Source: Ischnura elegans
Taxonomy: Eukaryota; Arthropoda; Insecta; Odonata; Coenagrionidae
Direction: 5' to 3'
Length of the DNA stretch: 64,000 nucleotides
Assembly: GCF_921293095.1 (NCBI RefSeq)
Contig: NC_060246.1
Coordinates: 140,120,198 to 140,184,197 of the forward strand
Shown in pieces: positions 1 to 64,000 of the stretch. Each line of letters starts with the position of its first letter. Position 1 is the first letter of the stretch. The notes beneath the pieces were generated by a model that saw only the letters and a program-made list of their open reading frames with translations, was not told where the DNA came from and made no database searches. The translations under genes were made by a program, and so were the position numbers.

Positions 1-1303
1 CTCACTCGCAATTGTTTTGCCAGGCCTCTTGCTCGGGCGGCCGCAATATTCGCACGCACATCACTCACAGGTACCTACTCCTCGGAGAGATTATGCGGAC
101 GTAAGCCTCTTGTCCTGCCTAATTTCCACTCACGAGTAGAAATATACGTCCTGTCGGAGTAGGTATTTATTTTCTCTCCCTCTCCTCCGTGGTTATCAGA
201 AAACGATGGCCAGGCTGAAATGCTTTTTCATTTTTTTTATAATTCATAAGGGCTGAGAGGCTTTCAGGGTATTTTAGGATTCTGGAAGTATTTTAAAAAA
301 ATTAAGCAAATTTGGAATGAGAAATAGAGTCTGAGGATAAATTGTGTGTCGGCAGAAGCTTCTTATTTGAAGTGCTGAAATAATACGTTTTGTTATCAGG
401 AGCGTTTATATGAAATAGACTCGGCTCAGAGTTCTGGAAATAGTGTCTCTCAAAATGAGGATTTATAATCCAGAGAGTAATGAGACCTAAAGTAGTCAGC
501 AATAGTGGAATAATATCAAAATTACTATCTGACAGGCTCTGAAAGCGGCGTCAAAAATTGTTATGCGGAAAATTATAATAAAACAAGGAATATAAGATGT
601 AATCGGACAATAAAGGTTAGCGTAAGATGCTATTTCGTAATATTTTAGGAAATATTATGGAGAACAATTGAATGAGAAATATTGTAACAATTTAGGTTCT
701 TAACTCCTTTGCTGGCGTTAGGCTGAGAAAATTTTTTCCAAATCAGCCACGAAGTAACTAATTAATATCTATATGAATACGGAGAAGAGATCTTCTTCGT
801 CGCATCATAAAAATATTTTAATCTTTTTCATTTAATATTTTATACTGCTATAGATTCATTCGGTCATACTGTCAGTATACATTCATTGTTTTTCTGCCTC
901 TCTGATGGGTAAGGTACTTTTACCTGCGCAATAATTAGCCGCGGATGTTGCACTTACCTGATCATTCCATCAATTTGTATTTTTTCATATTATTAAACGC
1001 TTACTAAGCTGGTTAATTTGCAAAGTACTGTGCCCCAGCCAATCTGTACATTTGATTTGAATTTTTAATTTCTTTTAAAAGTAGCGAAGTTTCGCTTGAA
1101 ATGCTCTCATTGGCATTTCAAAATTCCCTCTGCACCTTTTCATTTTTCATTTAAACATATTCATCGTACAATGTAAAATAAATAGTGAAAATGATGTATA
1201 GAAGCCAATTTATTAAAGTTTTCTCGAGAAAAAATATTATATCTTTTTCTTGCATAAACATTTTCAATTTGCATTCTAACCTAAATTCCCTTGCATTTTA
1301 TTA
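1..1303. other. Non-coding AT-rich sequence
   Basis: No open frame of note and no recognisable domain on either strand. One strong 5' splice-donor match lies on the minus strand near 949-960 (reads CAG|GTAAGTGC). Nothing upstream of it on that strand looks like an exon, so it is recorded only as an isolated match. Confidence 0.5.
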
Positions 1304-1531
1304 AGGCCGTTCTACACGGGGCACGGTATTGTGCGGGTTAGAACTGCATTAATTTCTAAAATGGCGTGGAATTGCGCGAATGCATGAACGAAATTAAGGG
1401 CTATTTTGCCATCTCAAGTCCACCATTCTCGTATGTGTTCTAAAAATTTACCTCTTTACACGAAGCAATTAAGACTGCGCCTTCGTTCACACGTCAGAAG
1501 GTGCAAGTACGTACCTCGTGTAAAACGGCCT
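1304..1531. mobile_element. MITE with TTA target duplication (PIF/Harbinger-like)
   Basis: A 228-bp element begins AGGCCGTTCTACACGGGGCACG and ends with the inverted counterpart (reverse complement AGGCCGTTTTACACGAGGTACG), 19 of 22 bases matching. It is flanked by TTA at 1301-1303 and TTA at 1532-1534. A 3-bp TWA duplication and short terminal repeats are the pattern of PIF/Harbinger-type MITEs; the family assignment is inference. It has no coding capacity, and the 83-codon open frame across its right half (1406-1657) is taken as chance. Confidence 0.7.
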
Positions 1532-1534
1532 TTA

Positions 1535-2862
1535 TGGCTCTGGATGTTTTGTAATACCAGTAAACTTCCTTTTTTTCTAGGTAATTCATGCTTAATTTAC
1601 TACGGCAGGCAACACCTTCACTCTTATTCAACTAAAGTGTCCAATTTAAATCCTTGAGATCTAGAATTTAACAGTACCAAAGGGCTAATCCTCCTTTTGC
1701 ATACAGTACATTTGTTGCATGTGGGCTATCACCTTTTGGTAACATGAGAATTAAAGTGTGTAAAGTGCCTACCTACCTTCGCTCTGTAAATGGACTACAC
1801 CGCACTCAAACTCCCTGGTTGCATTATGATATTAATAGCGTGATTGATAACCCTAGATTCAGCTCAAATCGTCGCACATAAATTAAACAAACTCTCCATA
1901 GGGACTTATATCCGCTCCTCAATTGTGACCAAATAACTTTACAAATAATTTTACCAATAGGAGAATCAAGAATTATTTTTGCCTTTTCACAACCATAACG
2001 GGGAGAAATACTATGAAAATTTGAACTATAAGCATACCCTTCATTGACAAGTGATTTTTGGAATTAGTGTATCGCTTTTCATCCAGTTTTATAGTTATGC
2101 AGGGCAAAAAAATGACAGTAATCGCGTGCACGTTAGTAATGGCTGTGACAACAATGTAATAAAACAAAGATTGCCTTCAGTGATCGCATGAACGTTTTGG
2201 GAGATGTAAGATATCGCGATAAGACTTTGTAATTTACGACTATGCCGAATGTACTTATTGATGGGACATGGATGAAAGTGGGAAGTGTGGACGGAATCTT
2301 TGACTTGGCAACACTGCTGGGGATAGCTCGACCTCTCTAATAGCCTCTCACCCTTCCTTCCTACCTCTGCTTCGAATTCCCCCACCCACTGAGTCACTCC
2401 CCTTCCCTTCTTCTCCGCGCACCTCCCGCTGCCGCCCCTCCCTTTTGCCTGCACCCCCTTCACCTCTTTGATTAATTAATTGCAATGGAATCGGCGTTAT
2501 AGCCTCCTCACCTCGCGCTGAAGTGGCAACAAAATGCACGCGGCCTCGCCTGAACACACATTTAAACGTGGCTGCTCCCTCTCACACTTCACAACCCTCG
2601 CCTCTTGCTCTGTAAATTATGTCTCCTCTATTTCATTTTCTCCTTTTTTTCTCTAAATTCTCTTCCCTGAATATTTTTATTTCTGTCCAATTTCCCGAGC
2701 TCAATTCGGCATGGACTGGACGTTCTATATCCTATTATCCACGAGATTTTGTATTACAATTACTATCATTCAAGTATTCTATCGATTAAGTTAGGTTTGT
2801 GTGGAGTGTTTAAGAAGTATTATGGAAGTCTCCACTCCCTTTATGGACTCCCTTATTAATTT
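1535..2862. other. Non-coding; includes a GC-rich pyrimidine island
   Basis: AT-rich sequence with no recognisable gene. From about 2330 to 2600 the top strand becomes C/T-rich (runs such as CCCTTCCTTCC and CCCCCACCCAC). The minus-strand open frames there (2095-2463, 2348-2557) are low-complexity Gly/Arg/Glu readings of purine tracts, not credible proteins. Confidence 0.5.
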
Positions 2863-2869
2863 TTCCAAT

Positions 2870-3255
2870 GAGGCCTACCCCTTTCATTTTTTCTAAAAAT
2901 CATATTCTATTCCTCACTCTCCCTCGTTTACCTAACATTCTACCCTCTAGCAGTGTTTTCAGCATTACCTCTCCTCTCAGTAATCGCTTTATCCATACCT
3001 TTGTTCCCTCCGTTTTTCCTCTCCCACTATCTTCAGCATCTTCTCCTCCTCTCCGTTCACTTCAGCTCTACAGTCTTCCCCAGACACACATCCCAAATGT
3101 CTCCAATCATTCCTTCGTCCTTCTTCCTAAATGTCCATGTTTCAGCACCGTAAAGCGCTACACTCTTAGTAGCCTTTTATTTAAATTCTTAGAAAACGAT
3201 CTTCTCATAAGCTCCCGGCTCAGGAACGGCTTCCTTGCTAATGCAATTATATCCC
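2870..3255 (-). pseudogene. Decayed LINE (non-LTR) 3'-terminal ORF2 fragment
   Basis: Read on the minus strand, three consecutive, frame-shifted pieces match the C-terminal tail after the reverse transcriptase of non-LTR retrotransposons. They are an IALARKPFLSREL-like piece (about 3210-3245), ALYGAETWTFRKKDE (about 3110-3165; the family motif is LYGxETWTL), and a terminal LLKTLLEGRMLGKRGRVRNRI-like stretch (about 2890-2965; the family pattern is LLKTIIEGRxxGKRGRGRxR). Several stops and frameshifts interrupt it, so it is a dead copy. The 137-codon plus-strand open frame over the same DNA is its antisense shadow. The clade cannot be fixed from so little; RTE/Jockey-type is likely. No poly(A) or target duplication could be placed. 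Confidence 0.75.
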
Positions 3256-3261
3256 GAATAA

Positions 3262-5742
3262 CGAAAGTAGAAAACTTGTGAGAAAAATTTACTGTGGTAG
3301 AATAGTGGAAGAAAAAGATTAAAATGGTAAAATAAATTGAGAAAAAAGTCTATGGAAGAATTTTCGGGTTAATGGTTTAAAGAGGAGACTAAGAAAAGGA
3401 AAAGTAAATAACGCAGAGTAAAAGCATGCCTATATCTCGAAAGATACATTATTACTTCTTTAAGCTGGAAACAATCCTCACTGCTACTAGATAAAATGCA
3501 ATATTTAAAATGCGTAACATATTGTGTAACCTGTGTACTACAAGAAATACTTGATTGAAGACTTTAAGACCCCAGACTGGACTATATGGATAGAATAAAA
3601 AATCTAAAAATATCATGCGGCTTCATCGTAAATATACTTAATTAATTGTTATCATAATTATCTCATGGCTAACTTCAAAACTTGATGGCAATAGTTTAAG
3701 CCATTCATTTCGGTGATTTATTGGTGTATTGAACTTTTGCATTGCATGACTGTTATTTAAACACTAGAAGCTCATCTTTGTTGATCTTACTAGCAACGTC
3801 TATTGCTTAAGGTATGACAGAATGAATACATTTTAAAGGTCATGCGGTGGAAATGTGGGGTTTGTATGACCGGTTGGTGGCTAACAGACAAACTGACGTT
3901 TCCACGAGAAAACTTCACGACCTCGACCTGTGCAGATGGCCTTTCCATCAGCAACGCGTATGAGTCACGATAATTCAGTCTTTTCAAAAATGACTCAGCT
4001 TGCAGGCAAAATGACTACCTACTTCGGAGGCCACTACCCTCCCATGATAGATTATTAATTCATAGTTTCCTTCCCCTCGCTGGTACTCCCCTTATGAATT
4101 TCGCCAGCTCAGTCGCGATTGATTCGCGCAATCTGTCTCCCTACGCTTTCCCCTATTCTCCTCAACCCCCTTGACCCCCTATGCTTCCCTCTCTTCCAAC
4201 AGTACCACCCCTCGTCGCACTACAAATGTCGCCCCAAAACCCCTCTCTCTTATTCTTTTTTCACTTGTTTTTGTGCCGGCGCAAGTGTTTACTCACATTC
4301 TTTTTTTTTCATTTTCAGGTGAGTACTCTTAATGCAGCACTTCGTTTTGCCGTTATCCTTTATTTTCGAGATTTGAGTCTGGATACCGTGAGTACATACT
4401 TTAAAAATAATAAGTCACCTACAATTTTATAATCCTGGCATTTTACTTTTTTCCGCGTATTTATCTGTAGTGTAATCAAAACTGACGTTTTTTTTCGACT
4501 GACATATCCATTTCAATTTATCACCGATTTCTGTTGATTTTTACGACGGGTTTTAAAACTTTTTCAGCGATTGTGTCACTCTAAATGGGTAATAAATGTC
4601 AATTTTAGAGCCTCCACAAAAATAAATGACAGCATTGAGCTGGGGAAATACACCGTTTTATTACCCCATGAAAATGTCATTCTCGTACGTAATTGCTAGT
4701 AATGACGAACCAGACTAAGAACTTCAAAATTTCGGTTGCATATGGACGCAGAAAGGGAATGTAATTACTCGTAAAACGGATGTTCAATTAAGTATCATGG
4801 AGCCTGCGTCCTAACAGTTTCATCATGGAACGGTAATTTGCGGGCCAACTTCATTCTGTGAAACAAATCAGGCGCAGTGGCTTGTATTTCATGAGAAAAA
4901 TGGATACTCAAGAGTTCGAATTTCGAGAGAGAGGTTCAAATTTCCATTCGAAAGTGTTAGATGTGTCGAATGAAAATGTTAATGCCCGCTTGGTAACGAT
5001 TAACTATATCACCCGATTTCTTAGAAAATGATGAGTTTAGAGGAGAAAGTGGTGGTGTAGTGACCTTTGGCTACGAATATTTCGTAGAGTAATCGGCCAG
5101 CCTTGAAATCTAACAACGCAGTATCCTCGTATTTATGTTTAGTCTATTTGAATGTGCTTAAAAGAAAGTAGAATAAAATAAACAGTTAAAGAAAACAGAA
5201 AAAGTTAATATTTACGACAAAAAAATGATTTTACAATTAAATCCAATGTGGTCATTCATATTTCACGTCATTTATGAATTGCCTTTAATAAGCTGTGTGG
5301 AAAAACGTTTTTATGGTGTCAAAACGCCAAAGTTTCCTTCGCGTAAAACTTCTATCCTTATTTTTGGGAGAAGACGAAGGGATAGTTTTTAAAAGGATGA
5401 ATACCAAAAACTATTTGTTTCTAAAACTCTGACGAAAACTTTATTTGCACTTGCTGATTATCGCTCCAGTTGTGAGAGAATCCAGAGTGTGATTCGTGTT
5501 GCCAAACGCTGGATATTTGAGTACTTAACGATAAGCAGCGATTGAATATAGTTGAGTGAAATTTCAGACTTAGTAATGAAATTTCAGATATAGTTAATTT
5601 GTAGATATTCAAAATTATATTGTTTTTATTGATTTTCATTGACATTACCTCCCTTTTTTATGTCATAGTGTTCAGGTTATTGTTATGTTTCCGCATGCTA
5701 CGTCAGTAAGGTCAGAAGACCGATTCTATTGCTCTTCCTTTT
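3262..5742. other. Non-coding sequence left of the Merlin element
   Basis: AT-rich sequence with no open frame above about 85 codons and no recognisable domain. A C/T-rich stretch at about 4130-4320 ends in the splice-like site annotated separately at 4299-4326. The minus-strand frame at 3790-3987 resembles nothing I know. Confidence 0.5.
4299..4326 (+). promoter_or_regulatory. Candidate recursive-splice (ratchet) site
   Basis: A polypyrimidine tract of about 17 bases (one A) runs directly into TTTTCAG|GTGAGTAC, a strong 3' acceptor fused to a strong 5' donor with the junction between 4318 and 4319. This zero-length-exon arrangement defines recursive splice sites in long insect introns. It implies, if used, that this part of the window is inside a long plus-strand intron. 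No flanking exon is visible here, so function is inferred from form alone. Confidence 0.4.
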
Positions 5743-5750
5743 GAAATTTT
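5743..5750. repeat. Left 8-bp target-site duplication GAAATTTT
   Basis: GAAATTTT immediately precedes the left inverted arm and is repeated exactly at 14906-14913 immediately after the right arm. Merlin/IS1016 elements are known to make 8-9 bp duplications, so the length agrees with the transposase found inside. Confidence 0.9.
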
Positions 5751-7968
5751 GGTTAGTGGTAGTTTTCTGGGGCCAAGAAATGGTCAGGTATACTGGACGG
5801 AAGGGCGAACCTTTTTCGAACCCTTTCTCGGGCTCTCAGCTATAATCCGGGTCCTCGCGGTCCTCGCCGTCACAGTATGAGGTAACCGCTGCCGATATGA
5901 CCTTTCGTAGTACATTTTTTACTTTACTAATGCCAGTACTTGGAGGTAAACAATTACACCTATCATACTCATTGCCGTTGAGCGATTAAATGCGTCTTTT
6001 GATCGAGGTTCTACGATGAGAAATAAGGATTTTACGAAAAGTGATCAAATTGACGCCCATTGCCTCCCCTGACTTGGCAACGCCGAAATTTTGTGAGTGG
6101 AGGGGGGAACGCGAAAAGCTCCTTTTTCTCCCCCACCCCAATTTTTAGCTTGTCCACGTGTTTCAAGAATTCTGTTGACGAGGTTCCTCAAAGGTGTTTG
6201 GCAGGGTGTGAGCTTTCGCTGACCTTCACTTCTTCATTTAATCTTCTGTATCTACATAACTCCATGCGAGTCAAGGGTGTCTGGCACGGGGTGTCCAATC
6301 ACCAAGATCACCACAAGCGCATGGAAAAAGAAAAGCCTGTAATCACCATCTACATAATACCTCTAGGGTGTTTGGCAGAAGGTGACAAATCACCAACATG
6401 CAGCATGCAACAGGACCGCCACATGCACACCGCACGGTCATAGAAATATTAGTGTTTGGCAGGGTGTGAGTTTTCACCGACCTGCACTACTTTATTTATT
6501 CTTCTACATCTGCATAACTCCATGCGAGCAGCCTCTCGGGTCTTTGGCAGGGGGTGTCCAACCACCAGCATGCAGCAAGTAAAAGAATCCCCACCAGCGC
6601 GCTCCCCAATGGAGCAATGGATAAATGAAAGCATATAATCTACATCATTTTTATACGTGCACATTCATTCGTAGTTAAAGTAGATTTATATGATTGAAGC
6701 TATTATCGAGGCTCTTCTATGGCCTAGGGAGACAACAGAATGAAGCCAATATCTACCGCTACATATTACTCTGCAGGCCTCCTACAGAGGTGTTTGGCAG
6801 GGGATGATCAATCACCAGCATCCAGTAAGCAAGAGTCTACCTTCTGGCTACCTTCGTCGGAAAATAAACTGCCCTTGGATTAACATATCAGGTTTAATCT
6901 AGTTGCCAGTCAACGGTCAGACAAAGATTCCTTTCGAGTTGTTCTAAGAGGTTAGTTACACTAAGGACCTGGCAGCTCCTCTCTCTACGCGTTCTAACTT
7001 CTATGCTTAAAGCCTATTTCATGAGGATGACAACATTGGTCGTTATTGATCACCCCCTGCCAAACAGCCTAGTGGTGACTCGCGGGGTATCAAATACATG
7101 AAGATGTATTCCGAATGGGGTCTAACTAAAGTATAAACTAACTAAAAATGGGGGACTGCGATTAGTTACGATTATCTTGACCTGTCATTTCCCGAATATG
7201 TTTACTCCACCATACATCATTATTGAGTCTAACTCCTTCATCTTTTGGAGTCTACAGTCTCAAATTTTGTACCTTGAATGAAATATCTTCGTTGCGGGTA
7301 CGTTATTTTCAAGAATTCACCATTGCGCAATTTTTCAATTTTAACTTTAACTAGCACGCATCGTAACATGCTTGGACTGCTGTCAGTTTGTTCGTTAATT
7401 CACCCCTATCTTCAGTGCAACGGATTTCCGTGACTTTTACTCGACAGATTGATTTTATACTTTGCTTTTATATGAAAAACTAAATTAAAATTCATAAAAA
7501 GTGAACTGTTGCCATCTATTCTCCTGCGAAAAAATGAAATTTGTGGAAACTTCCCGTTTTTTCCGGACAGACCTTTAATATTTACTCCACTCCTCCAGAA
7601 TTATGGATGCCATCTGGATCATTTCTCTTACTTATGAAGTACGGTTTTAGTTATGACTTACGGTCATAGAAATATTAGTGTGGCAGGGTGTGAGTTTTCA
7701 CCGACATGCACTACTTTATTTACTTACGTAATATTTATCTTGCGGACGCCAACATACTACGGAAGATCAGTTCATATAAATAAAATAAGAGAGATAGATT
7801 GTAGAACAGACAGATTCCGAATGTCATATTTTCCACGATCAATTAGAGATTATAACGGCAGCAATAGAACTCGTAGATAGATTGCATGACTTGTAGTGTA
7901 GCCTACTAACCTATGTAAAACTTAATGCATGTTTCTTAATTCAATTATTTTTTCTAACAGCATATAGT
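5751..7968 (+). repeat. Left terminal inverted arm, 2,218 bp
   Basis: Position x in this arm pairs with position 20656-x in the right arm over the whole length, so there is no net indel. Every block compared by eye was identical except one base: G at 7858 pairs with T (reads A) at 12798. The arm ends inward at ...CAGCATATAGT, after which the two sides diverge. Open frames in it (for example 6060-6443 and 7653-7880) recur in mirror image in the right arm and run through minisatellite sequence; they resemble no known protein and are not called as genes. Confidence 0.9.
6185..6640 (+). repeat. Minisatellite of about 86 bp units in the left arm
   Basis: The core TTTGGCAG (one degenerate, CTGGCACG) recurs at 6197, about 6280, 6371, 6455 and 6543, giving spacings of 84-90 bp. 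Units share the order: CTACATAACTCCATGCGAG, a short variable block, the GTTTGGCAGGGGGTG core, a CAATCACCA-like block, then often GCATGCAGCA. Further single copies lie at 6793 (same orientation), 7057 (inverted), and 7659-7725, a near-identical copy of 6437-6502. The mirror copy in the right arm spans about 14016-14471. Confidence 0.85.
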
Positions 7969-8338
7969 CGCAAGTCGCTAATTTTCTTTCCGACTTTCAA
8001 AATGTATTCGTCATGTCATGTACCGATCGAATATCTTCTTCACTTTTTAAGTTTCCTTTTGCTAGATGCACTGACTCTTTATTCCACAGCTGAACCTTCA
8101 ACCGCTTTATAGTAACAACAATCATAATTACACAGATGACATTAGCATTCGACAGGGTCCAATAAGCCAAAAAAAATACTTTAAAAAATCTTATATTGTC
8201 AATAACCTCTTTTACTTTGCTGTGGAGGAAACTGTATGCCAATGATATTTCATGTCATATTTCAATATTTATATAATGATGAAAACGATGTGAAAATCGC
8301 ATCACATTTGCTAATTCTCTATACATTATTTTAAGGTA
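7969..8338. other. Merlin interior, left spacer
   Basis: AT-rich sequence just inside the left arm. No coding signal; the minus-strand frame at 7997-8242 has no recognisable features. Confidence 0.5.
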
Positions 8339-8760
8339 AGTCCGGGTGAGATGCCCCACCGGGAGAGATGCCCCGATCGTATTAGTTTGAAAAAGAACAA
8401 TAAGATTGCTCTGCTGATGATGTCCGTCAATTAGTTGGACAACTAAAGACAAGCTGCATGAGTTTTGCGGTGATTCGATTTTTTTACGCTACTTTAGAAC
8501 AACATTTCAATTGAGTACTCCGAATTATCCGCTCTGCTATTAGAAAGAGCATAACGGTTCTGGTCAGCATCAGTTGAAATGTTTGAATACTTTGAATTAA
8601 CGGGTGAAAACTTGTAGCGGCATCTTTATCAAATGCCCGAGAGCAGTGACAAGTCATCTTAGACGATGTGTTGGCGCGCTGGCTGTAAGGGCAACTCTCC
8701 CGTACTGAAAGGAGATAGATGCCCCTCGGGATAGATGCCCCAGTGCTATATTAAGGTATA
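8339..8760 (+). repeat. GATGCCCC direct-repeat block, likely pogo-like element flank
   Basis: GATGCCCC occurs four times in two pairs, near 8350 and 8368 (GTGAGATGCCCC, GAGAGATGCCCC) and near 8717 and 8738 (ATAGATGCCCC twice), all in the same orientation. Repeated short GGGGCA-type motifs are common in the termini of pogo/Tigger-like elements, and a pogo-like transposase relic begins 0.7 kb downstream. I therefore read this as remnant 5' sequence of that element (inference). No matching right terminus was found. Confidence 0.4.
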
Positions 8761-8802
8761 GATTCCCTACCTGTATTTTGTTCAATTAATTGTAACCAAT
8801 GC

Positions 8803-8990
8803 GATAGAAGCAGTGGCTGATCTATTGGGGGAAGTATGGGGGGGATAAATTGGATACCCGAGAGGGGGGCTATAGCCCCCCCCCCCTTGGGTATCCAATT
8901 TACTACCGGATCGACCCCCACTACTGCTGGAATTTTTAACCCCATTTAACCACCCCTTGTCCTTATCCTGGATCCGCCACTGGATAGAAG
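8803..8990. mobile_element. hAT MITE with perfect 8-bp duplication
   Basis: A 172-bp element (8811-8982) starts CAGTGGCTGATC and ends GATCCGCCACTG. These are inverted repeats of the CAGTGGCGGATC type seen in hAT elements, and it is flanked by GATAGAAG at 8803-8810 and 8983-8990. Its centre is a long hairpin: TAAATTGGATACCC at 8846-8859 pairs perfectly with 8889-8902, and a G6/C-run palindrome around CTATAG lies inside that. It has no coding capacity. It sits in the interior of the Merlin element, probably inserted into the older pogo-like relic. Confidence 0.88.
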
Positions 8991-8999
8991 TAATATTAG

Positions 9000-9420
9000 T
9001 AAATAGAAGAGTGCTAAAGTGCCTCCTAATTTTTAATTGCTTTGATACAGTCTGATTTGTGGAGATGAGTATGGAGACGATCTCCACGATTATCGAATCA
9101 GTTTATTAAAGCTTTTTATGCAATGCCCTTTACAATCTTAGTCCATGACTTATTGCCTCAAGCATAAACAAATCAGCTAAGCCTCCTTGGCAACAATATA
9201 AATAATGATAAAACTATTCGCAACAGGTTCATCATCATCTATAGGTAATCACTTGTTGCAGCAGACACATTCCTCTTCTCAGCACTGCCTCCTTCTGACC
9301 TGCGTAATATTTAAATCCCATCTCCATTAGTGATTGACTAAGTCGTTTGTTTAGGTGATGTCGATCATCGCTCACTATTCACTTGAGTGATTCAATCGAT
9401 TGTTTTTTTATCTTTTTCAC
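9000..9420. other. Merlin interior between MITE and pogo-like relic
   Basis: No recognisable coding segment; probably 5' untranslated or promoter sequence of the decayed pogo-like element that begins just downstream. Confidence 0.35.
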
Positions 9421-9424
9421 TTTC

Positions 9425-10610
9425 GATAATGCTGAGGAGCAATTTAAAGAATCTCTCACGAGGCTTAAAGTTGGTGATAGCGGAATAAGTGAGGCTGCGA
9501 GGTACTTCTAGTCCCCTCTCGGACTCATCGCCGATGCAGGCATAGGGTAATGCAAGCAAAGCTTTAGGTCCAATTGGCATGGAGCAGAAAAAGCGTCTCG
9601 TCAGTCATAATCAACGCCTGGAAAAATCTGGGTTTGCACCTGATCGAGAGACTAGTATATCAATAGCCTATCAGTATGCTGAAAAGCTTGTCCTTCAATG
9701 TAGAGCTGAAGATGTCGGGTTGTGAGTGGCTTAATTCATTTAAAAAAATCCAGAACTTAGTGCTAGGCAGTCTTAAGGGTTGTCAACTGCTAGAGGTGAA
9801 GGTATGACTAGATAAAGCATTAGTCACTTCTTTAAAATACTCTCAGAATTATTTCAGGAGAATGATTTCTTTACCAGGCCAGCCAACGCCTACAATATGG
9901 GCGAGTGTGGTTGTCGGCTAAATAACGTCCTGGGGAAGATTTTATCCACAAAATGTGCTAAGGATGTTCAGATTCTGATATCTATGGAGAGAGAAAAAAC
10001 CAACACCGTGATTACGTGCTGCAACGCTGAAGAGCAAGTTCTTCCTCATTAATGTTCAAAGGCGTGTAGGTGTACGAATGGATGGATTTTTCGCGTGAGG
10101 TATAATGCCTGCCATTAGTGATTCAGGATTTGGTTTCTCCCAATGGCTAGTCGTTTAAACTCAGCCAATTAGTGATTCATTGTAATGTATAGTGTCAAAT
10201 GCTTTGAACTTCACCGACAGTGTCAATCCCTACATGGCACCCATTAACATGGCTCAAATGCAATAACGACCCATACAAGGAGACCTTCATGCGAGGGGTG
10301 GTGAGTGCGGGAGTCGGAATAAGTTCTCATCAGGGGGTAACGTTAGGCCATGAGAATCTAAGAGCGTGAGTCCTACAATTCTGAAAAATGAGGGAAAGGT
10401 GGTCTTACTCACTTTTCCCTTCGTCTCATGAAGGCCATCTGCTGTTCCTGACTCGAGATAAGGGCTACCTTTGCAGTGTCGGCAAAGTGTGCGCAAAGAG
10501 ACTGACCACCAATATGCGTCACAGGAGGTCACTAATCACAGCAGCAATTAAGCTTTTGAGCATAAATATACAGAGCTTTCAGCCAGGGAAATGGGAACAC
10601 CCATTCCTAA
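9425..10610 (+). pseudogene. Pogo/Jerky-like (Tc1/mariner superfamily) transposase relic
   Basis: Translating the plus strand across frameshifts gives the domains of a pogo-type transposase in order. First is a Psq-type helix-turn-helix, with ESLTRLKVGDSGISEAARYF at about 9438-9509. A CENP-B-like second DNA-binding segment follows (LEKSGF, then SIAYQYAEKL, about 9580-9690), then a KNPELSARQ stretch (about 9747-9773). The start of the DDE_1 domain is next, with YNMGECG in place of the usual N-x-D-E-T/C-G, so the first catalytic Asp reads Gly here. An EREKTNTVITCCNAE strand follows, where the family has a VTVxxxxNAxG pattern. Near 10385-10430 KVVLLTFP matches the (V)VLLCxPPHTTH block. There are many stops and frameshifts. 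It is clearly dead and older than the pristine arms of the host Merlin element. The frame at 10388-10651 is part of this relic. Confidence 0.82.
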
Positions 10611-10642
10611 ATTCCCAAATGCAGCCACCAACAATGCCAAAT

Positions 10643-10678
10643 GTCACGTGACTACCTTCCAAACCTTTATATATAAGG
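10643..10678 (+). promoter_or_regulatory. Probable promoter of the Merlin transposase
   Basis: A perfect palindromic E-box, GTCACGTGAC, lies at 10643-10652. A strong TATA element, TTTATATATAAGG, lies at 10666-10678, about 55-65 bp upstream of the transposase ATG at 10732, leaving room for a short 5' leader. Spacing and motif quality support a compact RNA polymerase II promoter dedicated to this gene; use is not shown. Confidence 0.6.
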
Positions 10679-10731
10679 AGAGGGCGTCGCAGTTGTTCGC
10701 ATACTTCTCAATTATTGACATCCAGTAGGAG

Positions 10732-11625
10732 ATGGAGTTCATGGCTAGTATTTCCTTGTTCCGGGAGCATATCGCTCTCGTAGGGATAGTCAATTTTCTA
10801 CTAACTTTGGGAATCATTCCTAAAGCGAAGAGATGCGGATGTGGAGGCTTGCGAGCTGTGAAGTCCAAGGGCAAGGGCAGGGTTCCCACTTACAGCTGTA
10901 GGAATCCGGAGTGCCTGAAGTCGACCACCATAAAGGCGCAGACTTTCTTCGCAGGATTTCATTCCAGCATAGCCGATGTTATGGCGGTTGCTGTCGGCTG
11001 GCTGAATCGCTATCCTGCCGATGTCATTGCGATGGAAGTACGGCTGGAAAGACACACTGTGGCAAGAATAGTTTCCAGCTTGAGGGAGCTCATTCTTGTA
11101 TGGCTACAGGAGGAGAGTCGGCAGATAGGGGGCCCAGGACACATCGTAGAAATTGACGAGAGCGCCTTTGGTCGCCGGAAGTACAATCGTGGCAGGATGA
11201 CCAGGACCAAGTGGGTATTGGGAGGAATTGATAGAGGAACCCGAGAAACCTTCCTTTGTCATGTTGATCGACGAGACGCTTCCACACTCAACGAGGCGAT
11301 CCAAAAGTTCGTCAAGAAGGGGTCGATAATTAAGACGGATATGTGGAGGGGTTATAGTGGGCTGGCTGACTTGGGATATCACCACGACGTTGTAAACCAC
11401 TCGGTCAACTTCGTTAAGCCAGGAGAAAAGTTGACCCACACCCAGAATATAGAAAATTTGTGGTCTACAATAAAGAGGGATATGAGGAGAAGGATCGGTA
11501 GAATATGCGTGGAGTCCTTTGAGACACATTTAGTGGAATATGTGTGGAGAAGTAGGCACCATAAAAAGAAGGAATTGTACGCTGATTTTTTTAGAGCGTT
11601 GACATACTTTTATCCAAATAAATAA
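10732..11625 (+). CDS. Merlin/IS1016-type DDE transposase, intact
   Basis: A 297-codon uninterrupted frame that would catalyse cut-and-paste of the surrounding element in the nucleus. The N-terminal part has a zinc-ribbon-like Cys set (C35, C37, C56, C61; CGCGG then SCRNPEC). A helical DNA-binding region of about residues 80-125 follows. The catalytic domain has the family blocks EIDESAFGRRKYNRGR (D142), WVLGGIDR (161-168), TDMWRGY (D203), VNHSVNFV (221-228) and HTQNIENLW (E241). The spacings D142-D203-E241 fit the D-D-E arrangement of Merlin and bacterial IS1016/IS1595 relatives, and the length is in the usual 250-350 range. The ATG at 10732 is chosen because it follows a TATA box by about 60 bp and starts the open frame; a second ATG lies at codon 4. 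No stop, frameshift or missing catalytic residue is visible. Whether it is spliced or expressed cannot be told. Confidence 0.93.
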   Translation: MEFMASISLFREHIALVGIVNFLLTLGIIPKAKRCGCGGLRAVKSKGKGRVPTYSCRNPECLKSTTIKAQTFFAGFHSSIADVMAVAVGWLNRYPADVIAMEVRLERHTVARIVSSLRELILVWLQEESRQIGGPGHIVEIDESAFGRRKYNRGRMTRTKWVLGGIDRGTRETFLCHVDRRDASTLNEAIQKFVKKGSIIKTDMWRGYSGLADLGYHHDVVNHSVNFVKPGEKLTHTQNIENLWSTIKRDMRRRIGRICVESFETHLVEYVWRSRHHKKKELYADFFRALTYFYPNK

Positions 11626-11626
11626 A
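11617..11626 (+). terminator. Poly(A) signal overlapping the transposase stop codon
   Basis: The sequence AAATAAATAAAA contains overlapping AATAAA hexamers (11617-11622 and 11621-11626), and the TAA stop (11623-11625) lies within the second. The transcript would have a very short 3' UTR, a compact arrangement typical of small DNA transposons. Confidence 0.5.
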
Positions 11627-11945
11627 ATATATAAGAACCTGACAAGGCTTTTAGCCGCTCATGTGTTTGACAATGCTTACATCGTCTGTGATCGTAGCTT
11701 ATTGACAATGCCCTTTTCAGGGCTACCTCAGGTATTGGTTTGATTGGCTTTTATTTGAATGGTCATTCAAATTGATATTAGCGGTAGACTTGAGAGCGTA
11801 CAACAGTTCTGTAGATAACTTTAATTTGGTGGTACCCAATAGTGCATTTTTAACATTCATGGCCTTTTCGCTTCCGTTCTCATCACATTTTTTACTCACT
11901 GAAGAGAGAAGAAGACTAAAGTGTCATTCCTGGTGAAAGGGGTAA
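11627..11945. other. Merlin interior downstream of transposase
   Basis: No recognisable gene or domain between the transposase and the LINE fragment; AT-rich, with a few T-rich runs. Confidence 0.4.
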
Positions 11946-12430
11946 AGTGATCTGAGTGTCGTTAATACATCAGATTCATCATTTCAAATAGCAACCGTAC
12001 CAAATAGAGGAGAGAGTATTCTTCATTTATTAGCGACAAATATACCTCATCAGGTAATAAACGTGAGCACTGTTGAGGGAATAAGTGACCATAAGGTAGC
12101 AATAGCAAAGTTGTCTCTAAATACCATTGGAAGTTTTAAAACGGAACGTACAATTTTCATTTTTAAAAAAGCTTATTTTGATTGGTTTAAGAGTTATCTG
12201 AAAAATGCTTTCCCCCTGTTTCAATAATCAATGGTAATGCAAAAGGTAGTGGGTACTTGGAAAGCTTTTATATCGCTCGTAACTTTGGGAATATATAGCT
12301 ACATCCCTAGTAAAACAAAAAAGAAGGTAGCGAACCGGGATGGTATTACGCGGAAAGGAGAAATTCATTGAGGCGACAGAGAGTATGCAATACAAAAATA
12401 AAAAGAGTCCCTATAAAGAGTCACGGATTT
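11946..12430 (+). pseudogene. LINE endonuclease-to-linker fragment
   Basis: An open stretch of about 93 codons (11946-12224) reads ...NRGESILHLLATNIPHQ...VEGISDHKVAIAKL.... This matches the end of the apurinic-like (EEP) endonuclease domain of non-LTR retrotransposons, where the family has S-x-L-D-L-x-x-T-N and a catalytic G-I-S-D-H. The G-I-S-D-H block is intact. After a frameshift, IYSYIPSKTKKK followed by a basic stretch matches the FIPSKTxxxKxxPW linker between endonuclease and reverse transcriptase. The start of the endonuclease and the whole reverse transcriptase are absent, so it is a dead internal fragment. It is inside the Merlin interior, so it was either inserted or captured. The clade is uncertain; CR1/Jockey-like is plausible. 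Confidence 0.78.
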
Positions 12431-12480
12431 ATCCCCTAATGATCGCGACTTAATAATAAACTAAAAATGTACTGGTGGTT

Positions 12481-12640
12481 GGTCACCCACTGCCAAACAC
12501 CCGAGAGGCTGCTCGCATGGAGTTATGCAGATGTAGAAGAATAAATCTACATCTACATAATACCCTGCGAGCCACCTCTAGGGTGTTTGGCAGGGGGTGA
12601 TCAATAGCCAGCATGCAGCATGCATTTGGACTCCCACATG
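12481..12640. repeat. Extra minisatellite units in the Merlin interior
   Basis: Two units of the arm minisatellite lie outside the inverted arms and are oriented head to head. CTGCCAAACACCCGAGAGGC near 12491-12510 is on the minus strand, with text that continues through GCATGGAGTTATGCAGATG as in the right arm at 14111-14150. TTTGGCAGGGGGTG at 12585-12598 is on the plus strand, followed by GCATGCAGCATGCA. They show that the repeat spreads independently of the arms. Confidence 0.8.
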
Positions 12641-12687
12641 CACACCGCACCGTCCAAAAAACGTCCCGTATAATAACAAACTATACT

Positions 12688-14905
12688 ACTATATGCTGTT
12701 AGAAAAAATAATTGAATTAAGAAACATGCATTAAGTTTTACATAGGTTAGTAGGCTACACTACAAGTCATGCAATCTATCTACGAGTTCTATTGCTGTCG
12801 TTATAATCTCTAATTGATCGTGGAAAATATGACATTCGGAATCTGTCTGTTCTACAATCTATCTCTCTTATTTTATTTATATGAACTGATCTTCCGTAGT
12901 ATGTTGGCGTCCGCAAGATAAATATTACGTAAGTAAATAAAGTAGTGCATGTCGGTGAAAACTCACACCCTGCCACACTAATATTTCTATGACCGTAAGT
13001 CATAACTAAAACCGTACTTCATAAGTAAGAGAAATGATCCAGATGGCATCCATAATTCTGGAGGAGTGGAGTAAATATTAAAGGTCTGTCCGGAAAAAAC
13101 GGGAAGTTTCCACAAATTTCATTTTTTCGCAGGAGAATAGATGGCAACAGTTCACTTTTTATGAATTTTAATTTAGTTTTTCATATAAAAGCAAAGTATA
13201 AAATCAATCTGTCGAGTAAAAGTCACGGAAATCCGTTGCACTGAAGATAGGGGTGAATTAACGAACAAACTGACAGCAGTCCAAGCATGTTACGATGCGT
13301 GCTAGTTAAAGTTAAAATTGAAAAATTGCGCAATGGTGAATTCTTGAAAATAACGTACCCGCAACGAAGATATTTCATTCAAGGTACAAAATTTGAGACT
13401 GTAGACTCCAAAAGATGAAGGAGTTAGACTCAATAATGATGTATGGTGGAGTAAACATATTCGGGAAATGACAGGTCAAGATAATCGTAACTAATCGCAG
13501 TCCCCCATTTTTAGTTAGTTTATACTTTAGTTAGACCCCATTCGGAATACATCTTCATGTATTTGATACCCCGCGAGTCACCACTAGGCTGTTTGGCAGG
13601 GGGTGATCAATAACGACCAATGTTGTCATCCTCATGAAATAGGCTTTAAGCATAGAAGTTAGAACGCGTAGAGAGAGGAGCTGCCAGGTCCTTAGTGTAA
13701 CTAACCTCTTAGAACAACTCGAAAGGAATCTTTGTCTGACCGTTGACTGGCAACTAGATTAAACCTGATATGTTAATCCAAGGGCAGTTTATTTTCCGAC
13801 GAAGGTAGCCAGAAGGTAGACTCTTGCTTACTGGATGCTGGTGATTGATCATCCCCTGCCAAACACCTCTGTAGGAGGCCTGCAGAGTAATATGTAGCGG
13901 TAGATATTGGCTTCATTCTGTTGTCTCCCTAGGCCATAGAAGAGCCTCGATAATAGCTTCAATCATATAAATCTACTTTAACTACGAATGAATGTGCACG
14001 TATAAAAATGATGTAGATTATATGCTTTCATTTATCCATTGCTCCATTGGGGAGCGCGCTGGTGGGGATTCTTTTACTTGCTGCATGCTGGTGGTTGGAC
14101 ACCCCCTGCCAAAGACCCGAGAGGCTGCTCGCATGGAGTTATGCAGATGTAGAAGAATAAATAAAGTAGTGCAGGTCGGTGAAAACTCACACCCTGCCAA
14201 ACACTAATATTTCTATGACCGTGCGGTGTGCATGTGGCGGTCCTGTTGCATGCTGCATGTTGGTGATTTGTCACCTTCTGCCAAACACCCTAGAGGTATT
14301 ATGTAGATGGTGATTACAGGCTTTTCTTTTTCCATGCGCTTGTGGTGATCTTGGTGATTGGACACCCCGTGCCAGACACCCTTGACTCGCATGGAGTTAT
14401 GTAGATACAGAAGATTAAATGAAGAAGTGAAGGTCAGCGAAAGCTCACACCCTGCCAAACACCTTTGAGGAACCTCGTCAACAGAATTCTTGAAACACGT
14501 GGACAAGCTAAAAATTGGGGTGGGGGAGAAAAAGGAGCTTTTCGCGTTCCCCCCTCCACTCACAAAATTTCGGCGTTGCCAAGTCAGGGGAGGCAATGGG
14601 CGTCAATTTGATCACTTTTCGTAAAATCCTTATTTCTCATCGTAGAACCTCGATCAAAAGACGCATTTAATCGCTCAACGGCAATGAGTATGATAGGTGT
14701 AATTGTTTACCTCCAAGTACTGGCATTAGTAAAGTAAAAAATGTACTACGAAAGGTCATATCGGCAGCGGTTACCTCATACTGTGACGGCGAGGACCGCG
14801 AGGACCCGGATTATAGCTGAGAGCCCGAGAAAGGGTTCGAAAAAGGTTCGCCCTTCCGTCCAGTATACCTGACCATTTCTTGGCCCCAGAAAACTACCAC
14901 TAACC
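12688..14905 (-). repeat. Right terminal inverted arm, 2,218 bp
   Basis: Mirror image of 5751-7968 with equal length and, in all blocks compared, the same sequence apart from 12798. It includes the mirror copies of the minisatellite (about 14016-14471) and of the arm open frames (12776-13003, 13992-14207, 14213-14596), which are not called as genes. The terminal bases are ...CCACTAACC. Confidence 0.9.
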
Positions 14906-14913
14906 GAAATTTT
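14906..14913. repeat. Right 8-bp target-site duplication GAAATTTT
   Basis: Exact copy of 5743-5750 immediately outside the right arm. The pre-insertion locus would be sequence up to 5750 joined to 14914 onward. Confidence 0.9.
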
Positions 14914-16657
14914 TCCTAATTTGCGTCATTAATTTAGATTATAGTTTGATGAAGGTGTCGAACAAAGTTTCCCTCCCGGTAGCCATGCCATTATACAATT
15001 ATTAACTTTTTTTTACATGTTCACAGATAATATTTTATTTCTACGCTCTTTATCCCTTCGAAAGTTTCCCTTATTCCGCTTTCCTTTCATTATTGTTTTA
15101 GTAGGGCTATGTTCAAAGGAGTTTTCGTCAATTTGTATGAAGAATGAGCCAAAATTACAGAAAATAATCGATTATTTTTAGGATGTCGAATGCCATTCTC
15201 TTTATGACAAGAATGTGTATCCCAAAGGCTGAGAACCTCGTTTCATTGTGGATTACAGTCCTTTCCTCCGCTTAGAATTTTCTTAGGTCCCTTTTCTTGT
15301 GCTTAGTTAGGCCACTCCATTACCGATAGCTTCTTTTTCAATGATCTGTTCCTCCACGAAAGACTCAATGTAGTCAATCTTTCAACTTCACCATCGTATT
15401 AGTGTGTTTAGCAAGTTTCCTGAAAAAGGCATTCTTTTAGCTTCCTAAAAATTTGTAAATCCTATCGCTTCCCTTTCTGCGTGTTCTTCTTCTCTTTCCA
15501 TTTCATTTAGCATCACTTTCCCTCACTACGTTTCTTTTCATTGAAATTTCAGCTCCATTTGTTCCCAGCCCTCTCCCCGTTCGACGTCCTGTCTGCCTCT
15601 GGCATCGCGCACACAATGGATATCCCTTCGTTGGCTGTCAATAACGATGAGTCTAAAAATTTGAATTGATACTCTGATACTCTTCGCCGTTCTAATTTAA
15701 TCCAAGCTTTCTGCCTTCAGGAACGTTCTTGTGAGATTTCCCATCTGTATCTCATTATCAATCTATTATAATTCTCTTACATGAGGGTGAAATATTCGTT
15801 AAAGTAAGGCTCATTCTTTCCTCTAGGAGTAGAATTAAATTTCCCCATAATTCGTCAGGGGTCTACTGTGGATTATAAAAAGATGAGTAAGGCATACCTC
15901 TTTTGAGGCAGATGATCGCTTAGGGATGTCAATCAACTAATTTGAACGCCGTACTATTTAGCTCTCACGTTAATATTTAAAGACGTAAGAAATTTTTAAT
16001 GTGTAAACGTAAATTCTTCTAATAATGCATTTAATAAACACACTAATTATGTATTTTCTGATTGAGATCTAATACTCATCTGCAAGCTATGCCTAGCTTC
16101 TGCCTGTATACTTCCTGAGTGATTTTATTTCCTCAACTGTACCTTGGTACTCTTAGTGAAAATCGCCTCTTGCTGAAATCAACCAATATACATATTGGGA
16201 CATTGCGTCAGCATGTTTTTGAATTAGTAGCCAGAGAAATGTAATGTTTGTTCATTTTTCTTTTACTTAGTCGTTTCTCTTGTTCCATCTTCTAGTTATA
16301 TGTTGAAAATTTAAGCCTTTATGTCATTTTCTTGCCATACATTTTCCTCGCGCTTAGTGCGCCGTAAAAAAATTACATGCTCTGCTCTTATATACTGTCA
16401 TCCTGACCATCGGAAAATACGATAAACTTTCAGTGCACTTCCGTCGCCCCCTTAATTTTTCCCAAAAAGAAACGTAATTTACGGGGACACGGGAGACTTT
16501 AAACGTATTTCGCTCGGCAAAAATTTTGACATCGCGGAAGATCTCCCGATTCAGGGATAAGGGAAAAACTTGTTCCGGAGTCATGTTCCCTAACGACATA
16601 CATGCAGCTCTGAAACCGCAGCCGTCAGGGAGGCATTAAAATAAAAAGAGATGGTCG
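14914..16657. other. Non-coding AT-rich sequence
   Basis: No recognisable domain and no open frame worth naming on either strand; the minus frame at 16354-16599 has no family resemblance. Confidence 0.5.
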
Positions 16658-17720
16658 GAGGGGGTTATACGGAGGGGGGGGGGGGAGGAGCGGGGGAGAA
16701 AAAAAATCTCGGCTGACACCCGGACTGCTACTACTACCTACCTATCTACTGTCCTCCATGTTTCCCGACGTCCACACCCCCCCCCCCTTTCGCATCTCCC
16801 GGGACACTTTGACTCCATTTATTCCCTCCGTTCCTTTTACCGTCATATCCCTCTTCCCCCATCCGTCGACGTCTGCCTACACATCCTCTTTATCCTCCCG
16901 CGCAGCGCCGCTCCTATTCCTCGTACGCGTTTCGCTGTCCGCCTCGGGGTGCGGATTCCAGCCGCCAAGGGGTTTCAGCAGCGCACGAGGGACGAGGGGA
17001 GTGGGGGTGAAGAAAAAAGGGACGCACCGCGTAATGGACGCGTAACCACATTAAGCCCGCTTCCACGCCTGGAAATCACGTTGCTCTCGGATTTCCCTCC
17101 AGCCTCTCCCACCCCACAAACATTTCCCCTCGCCTTCTCCTCTCACGCTCCGAACCCTATGAAGTCACGTTGTATCCCCGCCGACTCATCTCAGAACCGC
17201 CCACTGACACCCACCCCCTCTCCTCCTCCTCATCCGTTGAGTAACCACCTCACTACAGTTCCCACTCCACCCTGTTACATCGAAGTACCGCCCTACAACG
17301 CCTATATTCTCTCCCCACCGGTCCTCGCTTCCCTGGAACAACTCCCTCACCCTCTTCGCCTACTTTTTTTCCCTTTTCCTCACTCTTTAAAAAAAATCCT
17401 CGTCCCCAACCCGTTCTCTCCCTCCACATGCCGTTCTTTATCCCTCATCCCCTTCATTCCACATTGAATTTTTAGTTTCCTTATGCGTTTTACACCTTCG
17501 CTCGCCTTTCCATTTTCTCTTCCTTTTTTTCATCAATTCCTCTCCCCTTCCCCTGGCACTCTCGTCCGCTCTGCGTCTCCTCTTCCCCTCGGAACACCTT
17601 CCAGGAGACATTTTATGTGATGTTTGCCTGATCCATTACCGGGCGGGGCTGGTTCCTCTTCATTTTATCCCCGCCCGACAGCACCTCCAATTGCGGTGCC
17701 ACGGAGCCTGTATTACTCCA
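16658..17720. other. GC-rich, strand-asymmetric island
   Basis: It starts with a G run of about 14 (near 16673-16686) on the plus strand. It then switches to C-rich top-strand sequence with a run of about 10 C near 16779-16788, followed by roughly 800 bp of C/T-rich text. The plus frames 16758-17045 and 16949-17467 are Pro/Ser/Leu-rich readings of pyrimidine tracts with no domain. CpG is fairly frequent around 16860-17060, so a regulatory role is possible but unsupported. Confidence 0.5.
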
Positions 17721-20700
17721 CCCTGTCAGACGAAATGGCTGGAGAATAAAAAATTTTCATCGCTATTCAGTATTTTATATGCGTACTTAATGTATTCAAT
17801 TCTCGTGGATAACTTTCGCCCGTCGAAGTTTGAAAGAATTGTGTTCTAAGGCAAGCTTATATCGTGATGTAGTAGATTTGAGTCCGATTTATCACATCAT
17901 GTTTTCAATTCGTTGTCATTACGCCTTCTGTTTCCTGTCTAATTCCCCTTTTCCCTTTATCCAAGGGTATTTATATCCTTCCATCAAATAGTTGCAATAC
18001 TGTAGAGGTCTTTTGTTCGTTATTTTGTAAACAAATGCTGTTTTTTCATGGTGGTAATTACCATATATTGGGGAAATATAGTGATGTTTGATATACTCAG
18101 TCTTGTATTCTTTTATTACTCCCATAAAATATTTTGCGTCAATCATCGTTAAGTTGAAGTTAATAATAAATATACATCTTTATGTCTTAGCGATGATATT
18201 AATATTGTTTAATACCATTTTCTACACTTATTTATGAAGGTAACTCGAAGAATTGTGGAGGATTCATTGGTAGTTTTAGGCTTAAAACCCTCCAATATTG
18301 TCATCCACGGGCTTTTACTGAAAGTGAGCTCGGAGGAGATTAACCGCTGGAAGCTGTTTTATCGTGTTTCCCGGGATTCATTAGGCTCACGGCAGAGTTA
18401 TGCCCCGACAGGACTGTTATTTATCAGATATAATTCTTCGCAGCTGGGGGAAATGCCTCCGGTGAGTTACTGGCATCCCTCATCTTCCTCAAAAGAATGG
18501 TCATCTCAGTTTTCCCTATTCTTTATTTTCCTAGCTCCCATCTTCTCCACTCGAGCTCGTATCTTCTCCAAAAGGGAGGAGACCCCTTCATCTTCTCCGC
18601 CCACCTCCGCCTCTCGAGTATTACACTCACTCTGTCTCTCTCAAATTTATGCCCATCTCGCCTTTTATGAGTCGCGCGCGAATACCACGGCTTCCCCTAA
18701 TCTCCCAGGCGGCTGCAGCTCCTCCCTTTCCTCCCCACCTCCACTCAAGAGAGGAAATAGACGCGGTGAGAGAGAGGAGGAAAACGGTTCCTCGTCATAC
18801 AGCAAGCAGCGTGGGGGTCACTCCCTTGACTATCATCAACGACTCCATCCCGTCATTATCCTGAAGGAAACGGTTCGCGCACCCCTTCTCCCCCTTTTTA
18901 ATAATTATATTCACCCAATGTTTACCGGTGTTCTTCGGAATTTTTGTTGACTTTCGGCAGGGTAGACAGAAGAGTGGTCTGTTGGAAAAACAGGGAAATT
19001 ATCCGCCAGCGATCGCCCCGCCCTTGTCCTTCGGACCCCCTTCCGCGGCGAAAGGGGTTGATTTGTCGGCAGGGGTGCAGAGACACGTCCGCCGTCATTA
19101 GGGGCGACGGGAAAGGCCGTGACTCGGAGCGACGGGCGGGCTTTGGAGGCGAGGTTGTGGACTAACGGATCTCGCTCTGCGTGAGCGAGTGCAAGCGTTC
19201 ATAAGGGTTGATGGTGAGAATGGGTGGTGAGATGTTTCACCGGAGTAGCTATGCTGGATTTGCAGGGATAGCTATGACAGGATTACCTTGAAGTGAAATG
19301 TAAATTCAATGCAAGTGCTTGAACAGTGAAATCAGTTATTTCACAGCCTAGATATCACAGTAAAAACACGTTTTCGAGTATCATTATAACAATTTTTTTT
19401 CCATCTAACCATGGTTAGACTCCATAAAATAAATCTAGAACAACTACCTGTAATATATCTAGAGCGACTAATGCAGTACACGTTATCAATGATGATGATG
19501 TTTAAGTAAGCGAAAAAATGAGTTGTTTTGTTTCAGTGTTTTTAAATTCGCAGCTGCATAATAAGGTCTGTAATTATATACAGCAAATATGGATAACATC
19601 TTCTACTTTTTAATTTAATTGACCGAAAATCTCACATAAAAAGGCATGATTATCTGAAAAGTAAAATCGTGTATCGATTCACTCTTCTACCATAAAGGAA
19701 TTCAATGTCTGAAACGGAAAATCGAGTCACTTTGAATTCTGATTCGGTGAATAGTTTTAGCCAGCTGAGATCCAACCTGGAGGATCTTCACAAATTTTAT
19801 GCAAGGAGCTTTAACCTAACAGATTGAGGCTTGTCCCACGGCTGGTTATCACCTTCGATTTTCCAAGACTAGAATTGTCTTCAGAACATTTGATAATGAG
19901 TATTAAAAAACTAAACTTAGAGTTCCGATGCTCTTGGTTTACATCTATCTTGTTTACCCTTACCCGGTTCCATAAATTATTGCCGTCTTCTCCTAAGTTC
20001 GCTGCTGGTTTACGTTCGATGGTAGATTATTGGTAGTCGAATAAGATTTATTTATTCGATAATTTGATTATAGAGATCGAAAATCACTTCTATGGTTCCT
20101 AATTCTCAATGAAGAATATTTGAAATATCTCGTAGAAACTAAAGAAAAATTGCAGAAACAAGTTAATTTGCTTGAAGATATATTCCATCACCGAACAAAC
20201 CGCTCGACCATGAATTTATTTGGCATGAAAACTTGAATTTAAATGTACATACCAATGAAAATCTTGACTGAAGACTACATTTTTGATAGTCAGAAATGAC
20301 AGTTATTATCATCAAGCAATTGTATCTGTCTTTAGTGAGATAAAAGGTAGGTAATACACGATACTATAGGTGACAAATGGTGTGAGACTTAGTATCCTCT
20401 CTTGTCTTTGCTACAGAATATCTGAAGTAGTATTATTTGACGGATTCTCTCATCACTCCGGTCAGGAAACTTTACAGCTGTTGCCAGAGGCCATAATAAA
20501 AAGTGGCTGAAAAAAAAATAATAAAGGAGTTACTCATTCAAACTTTGATAAAATACCGCCTCTCTTTAGCCGAGGTTTCATTGTCATATTTGAGAGTCAG
20601 CAGTGTAACCTAAGTTTACGTATTAATTGCCTGGCATCGGAGACTTAGTTTCGCTCAAGGTGGTACCATATATAATTAATTCATCTTTTCATTATCTGAT

Positions 20701-20740
20701 ATCAAGAGATATCTTATTCGTAGCCCTAATTACTCTCTAA
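17721..20740. other. Non-coding, with a GC-rich patch at about 18470-19170
   Basis: Mostly AT-rich. The patch at 18470-19170 is C/T-rich then CpG-rich (GGCGACGGGAAAGGCC and similar). The 238-codon open frame 18234-18950 crosses it. It has no recognisable domain and its second half is Ser/Pro-rich low complexity, so it is not called as a gene. Confidence 0.45.
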
Positions 20741-23700
20741 TTATCAGGAAATTATAAATGTGATAAATTTGCTTCCCTCAACACGTGTTACCGCGTGGTT
20801 GCTATTTTTACAACAATCTCTCATCGCAAATTTTCCCATTCCATGGACATCGATCAATGCGTGCGATATGCCACTGTATCGCGCGGGGTTTCCGAGAGGC
20901 AGCTGGGGAGCCGTGCCTACGTGGGGGCGATGGCGGGGGTTGGTCGCGGCCGTGATGTTATCTCTATCCACCCATTTCTACCCCCTCCAACCCCCACCCC
21001 CGTCGCGCCTTTTCCATTTTCAGCGGGGTTGGGGGTTCACGATGGGCGGGTTGATGAGTGGAAAGTGGACTCTCCCTCGTAATTGCATTTGGCCAACCCC
21101 CTCCTCCCCTCACCCTCCTCTCAATCATCTTTTACGAACGCCATTTCATCCTCTTTCTCTCTTCCTCTGCTACTTTCCATACCATCCTCTTCATCTCCTC
21201 TTTCTATCCTCATCTCTTTCTCCTCCTCTTCTTCTACCTTCCTCTTAATATCCCTTTTATCTTCTTCTCCGCTCCTCTCCCTCTGCTCAGGTTGAAAATT
21301 ATGTGTTTAAAATGACAATGATATTATAATATTGAAAAGATCATAAAAATGAAGCACGTGGATTTAATGTGACTTCTGATACTATGGTTGTGCTAAGGAA
21401 ACAAAGCAGAATCAGCATTAGGATTCACAAAAAAACGAGCTTTATAGAGCAATCAGTAGAAATCATTAAAAAGACAATAATTAAATGCAATATTGTATTT
21501 GAAAGTAATACAAATATACGAATAACGGAGTGTCTAATTGTTAATATACCATGCGTGGTTTAGATATCCTTACCAAAATAATGTTGCACTGTGTTTGGCA
21601 AGAGTAACAATTTTTTTCAATTGAATTAAAAATAAACGCCTGATTGCTGCGGAAGACCATTCTAATGGCAATATATTTCAAACTTTCGCGGCAAAAACTT
21701 GAAGGATCGTTTAACGAACTGAAAGGCCGAGATGATAAAACTAACTAAACTGTACCTTAGTCTATTTTTAGTCAACTTCAGTCTTCGTATTCTTAGTATT
21801 CTTTTCCTCTTCTCCTCTACCTTATCTCTGTCTATTTTCGTCTTCCTATCTTCCTCTGCATTTCCTTCTCACCTGCTTTCCTCGTCTATTCCCATTCTTC
21901 CTATCTTCAACCCCTCTTGTTCCTTTTCTTCACGTCTACTCTTCCTCTCCTCTTCATCCACTTTCTTCCAAGCCTACCCTCTTTCGCCTTGTTTTCATTC
22001 GTCACTACGTCTGTGCATTCTCCCCATTCCTCCAACCTCTCGTTTCCCCCACGTCCCTCTCTCTCTCTCCTCACGCACTGCACGCTATCCTAGCGCCGTC
22101 TCTTTCTCTCTATCTTTCTCGTCGCCATCTCTCTTCATCCACTCCGAATCGTTAGCGTCCGCTAAATGCTGATGGTTAGCGCCGGGTGAAATTCGCGAAA
22201 CTATAACTCAACCTCCCCCCGCTCATCTCATCCTCTCGAAGCCTCCTCGCGGGAGCTTCAGACAAGTCGTAACAAATTATGCGCATAATTCTTGGCGTTC
22301 TCGAATGCCCACTGCGCAATATCGCGCTCCATCCGTGAGATACCCCGCGTGCCTATCCGCCATGCCGGAAAACTCACGAATTCCCGCGGTAAATTAGTAT
22401 ATTTCCGAATGATTGACTTCAAATGAAGAACGGGTAGTGGATGCACGCCGATGTATGGAAGCAAAGTTAAGTATGGGACATATACATTTAAAGAAATAGA
22501 AATTTCGATTGGCTGCTGATAACAGTTTAATAGAAGGTGTACATTTGAGCTATGATTTGATTTTACTCCGTAAGGGATCCTAATATTATTTGGATTCCTA
22601 GTTTGCCTTTCAGTAGACATTTTAACTCTCTGTTATTAAAGAAACTGTTAAAGTGAGACTATTTTACTTCTCAATACATGATGGTGATTCGATTACATTC
22701 GAATACAATTTCACCGTTTGGGCAGCTTAATTTCAATGTATTACATTTACATAATGTATTCTTAGGTACAGGAGAAAGTGGAATGAACATATGTGATTAT
22801 TCACGAAAGTTAGCGTTTTCTGCCAAAGAGTAACAGAAAGAATTAAATTCAGTTCCAAATCAAATAATGCCCATTGTTGGGATATATGTTTTTAAGTTTT
22901 TTGATGTGACCATAAAAAATCCAAAGGCTCATTTTTTCTCACGAATACAGTGTATAAGTGAGTTTTCCTACTGAGTTGCTCTGATTTGGCGTTGACCTTT
23001 AGCAAAATGTGTTAACGCACCCATCTCACAATTATTCCAGCGCTCCCGGCCTAAGTAATTGATGCATTAAAAATGCATTGCTGATGGCGCGCTCGAAGGA
23101 TCGAAAAAAAAGTACGCCAAAATGGAGTGTGTTCTCCTGAGTTTATTATCGCTTCGTCTAACTTCAACTAACCTCTATGCCTTTGCCCGAGCCTCCTGCC
23201 TTATTGATAACGCTAGTTTATGCTCCACAGCGTCGAGTAATTCTCTCCTCTTCACGCAATTTCGGTTCGCTGACTCGCATTATCATGATTTTTTGCTCAT
23301 GCCTGTGATTCTCTCCCTTTTATCTTGTTTGTTAACATCAAAATTTTCGAAGCTTGCAAATAACTTTTCATGCGAATAGGTTGTGAGTTCGGAGGCTTTG
23401 AAGTGTACTTATCAAACCTTTTATTTACAAAATATCGCGATAGATTTTCTCTAAAATTGGTAAAGTAGCTATTTCTTAGTGTATTTTAATCTTTTTAAAT
23501 TTTTTCACTTTGTCCTTGCATTCATTAAATTTTATATGAAATACGTTTTATTACATTATGCCTTCCGATTAAATGGTCTATGAGTAGGAGGTTTCGCCGT
23601 CATGTATTGAGCGGTTCTTTAATTGTTTATTATCAAATAAAGTGGGCTTGCGACGCTTGATGGTAGAGCTGGCATTTTAATTTTGAATAGTAGCACAAGT

Positions 23701-24105
23701 GTAAGCTGCATAATTATTGTGAGTTCTCTCTATAAATCTTTCTAATGCTTGGAAGAGACTTAAAGAATTTCGCATCAAAATATGAAGATTCAAATGCTTT
23801 TTCTAAGTATGGAAGTACCTACCTCAATATCTAAAAGAAGTAAAATTGATGTCAAAATCGGTATAAACAGGTTTTTAGCTCGTTCTCATACGTACTCGTT
23901 TCAAAATGGAAAATGGCGGAATAAATATACTACGTCTTTGCTTAAGAGAAGTGCCAAATACCATGGAAAGCATATCTCTCTTTAATTGAACATCTTTACA
24001 GTCTCATCGCAAATTGTTTTCTGTGGCAAAATTCAGTCCTCTTGAAAATACGACTCTTGTTTTTAAGCAACTAACTCACTCAGTGATTTAACCTGATGGT
24101 TAGGT
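20741..24105. other. Non-coding, with two pyrimidine islands
   Basis: C/T-rich top-strand islands lie at about 20970-21290 and 21770-22250; plus-strand Ser/Leu/Phe/Pro-rich frames there are composition artefacts. The minus frame 22258-22620 (120 codons) crosses a CpG-rich to AT-rich boundary and resembles nothing I recognise. The rest is AT-rich without signals. Confidence 0.45.
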
Positions 24106-24109
24106 TGGT

Positions 24110-24304
24110 AAAACAAACCTCGGACTAGGCTACAGGCGTGCGAATTTGCACATTCAGGGTATGGGAGCCAGTTCCTTTACCTAGATCACCTCGTACTACG
24201 AGGTTTTTTTTATTTGAGGTATCCTTAGGCTTCACTAGGGATATTTACCCGGGACCCCGCGATCAGCAGCCAAGTGCTCTACCCACTAAGCTAACACGCT
24301 CTCC
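24110..24304 (-). mobile_element. tRNA-derived SINE
   Basis: On the minus strand, the sequence from 24304 reads like a tRNA 5' half. It has an A-box-like TTAGCTTAGTGGGTAGAGC about 10 bases in, then GGTCCCGGGTAAATATCCC (24238-24256), a B box whose usual TTCGA core is mutated. About 130 bp of non-tRNA body follows, ending loosely near 24110. A box, B box and their spacing support RNA polymerase III origin. The degraded B box suggests an old copy. The plus frame 24138-24527 is antisense to it. Confidence 0.72.
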
Positions 24305-27060
24305 TTTTATATCTTTAACTACTTACCCATTTCCCTTAAATTCACTTTGTTTCATGCTTCCTCCCTTCCTCTATTGTTGCAAGATGGGGGGACCAGTCGG
24401 GCAATCCTTTCATCGACATTCCGTTCTGAAACCAAAGTTTCATTCGAGCGAAATTTACCATAGCCATACTTCTTGTTCATGGCATCCAGGACCCGCGAGC
24501 CTTACGATGGAATTTGGGTGCAATTAGCTCCATACAGAATGGTTGACATGCTTTTGGGTGACGCGGAGAAGGTTGGCAAATAAAAGATGCCGAGTACACG
24601 ACAGAAAGGAAGGGTTTTGCGTGGCTGGAAGGGTTTTGCGTGAAGCAAGTACGGGAAGGCGGAAAAACAGTGTTGCTAAGGCAAGGGTGTCTGTATGTTA
24701 AATCCTACTCTAAATCTGTACATTTCCTCCCTGAGTTACGCACATATGCCTTTTGTGATGTTCCCGTTCTATTTTAACGCCTCTTGATTATAAATTTTCC
24801 TAGCTCCCCATCTTATTTTCTCTCCATACCTTTCCACCAGGCGACCATTTGTAACTTAGTTTTAGCCGTTTATATAAAGGCTCTAAACACGCCTTTTTTC
24901 TTGCTTGATATAACTCAGAAATTGACTGCGTCCAAGACCAACGTTCTCTGGCCTTTCTTTGTATGCTTATGTATTGGTTTTTTTGGGATGCATCAAAAGT
25001 TCAAGGCCCTTAGTGCTTGAAGGTGGACATTATTTAAAAGCTGAGGACCTACAATTACCAGTAAAAAAACTAGCGAGAGAACTCTAAACGCTCCGATGAA
25101 TGAGTGCTCTCTCTCTCTCTCTAGTGATTTACGGAATCCGAATAGCAATATGCGAAAATGCGCTCCGCTCGGCGACTCTGAGCCATACGTTCCGTTCAAA
25201 GGGAGGACTTCCACGGGGAGCACTCGCAGTTGTAAACAGGCGCCAGTTCCTTGCATGCGCGGGCCTGATGAGTGTGCACAAAGGCGTTAGAGAGGCATCC
25301 AGCAGGAAATAAAGGCATACGAATGTTGTCGCAGGGTGTTTAGGCAAGCGTTTCGTCCTCGCGCAAACAATCAAATAATCTTTGATCCGCACGCTGAGCG
25401 TTTCCGTCGGCAAACAAACTCGCGCAGCCACTGCTGAAACTTAAAGGTTCCGAAATACCTCGGGATGGTCCGCGTTTAAAATTCTTTTTCCCTGGGGTAG
25501 CGTGCTCAAGTATAGCCCGGTTTTGGTTAGAAAACTCCTCACCAGTTTTCCTCTCCAGAATTATCCCTCCCTTGACCATCCGGTCCCTTGTGATTGGGGC
25601 TTGCGACCCATTTAGAGACCCCGAGAAGCCTCGCCTTATTTTTATCCCTTCTTTCATTCTCTTTCCGTACTAAAGCCCCAAAAACCCGTCGGATTCTTCG
25701 AAATCCTTGCCGTTCTCCTCCTCCTCGGTAAGTTCCCTCCCTTATCCCCGGTTTTCCTGATTCATCAGCTCCTTCCAATTCCACCCGCAAAAATACTATT
25801 GAGCCGTTTGTTTTTTTTTCTACCCACCTTTCTACTCTGATTTTACCCCGCTTTCTCCAGATTCTACCAGCCTCGCACTATCTCGCTCCCTCTCCCGGCT
25901 TCCTTCATACCCCCCTACCCCTTCGCCCCCCCCTACGCCCCCTGCCGCAGTAACCCCATCGACTGTGCCGCAGGTTGACTGATGGTCTGCCTCCGAGTGC
26001 CCTCGCCGCTTATTGATATTCGCCAATTCGGCTTTAGATGAGCACTCACGCGCCTCCTCTCCCCCTTCTCCCGCTCTCCTCAGCCCATCCTTCATAAGGG
26101 GCTTAGTCAATGGGGTGGGGTTTCCGGTCTTAAACGATTTTTCTCAGAAGTACTATGTATTAAGAGAAATCGCGGTGATGGCAGATTTTTCAAAGGACTG
26201 AGGGAAAAACAATCTTGAGGATCTTTTATTAATCTTATTATCTGAATTCATTTATTGTGGGTTTTGGGTGTCTTTTATCATTATGTCATTATAATTTGCC
26301 TTACGTTCAGGATTAGGTAAAAACCAACTGATGCTTTTCAGGCTTAAACCAATTGTAATACCAAAATTAATATATGACAAATACTTAAATATTTATATAT
26401 AGCTTTGATATATCATAAATCATGAAATTTAATTTTAATTTGTAATATTATTTGGATTGTGTCCAAAGAACCGATTTTGAAATTTACTGTCAGCTTCTCC
26501 CAGAGGTGATATGTAGCCACACCTTGTATATTACTCCTCCATTCATATATCACCTCTTCGTCGTATTTTCTTCGCCAGCCATTGCCACCATTGAATTTCT
26601 TTTAATGTGAACTTATGTGAAGTATATTTTAGGAAATGTTGAAGAACAAATGTTTTTATTCAGCACAAATTTTGAAGTCATAGAACATATATGAAAATGA
26701 TGATGGAGGACGAATTCAAACTTAGATTGACTTCCATTTAGTGAATTCTGAAACTTATTTTATTTAGATACAGACTCGGGATATAATACCTTACACACCG
26801 TGACATGTAAATGAATGTTAAAAGCATAATCGCGGAAATTTTATCGTGAAATATTCGCATATAAGCCACCTTTTCCGTGTTAGTGGAATTTTCTTTCTTG
26901 GAGAACAAATACGGTTTCTAAATATCCCATCTCTTACCAAGTTTCTTTCTACAACTGCCGTTAATGACATTTGAATAAGTCCAAAAATGGCTAATTGGTT
27001 TTCAGATTTTCATGCCACACCATAATTCGCTTATTCCTTTTAGCTTCCTGATGTACGGCA
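24305..27060. other. Non-coding, with a GC-rich stretch at about 25090-26110
   Basis: A short (CT)n tract at 25106-25122 leads into a CpG-containing region (25140-25440), then a C/T-rich stretch (25540-26110). Many overlapping frames appear on both strands here, none with a recognisable domain. 26200-27060 is AT-rich and featureless. Confidence 0.45.
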
Positions 27061-27099
27061 CCTGCTGAAATGAGTAAGTGTATAATAGTATTAGTTTCT

Positions 27100-28403
27100 T
27101 TCTGATTAAAAACTTTTGGGCTATGTCACCGCGTCAATGCTTTGGGTGGCCCCAACGTTTCCCGACCGATGCTGGTCGCTTTTTCAAGGGATTATGGAGA
27201 GATGGGAATTTAAGATCTTTTATATAGGTGTCTGTGGCAGGAGGTGGAGGGAGGGGGGCCAGAGGTTGGGGGAGTGGGTTGCTGCTTATTTCTTCTTATT
27301 ACGGGTTGCCAAGTACGGCTAATTTTAATGCCGGTGTCTCTGTTGAAATTATTCTTATCTTCTTTGGATATTTCAATGGCTTCTCTGACGAGTCTCTGTT
27401 TAAAACCTTTAACTTTGGCGAGGATTTTGACTTCCTTGAGGTCGATGATGTGGCCAAGCGCTGCGTGTTCGGCTACCGCGGACTTAGTTGATTGCCCCAG
27501 TCGAATCGCTCTCTCGTGCTCTTCTAGGCGTGTTTTGACCGACCTGCCTGTTTCGCCGATGTAGTTCTTCCCGTAGGTCTGGCAAGGAATTCGGTAAACC
27601 CCTTCCACTTGGAGTGGAGTTCTGTCCTTGACGGTGTTTAGGAGATGTTTTATCTGTATGTGAGGCGAGAAGATTGTCCTCTGAAATTTTCGAAGGATAT
27701 TTCCTATTACGTCTGTCGTCCCCTTAATGTATGGCAGGAAGCCTTTCATCTGGTCGCTGAGGTCGTTTATGGATGAGTTCGCGGCTTCTGCGGCGTTGTT
27801 TTTCATTTTGTTCTTTTTGATGACTTTATTAAAAGTACGAGAGATAACTCTATCGTCGAATCCATTTCCCCGTAGAATGGCCTCTAGCTTTCGTCTCTCT
27901 TCGGCAAAGTTTTCCTGGTCGCTTATTGTGTAGGAGCGGTGAATCAAGGTGTTTATCACTCCATTTATTTGGGCTGGGTGATGATGAGATAGAGCATGCA
28001 GGTACCGATTTGTTGATGTTGGTTTTCGATACACTGTATGCCCTAATGTTCCATCCGTTTTCTTTTCCACGAGCACGTCCAAAAATGGAAGTTTTCCGTC
28101 TTCCTCCACCTCCATTGTAAACTTAATTTTGTTGTTAATCCCGTTCAAATAAGTATAAAATTCTTGAAGCTTTTCTCTGCCGTGCGTCCAAATTATAAAA
28201 GTGTCGTCGATGCATCTGACCCAAATCTTAGGCTTGTGGGCGGCGTTTTGAATCGCTGTTTCTTCTATGCGTTCCATGAATAAGTTTGCAATTGCTGGGG
28301 AGAGAGGGGAACCCTTCGCTGCTCCAGACGTCTGTTGATAAAAATTATTCCTCCCGCGCACCCGCAAAAGTTTTAACGAAGAAGTATTAGTTTCGTTTGT
28401 TGC
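27100..28403 (-). mobile_element. 5'-truncated Penelope-like retroelement
   Basis: The element runs on the minus strand from about 28403 to about 27100. It contains the 3' two-thirds of the single Penelope-type ORF (27210-28367) plus a short 3' region. That region has a stem-loop, CGACC-GATGCT-GGTCG on the plus strand at 27163-27178. The first in-frame stop upstream is at 28404-28406. Before it, ETNTSSLKLLR still resembles the sequence that precedes the conserved YxQxxG block, so truncation lies close to 28400. Beyond that, the sequence is an unrelated CpG-rich stretch. No duplication or inverted long-terminal-type repeat was found. Confidence 0.85.
27210..28367 (-). CDS. Penelope-like RT and GIY-YIG endonuclease, 5'-truncated
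   Basis: A 385-residue open reading frame, uninterrupted but missing its N-terminal RT motifs. Residues 10-25 (YQQTSGAAKGSPLSP) are the RT block after motif 3. RCIDDTFIIW (51-60) carries the catalytic Asp pair (D54, D55). LPFLDVLV (93-100) and YRKPTSTNRYLH (113-124) are the following Penelope-type RT/thumb blocks. The C-terminal GIY-YIG endonuclease is present: GVYRIPC (256-262), YIGETGRSVKTRLEEH (269-284), H301/H306, and REAIEI (328-333) with a candidate catalytic Glu. The tail is Pro/Thr-rich. Penelope proteins are usually well over 600 residues, so about half is lost. The frame begins at a TTG, not a true start, so this should be read as a partial gene that could not function alone. A C-terminal domain this well preserved suggests a fairly young insertion. 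Confidence 0.88.
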   Translation of the reverse strand: MRVRGRNNFYQQTSGAAKGSPLSPAIANLFMERIEETAIQNAAHKPKIWVRCIDDTFIIWTHGREKLQEFYTYLNGINNKIKFTMEVEEDGKLPFLDVLVEKKTDGTLGHTVYRKPTSTNRYLHALSHHHPAQINGVINTLIHRSYTISDQENFAEERRKLEAILRGNGFDDRVISRTFNKVIKKNKMKNNAAEAANSSINDLSDQMKGFLPYIKGTTDVIGNILRKFQRTIFSPHIQIKHLLNTVKDRTPLQVEGVYRIPCQTYGKNYIGETGRSVKTRLEEHERAIRLGQSTKSAVAEHAALGHIIDLKEVKILAKVKGFKQRLVREAIEISKEDKNNFNRDTGIKISRTWQPVIRRNKQQPTPPTSGPPPSTSCHRHLYKRS

Positions 28404-28406
28404 TTA

Positions 28407-28990
28407 TTATTTAACAGAAAACAGAACAAAACATCTAAGCCAACACAGCATAGTCGTCCCGTGCGAGTCGCGCCAATCCACCCTTTTACTCTTTCTACAC
28501 ACTGCGCTCGACGTGTTTGTCCAAGTCCGCGGGATATATCCAAACGCCGCCGTCGCGCCGCGGCGCAGTCGGGTGAGGATGCCACGGCACTCCGCGTTGC
28601 AATCTGTCTCCCGGCGCGTTTTAGCCTTTTCTCGTGTTCTTGCCCATTGTGACGCCAGTTTACGCTGGCGTCGTTATTTATCATCCCGGAATAATCTGGG
28701 GATCAATGGGAAACGCCGTGATAGCGACGGGCGCAGTCACGGCTTTGCACTCTCTGGCGCAGGGAATTTCCTATTGAAAAGGGGAGTGAGTGCGCGGATA
28801 TCAAGTATTTGACTTCTCCGTTCGTTCACGCACACACATGCGGACGACACAAGAGTCACTCCAGAGCAGGTGCAACATTTTCTCGGGGCGCGAGGCATTC
28901 CGCTTCCTGACAATTGAGATATGACTTCACCGTGTTGTGTTCTCTCTCTCCGTGTTTTCATTTGCCGCCGGAGAACGTGTCTAGTGCACT
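28407..28990. other. CpG-rich stretch next to the Penelope truncation
   Basis: A GC-rich, CpG-containing region (for example CGCCGTCGCGCCGCGGCGC around 28546-28564). Frames 28373-28684 (minus) and 28513-28812 (plus) overlap and show no domain. It could be host promoter-type sequence into which the retroelement inserted. Confidence 0.4.
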
Positions 28991-31900
28991 GGAAAGGAGA
29001 CTAATCCTCTCTCTTATATTGGGGACTCATTATCATTTTATTTTATTGATATGCTGCAGATAATCATGAAGTATATCATAGTGACAAATAAACATGCGTT
29101 CCAAACTTATTGATCGACAACTTTTTACTTTTCTATTATATTATAGAAATTCATCTTTCATACAACTAAGAGAGTGGTCTTATTAAGCATAATATACATC
29201 GAGGGTATTCATTGCCAAATGATTGCTATGATAATTGTTAATTTTTTTCCTCTTCTAGTTTTGAGTGGGTTTTAGGGGTAAATATTATTTATTAATTGCC
29301 ATAAAATACTTACATAAACTCTCTCGCTGTCAAAACGCTGCCGCAGTGTATGTACTAGAGTATGACTTGGATGTTAAATGAGAATGCTGAGGTCTCAAAA
29401 TTCTTTGTGGGCCTCCTCCATACCTAGTGTAAATGGAAAATGAAGGGCTAAAATTTTCGCGACAAACAGATATTTTAGTTAGAATTCAACTTATTAGGAT
29501 GATAGACGAATATTCGCTGGTCGGATACAGCAAAGGAAACTAAAGGAAAACAAAATAATTACGCTTTGGGAATCTGAAGACCTTTTCAATCACTTTAATT
29601 GTCGGGGAAGCTGGCTTTTAATTTATAATATACATAGATTTTGATTTTACCCAATGACGGAGGGGTTCATTCATGGTTATTGATGTTTAAAAATATTTGC
29701 TCGGGGATATCGAATCCTTTTTTTGCATGTCACGTTAAAAAATGATTCCTTTGAAGAGATGGCAAAGTAATTCAATTAATGATTTTGAAGTTATCAAAGC
29801 ACCCGTTTTAAATCCTAACAGAAAAAATACTATGGCCAATTAGGTAATTGAAAATCCCAAGGGAAATAGATTAATCAAAGAGGAATAACTCTTCGTTATT
29901 TTTTAAATCATTTGCTGTATCACAGTGCAAATAAAAAGATGCGTTGCCCCTTCTCATTCAGTACTAATGAACGAGGGAATTCTCTCTCCGAATTCATTTT
30001 GTCGGAGTGTAAACAGATCAGGTATCTTTGTCAATCTATTTTTTAAACCGAAATGCATCGGTAATTTCATCGGATCCTCTTCGTGTTTGAGATAATAATA
30101 ATTTCTTATTACGGGAGTCTGGGTTGCAGTCAGCCGTTTCACATTTGAATAAATATACGCAGGAGATTCTTCTGCCTTCAACCGTTATATGGCCCTCAAT
30201 AGCCCGTTGTTACGCCCCAAGTCTCCATGCAGTCGCCGGGGAATCTAAATACATAAATGCCCGTCGGTGGAGGGAGTCGGCGGGCAAAGTTGGTGCCGCA
30301 ATGCATTAATAAATGCAGCGAGTATTGTTTTACAGCCGAAGTCGGAAAGTTTCTCTCTTTCCCCCGTGTGCAAGCGTGGGAAATAAATAATCAAGGGGAG
30401 GGTTTGTCGCTTTGAAACCTTCGAGAAAAGTCTCTGCTTTTCCTCACTCCCTCATCCACTTCCGAACGAGATCGGGCCATAGATTTTCGCACTCATGCGT
30501 CCACGGAGGAGAAAAGACACGCTTCTCAAACCCATTCGAGGAAAACTTCCGTGGCGCTGCCGCCCGATCACTCCACCTCAGTCTCCTGACCCTTCAAATC
30601 AATGGAAAGCCCCGCTTCACAATCCGATCTCACCCTATCGGGTAGGCACCCTCACGGTATGATTTACGTGTCGGTCTGAGCGACCCAGTCCGGGCGGCGG
30701 CGGCAGCAGCGTCGGCTCAAACCAAGAGGCACCGAACTCTCCAACAGGAGAAATATCATCGGCTCGGCTCGGTGAGGTCGTGGGAGGAGGATCGGCCGCA
30801 AAGCCTCCCTCTTCCTTGATTTCCCTGAGGGTCGAACTCTAGAGAATCGTAAGGTGGTGTGGGGTAGGGATGCGGACGAGGGACAGAGAGGAGGTTCGTG
30901 GGACAATGGTCGGAGTAGATAAGTGGCCCTCCACTCGCCGGCTAAGTGGACTGGCCGTGAGGGGCTGGGAGTGATGGCTCGTGCATCGGCAAATATTATG
31001 CCCCCTCCCCTTACAACCAACAAGGCTAATTATTGCTTGCCAAGGGCTCCTCCCTCCTTTGCTCTCCGAACTCAAGCCTAGGATGCAAAGCCGAATGGAA
31101 TTGCCTCCTCTCCGCTCCAAAATAGTCATCATAATCAGTTTATAGTTGAGAAGTATTATTCCAATTTAGGATCTGAGTTTCAAAGGTACCTTCTCGTCTT
31201 AAGCATCCATCTAATCCATGGAATGGCGATATTTAACGTAGCTTTTGAATTGTTTGCTTACCAATTATAGATTCGTATGCATTGCTTCATTTGTAATTGA
31301 TCAATTAGAATACAGGGAGATATTAAATTTTAGCCACAATATTGTGCCATCAAATTGAAAATATTTGTCGAGGAATGTACTGAATCTGATTGTGGACATT
31401 TTAATCACGATTTAGGGTGTATAATTTCTAACTTCATCCACCTTAAGATGTTTTAGCTCTTTAGGTATTAGTGTGCGTGTTGCGACTCATTTTACTGTTT
31501 AAATCGAGCTTGCTATGATGGCAGAATTCTCATTTTCTTTTGTTCTTTTACTTATATATTTATTTTGGCAACATTTAAATTATAAATTGATTTTAGGGAA
31601 GCAGAAACAACTAACATTTTGAGATTATGAATGATGTTATTAATGATATGAATTACCTGCTTACAATTAGCCTTTTGGTAATTGAATCGAAGTTAGTTCT
31701 AAGTTGGAAATTCATATTTAAAAGCATGTTAAATGAACAAAAACTTTCATGTTGTAGTGATTCTCTTAGGTAGCTAGATGAGAAATGCTTGGTTATAAAC
31801 CTACAGGTGGGCTGGAATTCTGTAAGCTGCCTCTCCCCTGCCTCAATTTCTCCTCGCATTTACCCCTTGAATGCATCGACGAGTCTCACTACCCATCCTC

Positions 31901-32915
31901 CCGATCGTTTTAACGGCAAGATCGGGTTTGCGGACGTGTTAATGTCGCAGAGATTAAATTAATGCGGCGATGTATACCACCGAGTAATCTCATAATGCAT
32001 CGGAAATGGAAATGCTTACCTACACCGCTCGCCCTTTCACCAGTTAGATCTTATCGTTTTTCGTGGAAGTTTAATTATGACTCCTTTGTGCGTGATCATG
32101 ATCTAATATTATCCTCGGATGATAATTTATTGCGTGACGATATATTCATAGATTAAGGTACAGAGATTCGTGAGCTTTGTCAATGGAACCTACATAGATT
32201 ATAATTTGGATTCGTAAATGCCCTTCTGAGGACCTTCGAGCGTAAATTGGTGTTCATTGTAACCGTTTCCCGTTGAAACGCCGAAGTTTAACTGGAGACT
32301 TCCTCTTTGTACTGGGATATATCTTCTAAAGTATATGTGAATGCCTATTGTTAAGTGCAACGATCAACTATCATGGATGCGGATGGTAAAACATGGTATT
32401 CATTGGAGATAAATTAACCCAATAATAGGTACGCCATGCTGCATCTTTTTCGTGAAAAGTGAGGTAGAAGGTGTGTTGCTTTTTCTGAATACATATACCT
32501 TTGCATAAATTGCGTTATCACAATTCAGAAAAAAATGTACTTAATTACTTCGCGGTGCTTTTCCTGAGCAGCATAAAACAGGTTTTCCAATCGTTTGGAT
32601 CGTGCTTAAATGATATAAAAAATGCGCTGCTCGTGTCATAGTGTGAGATTTAGTATTATCGTTCCGGGAAAACGATAAAAATTAGTAAAAAAGGCCATTA
32701 AGCGCTAAAGCGGCGCGACCAAACTAAGAGTAACAACCCCATTCGGGCGACGATAACCCAGGACGGATTTTCGAAAATGAGAAGATGCATTACGGCAAGA
32801 CTACTCTTAACTTTTATTCAATAGATTCCCAATTCATTCCGACGAGTACGGGGACGTTTTAACCAAGGCTTTTTCCGATCGATGCATCAATAACAATCAA
32901 CGTCACTTAAGTTAA
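28991..32915. other. Non-coding, with a GC-rich patch at about 30640-31130
   Basis: AT-rich for most of its length. The 30640-31130 patch is GC-rich with frames on the minus strand (30664-31023, 30839-31132) that lack any recognisable domain. No splice-bounded exon could be argued for. Confidence 0.45.
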
Positions 32916-33740
32916 AAGGAACATGCGTCTTCCGACCCGCCCTCTTCGCCCACTCAAACCACCACCCTATCTCTTCGGAATCTCCTCCTCTCGGAATTCT
33001 TCTCGCAGCCCTTTATCATCACCCTTTCCGTTCTCAACTCACCATTTTCTCACCACCACCGACAATTCCACCCCCCCCCCCAAGTACACCCTATTGCCTG
33101 CCCTCCACTTTTCCCCATACCATAACGCCCCGCGCTATCTTATCCCTCTCTTTCTCTCCATTTTTGGCGCCGCTGCCAAGAGACACGGTCGGTTTGGGGG
33201 ATGAAAAGCATGTTTGCTCGTCTCGCTCTTTCCCTTCTCTTTTTGCCGCGGACTCCGCCATCGCCTCCCGGCGGCGGCGGCGGGGGCAGCGCAACAGCTC
33301 CGCCCCCTGTTGCTTCTTCGCCTCGTCCCTCGCTTCCATCCCTCCTTTCTCTTCCTTTTATTCCTCCTCTCTTTATGCCTCTCCTTTATCCCCTTTGCCC
33401 GTCTCCCTCCCGCTCGTCTCGGTCACCCACTCCGCCGCCGTCACCAAAGACAACGCTCTGTTGCGTCACTGGGTTGGCGCTCGTCCAGGGGGTGGGAGCC
33501 GAAGAACACTGCCAGCCCTCCCGCTACTCCCTCCTCCAGCCCCTGGTCTTCTTTTTGCGGTCTGTTCCTTATTCTTCTCCCATACGTCATGGGGGTGGGC
33601 TAAAATTTCGTGCGTCCGATTTTGCGTTGCGTTTCTGCCGCCTTGTGCTTGGATCAGTCTCCCTTTTTCACATATGCATTCTCTACCGTATCGGAGGATA
33701 ACTGAAAGAGACAAAAGACACCATCTTTGAGACGCAAAAA
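32916..33740. other. Pyrimidine- and CpG-rich island
   Basis: The top strand is C/T-rich with a C run at 33069-33080 and a CGG-repeat-like patch (CGGCGGCGGCGGGGGC) at 33270-33287. Three overlapping plus frames (33164-33730, 33201-33701, 33214-33603) are open across it in all three phases. That is the signature of stop-poor composition, not of coding selection. Confidence 0.5.
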
Positions 33741-36700
33741 AAGAAGGAAGACATGCAGACCTTTTTATTCTGCAAATGGATGAAATCTCTCTTTCAAATT
33801 CCAGGTCTTTATTTTTATACACGCTAGTAGTGTGCTAGTAGTATAAGGGTTATCAAAAGCTTATATTAATATATATTCATAAATTACCTAACTCCCAAAA
33901 TTTTTTTTACTGAAAATCAATTTGAAAACTTCCTCCGGAAATGTGTTGTAAAATTTTCGGCTTGATGTTTTGCTACGGACTGGTTTATCGTAATCTCAAT
34001 TACAATTAATATATTTGAACCTTCTACCTCATGATAACCACTCTGCTTTTCTCAGTTCTCTGGAATAGCTACTAAGCCGTAGGTGACTGATGGTAAGAAG
34101 TAGGAGCCTTATGATTTAGGTAGATGAATTTCACCATTTAATCCAAGGCTTTGGGTAGCAAACGAGGTAAATTTTTGACATGTTCAATTAATAAAATAAG
34201 TGTTTTATATTTTTGAGGCAATTAATATCTTTCTGAAAACGCTGAAAGTTACCAGTAATGCATTAACGCTTGGTGTTTGGGAACTGACGAGGGATTAAAT
34301 AATGAGGTGTATTACCATTTTCAAAATATTGTTCGTAAAGACGTGTTACTATTATTTTACTCTTTGACCTCTCTCCCCCCCAATTCCTCACTCTTTATTC
34401 CCTAAAGAGAGGGAGGGTGGCGTTTGGTGAGTGGGGAAAGAGGCGCCATTTCCTGGCCCACTTGAGAAAGCGCTCGGCCCGAAAAAAGGGTGTGGGTTGA
34501 GGGGGTTGGAGTTTGGTTTGAAAAGTGGGTGGTATGGGGAGGACGAGGAGGAGGAGGAATGGAGCGGAGGGTTGTCTGTTTGGAAGAGTTCCGTTTTTAG
34601 AGGGGGAGGGGAGGAGAACTTGTGTACTTTTGACTGTGTGTTGGATAAAGGATGGGAGAGGCACGAACGAGGTTCTGACTTATTATCGGACGAGTGGCGT
34701 TATGGGATTTGTCACACACGTGGTAATTGTCCCTGTAATCGCATAAGGATTTCGCTCCCCATTCCCACTCGCCTGCCTGCCTCCCTCCCTCCCACTCTGT
34801 GCCCTTTTCCACCTCTCTAGAGGTTTGCCTCTCGATGATTCACGGCTCGCTGCGATCGAAGCATCCTTTCCGAAATTGGGATAAAGTGCAACCGGCTACG
34901 GGACACGGGGAGTGGGGAAGGAGGAGTGGAGTCGTTTCATTTGCGTTCCCCAAAAGGAGAGATTAAGCCCAGGATGGAAATCCTGATTAGCTGAAAATTT
35001 CCCTCCTTCGAAACAATCGATTGTTTTTTTATCGCAAAATTTCTGTTATATTGCTGGTGCTGCATCTTGCTAGCCATTCAAGTTTTCGCCATAGTGGGTA
35101 CTGAGGTAGATTAGGATTTTTTCGGAGGAAAATGAAGTGCGCAATGTCTAATATTAATTACCACCAAAATTAATATATGACTATAAAATATCTTTAATTC
35201 TCTACTACTTGTTAATCTAGAGGAATCCTACCATTTTGAGTCTGTTGAGTAAATGCCGCGGCTGACGTGTCGGTAAGTTATTCTTTGCACAATATTGTGG
35301 GCAAAATTGACTCCCTGATATCTATATCATCATATAAAACAAAAGAAGTTTACCTCTAATTAAATACCAACAACCGCGTCGGAAAAGTGGTTAGATAATT
35401 TTAATGATGATCTAAATTTAAATTTTATTTCCCTTGCTCACCAAAGCTAAGTTTAGCAAAGTCAATATTTTAGGAATGAAAATGGTAAGTGGTATTGTCT
35501 CTATTTTGAAATAGCATAACTTTTTTCATCGGAAAATAATGTTTTCAGCGTCCTAATTCACACAATTTTTTTAAATCTCAGGAGTCTATATTGATTAATT
35601 CCTTCTTATCACGTAAATTAAAGTATTTTTAGCATCTTCATCCGTTTTCAATGACATTTGTTATTTTAATGGCCATATTTTTACATGATGCTCTTAATAT
35701 TTGGTCAAAATTCTTAAATATAGTCTTATGTGTTAGCACATGGAAATTATTTAGGCTAATTGACTGACACACTTTTACACTCTTCTCATCTTTACCCTTT
35801 CGAGCTGTTGCCCAATCTGTGTGCCTGTGACTTTTTAATGTTTTATGTTAATATCTGGATTTTTTGCCTTATGATGTTATAAATCAAAATATTGGCTATG
35901 AAATAAATAACTGAGTTGAATGTAAAACTTACGGTAACTGAAATAAGCCATTATTATAATTGGCAATATTGCTCGTGAGGATACGTTTCTAGGTGCGGAG
36001 TGAAATAGAATTTTATCTGGATTTGCATCATATTTTGTGATGAGAGTGATTTTATTTTGCATTTCCTTAATGAAAAATACCTTTAGCAACATTTTTCCCA
36101 TGCCTGATGAGGTACATTAATGACGTTACAAGAAATTTTATTAATCACTTTCAATCCATTAGCTTCTTTTTTTGTAGAGTCAGGATATGACAGCATTCCT
36201 CGATCTCCAAGTGTTTCCATGTCCTTCCTTTATTATTTATTTCTTCTAAGAAATATGAACTTCTATCAAGTGCCCTTGCTCTTTATTATTACCGCGCTAT
36301 TGCCGAAAGAGCTCTACATTCCTGACTTTACCCTCCCGTCCCCGCATGCCTTCAGCGCTTCCTTTGATTTAAAGTTTTCCTCTCTCTCTCTTGCTATGGA
36401 TACTGAAGATAAAGGTGAATAATGCACTTCCTCGCCCTATTCCTTTTTTCACTCTCCCTCATACATCCCCTTCGTTGATTACCGACCCAGATTTAATTGG
36501 TGTTTCCTGGTCTTTGTGCCGGCTTGGGATTACGTAGCCGTTTATAAAGGACACTACCATGTCCTTCATAAGAGGGGGAATTCTCTTCCGCCCTGCATCG
36601 CTGCATGCTTAATTTTAAATCCTAGAATTCCGAGGATTCCTCGTGATGTACTTCCTCCCTCCTGTCGCTCATCCATGAAACTAGCCTTTGAAGCTTGGAA

Positions 36701-39410
36701 CAAAACTCCCTTTACCGCTCGTACTAATTAAACCTTTCCGTTTTGGATTTACTACTAAGATATGGAAATTCTAAACTGGAATAACCCACCTCGATTGAAT
36801 TTTGATCGTGTGACTAGAATCTAATATCAATCAAATAATATACCTCGCGTACTATTTCGTGTATTCAGCATTTTTCTCTGCAAGGTAAAAGCTTACGGTG
36901 ATACCTGCTGTGGAAGACGGTATGCTTCCTGCCCGTGTTTCATTGTCGTATTGGCACTGCTGGTCTCAAAGACAGTTCACTGTTTGCCTACTTTTTTATT
37001 TTCGTAATTCCTATTTAATTGAAATAAAGCTTTTCATCACTTCCCTTTGAACTCTGTAAATACTAATTACTGGCGTATTACAAAGTTTCATTATCGTTAA
37101 TACTAATAATAAGCATTGCCGTTCACTGATTTCTAATTTTTATGCTTGAGTCAATTTTTCATATCAATTTATTAAACTGAGCGCATATTTAAATTATCTA
37201 GAAGCCAGTTAGATTATGATATGTAATAGTTAAATATCATTATAATACATCGGTAATTATTAGTCTTCATTGATAAACGAAACATTTTGTTGTGGTTGGT
37301 GTGCATAAGTACATTTCAATCAATGTTAGAGGAACAGAAAACGGAGGGCAAGTTTTCTCCCTCTTACTCTTTCTTATTCCAACTGTAGTGATATCTTTGA
37401 TGTAAACGATGTACCTAGCAATTCATGCTTTTTGCTTTTGTGCATTTATTTCAAATTGAATTGAAATGAAAATTCAAAAAGTGTTTTGGTCATTTTTGTC
37501 CGTATCGTTTAAAATTAAAACATTTGATTGATTTTTAAGCATAGAATTGAATATCACTGCATTATTATTTTTTTAAATTAAATATTGTTCATCATTCACT
37601 ATGCGCTTTGTATTTCATTTATTTAAAATTAGTTACATTGAATCCTTGAGCTAGACATATCCTCTCCTCATTGTTAAACACTTACGCTTTTATTAGACTC
37701 TAAAGTCCACCGTTCGTGACCGCTCAAAAAAATGACAAATGTAATCACAATCCTAAATGATAAATTTAAATGTTCTTGCTTCCATAAGATTCCTAATGGA
37801 ACGTGAAATTCGTTTCCTTTAAAAGCTCGTGCTGGTTTGACTTTATATAAAATTATTGTATTAAATTCATGCCTCCTTTTCAATGAATGTTAAAGAAAAC
37901 AATATCTGGGCTTTCAATAAGTGATTATTTTAGTTGACGAAACAATCATAATTGCAAGTTGCTGAACAATATTCACTATTCATGTACAGGCTAATTCTTG
38001 TACATATTAGCGGTGAATTTTATACAAATAAGTTTAGCAGAAGACTACATTTTCTATCAAGGTGTTTGTGAACTTTGATAATTAAGCGAGTTATGGTATC
38101 ATGTCCTCTCGTAATATTGTTTTGGTATATGCAGATGATATTTTGTGAATTTTTGTGTTACATTTACTCTCAATTTAATAAATATGAATTTGTCACGTCT
38201 TAGGTGAGATCATTTTGTCCTGCCGCAGTCATAATAGCTCCAAACACCGCGCCTAGTCACCAATAAAATATGTGGATAGAAGTGGGATGATATGCGTTGA
38301 AAATACGCTTATTGGCTCTAAAATAAGCTTGAACTGAAAATAATTTCAGGGAATTGTGCGCATTTATTCGAGGATAGTTGGGTTGGGAAAATACTTTTCG
38401 TACCTGACCTCAGTCGTGGAAATGATATCATCGGGCTCACAAATGGGCCACTCCGCCACTCTAGTCGTCTTCTTAAGTCGGTCTGCTCTGCATCATCTTT
38501 GCAGGAAGAATATAAAAAGATAAAGAAATAATATCCATCCGTTCATGATTAAAAATGCACGCTGTGATACGATTATCACCTCATTAGTGGTGAGTTTAAA
38601 ATGAGGAATATTATCCCAAAATCATCCAGAAATATCGGGCACTGGTGAGAATGACCTAGGCTATAGGTACTGAAATGGCAAAATTCAGTTAATTAAATTT
38701 ATTTATTTTCCAGGATTCTGGGAATAATGCTATATATTCATTACTCACTACGATGAAATTTCTGTAGGTAATTAGTAGCTAGGTTTTTATATTCCTCCGT
38801 GATGCCAGAAATACTACCTGCTCAGTGTAGTGATTGGTACATACGTTCTGCTTTTACGGTTTTGTGATAAGGTTGTCTGGTCAGATTCAAATGATTAATA
38901 ATAATTAATATAACTAAATATCTGCATTTATTTGGGATTGTAATCTATAATTTATCAGACTTTTCTATTTAAAATTAATTTTTACTGATTTTCACTTAAA
39001 TTATTTCTACTATAAAAAGTCACTGGAATAGGTATTTTTAAATGTATTTGCATTTATGCATGTATAGGAAAATCAATACGAATCAAGTGTATACATGTAA
39101 AGAACAGTATTAGGTATACCCTACCATATGTATCGTAGTGCCGCATAGTTTTAGGCAGGTTAAGCAACGAGTTTTAGAGTCATTAAGTTTTACATAATTT
39201 CAGCAATTTGAATTTTATAACTGTGTGAATTCTCCAAGCAAAAGGGTTTTAGCAAAATATATTGATTTTTTCATGCCAAGAAAATGACATAATTATTTGT
39301 GGTTTTCAGGATTACATGGCACTCACAACTACTTTTTCCTATTTATTTATAATTCCGAGATTTTTCATTGCTTTCCAGGAAAGCAGACACCCTTTACACG
39401 GCGGCATTAA
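33741..39410. other. Non-coding AT-rich sequence with one purine island
   Basis: A G-rich top-strand island at about 34400-34640, switching to C/T-rich at about 34760-34820. The rest, including all of 35000-39400, is AT-rich with no open frame above about 100 codons and no recognised element. Confidence 0.5.
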
Positions 39411-40980
39411 ATAGTTTACATTGTTGCGAAAGTGTGTTCTCCGTCTCCTTTTGTCATCATTGAATTTTTTTTACCGAATCAACCAGAGTTTGATCAGACG
39501 AATCCACGGCAGCCCTGGCGGTGTTTCATCCCTGAATATTGCTCTCGCATCAGAGAGGAATATCGCTCGCCTGATCCTTTGGTCGGGAGAGGGCCTTTTA
39601 CCTCTCCACCACCGTCGGGCTCGCAGCATCTTGCAAGGATCGCTATAAGCCGACGAGACAAAAGGCTGTCGCGTTCAAAGCCTCGCTTGCTTCTCTAGGT
39701 TTTCGACGTTCGTTTCCCTCTCCCGCTCTCCCAGACCATGACGCCGTCCTCACCAACGGCGCATCTCTTGCTTCCTCAGCTGCACCCTTACAGTCCCTCA
39801 ACACTGCGTGCGTTCACGGTGTCGAGGACTGTTCGCGGGAGTGAGAGGAAAGGGGAGGAGATGAGGAGGAGAAAGAAATAAAGGAAGATAGACGTCTTTC
39901 ATCGGAGGCGCACCTTACCACCGCGTCCCTTTCGTTTTTTTTCTATCTCGCCAGAACCCCCCCGAAAAAGGAAACGGTCTCGTTCATTATTTTATTTTTA
40001 TTCTCTGGCGCCGAAATGAAGATGCTGCCGAATATATGAATTGGAACTAAACGAGGGTAGAGCGCGGTAGGGTTTTGAAGGGAGGTTGGAGGGAGACGGA
40101 GGGAAGGAGAGAGCGTTTTGGGGTGGAGTCTGTAGGGGGAGGATTTGAAGGTGGGGGAGGGGAAAGGAGAGGGGGGAGAGTTGGTTGGCTATGTGAGAGA
40201 GGGGAGGGGGATGTGGGTAGGTGGGGGGAGGAAGGGTGGAAGCGGAGGATTGAGAGGAAGTAAGAGTTAGCGACGCCGCAAACTTCGCCATCGATTCTCA
40301 CCGTCTTTCTCCCTTTGCCTCTCTCTCTCTCTCTTTCTCTCTCTCCCTTCTACCTCCTGCCTCCCAATCCCACCCCCTCATTCCCTACTCCATCCTCTCT
40401 CTCGTTGGCTTGGAGGAACCCCCAATAATTTTTCAACCCCCACACCCTCTTTCTTATTTGCCCCCTTCAATCATCCACGCCCCTCCCCTCCACCCCCTTC
40501 CCGTCATTTTCTCTCCCGAAAAGCCATACCCCGGAGCCTCAACCAATCCCACCCACCCCGCCCGCTCCTCTTCTCCCCTCCAATTCACCCCAAACCGAAA
40601 GCCTCCAACTCTCTGCGTCCCACACCCCCACCCTGCACCCTTCAGCGCTCCCGTCCACCCCTTCCCCTTCTTTTCAGCAATCTCCTACCCCCCTCCCACA
40701 CGCCGCCAAACCCTCCCCCCTCCCCCCGAACGCCTGAGTCACTCTCATTCGGGAAATTTTGAAAATTTTAATGAGCTTGAGAGCCACGAAATGAAAGCGA
40801 AGGGACAGCCGAGTGGGTGTTGGTGGGGTGGGCTCAGTCTCCCCACCCCCACCTCCGGCTCAGCTTCCCCCAAACGTCCCCCTCCCTCGATCCCCCTCCC
40901 TTGTCTCTAGCCTTCTATACCCTTCCCTATCTCATGCATGCTACTCCCCCGCCCCTCCAGCCCCCGAGGGAGATGCCGGA
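39411..40980. other. GC-rich island with purine-to-pyrimidine switch and G4-prone tract
   Basis: 39420-39880 is CpG-containing. 40070-40262 is almost pure purine on the top strand, with many G runs (for example GGTGGGGGAGGGGAAAGG near 40151, and 40198-40238). After about 50 bases it flips to pyrimidine: (CT)n at 40319-40346, then C-rich text to about 40740. The open frames here are Pro/Ser or Gly/Glu low-complexity readings. Confidence 0.55.
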
Positions 40981-42069
40981 ATGGAATCGAGGGGTGTGAG
41001 GGAGTTGGGGTTTTTTTGAGAAAGGATCACGGGAAAAGGGGTGAAGGCTTCCTTCTCTCCAAATCCTTCCCCCTCCCGAGGCGGCTGCTAAGAAGTTTCG
41101 ATGGAGGTGGATGAAGGGAGAGAACATGCACGTATATATATGTGTATGTGGTGGAGAGTGGGTGGTGGAAAGACGCGGAAGTCGAAGAAGGAGCTTGTAG
41201 GTTATATCCACGTCTACCTCGTGGCCGTGCAAGATATTTCTGTTCGCCCATGAGACGTTCATGTGAGACCATTTATTCTAACCTTAGTTTTGCGTCAGTC
41301 AGGATAACTTTTTTTGGGTTGAATCTGCGATTTTATTGCTTAATAAAATGGCTTGCGTAATAATTTGTACATTATTTACAATGATTGATAATAACTTTGC
41401 TTCACTCGCACTTTACTCGTGAGAACAATCTGTGGTGAAGTGTTCGATTGGAACATAAACCAGTGAAATTTTTGACTACGTGCTATATATATTCATTATG
41501 TTAGTAAATTTCACCCGCGAAAACAAGCATTTAATTTTCATGCCATTGTTACCTAGATTACGAAGTGCTTGCGAGACAGCCTTCTCCAACTATTATTTCA
41601 TAATTCATGAATGAAATTGAAAATTTTACCTCTCTTTCTTGAGTTTTCGCACATAGAGCATTTTTCTCTCCGAAGTAGAATGACGGAATCGATGAATCTT
41701 CCCAGGAATAAGGTATTTGGAGTTCCTTGATAATTAGTGGAGCTGAAGTGTTTTATACAATCTACGGTTGCTAGTAAAGGCAATTTAGCGATTCGGGCTG
41801 GAAAATATGATGGATCAGGAATTTTAAAGGATAAAAGGGGTCGTTCTCAAAACTATGTAAGGGTCTCGAAACCGTTAGAAAATCCTCTAATCCTGACCAA
41901 AGTTTCAATTTTAAATTTAAACTCTGAAGTTACATTCGCTAAAAATACTGCGTATTAAAACGTTCCACAGCAGACACCTATATATTTGGACCCGACAAAT
42001 AGCCTTGAGTGCTTTGAAACATGAATATTAGCCTCAGCAAATGTCATTACTCAGACTATCATTTTATAT
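40981..42069. other. Non-coding sequence
   Basis: GC-rich to about 41110, with a short ATATATATG/TGTATG alternation near 41112-41130, then AT-rich. No supported gene. Confidence 0.45.
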
Positions 42070-42300
42070 CTGCATACCAAATATACTTAAAGCTTTTTCA
42101 ACGACAGATGCTCAGAATATGTATAGTAAAACTGGAATAAGATCGAAGGTAAAAATGGGGAGCAGTCGAAAATAGACTGTTTCAAATAGATGGTGCCTTG
42201 GTGACGACAGTTATTATCTTGGAAAGGGAAAAACATGCGAAAGTCATCGGGAATAAGTTAAAAAGGAACGTAGACAAGAATAAGGTTCGGTTTCTATTAG
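42070..42300 (+). pseudogene. Possible decayed LINE fragment
   Basis: Around 42166-42205 the plus strand reads AAAATAGACTGTTTCAAATA then GGTGCCTTGGTGACGACAG. Allowing a small deletion, this would encode a KIDCFKYLGALVTTD-like block, the F-K-Y-L-G motif found just after the RT in many insect LINEs. The upstream KTGIRSKVKM-like text is consistent with the lysine-rich stretch that usually precedes it. Stops and indels are frequent, so the call rests mainly on one motif. Confidence 0.45.
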
Positions 42301-43036
42301 ACTTATATCAGTAACTGACTGTGGAAAATGTTTTTTTATTTTTATTTTCAGCCTACTGTTTGCGGTTTGATATATCGAAGATTATATTAGAGTCCTATTT
42401 GGGCCACTTCACTTTGATAATGATTTGAGATAACTGAAGGTTGTTAAGCTTTGTTGCGACTAATACCCTCGTTTGGAACAAAACATAGGTGACAAATTTG
42501 CCAGTTTAGAAGGAAAATTTAGGGACTAGAGGAAGAATAGTGTAAGACAATGTAGATCTGCTCATTAAATACCAGAGCAGCTATGATTTCCGAGAAGTTT
42601 TTTGCGTTATCGATTATGAAGGTATTTATAGGGAATTTCAAGGCCTGATATTGATCGAATAGAATACCATAAATGGATGTTGTCCGCATTTTGAGAATAG
42701 TGACAAAATCCAGTTTCTTCAGAACAAATTCATAATATGAAGGTTCTAACTATGGAATTATATCCATCCATCGGAAAACATATTTATTTACCAAATCTAT
42801 TTGCCTTTTGCACCTTAAAAAAATACGGCATTCAAATCGTCAACGTTAGTAGCTTCCTCTTCATTGAATTGTCCACATTATAATTATATAAGCAACCGTT
42901 TAGGACCCGAAAAATCTCTCTCAAAAATCAGGCCTACGAAAATTGTCTGATTATTATATTATAGGACGTTATAATGGGTGTATATCTTGTCAGGAAGAGA
43001 TAGCATTGTAGAAAACATAACTGACTGATGTGAATA
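42301..43036. other. Non-coding, possible further RT debris
   Basis: AT-rich. The stretch near 42570-42640 can be read as YDFREVFCVIDYEGIYREF. It vaguely recalls the RT motif A region (x-F-x-D-x-x-K-A-x-D) but lacks its second Asp. Not strong enough for a separate call. Confidence 0.3.
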
Positions 43037-43095
43037 AACTCTTCTCGGGATTTCCATCGGGTTAAATTTACCCGGTGGGAATCCCGAGAAGAGTT
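43037..43095. repeat. Near-perfect hairpin, 26-bp arms
   Basis: AACTCTTCTCGGGATT at the left pairs with AATCCCGAGAAGAGTT at the right. Including the inner TCCATCGGGT/ACCCGGTGGG, the arms are 26 bases with two G-T-type mismatches and a loop of about 7. It could be a solo palindromic MITE, a cruciform-forming element or a folded small RNA; no flanking duplication was found. Confidence 0.75.
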
Positions 43096-43339
43096 CACCC
43101 TTATTATTCCCCGGGAAAGCATCAAATTATAATTCATAATTGAAGATGATTAATCTTTACATGGGAACGAGAAAATTAAAAAGCATTTGGTAATTGAAAT
43201 CGTTTTTTGTAGACTATGTGATACTATGTAAGTGTGTAACTCGTAGTAGTTATGCACCGTGTGTGTAATCGTTGGTGTTCTTTTAGAAGCGTCACTATCT
43301 GACTTAAATTAGAAACCTATATTAACCGTGGTCTCTTAG

Positions 43340-44240
43340 TTTTTCAGTTTAAACTGCGTATTGCGGCAGAAAAGCAAAGGCAATTTGATTTAGTGGTGTG
43401 TCTGCGTGTTGTGAAAGGTTTGAGGCAGTTCGAGATTGGCCGGGGCCTTGGTGACGGCAAATCTCGTCGCGGGAGAGACAAAAATACAAGAAACGTATAG
43501 ACGGGGAGGCCAAGGAAGTGGAGGAAGCAAGTAGGAGGAGGAGGTAAGTTGAAGTGAGCGAGAGAGAGGAAGAACGGAGGAAAAAGGTCGTGGAGTGTAA
43601 GGAGTGCGTCTGCAGGGAGCATATAGTGGATGTGGGAAAGAGAGATGGTTTGAGGAAGGGAGTGTGGCAGTGGGTGGGAGGCTTGAGTGAATGTATGGGA
43701 GAGAGTTGGTTCGAGCGGCGGCCGTGGTCTAGCCGAAGAGGTGGGCGTCAGTAGGTGTGCGAAAAGCTAAAAGGGAGGTTTTCTGTGCTGATATATATAT
43801 ATATATATATATAAGGAGGAGGAAGGGAGGTAGGTGGAGAGAGAGGTGGAATATTTGGAAGGAGTTCGGGCAGAGTTTGTTTGCGTGTTTCAGTCGGATT
43901 GCGTTCGGGGATAAATGGAGGAGGATTGAATGTGTGTATGCTGGGAGTGAGAGTTTTGCGGGGTGCTCTTGTGGCCCTGTCGGGGAGGTCGGTAGAAGCG
44001 GGTGCGGCCTTTGTGGGGAGTGGAGAAGGTTTGTGGAAGGGAGGGAGTGGTGAGAACAGGGGAGGTGGAATTTGGGGTGAGGGTGTGGGTACATTTGAGG
44101 CCGGATAAAGGGGCGTATGGGAGGGAGGAGAGTTGGCATAATTTGAGTGTTTATATTGCGGAAGGATATGCTTTTGATGGGAAAGGTGAGGTTATAAAGT
44201 AAAATTACATTAGTGGAGAGAGAGAGAGAGAGAAGGGGAT
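43340..44240. other. Purine-rich (top strand) island with (AT)n
   Basis: G/A-rich plus strand from about 43440 to 44120, interrupted by an (AT)11 tract at 43791-43812 and ending near a (GA)n tract at 44216-44233. The frames 43729-44139 (minus, Pro/Leu-rich) and 43757-44053 (plus) are composition artefacts. Confidence 0.5.
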
Positions 44241-47200
44241 TTTACGCCAGGGAAACACAGGTCGTCACGGGTTAAACCGTGTGCCTCGACACATGTTTTA
44301 GAGGGAATCCGTTTCGCCGTGCACTCACATTTCAACCCGGGAATTATAACGTAGAAATATTCCCTTATGGTATGGAGCCTAACCTATTCGGTTAACGCGG
44401 GAAAAGGATATGTTGTTGCCAGGTGTTGGATTTCATCGTGAAAGCCCCTCTCATCTTTTATTAGCCTCCCTTTGTGTGGTTTTGGGAAAAAATCTCTCTC
44501 TTTGGCATGTTAAGTCTTTTCGCGTGCACGATACGGCGTAATTTAATTCATTTAAATTTATTATTTTATCTATCCCAGTTAACTAGATATTGCTTATAGC
44601 CGAAGAAGTACTTATTTTCATAGGCCGTAAAAAGATTCCCCGAAATCGCTTTCCCATAAATTACGGATTAAATAGTTATTTGGAATACAGATTAGTTGTT
44701 CTGGCAAAACGCGGTACCCCGAGCTCAAACTACCATTTCTCTCGTGCTAATAATTTCAAGTGAAAATATCGGTGGAGATTGGTAATTTCGTTTGCTCAGC
44801 AAAGTGGAAATTTAATTTTGCCGTACACGCTTTTCCAACTTCATTTTAATTCTGTCATGGAATGTTTATTAACATAAATTTGAACTGCTTTCGAGTAATG
44901 AACATTTATGTGGAAGAAAAGTTTTATTTACGCTCAGCATCACTTCATATTTGGGTCCTCTAATGTAAACGATTTGCGCTCAAATTTAAAGTTGTTGACT
45001 GTGCATGAATATTGTTTTTTAAATAAACAGAAAGTTACATTTGAGTTTTACCATTGCTAAATTGCATAACTCCATGTTAGGCATGTAGAAATATCTTGGT
45101 AGGTACAAATGGGTGTATGGGAAGTAAGCTATTGCTAATTATTCGCCTAATCCACAAATAGAAGTGTCAACCGTGGATTGAATTTTTATGGCCATTAAGA
45201 GCAGATCATGGATACAAATGGATCTTTTCAATATCTTAAACCTTTGATTTCGTCTAGTGGCTTTTTCTATTTTAGTTTCTTCTTGGTGCCCAATATGCTT
45301 CGAATATTATAATTTTGAAGGTAACTAATTATTATATTATTATTTATAGTTGCTGTGCAGTGTATCGGGGAGGAAGAACAGTTTTAGGATATTTTTTATT
45401 GTTTGAATTCATTGATTGCTGACATCGCAAAAATTATTTAATGTTTATCGCTAGGTTCTCACATTTGATTTTTCCTGCATGTCATTCTTGCTACCCATCT
45501 ACGCCGCTACCAATGTATCTATTACTTTTCTTATGACTTTTGTCAGAAATATTTTAAAAAGAAAAATAAATGGGTTATACTTGAGTTGTAGGCGCATCAC
45601 TTCGTTGCTATTTCTTACCTTACAATTTGCTTTTATGAAAATCTATCACTAGCATGTTTTTGGCGATGTCAATTTTCACGTGATTCCTTTAATGTTTGTA
45701 TAGGTAAAATTTATTTTTTCACATCTTGTTCGACTGACGTAAGGGTAAATGATATTAAAATGAAGACACTCTCTCGTTTTTTCAGATACTTTTTCAATCG
45801 AATTCCTAACGTTAGTTTTTATTCCTTCGCTTATTGATGCTTCATTTGAAAAAAAATATCATTAAATCTCCGTCCCACACCAAATCCTAGGGTAATTTAC
45901 GCAAAGTCACCCATTTAGCTGATTTTTTTCTAAACTTTTAGCCTTACTTTTCGAAACGTGTGTGGTATTTGAATGCGGGAATTTCTGTGGCAAATAAAAG
46001 TTGAGTAGGGAAAATGCTAATGGAATCTAAAATTTTGAAGCTGGTCGTCAGTCGCCTTGACGGTCCGTATTTACCTGGAACTTGCATCGTTCCTCATTCA
46101 TGAATGCGCGACGTTGCAGGAAATGGCGCTCCAGGAGAATTAACCCAGAGGCTTCGACTTTGTATCCGCGGGCACTCTCGGAAGAGAAATTCGGTGGCTT
46201 GCGGATGTCGTTTCGGCAACTTTTCATCGGGAATTGCGGGAGGCCATCCGATGAGAATTTAGTACCGTTCGCATAAGGTCGGACCGAGTCTTCCCACACA
46301 CGCGCCTGGTCAAGCGAATGGGGGCCATAGCATAGCAGGCAGCAGTTCATCCGTGAGGGATTCTAAGCAAGGCGACCCTATGAGTCGTCCATGGGGGACG
46401 AAATTTTCATCTCCTGTTCGCTCCTCCGTTCGAGTGATGGCCGAAGGAATGCAGGAGGTATCGACGGCGGAAGTGCGGTGTCGTAGCACGTTCGCACGGT
46501 CGCGAGTTTAATTCGCCCAACGGCCACCATGTACTATCATTCGTATAGGGGTGGTATGGGTGGAGGGGGAAAGTTAGGTGGTTTGACCCATACTGTGTGA
46601 ATACCTAAGTTAAACTGGCTTTGCAGCGACATCTCCACCAGCGTTGAAGCATGGTCTGAGTAATGTTCCTTGAAAATATTGTGGAACAATTTACAATCAA
46701 CAAACAAACCATGTGATGCCTAACTGTTTAACTGCTATAGAAATGTCAAAAAAAGTGGGCGAATTTTATTTTCATATTTTTATTTTAAGGGAAAGAAAAA
46801 TATGCAAAGCCCAAAAGTTAGAAATTAGTACTTTCCGTTTATTACACCATTCGCTCCTGAATCATTGCCAGCTTTAATTGCCTTTATGTCTAATAAGCGG
46901 TATAAATTAGTTATTTTGTGAAGTGTCTCACGAAAATTACGCTAGTCTTGACAAATGAGTGTTTTTTTTAACGCTGGTTTGTAAAATGAGGTCTTATTTT
47001 AGCTATCTGATCGACGTTTCATTAATCACCGATATACGCGATTATAAATTTTACTTTGCTACCCCAAGTGAACTCTTCAATATAATCTTACAAGAAAAAC
47101 CGTATTTTTAAAGAAATGGCATCGATTTTAGACGGTACTCATGTATTGGAGCCGTGGCTCACATGTAGCGAAGACTAATATCGCACAATCCATTGTACAC

Positions 47201-48736
47201 AGCTCCACGGGATGGGCGCGCAAGCGAGGGAGGAAGGTGAGAGGAGTTTGGGGTGAGGGTTTTGTGACGGGTGGAAGGGGTGAAGTTGATGGTTGCTGGG
47301 CAACTGTAGGCGACGCGAAAAGGGAAGGCTGCTACAGAGGGAAGGGGGGAGTGCGGCAGTGGGGTATGAGAGGTAATGATGAGTCAGTGGAAATTAGAAA
47401 AGCCCGCTGCGAATGCCGCATCCCATTCCCCCGACTTCGAAATTTCGAATTTTTTTTACGCTTTTAAAAATCGCAAAAGCGTATTGTGCGCGTCGGGATA
47501 TTCGCTCGTTTGTTTCATTTTTGATTGGAAAGAGCGTCGGCCGCCGCTGGGCTCCGCGCGCCGCTAATCGGGCCCAGCGGCTCCTGGCACAAAGCGAGCG
47601 ACAACTCCTGCGTAATCCTAGTCCATCCTGCCGTGTCTCATCCCCTGCTGCACGCTTTTCCCCCGTGGAGCGCGTCATGGTGAGCTTTTTTGTGTGTAGC
47701 TTGGCAGTAATGGGAGCAAAAGTCTATTGAATTTTCAGCATGCAACGGCAAAACGGTCCGTCATATTTGAGGTGAATTGGAAGTTCAAGATCTAAAGTTG
47801 TTTTCTTTGAACAATGAATAAAAATGATTATTAAGTACCAATTAGGAATAGGAGCAAAGTGCTGCTGAATTTTCAAGGTGTAGCATAAAATTTTGTGGCT
47901 GCCCAAAGCTCATGTTATTTATGTGTATTTTCATTCCCTTAGAGTGAGGAATGTGTGATTTTGAGTTAGTTAGAGTGAAGGGATTCATAAATGAGTCAGC
48001 ATACTTCTATGTACAAAGTTATAACACAGACATTCGAACAATTGATATCCTCCTTGATCCTATTTGATTCTTAAGTTATGATAATATAAATATTTGTGAA
48101 TTTAGTCTCATTAATTTGGGCAAGTGGCTCATTTCAAGCTAAAGAAGATTATTCATAATTACTCTGTGGAAAAATTTGATGCTTTGTGGTGTCAAAGGAA
48201 AGAGAATTTTTCTCCAAGTTTTCTCAGTGATCGAGTGCTTAGCTGTTACCCATGTCGAAATTGAACGCTAGGCCTACTTCGGTTTACATTATTCCGGTAT
48301 TATTACTACGATGATTTAATTTTTCTGTTGTAGGTAATGCTCAAAATGAGGCAATCGATTTGAAGTATCCACTTCATCACCTCTCAATTACCACTGTCTT
48401 TTTACTCTCAGAAAAAGCAATTTTGCAACAAAAGCGTTGCGTTACATTTTATTAGCCCTGAATGAAAGATATTAAATATTTCCGACTTCGATCGATATTG
48501 GATTGCAAAGATGGATCGATAGAAAACAGATATGTGACTCGAGGAAATTCTGAAAATAGGTGTGTTTAATTGTATGAACATTTTAATAATTTCCTAGCTA
48601 CTTTAGGATTCTTCAACGAATGGTTTAAAACAGTCAATCAAATTAATACGATAAATTTTATGCCTCAGCCTAACATGCCTATTTAGTGAACATGTTTGCA
48701 TTGATAAAGGTGTAATGATGTCTTAATCGTATTAAG
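44241..48736. other. Non-coding, with GC-rich patches at about 46050-46560 and 47190-47690
   Basis: Most is AT-rich. 46050-46560 is of mixed composition; the minus frame 46048-46350 (100 codons) reads into a CAG|GTAAAT donor-like site near 46076 but matches nothing I know. 47190-47690 is purine-rich then CpG-rich (GGCCGCCGCTGGGCTCCGCGC near 47540) with an ATTGG box at 47523, reminiscent of a promoter but without a supported gene. Confidence 0.4.
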
Positions 48737-49114
48737 GTTTCCTGGATATCACACAATTACTTACACCACTTATTTTTTTTACAGAGCGCGACCCGGGTTT
48801 CAATGAATTATCATCATCTTCAGGCGCAAATTATGATTTGTTTATCTTATTATTGTTACCTAGTTACTTGATGAGTTTTAAAACGGACACCAGAATAGTT
48901 ATTGAATAATTTATTTATAAAATATATAATTATTTTATTAATATATAGTAATATATTACTAAATAAAATTAAAATTAAAAATAAATAATTAAAATATAAT
49001 AATATATTATAATTTATATAATTTGCACCTGAAGATGATGATAATTCATTGAAACCCGGGTCGCGCTCTGTAAAGAATGTGTGGTCTAAGTAATTGTGTA
49101 TTATCCAGGAAAAC
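48737..49114. mobile_element. Non-autonomous element with inverted arms of about 95 bp
   Basis: The outer ends are GTTTCCTGGATATCACACAA and (reverse complement of the right side) GTTTTCCTGGATAATACACAA. The arms continue through ACAGAGCGCGACCCGGGTTT, CAATGAATTATCATCATCTT and GCAAATTA, with 62 nearly unbroken matching bases from ACAGAGC inward. The middle (about 48835-49015) is very AT-rich. No convincing duplication was seen at the ends, so the exact boundaries and superfamily are open. The minus frame 48856-49143 is just AT-rich text. Confidence 0.78.
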
Positions 49115-50880
49115 ATATGATGAAATATCACAAAGCTAATCAAGAGTTGGTGAATTTTTTTTAAATCGTAATATCCATGCGTCGAAAGGCCTGCCGACGA
49201 GTATCAAAAGCAGTATCATAACATCCATATACCTCGAATAGACATCTGTTTAACGTTTCAGTGACTAAAAAAATGGATCTGGTGCTTTGGAAAACAGGCT
49301 ATGCATGAAGTTTTATATCAATGCTTTGAGAGACCCGTTTTTTTGTTTACCTGTCATTCAATTGCTCTTCGATATCATAAATGTTTATTTTTTGATACAC
49401 GCGAGCATCCGTCCTTACGTTTCGTGGGTTTGAGTTTTTTTTGCAGCCCGGCACTAATCGAGAGCTTCGTGTCGCGCTGCCATCACTGTTTCCGCAGCAG
49501 TCTATTCACACCATTTCCTACGGCTATCACCCCTCGCGTATCCAGCACACACCACTGTGGAAGCCTAGGCCCATTTCCCTTCATTTCTCTATTCATTTCA
49601 CGATCACTCCCCCTACCTTTTGTATCCCTGTATCTTTGACACCCCTTCTCCAAGTTCTTTTCTATTCAACCTATCTTCCCACTCTATTTCCTCATCATGC
49701 ATACCTCCGTCCCCCACCCACTCTCGACTACTTTTCCTACAACCTCTTGGTTCTCTTTATCTTTGACAACCTCCCCAACTTCCTCACTATTCGGTCCTAA
49801 CCTCCCACTCTACTTTTCCATTCTCTCATCCTTGATTCCCCTCCTCCCCACGGCGCACTGCCTTAACCCTCCCTTCCTCCCATCCCCCACATATCTGCCT
49901 TACCCCTCTCTTTCTTCTTCCCCCCCACCATCCCCCGACTCTCCTGACGACACCCTTTTGTTACGCATCGCCTGATTGGCATCATCACCCGGGCAACGGG
50001 CTCCCTGGCGGTGGAATCTGACATATGAAAAGGGAAAGGGAAGACAGAGGAGGAGGGAAGTGTGGGGCGGGCGAAGGGATTTCTGTGAAGGGGGTTTGGA
50101 GAATCGGATTCCCTTCTGGTGTGTCGGTGCAGTCGGCGAAGCGCGCGGGTGGTTGGCAACTCCGCGAGATGAGATCTCCACTTCTCTCTCTCTCTCTCAG
50201 CCTCCTCCGCATTCCTCCCTTTCGATTTGATACATTCCCCCATACTCCACTGCACTACCTTCTCCCCCTTCTTCCATTCCTCTCTCTCCACACTCTCGTC
50301 CAGCCTTCACTATCCTAAAAAAAAAACTTCATCCTCGACGACCATTCCGATTCTCCTTCACATTTCTCGGCCCTTTCTTTGTCTCCTTTCGCCTTCACTT
50401 TAATAAGTATTTTCGGTCACCGATTCTATAAAAGCCAGTATTTTGTCCCCAAGCTCATAAAAGCATGAATTATGTGATATTTCTGACGAAAAATCTGGCC
50501 AACAGGTATTTAGATTAATGAAGGAATTCATTGATATGATTGAATATTAATCTGTAATCCGATATTTTCCTGGTATCGATGCCGGTCAGTTTTTCTGTAC
50601 TAAAGGAATGCAGAGAATTCTATCCCTTGTTATTGGTAATGAATAAAATACGAGAATATGGGTTTTAATTGTTTAAGATATATTTTCATACTGAACCAGC
50701 CATTGTTACTATGAATTGTAAATTACGACACAAATTTTGAATCATGTTTGCGATGCTACAGCCAGGTAAATCTTTTTCCCATACTTTATGCCAAAGTAAT
50801 TTTGATATGAAGGAATGTTTATTTTTATATACTCTTCTATTCGTCAAATCATGAACGTTGATAAAAAAAATTAAAAAAAT
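49115..50880. other. Non-coding, with a pyrimidine then purine island
   Basis: Top-strand C/T-rich text at about 49500-49975 switches to G/A-rich at 50020-50110 and back to (CT)n (50181-50198) and C/T-rich to about 50300. The overlapping frames on both strands are low complexity. 50400-50880 is AT-rich and featureless. Confidence 0.45.
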
Positions 50881-51190
50881 TAATACCGCGTTTCAATAAT
50901 CATTCCGCATTTTTTATTTGCACTTAATGGACCCATGTGTTCAACTACTAGCCTATGCGATACTTAAATCACCATTGAAAAGACTAATCAGTACTTTTTG
51001 ACCGATAACTACTTTTTTGGTCGATAACGCAATTATTACACCGTTTGAATAATCACTGCATTTTTTTGTATTTGCACTCATGTTTGAAATATGTCCAACT
51101 ACACTCCTATGAAGTACTGATACTCAAAATCACCGATGAAGAAATTAATCAGTACCACTTGACCAATACATATTTTTTTCGGTTGAACCG
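50881..51190 (+). repeat. Diverged tandem duplication, period about 152 bp
   Basis: Unit 1 (about 50881-51032) and unit 2 (about 51033-51190) share collinear blocks: ACCG-GTTT-AATAATCA, GCATTTTTTATTTGCACT, CAACTAC...CCTATG, AATCACC-ATGAA, then CTAATCAGTAC and TTGACC. They differ at perhaps a quarter of positions. Old local duplication, or two units of a diverged satellite. Confidence 0.7.
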
Positions 51191-52639
51191 AAAGCCATTA
51201 TTTTTTCCATCACTATCCCCCACAGTCCATCCCATTTCCCATCCGTACTCTTGTCTCGCCGTTCCCATTCTGAAATTCACCCCCACCGACCAATGCCGAC
51301 TCTCCGTTCGTTCCCTCTCGCTCCGTCCACGCATCTCTGCTCCACGTATCTCTACTTTATTAGCCCCGTCGCGGTGATGGGAGCTCTCAGCGTGATGTGG
51401 CCGAGGGTGGGTTTTGGGCGGCGGGTGAGACGGGCGGGGTGTTTGCGGGCCGGGGCGATAATAACTCGTGCAAAGCACCACGCGGCTTAGGGGGCTGGCC
51501 GGCCGGCCGGGATGGACCCGAAGGAGGAGGCGAAGCGGAAGAGTGGGGCGTGGGGTTGTGCGGTGGACGGCACGGACTGGCGGCGGAAGTGAGGTGGGCA
51601 CTCGCGGGGTGGGTAGACGAGGGTCCGTCGAAAAAGGGGGTGGGTTGGTCGGTCTCTAGGGCGTGTGGACCGAATAGCGTGGGTAACGCTCTCTCTCTCT
51701 TTTTTCCTGTTGGCCACCCTGGTCTGTGTGTGTGAGGCCCGGACGCGTTGAATGGTGGGCGTTGGGCTATGGTGTGATGAGTCATGGCCAGGGTTTTATT
51801 AGTTGCTCATATACACCTACATAATGCTTTGATGTTTGAATCGCACGTTTTAGTCTCTCGTCTTCCACCGCGAGTCCGGGAGTGTAAATATGGTGGGGGT
51901 GATGGCCATGCATTTAATGTGGTGGTACCCGCGACTCCCTCAACCTCTCCATACACCCCTTCCCTTACCCCTCTCTCTTTCTCTTATGGTAATATTTTTC
52001 CTGAAATAATTCGGATTTTCCACAGCCGTGCACGTCATTTCTCTTTGAACTTTTCAAGTATCAGTTTGAAATGGTATTTTTGAGCGGCGGAGCGATTGGG
52101 AATCGAATTTCGAGGAATTCACCGGTTCATGCAATGGATTCAAATGTGCTCGGAAAATTGAGATGCCTCTTGCCGTTTGCCTCGTGAGCCGATTTCTTCC
52201 ATTCCATTTGCCATGCATGCACCGTGCCCATTAGCGTCATAGGTGGTTTCATATTTCCGCTAAAAATGTTTTCATCAAATATACTAGGAAATGGAGCTCT
52301 CGGATTTTATACGTTTTTTTAAAACACTAATCTAATTAACAGTAATCAGAAACAGTTTCAGGCTCAGCTTGAGGCAAATATTTTACATCCACATATTTGG
52401 AATAAGCTTTTGAAACTTTGTCACTGAAATGCGAGATATTCATGCATTTGTTTCAAATATTTGACCAACGTATCTCTCATGAATGTCATTTTTTGGTCAT
52501 GGCAAATCCAGGAAATGGAGTGCAGTTTTTAACATAAATATAAAAAATATGTAGATTTGAAATGGTGTTGGGATATATGAGCTCTGGTATGGTATTTGAA
52601 GGAGGCGGCTGATAGCTGAGGTCATTTTCGCCATTAGGG
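51191..52639. other. Non-coding, with a GC-rich island at about 51230-51990
   Basis: The C/T-rich top strand gives way to strongly G-rich sequence at 51390-51660 (with GGCCGGCCGGCCGG near 51497). Several frames are open on both strands simultaneously, as expected of stop-poor GC-rich DNA. 52000-52640 is AT-rich without features. Confidence 0.45.
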
Positions 52640-52883
52640 AAGGTTAGAGAAATAAGGGTAGTGTGAAACCCAGCGTCGTCATTAGCTTGCTCTTAACGAA
52701 AAGCGTCAAGTGGACAACGGCTTAACGTCCTATCCGACGGACAGCGTGTTGCGCTTCGATCATCCTCAACACAACACTCAGGCAGAGATCTAGTAGTCTT
52801 TTTAAAATCTTTGCCACCGACAGTATTCGAACCTGGACCCGCTGGGTGGGAAACTACGCTCTACCATCAAATCAACTCGATCC
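52640..52883 (-). mobile_element. tRNA-derived SINE
   Basis: Reading the minus strand from 52883: GGATCGAGTTGATTTGATGG then TAGAGC is an A-box-bearing tRNA-like 5' arm. GGTTCGAATAC (about 52825-52835) is a good B box at normal spacing. The body continues through AGATCTCTGCCTGAGTGTTG and ATAGGACGTTAAGCCGTTGT to about 52640. The B box is better kept than in the copy at 24 kb, and the bodies do not look alike, so these are two SINE families. Confidence 0.8.
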
Positions 52884-54169
52884 TCTAGACGAATCGTTTT
52901 AATTTAATTATTTTAGATGCTTCCTATCATTTTCTTAATATGAATGAAATCCAGCATAAATAATAATATTCTCGTTTCACGACAAAACATCATGGAGTTC
53001 TTTTTTACATGAAGTGTTCAATAGTCTTGAGTGCAGTGAATAAATCCAGACGCGATATCTTGAATTTGGATACTTGTGCGAGGCATACATTTCCCCTTAT
53101 ATAATGCAGAATTTTACTGCTCTCCATTTGCGCCTGTCACTGGAAATTACGAGCTCTTCATCGGGAGGTTATCCCCCAGAGACTCCTGCTTTGAGTTCTC
53201 GCGAGATTGAAAGCGATGAGAACGGAGAGGGGAGCTGACAATAAAGGAGGAGATGGAGAGGTAGCAACGGGTGGCAAGGAGGAGTGCAGGCAGTTGGGGT
53301 GAGTTTCGAGAAAATAGAAGGAGCTCCGTGAATTAAAACGGAGGAGGAGCACGAAGGCTGGAACGGATTTCGAATGTACTTGAAGTGACGCGGAAGGGAG
53401 TGGCAATACAAGGGAGAGAGAGAGGATTACTCCCTCTTTGCGAGACGGGGTGGGTACCTTATCCGAGACGATTCTCCTTCCACGCGATGAATTTAAATGC
53501 GGTGGTGGTATGGTGCCATTTAATTTCACCAAGTGGGTGCAATGAGTCGAAATTGCTACCGAACGCTTTGGAAGAAAGGCTGCATTTCGCCTCTCATTCA
53601 TTTTTTGGGAAAATATAACGATGCGAAATATTTGTTTTTTTTAATGCGCAATGCTCTTTTTTTTCCTTGTGACACCATTTTCAGGTCCAGGACGATACCA
53701 AGTTTCTTTTAAAAAATTGGTATTAAATTTTCACATGGAATAGGCCGATACCGTTAGTTTTATCTTTTTAAGTACACCATTTCAATGTTGCTTAGTGGAT
53801 AAATTTAAAGGATTGAATTCCTGGCTATGCTGTACGTGCAGCTTTGGATTTACCTGCAAAATTTGATGGAGATCCATATTATAATTATATCGAAAACCAA
53901 TATCAATACCAGGATAGTGACCGATGAAAAGTGCTATATTGAATCAATATTTATACATTTTCGGCTAATAATTCAATATTTCGCGGAGGAGTTGTTGTGA
54001 TTTATGCAAACATCATTTCCACAAAAATGGCAAGGATAAAGCTCTAGAGCTTTCCTCGACTCGATGTAGAAGCACCAGGGATTCCCAAAAGCGCCAGACT
54101 ACGTTCCCTGAGTTTTCCACGCAGCAATTCCTCGAATTAGTGACAGGAACCGCGGGTTGGTTCAGATAC
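52884..54169. other. Non-coding, with a purine island at about 53210-53430
   Basis: The minus frame 53158-53601 (147 codons, Ser/Leu/Pro-rich) is the antisense reading of G/A-rich sequence; no domain. The rest is AT-rich. LINE sequence may begin somewhere before 54170 but cannot be recognised. Confidence 0.4.
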
Positions 54170-54253
54170 GGCCTTCTCTCCTTCACACATGTTCTACTGC
54201 CATATATTCTCGAAATTTTCAACCATTCTTAATCTTACTCTCAGTTTCCAGCT

Positions 54254-54865
54254 GTGTGGAAAAAGGGCCTTATTACACCTATACGCAAGGTCAGTAAACC
54301 CGTAAATCCCTCAGATTTTCGACCTATCTCAATTCTCTGCGGCCTATCAAAAACACTAGAGAGAATTGTTCATACTCAAGTTTTTGAATATCTCAAACTG
54401 CACGATAAACTTGATTCTTATCAGTCGGGCTTCCGTAAAGGCTTTAGTACCCAGACTGCCTTGATCAAAGTCACACACGACATTCGTCTCGCCACCGACA
54501 ACAAACTGATCACACTTATGGTATTATTTGATTTCAGCAAGGCATTCGATCGAGTGAACCATTCTCTGCTCTTACGTAAACTGAAATCCCTCAGTTTCTC
54601 TAGTTCCGCCCTGAACTGGTTCCATTCCTACTTGACGGGCAGAACTCAAGCAGTCAAGGGCCAGGGTAGTGACATATCTTCTTGGCTCCCGGTCTCATGC
54701 GGTGTCCCACAAGGCTCCGTCCTCGGACCTCTCTTGTTCACTCTGTATACTCTCGATCTGACTAAGAGCATCACTCACTGTAAATATATGCTCTACGCAA
54801 GACGACTTACAAATATATGTTCATTCTACCGTAGAAGAGCTTCCATACAAAATCCACATGATTAA
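54254..54865 (+). pseudogene. LINE reverse transcriptase, N-terminal part
   Basis: In-frame text upstream of the GTG at 54254 reads FPA then VWKKGLITPIRK, the start of the RT domain. Then come DFRPISIL (residues 21-28), YQSGFRKGFSTQTAL (about 56-70), FDFSKAFDRVNHSLLLRKL with the first catalytic Asp (about 91-109) and GVPQGSVLGPLLF (about 148-160). The next block should be the Y-A-D-D catalytic loop. Here it reads YARRL, so both Asp are lost, and the frame then slips and ends. The element therefore cannot encode an active RT. Motif wording fits the CR1/L2/Kiri group better than RTE or Jockey. Confidence 0.85.
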
Positions 54866-55016
54866 CTCAGAAATTCGCTCAATATGCAGCTGGGCTGATT
54901 TAAACTGCCTTCAGTAAAACCCAAACAAAACCCAAGCTATAATTTTTTGTAATAAAAGACTTCTAAACACAATTGCTTATGAAAGCCTCCCAAATTTAAG
55001 TGTCGCTTCCACCACT

Positions 55017-55652
55017 GTGCCGGTTACCAAGACTGTAAGATATCTTGGACTCACGCTCATCTGCAATCTATCATGGGATCAGCATGTGCTCGAAGTATGT
55101 AATAAAGGGAATAAGGCTCTTTATTTATTGAAACTACAAAAGAAAAATCTCCCTATTTCCACGAGTATTATGCTTGTCACACGTGTTATCTTCCCCATTA
55201 TTGATTATTTTATACAAGTCTATAATGACTTACCTATTGTACTTGAAATGTGTTTGCAACGGTTAATTAACTCCTGTGTTAGATTTATATTTGATTTACG
55301 TAGAGATGAACATTTGTCCAAATTCTACACTGATCTGAATTGGTTACCTCTTCACAGCCGAAGGGATTATATCCTGGGATCTTTTCTGTTCTCCTTATTC
55401 CAAAAACAGACTCCTGTATACCTGTACGAATTATTCATCCCCCGCAAAAAAGTTACTGGAATTTCCACCCGCCGTGTTTCTGACCTTCAAATTCCCCAAG
55501 CCCGCACTAATATATATTTCAAATCTTTTCATCCAACTGCGTCTAGATTCTGGAACTCTCTTCCGCCAAATATAAAGTCGTCAAAATCACTTCAGTCGTT
55601 TAAAAGAAGGCTGTACTCGTATTTGAAGTCTGGGCTTAATTCAGTCTCCTAA
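55017..55652 (+). pseudogene. LINE ORF2 C-terminal part
   Basis: A continuous frame that resumes the same protein after about 150 bp of frameshifted sequence. VRYLGLTLICNLSWDQHV (about residues 8-25) is the post-RT YLG motif followed by the LSWxxH block. RLINSCVRFIF, DLNWLPLHSRRDYI and FNRASRFWNSLPP-type text (here ASRFWNSLPPNIKSSKSLQSF, about 183-203) form the conserved C-terminal region. It ends at a normal-looking terminus. With the first part it accounts for about 55-60% of a usual ORF2; the endonuclease is absent. Confidence 0.85.
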
Positions 55653-55920
55653 ACTCATTACAGCTATTATCTTAAAGTTGTAATGTTAACAAATATTTCT
55701 ACATAAATATGCATATGTATGTGTGTATTTATTACTGTCTAAGTTAAAAAATATACTTCTGTGTTATTAGTATTGAATATTTTACATCTTTTGTATAAAT
55801 ATCAACTACTTGTCAAAATTCCTTTGTTAAGATTTAGAACATTTCCTGTATTTTCCATTTTTTTTGCTCTCATAGGTTTTACCTAGAGCATAATAAAAAT
55901 ATTCTATACTATTCTATTCT

Positions 55921-56856
55921 CTCGGTCGAGGGGTCATTAAAAATAGGTACCTGATAACTCGCTTTCCCTCACGTCGAGAGAGAAATTTTAGGGTGAGAAT
56001 AGAGATCAAAGGTCAACAGTCAATAGAAGGAGATATCTTACAAGGGAAAAACGAGTTTGCGATTTGACCTCTCTGAGGCACCCCTGCCTCCTCTGATGGT
56101 ATAGTTAATATGTCATTTTGCTAGAATTGTTCTGGAGCATCATATATTCTTCCTCTATTCATGGGTCTCATTTTCTGAATGCGAATATGAGATTTGTTAA
56201 CGAATTATTTCGAAGCAAAAAAATAAAACCCTCCCCAAAACTTTCCAGGAAAATCTAAATTTTGACTGAAATATTACCCCAACAATTTCATCAGATAACT
56301 CTCTCCGTCCCTTTCTCTTCCTTTCGCGAGAACTCAAAAGTCCTCCCGGCTCATTCATTTGAGAGTAAAAGAGTGAGAAAGGCACCACGCTTATATATAT
56401 ATATCAACACAAGTTGCGAACACTCCAGGTCGGGAAGTTGGGCCGTCGGTTGGAAATGGAGCATTGCCTCTCCGATTTCACCTTGGACAGAGCAAAGATC
56501 CGGCGGGAGAGAGGGAGATTGAGGGGAGTAAACAAGGGAAAAGCCTCGGGGTGGGGAGAAAGAAGGACTCTCATTGGGAAGGGCGTTGGGTGGTGTGGGG
56601 GAAGGGCCTTGGTGTGCGTGAAGTGGGCCAAGAGGAAAGAGTGAGTGGCGCAGTGACTGTTTTTTGTACTTCTCCCTGCTCATTTTAGACGTAGAACGTG
56701 AAGAGCAGGTGTGCCGGTTGCTCAGTGCAATAAAAACTGCCAAGTGCTATTCTAAGAGGAAACAAAAATGTATAAGAGCAACCATAGGCTTCTGCGCATT
56801 AGGCCAATATGTCCTAATTACGTGATTCCATCTTTCCCACTGGTAAATAATCACCT
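55921..56856. other. Non-coding, with a purine island at about 56430-56640
   Basis: Short (TA)n near 56394-56403, then G/A-rich plus-strand text. The frames on both strands over it (56262-56522, 56351-56743, 56414-56644) are low complexity. No element recognised. Confidence 0.4.
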
Positions 56857-57050
56857 TTAATAATGAAATACACTTTGTTTTTCCACACTCAAAGTTTATA
56901 TTTTTTCAATTTTATTACCGGTTTCAGCTATGACACCATTATCAAATATCTTACAACAGTATTTGATAATGATGTAATAGCCGGAACCGGTAATAAAATA
57001 GAAAAATAATTATAAACTTGTGGATGAAACTAAGTGTCTTTCATTATTAA
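56857..57050. mobile_element. Palindromic MITE, 194 bp
   Basis: TTAATAATGAAATACACTTT at the left end matches the reverse complement of the right end, TTAATAATGAAAGACACTTA. The match continues through AAGTTTATA, ATTTTATTACCGGTTTC and ATTATCAAATA almost to the centre, so arms are about 90 bp around a small loop. Both ends carry TTAA, which could be part of the palindrome or a TTAA duplication. No coding capacity. Confidence 0.8.
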
Positions 57051-59990
57051 TATGGAGCCCTTCCATCACGAGCGTGCTTCAAGTTTCGACGGAATTAAAG
57101 AATCACGATGACGATGTTTACGATTTAGTTTGCATATTGTTTGTTTTTATAGTAATTTATAATTTTGGCTACGCAGTCGGGGGTGGTTGATGCCGGCGTG
57201 TACCACGTGATGTGGTTATCAATGGGAGGTTTCAATATTCGTTGCCATGGTTTCGAGTGATTCAGTTCATGAATTGGTGGTACGATCGGCGAATTTTTGT
57301 TTATGCATTACTTTATATTTTCAAAGCTAATTTATAAAGCTCTTAAAGTGAGGAAAGCAGAAAGGCAATTATTTTAAATAAAAAATATGTGAATTAAAAT
57401 CCGTGCAAACAATTTAAAAACTAAATCGTTAATAAAATCATCCAATGCGCTTCTTCACCAAGGCAAGGGGGGTAGTGAGAGGGGATCACGTTACGTGAGA
57501 CATGTTACCCTCGTGCGCAGATGCAGCTCTAGTATGTATTTCCTCCATAGTGTGCTTTCTTTTAGAATTTATATGGGCGATGGTGAAGCTACATTCAGTC
57601 ATCGCTTCCTCTAGGATCACCAATGTTATGGAATGTTGGCCCCAGACTACCCATTCATGCTTTGAATGTGGTCTCTTGTTCCTACCTGAAGTAAACCGGC
57701 AAAATATGCAAAGGGTAGGGACAATGTCTGAATGTAACTGCCTGGGCTCTTTAGGTAGAAAATGCGTTATTCTAATCCAGCGGATGAACGAAAAGTTTGT
57801 ATTCAATGAATACAGTTCAAGTTACTTTGGAGCTACGAAATTAAAATGATAGCATTTGATGTGTAAAATAAGTGCAAGCATCCATTTAATGCAATGCAGT
57901 AGATATTATCCTCAGGCTGTCGTTAAGGGATAAACGTTATTAAGTTTTATCTACTAACTTACAGGCGAATGAATTCCTGGAGGAAATGCGTATTTGCAAA
58001 AATCAACCAGTATGTACATAGTGTCACTCATTGCTCCACACACACACACACACACCTTTCGTCCGAACTTCTTCCTTTCTCTCTATCAGATTCTGCCCTC
58101 TCCCTTCCTGCCGCCGTACTACTCGCTTTTTCCGTTTCCATGGAGACGCATTCGGGCGGGATGGAGGGTGCGGGGGGAGGGAGGGGGCTAGCTATACACC
58201 CCCTTCCTCTCCCCTCATTCTCCTCTATAATCTCCTCCTGCAATAAGATTCCTTCCCCTCCTAGTTCTCCCCCCCCCCTTTCGCCTGCTCACCGGGGCAC
58301 CGCCACTGTCTCAACCCCTCGCACTTTCGTCCTTCGACCTTCACCCTCTATCCCTCCCCTCCCGCGCCTCCCTCCTCCCCCGCCCCTATTCCAACTCTAT
58401 ACTTATCCATGTTCTCACGATGAGTACATCGACGATCTACGAAGTGTCAAACATGTGAACAAAATGATTGATTTCAGATTTTGCCTGTCGTCTTATGCAA
58501 GAGTATTCTCTGGCTCTGAAGTAGGTGATGTTTTCTATTGCTGCCGAAGATTTAAAACTCCACTCTTCTGTCGCCTTCAAGAAGTGTTTTCTCCATAGCA
58601 AGCCTGAAGTGTGAATGCGAACCTAATACAAGCTCCATGAATATGCACTAGTTTGAGATAGCCATAGGATTAGGCTTACTGTTACTAGAAAGTTGTCATG
58701 TCTATCATAAGCTCTTATGCATGCAGTAGATATTTAACGCAGCAGAGATAACTCGCTTTGAGGAAGAAATAATAGTTGTTTTTCACGACCGAAACATCAC
58801 GTAGGCGGTAAGAGAACACATCACTTCAATCAATCACCTTTTTTGAGCCTGACAAACGTATTCTCACAAAAAATGGAAGCGTTTTTGGTTACACTGAAGA
58901 CTTTTGCTTATCTGCGCTAAGATCTTAAAGGAATGAAAAGAAAGTATTTGAATTTTATTCCTCAATATATTCAACTCAGCTATCAAGGTTTTAATGTCCG
59001 CCATTATCTGGTGATATCCTAGTACCTTCTTTACTTTTATGATGCAGAACCACCGTTTAACGCTAGATTTGGTGTTTGTAACGTACCCAATCTTGCATTA
59101 TACGTATTTAATTCCTTCACCGTGCCTTATAAGAATTTTTTAGAAGCTTTCATTAGCTTCATGCGTCAATTTCCTGTAAGCATCGGCACCCATCTTTAGG
59201 TCAACGGTTCAAATTTAGGTGTTGGCGACGATTTTACAGCGGCATTTTCCGTAGGATATCTCTTCTGGCGTAACCGTAGGAGAGCTCCTTATGTGCAAGT
59301 GCGTCATTGCCGTTTTCGTTCGCTCCGTTTCTGTTTACATTGCATCGACCTATTTAAATAGCAATGCCTGCTTGTTGATTTTTATATTTTTCGGATTGAA
59401 AATTCATGAAATTGGATTACGCCTGGCTTGTTCATACTAATAATTCTCGGGATTCAGTACGTATTCAGAGTATTCGCTTGTTCGTACTAAGTACATACAT
59501 AATCATTCGCCCCTTAGGTGGCGTTTATCGTTTAAGGTTATCGGTTTGGACCTTGACGGTAGCACTAACCGTTGCATTTAAGATTGCGCTTATCGGGATT
59601 CCCGATGCATATTTCCCTAATTTGTAAACATTTCGGTGGCAGCCTTTCGCATCATCACTTAGGTTGGTGAAAGAAAATGTCAGACCACGGTATTGTGTGG
59701 ATTCAACTGGTTGTAAAAGTCTCCGACTGAAAAATTACCCTGTGATAAGCTTGGAATATATGAAGATGGCTATTCGCTGTAAAATCCTAAGGTATTTCAT
59801 ATTTACAATTCTTTTTTGAGTCAGCGTAAGGCAGTGTAATTGAAGGACTTAGGAATTGAAGGAAGGAGAATACCATCGAGGAACGTTTTGGTCGTGATTA
59901 TACACGTTGGTACACAAGTTGCTCTTGCCAAGTATTGCGCCATTTTTTCCTTCAAATCTTTAGGAAGCCCTCGATGCTCCTCACAGAGCT
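57051..59990. other. Non-coding, with a pyrimidine island and (CA)n
   Basis: The minus frame 57486-57806 (106 codons) has protein-like composition but no domain I recognise, and the plus strand is also open (57502-57849). A (CA)n tract at 58037-58055 starts a C/T-rich island that runs to about 58400. The remainder is AT-rich without signals. Confidence 0.4.
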
Positions 59991-61300
59991 CACCCCACTT
60001 CCGTGCCACTCATATTTTCCTTTAAGCCACTCCAAAAAACCTTCCCGCCTATTCTCTTTGGTTCAGGTTCATACTTCTCCTTTCCCACTCGTCCTCATTT
60101 TGCCCCTCTGAGATTTTTCGTCCTTTTCCGGTCCGCTTGTCTACTCCCTCTTTCTCCTTCTTTATCCTTTTCTCTTCCTCCTTGTTCCGCCGTTTTCTCC
60201 TCTGGGGCTTCCATAATTTTCGGCTCTCCACTGCCTCCACCCACTCGCCTAACCCCTGGTAAAAAAATAACCTCCCGACAGCTCCCACCAAACCACCCTC
60301 CCGCGCGCTCGTATATTTATTATTATTTTTTTTTCCTCACGGATTATGAAAAAAACGCCCCCTTCATATAATGAGTGTAGAATGTGTGCGAGTCGGCGGC
60401 GGCAGCTCCTTCCCCACCCACCCCTCCTAACCTTTCTCAACCCCTGAGGAAAGGGGGAAAAATGTATAAAAAAGGGGTTTCTTTCTCGGGAGGGGGGGAA
60501 GAGGAAGGGTTTCACCGAGAACAAGGGGGTGGAGTGGGGCGAGGTCTTTGCTAGGAAGAAATTTCTTATCTAGGAGGGGTGGAGGGTCTAGCACTTCCGC
60601 TGGGGGATGGGGGTGGAGTAGTTGACGGCGGAGGGTGGAGTTTTGAGGCACCGAGGTGGAGGTGAGGTCTCCTCAAGAAAGGGGAGGAGGTGTCGGGGTG
60701 GGGGCGGAATCCGCGGCTGCGCACCGGGAGGCGGGGCCGTTGCGCATGCGCAGGTCCTCCTTCGCCTTCGCGTCACACACCTCCCCACCCCCTTTCCCTC
60801 GGAAGAGAGGGATGGAGATGGAGTGGGGAGGAGGCTGCCTCCGAGTGTACCACCCTCCCACCAATACCCCATCCAAACCGAAAAGACAGAACTGTGTCCC
60901 TTCTAACATACCCTTCCCCGCACGAAGACTTACAATTATCTCGTCTCTAGTGTGTGTGTGTACGTCTCCACACCCATATATGTATATGCATGGATGTATT
61001 AATCTCCCCTTGTTTCTTTCGCCGAGGGTGAGTCACGTGTCTGGGTGGGTGGGGCGCTAGGGGAGAGCGGGGAGGGTGGAATGGCGGGAGAGAGGTGGGA
61101 GGCGCGGAGAGAGGCGCCGGCGCCCGGCACTCGCACCACGACCTCCTCTCCGACGAGACACACGGCCCCCGTAAGCGGTGCAGCCCGTAGTGGTGGCCAC
61201 GCTGCAAATGGAAGCGGCCAAACACCGGCGAGAGCAAAAGCGTACCGTGGCCGTGTGGCTCACACACGCCTGTTGAGCGTCGTCTGTTAGGAGAGAGGGA
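59991..61300. other. GC-rich, partly CpG-rich block, possible promoter region
   Basis: C/T-rich to about 60300, then strongly G-rich (60480-60720), then mixed with many CpGs (60690-61280). It contains the NRF-1-type site at 60741-60752 and a GAGGCGGGGCCG GC-box-like sequence at 60729-60740. Frames are open on both strands in several phases, so none is called. Either strand could be transcribed; no start site can be fixed. Confidence 0.45.
60741..60752. promoter_or_regulatory. Perfect NRF-1/EWG-type palindrome TGCGCATGCGCA
   Basis: TGCGCATGCGCA is an exact match to the core of the NRF-1 site (in insects the related factor is Erect wing). A GC-box-like element lies directly upstream. Such sites are characteristic of TATA-less, CpG-rich promoters. 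Occupancy is not shown. Confidence 0.5.
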
Positions 61301-64000
61301 GAGGGGTGTCCGCTTTCCGCGTGCATTGGCAGCTTGCTTTCTCCATCAACATACTCTTTTGGCGGGGCGCGGAAGAGGGAAGAGTGGAGGAGCACAGGGG
61401 AAGGGACTCTCCCTCCATACTCATCCACGTGACTAGAGGCGTCCTCTGTTCTCCCTTCTGGACCCACACGCCAAACTCCTCCTCTTCACATTTCTCCTCC
61501 TCTCCTCGTCCATCCGGCCTCTGGAGAATTGTGGAGGAGTCAGCGGGGGAGAAAGATTTGGGGAATCACTCTCCCTCCACACGCAATACCGTATCTCTAA
61601 GCTCTCCCTCTATTTCCCCCTTTGAGTGCAACCTCACCTCCTCCACGGCCTTATCCAAAAGTGCGGTTCAGTATCACTCTACCCTCGCAAGCAATCTTGT
61701 GATTGAAGACACTCCTTCTGCATTCGACCTATCCACATCTTCCTGTATTTTATCCTATAACTGTACAATCATTTACCTTCGGAAAAGGCGGAAAGATAGC
61801 GGTGAAGGAGGTTTAAAGAATATCACTTCTTCTCCCTTCACACCTTGCAACTCTAAATTTGTCCTTTCCAATTCCCTAGCCCATTCCCAATCTTCACGGA
61901 CACAGTGACTTGCTTTCCCTCTGTCTCATCTTATCTATGAGTATTAGTCATCTCCTCTTTGTCGTCCTCTCTTCTCTCTGTTCTTCCCCAATATTTTTGT
62001 AAATACTAGAAGTTTATCACTCTCCCTCAACTCATAATTCCTTGACTCAAGTCTCTACCGTATCCTTCTAAACTCAAATATCCTAATTCCTTTCTATCTT
62101 ATATAACCACCTTCCCTCGTCAAAATATTTCTTTTGAACAACTGTGGAGAGGAAGGCTTAAGGGGATCTCCCTTACAATTCTGTATATATAACGGAATAA
62201 TACTAAGTCCGGTAAATCCCGTGACTATTCTCCCCTTCTAGGTGCATCCTAAACTTCTCCTCTTTCTCTCTCACTCGTTTATTCCTATTCCTCAGTTTTG
62301 AGGAGAGGATTTGCGAGAATAACCATCACTCTCTCCCCTTACGCATAGTCCCGTTACTCGAGGCTCCTCTCCCTTTCCTCTCCCCCTGTCTAATCCTCCA
62401 CTCCTCCTCCTCTTCCACTCCTCCCTCCGGAGGCGCTCCTCGGGGCCGTGAAAGGGGGCGGGGCGACCTGGGGGGTGGTGTACGGGGGGGCGGCGCGGTC
62501 GAGGGAGAGGGGAGGGGCGGTCCGGGTGAGAGTGTGTTCTGCCGAGTCGCGCGGGAGGAAAAGAGGACGTCCGCTGCGAATCCTCACTCGCTCCCTCGCG
62601 CTCTCATCTCACTCCCACTGCCCGCGAAACGCTTCTCTCGCTTGAAAAAGACGCCCAAACAGTTTTTCCCTTTTGGAGAAAGAAAGGGAGGGAAAACGCT
62701 TTGTGGCGGAGTCTTTTTGACTTGTTTTTTTCCTTGTAACCCGGCCCATCTCTTCACGCGCGGCGGCCAAACCTTCTTGTCGGCAGTTTTCTGCTTTCGT
62801 ACGAAAGTGGCAATGGGTACAAGGTGCGCCCGCAGCGGTCCTCCGCCGTTTTGAAAACTCCCCGGTCGGTGTTTGGTCTTGCCCGGATAAAAATACCCTC
62901 TCTCGTCGACTGTTCCACCCCTTATAAACCTCCGTACCCCTCTCTTCGCCCTCCCCTCCTCCCCGTCGGGGCCGCGATCCTAACGTGGGTGTCGCGTGCG
63001 TGAATTATCCTCCACCCCCTTGTGCCACCCCTGAAAAATCTTTCCCGAATACTTTCCTGTTACTCCTCATTCGAACCTTGTCCTATCTTCCCGGAGGACA
63101 GTTTGGCTTTGGTGGATTTCCCTTGATCCACCTTCTCTTCTTCTCCCGTCCCACCTCAGCCTTCCATCGTTCCTCTTCCCTATCCAAGGAGAAGATTTTC
63201 GGCTGAAGAAAATCTCTGGGCCCATCGCCGCCCGAGGACATACCGGGTCATCCCAGCACCTCGTTGGTTCTGCTCCCGCTGCCTGAGGGAGACGGTCGGG
63301 GATTCCTGTCACCGGGCCTCCGCACTGAGTGTCGGCGTATCCACGCAACCTCACCCCTCGCATCTTTTCAACAGTCTTAACCCTCCCACCCGCCTCTCTC
63401 CATATCTGTCTCCACCCTCCCCTGAATATATCGTGCTGCCCGCGGTTCTCTCCCGCCAACAAACCATATCGCCATCCCCGCCACATCGGAAGGAAGGTGT
63501 CCCCATTCAACTGTCCACAGAAGACCGCAACATTGGAACCGGCGCTGCCGCCGTCGCTGTACCTGCAATTCCGACCGAACGAGCCGCCAAATTTGAGGCA
63601 ACGCCCCCCACGTTGCATCCAGCGGGCGAAGAAGTTTTTTGAAGGAGGTCGCGTTCTCTTCGTTGAGATCGCCCGTGAAAGACCGTGGTTCCCAAAACTC
63701 AGTCGACGCCTTCGTCGGAGTCCTAGGCAACTCGTCGACCTCACTCCTCTCGCGCCAGCCATCTATGTTTCCAGAAGGCCTCAGGTGTGTGTGACATCCC
63801 TTATTTATCCCGTGTGCGAATATGCATCCGTCCCATAATGCATTAGGAATTGCTCGCTCCGCCTCCATTCCAACGCTCAAAAACGTGGTGATTGGTGAAC
63901 GCAAGCAGGGTTTTGGCTTCCCTTTCGTGTCTTAGGTTTTCCGTGTAGGTCCACGATCTTAGTTTACTCATAATTTATTGTTTTGTTGGTAATTTAGGCC
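61301..64000. other. Pyrimidine-rich then CpG-rich end of window
   Basis: C/T-rich plus-strand text to about 62440, then very G-rich 62450-62525 (GGGGGCGGGGCG, GGGGGGTGG, GGGGGGGCGGCG), then a CpG-rich region to about 63780. The frames 63067-63762 and 63377-63904 (minus) and 63329-63838 (plus) overlap one another. None has a recognisable domain or a defensible start. Could include 5' exon or promoter sequence of a gene beyond the window. Confidence 0.4.

Follow-up and report, generated by a model that had tools for sequence, protein, structure and literature searches.

The locus described here lies in a 64-kb stretch of Ischnura elegans DNA (the window) and is occupied, from 5751 to 14905, by a transposon of 9,155 bp (~9.2 kb). 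Its termini read GGTTAGTGG.../...CCACTAACC, with GG starting both ends, and each end abuts directly on a perfect copy of the 8-bp target-site duplication GAAATTTT, the left copy at 5743-5750 and the right copy at 14906-14913. The left inverted arm (5751-7968, + strand; outer end GGTTAGTGGTAGTTTTCTGG) and the right inverted arm (12688-14905, - strand) are each 2,218 bp long and differ at one position only, 7858 (G) in the left arm and 12798 in the right, which makes them 99.95% alike. Together the arms take up 4,436 of the 9,155 bp, a very long share of the element of the kind that characterises foldback-like transposons, and they enclose an interior of 4.7 kb. The BLAST alignment of the arms is slightly longer (2,225 bp, 99.91%, two mismatches), because 7 bases of it extend into the flanking duplication, whose letters are partly palindromic. 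The perfect 8-bp duplication, the matching GG ends and the 2,218-bp arms had all been proposed in an initial annotation made from the letters, and all three withstand measurement, the arms with their single mismatch. Comparison of the rest of the window with the element (E 0.01) gave a single 20-bp match and no second copy with these ends.

Two other regions of the window have coding character. An ORF of 385 aa on the - strand (27210-28367), which we take to be Penelope-like, has matches, below the Pfam cut-offs in each case, to a reverse transcriptase in part and to a GIY-YIG-like domain; its relatives are spread over many insects including odonates, the best one in Ischnura elegans matching at 50% over 74%. 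At 54254-55652 (+) an ORF for a reverse transcriptase (RVT_1, E 5e-27) is followed by a second ORF lacking a Pfam match, and the two probably represent a piece of a non-LTR retrotransposon.

Two random 8-mers of the window are identical with a frequency of 5.45e-5, so that the presence of GAAATTTT at precisely both ends is very unlikely to be due to chance. The element is a real transposon insertion, made in one event and plausibly a recent one; the near-identity of the arms cannot date that event if the arms undergo conversion. Long inverted repeats of near-identical sequence are known to mislead genome assembly, and the structure might in principle be an assembly artefact, or an inverted duplication of host DNA, in which no transposon was ever involved. 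This reading is scarcely credible, however, when both arms end exactly at an 8-bp word that they have in common, although their flanks differ, which would not be expected of an inverted-duplication artefact, when the arms are separated by kilobases of interior, unlike a simple fold-back read, and when the gene that they enclose comes from a family that makes just such duplications.

That gene, on the + strand at 10732-11625, encodes a transposase of 297 aa in an ORF without an internal stop. It is by far the longest ORF of the interval; the second longest (141 aa) runs antisense to it. A TATATAA motif at 10670-10676 (+), 5' of the ORF, presumably serves as TATA box, and two overlapping AATAAA hexamers starting at 11617 and 11621 (11617-11626, +) presumably serve as poly(A) signal. 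The protein matches PF12762 (DDE_Tnp_IS1595) with 59.7 bits (cut-off 27) and NCBIfam NF033547 with a score of 97.2 (cut-off 75), and the DDE triad expected of a Merlin transposase is present as D142, D203 and E241. At E values up to 1, Pfam reports for it no THAP domain, the mark of a P-type transposase, and no Zn_Tnp_IS1595 domain, as is fitting for Merlin, which is described as being without the zinc domain of IS1595 (PMC8101967). Several cysteines are widely kept among the homologues (C35 in 37 of 49 rows, C37 in 29, and C56 and C61 in 43 each), and it is possible that C35, C37, C56 and C61 form a metal site. In structure comparisons with the predicted fold, the 50 matches listed in one are retroviral integrases, and the Foldseek list also includes, at rank 36, a transposase of ISCth4. 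Structures of Merlin/IS1595 type do not appear among the matches listed, which excludes nothing. A sequence search of the PDB gave four weak matches (E 0.44 to 0.6), all to a single unrelated protein. Merlin elements are described as starting with GG and making duplications of 8-9 bp (PMC8101967). The DDE_Tnp_IS1595 domain, the DDE triad, the 5'-GG ends and the 8-bp duplication (seen in one copy) all liken the present element to Merlin, and they agree with the Merlin identity and the intact DDE transposase put forward in the initial annotation.

The nearest named relative of the transposase is a protein of Ischnura elegans (P0002), with 98% identity over 72% of the protein and 4 differences among 214 residues; the best matches also include a 297-aa protein with 31 differences over its 297 residues. 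Proteins of Ladona fulva come next, at least five of them among the matches listed, at 59-77% over 31-70% of the query. A more distant homologue is bacterial: a protein of the IS1595 family, annotated as ISAcra1, has 35% identity over 60% of the transposase. Around two bacterial IS1595 genes, with up to ~400 bp inspected on each side, no paired ends with exact duplications were found. A scan of IMG/VR with the transposase produced 6 pattern matches and no relatives, and exact scans with the 20-bp element end and with a 22-bp repeat motif produced no match.

The initial annotation had raised the possibility that the gene belongs to a smaller element with ends of its own inside the interior. No real pair of 16-bp ends flanked by a duplication of 8 or 9 bp came out of a scan of the interior, and the best interior 24-bp GG/CC pair is at chance level, being matched in 120 of 200 shuffles, which here and in the arm-repeat test below preserve base composition only. 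One interior GG/CC pair (10335, 12046) does have an exact 8-bp duplication; it was rejected as a smaller Merlin since only 7 of the 16 terminal bases match between its ends, and chance alone would yield ~0.3 pairs of this kind (125 x 44 site pairs x 5.45e-5). A second pair (7117/13539), from a wider GG scan, falls within the arms and is a consequence of them. In the lack of convincing smaller end pairs from these scans, the outermost ends are thus the only credible ones located around the transposase gene. The same observation bears on the idea that the outer ends are served by a transposase of some other superfamily, the Merlin gene having been captured by such a carrier or inserted into it as cargo. 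The interior already hosts other passengers, and a related gene is found elsewhere, in Ischnura elegans (P0002), both of which speak for this idea; we nevertheless regard it as improbable, because GG ends with an 8-bp duplication are the product of a Merlin transposase, because the gene is not surrounded by convincing Merlin ends of its own, and because no other ORF of the interval comes near it in length.

The passengers are two in number. The first is a miniature element of 172 bp (8811-8982) with ends CAGTGGC.../...GCCACTG, which match in inverted orientation at 12 of the first 14 bases, and with an inner inverted repeat; a perfect duplication of its own, the 8-bp word GATAGAAG, occupies 8803-8810 and 8983-8990, and we call the element hAT-like on the assumption that its end letters and the length of its duplication are diagnostic. 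The second is a decayed, transposase-like coding relic on the + strand (9495-10049, limits approximate) comprising 185 codons with 6 stops. Its single homologue, P0241, has 57% identity over 81% (E 3e-44) and itself shows only sub-threshold transposase matches in Pfam, in which the relic itself gave no match, whether as its pieces 1 and 2 or with the two joined by X; judged by eye, the relic appears pogo/Tigger-like. With these two, the proposal that the transposon carries other elements as cargo is borne out. A LINE relic near 11960-12220, guessed by eye, is unsupported, Pfam yielding weak and unrelated names. A motif containing GATGCCCC has four copies on the + strand of the window, all of them at 8342-8374 and 8718-8741.

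The left arm contains a dispersed repeat family (6194-7722, +), delimited by arm-arm and arm-interior matches, with members at 6194-6304, 6359-6439, 6434-6498, 6452-6577, 6751-6835, 7042-7111 (inverted) and 7660-7722, the limits in each case being those of the matches. Matches within the arm cover 470 of its 2,218 bases, or 565 once matches to the interior are counted, and the members are 78-95% alike to one another. A palindromic pair of the same family lies just inside the right arm (12472-12654), with up to 96% identity to members in the arm. All 20 mononucleotide shuffles of the arm were free of any repeat match, and of 19 equal pieces taken elsewhere in the window 15 had no internal repeats and 4 had 87-375 bases of them; the arms are repeat-rich, and not uniquely so in the window. 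The repeats are old and have diverged from one another, while the two arms show 99.95% identity, which means that the duplication or homogenisation of the arms came long after the repeats. Large tandem arrays are absent from the arms, which have just one tandem stretch of 37 bp each, and this near absence makes them unlike classical foldback arms. The description of the element as foldback-like can thus be kept for its long arms with dispersed repeats and not for any large tandem arrays; likewise, the description as giant suits it beside the Merlin lengths compared below and fails beside the giant transposons proper, by whose standard 9.2 kb is modest. Two further terms of the initial annotation, a Merlin lineage and possible present mobility, are conjectural: the window has a single copy, and the likeness of the arms gives no date for the insertion if they undergo conversion.

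At the inner edge of the arms TATAGT is repeated within 8 bp on the right side and not so repeated on the left, a pattern that may possibly reflect a template switch. The inner ends of the arms (GCATATAGT) also bear on the notion of a composite transposon, in which two Merlin-type elements of 2.2 kb, in opposite orientation, would mobilise the DNA between them. There are bacterial precedents for this arrangement, and in animals KolobokP is described as composite-like (PMC9587614). The inner ends lack an inverted GGTTAGTGG such as stands at the outer ends, however, and a single arm accordingly does not amount to a two-ended element; we consider a composite origin very improbable.

The explanation that best accommodates these findings, and one that we hold to be highly probable, is that of a foldback-like Merlin of 9,155 bp with 2,218-bp arms and an exact 8-bp duplication, moved by its own uninterrupted gene of IS1595/Merlin type, whose arms were lengthened and homogenised by copying. 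The encoded transposase would bind the GG-starting ends and excise the element, which would then be joined to a new target site cut with an 8-bp stagger. By analogy with Galileo, the arms have likely been lengthened inwards and kept identical as one end served as template for the other, whether by gene conversion or by gap repair after excision. The interior would tolerate passengers, such as the hAT-like miniature element that inserted into it and the older transposase-like relic beside the gene.

On this explanation the encoded protein would act on these very ends and the element would be autonomous. On this last point a different account has to be weighed, which otherwise overlaps with the one preferred: the element may be Merlin-derived and yet dead or mobilised in trans, its last jump having been made by the transposase of another copy. 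An intact ORF is no proof of activity, and Ischnura elegans has a similar protein, with 4 differences among 214 residues. On the other hand the triad is intact, the ORF is full-length and has a likely promoter and poly(A) signals, and the arms are near-identical, so that we think this account unlikely, while according it appreciable weight. Returning to a Merlin moved by its own gene, it is tempting to suggest more broadly that a Merlin of odonates independently became an autonomous foldback transposon, with arms that are continually re-copied, arm repeats that act as extra docking sites for the transposase, and an interior that ferries other mobile elements; this larger proposal is tentative, and we would put its chances at somewhat below even.

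Galileo (P type) and Tm1 (Mutator type) are described as having foldback form, and the Tc1/mariner-like Mcmar as having gone part of the way (PMC3169594). A Merlin whose 2.2-kb arms enclose an intact gene would extend this form to a further superfamily, and would support the view that arm length is a matter of repair and conversion and not of ancestry. Long-armed transposons can cause inversions, as described for Galileo (PMC2775673). The open gene of the present copy would also allow a direct test of the action of a transposase on kilobase arms and of the help given by arm repeats. Among the matches listed from the open-licence literature, covering titles and the starts of abstracts (Repbase and subscription papers lie outside it), there is no Merlin with kilobase arms, and the word Merlin does not occur in the main text of a review of giant transposons (PMC6431247).

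Within Merlin itself, the founding set is described with terminal repeats of 24-462 bp, a descriptive range, of which arms of 2,218 bp are nearly fivefold the longest (PMC8101967); the initial annotation was right in finding this arm length unusual. The element is also, at 9.2 kb with nested passengers, well apart from one recent Merlin family described with a copy length of 2.57 kb (PMC8101967). The bacterial insertion sequences of the IS1595 family have a homologous transposase, and theirs is found on bacterial plasmids. Tm1 of Meloidogyne (Mutator/Foldback) is similar in having a transposase gene within composite foldback-type ends, and its duplications are of 9 bp, but its transposase is of Phantom/Mutator type and its ends contain a varying number of a ~14-bp motif (PMC3169594). 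Tetris, a foldback element of Drosophila virilis, shares modular inverted arms with internal repeats, but it is described as apparently non-autonomous and its arms contain ~220-bp tandem repeats (PMC4079207). The long inverted arms and internal repeats are likewise shared with Galileo, of the P superfamily in Drosophila, whose arms in D. mojavensis range from 18 bp to ~1.25 kb and are proposed to grow by recruiting internal sequence (PMC3573991); several transposase-binding sites are described in the arms of Galileo (PMC3688188). Galileo differs in its transposase superfamily and in its 7-bp flanking sequences, and the Galileo copies with the longest arms are described as being without a transposase gene, whereas here, unlike in the Galileo model, an intact gene and long arms occur together (PMC3573991).
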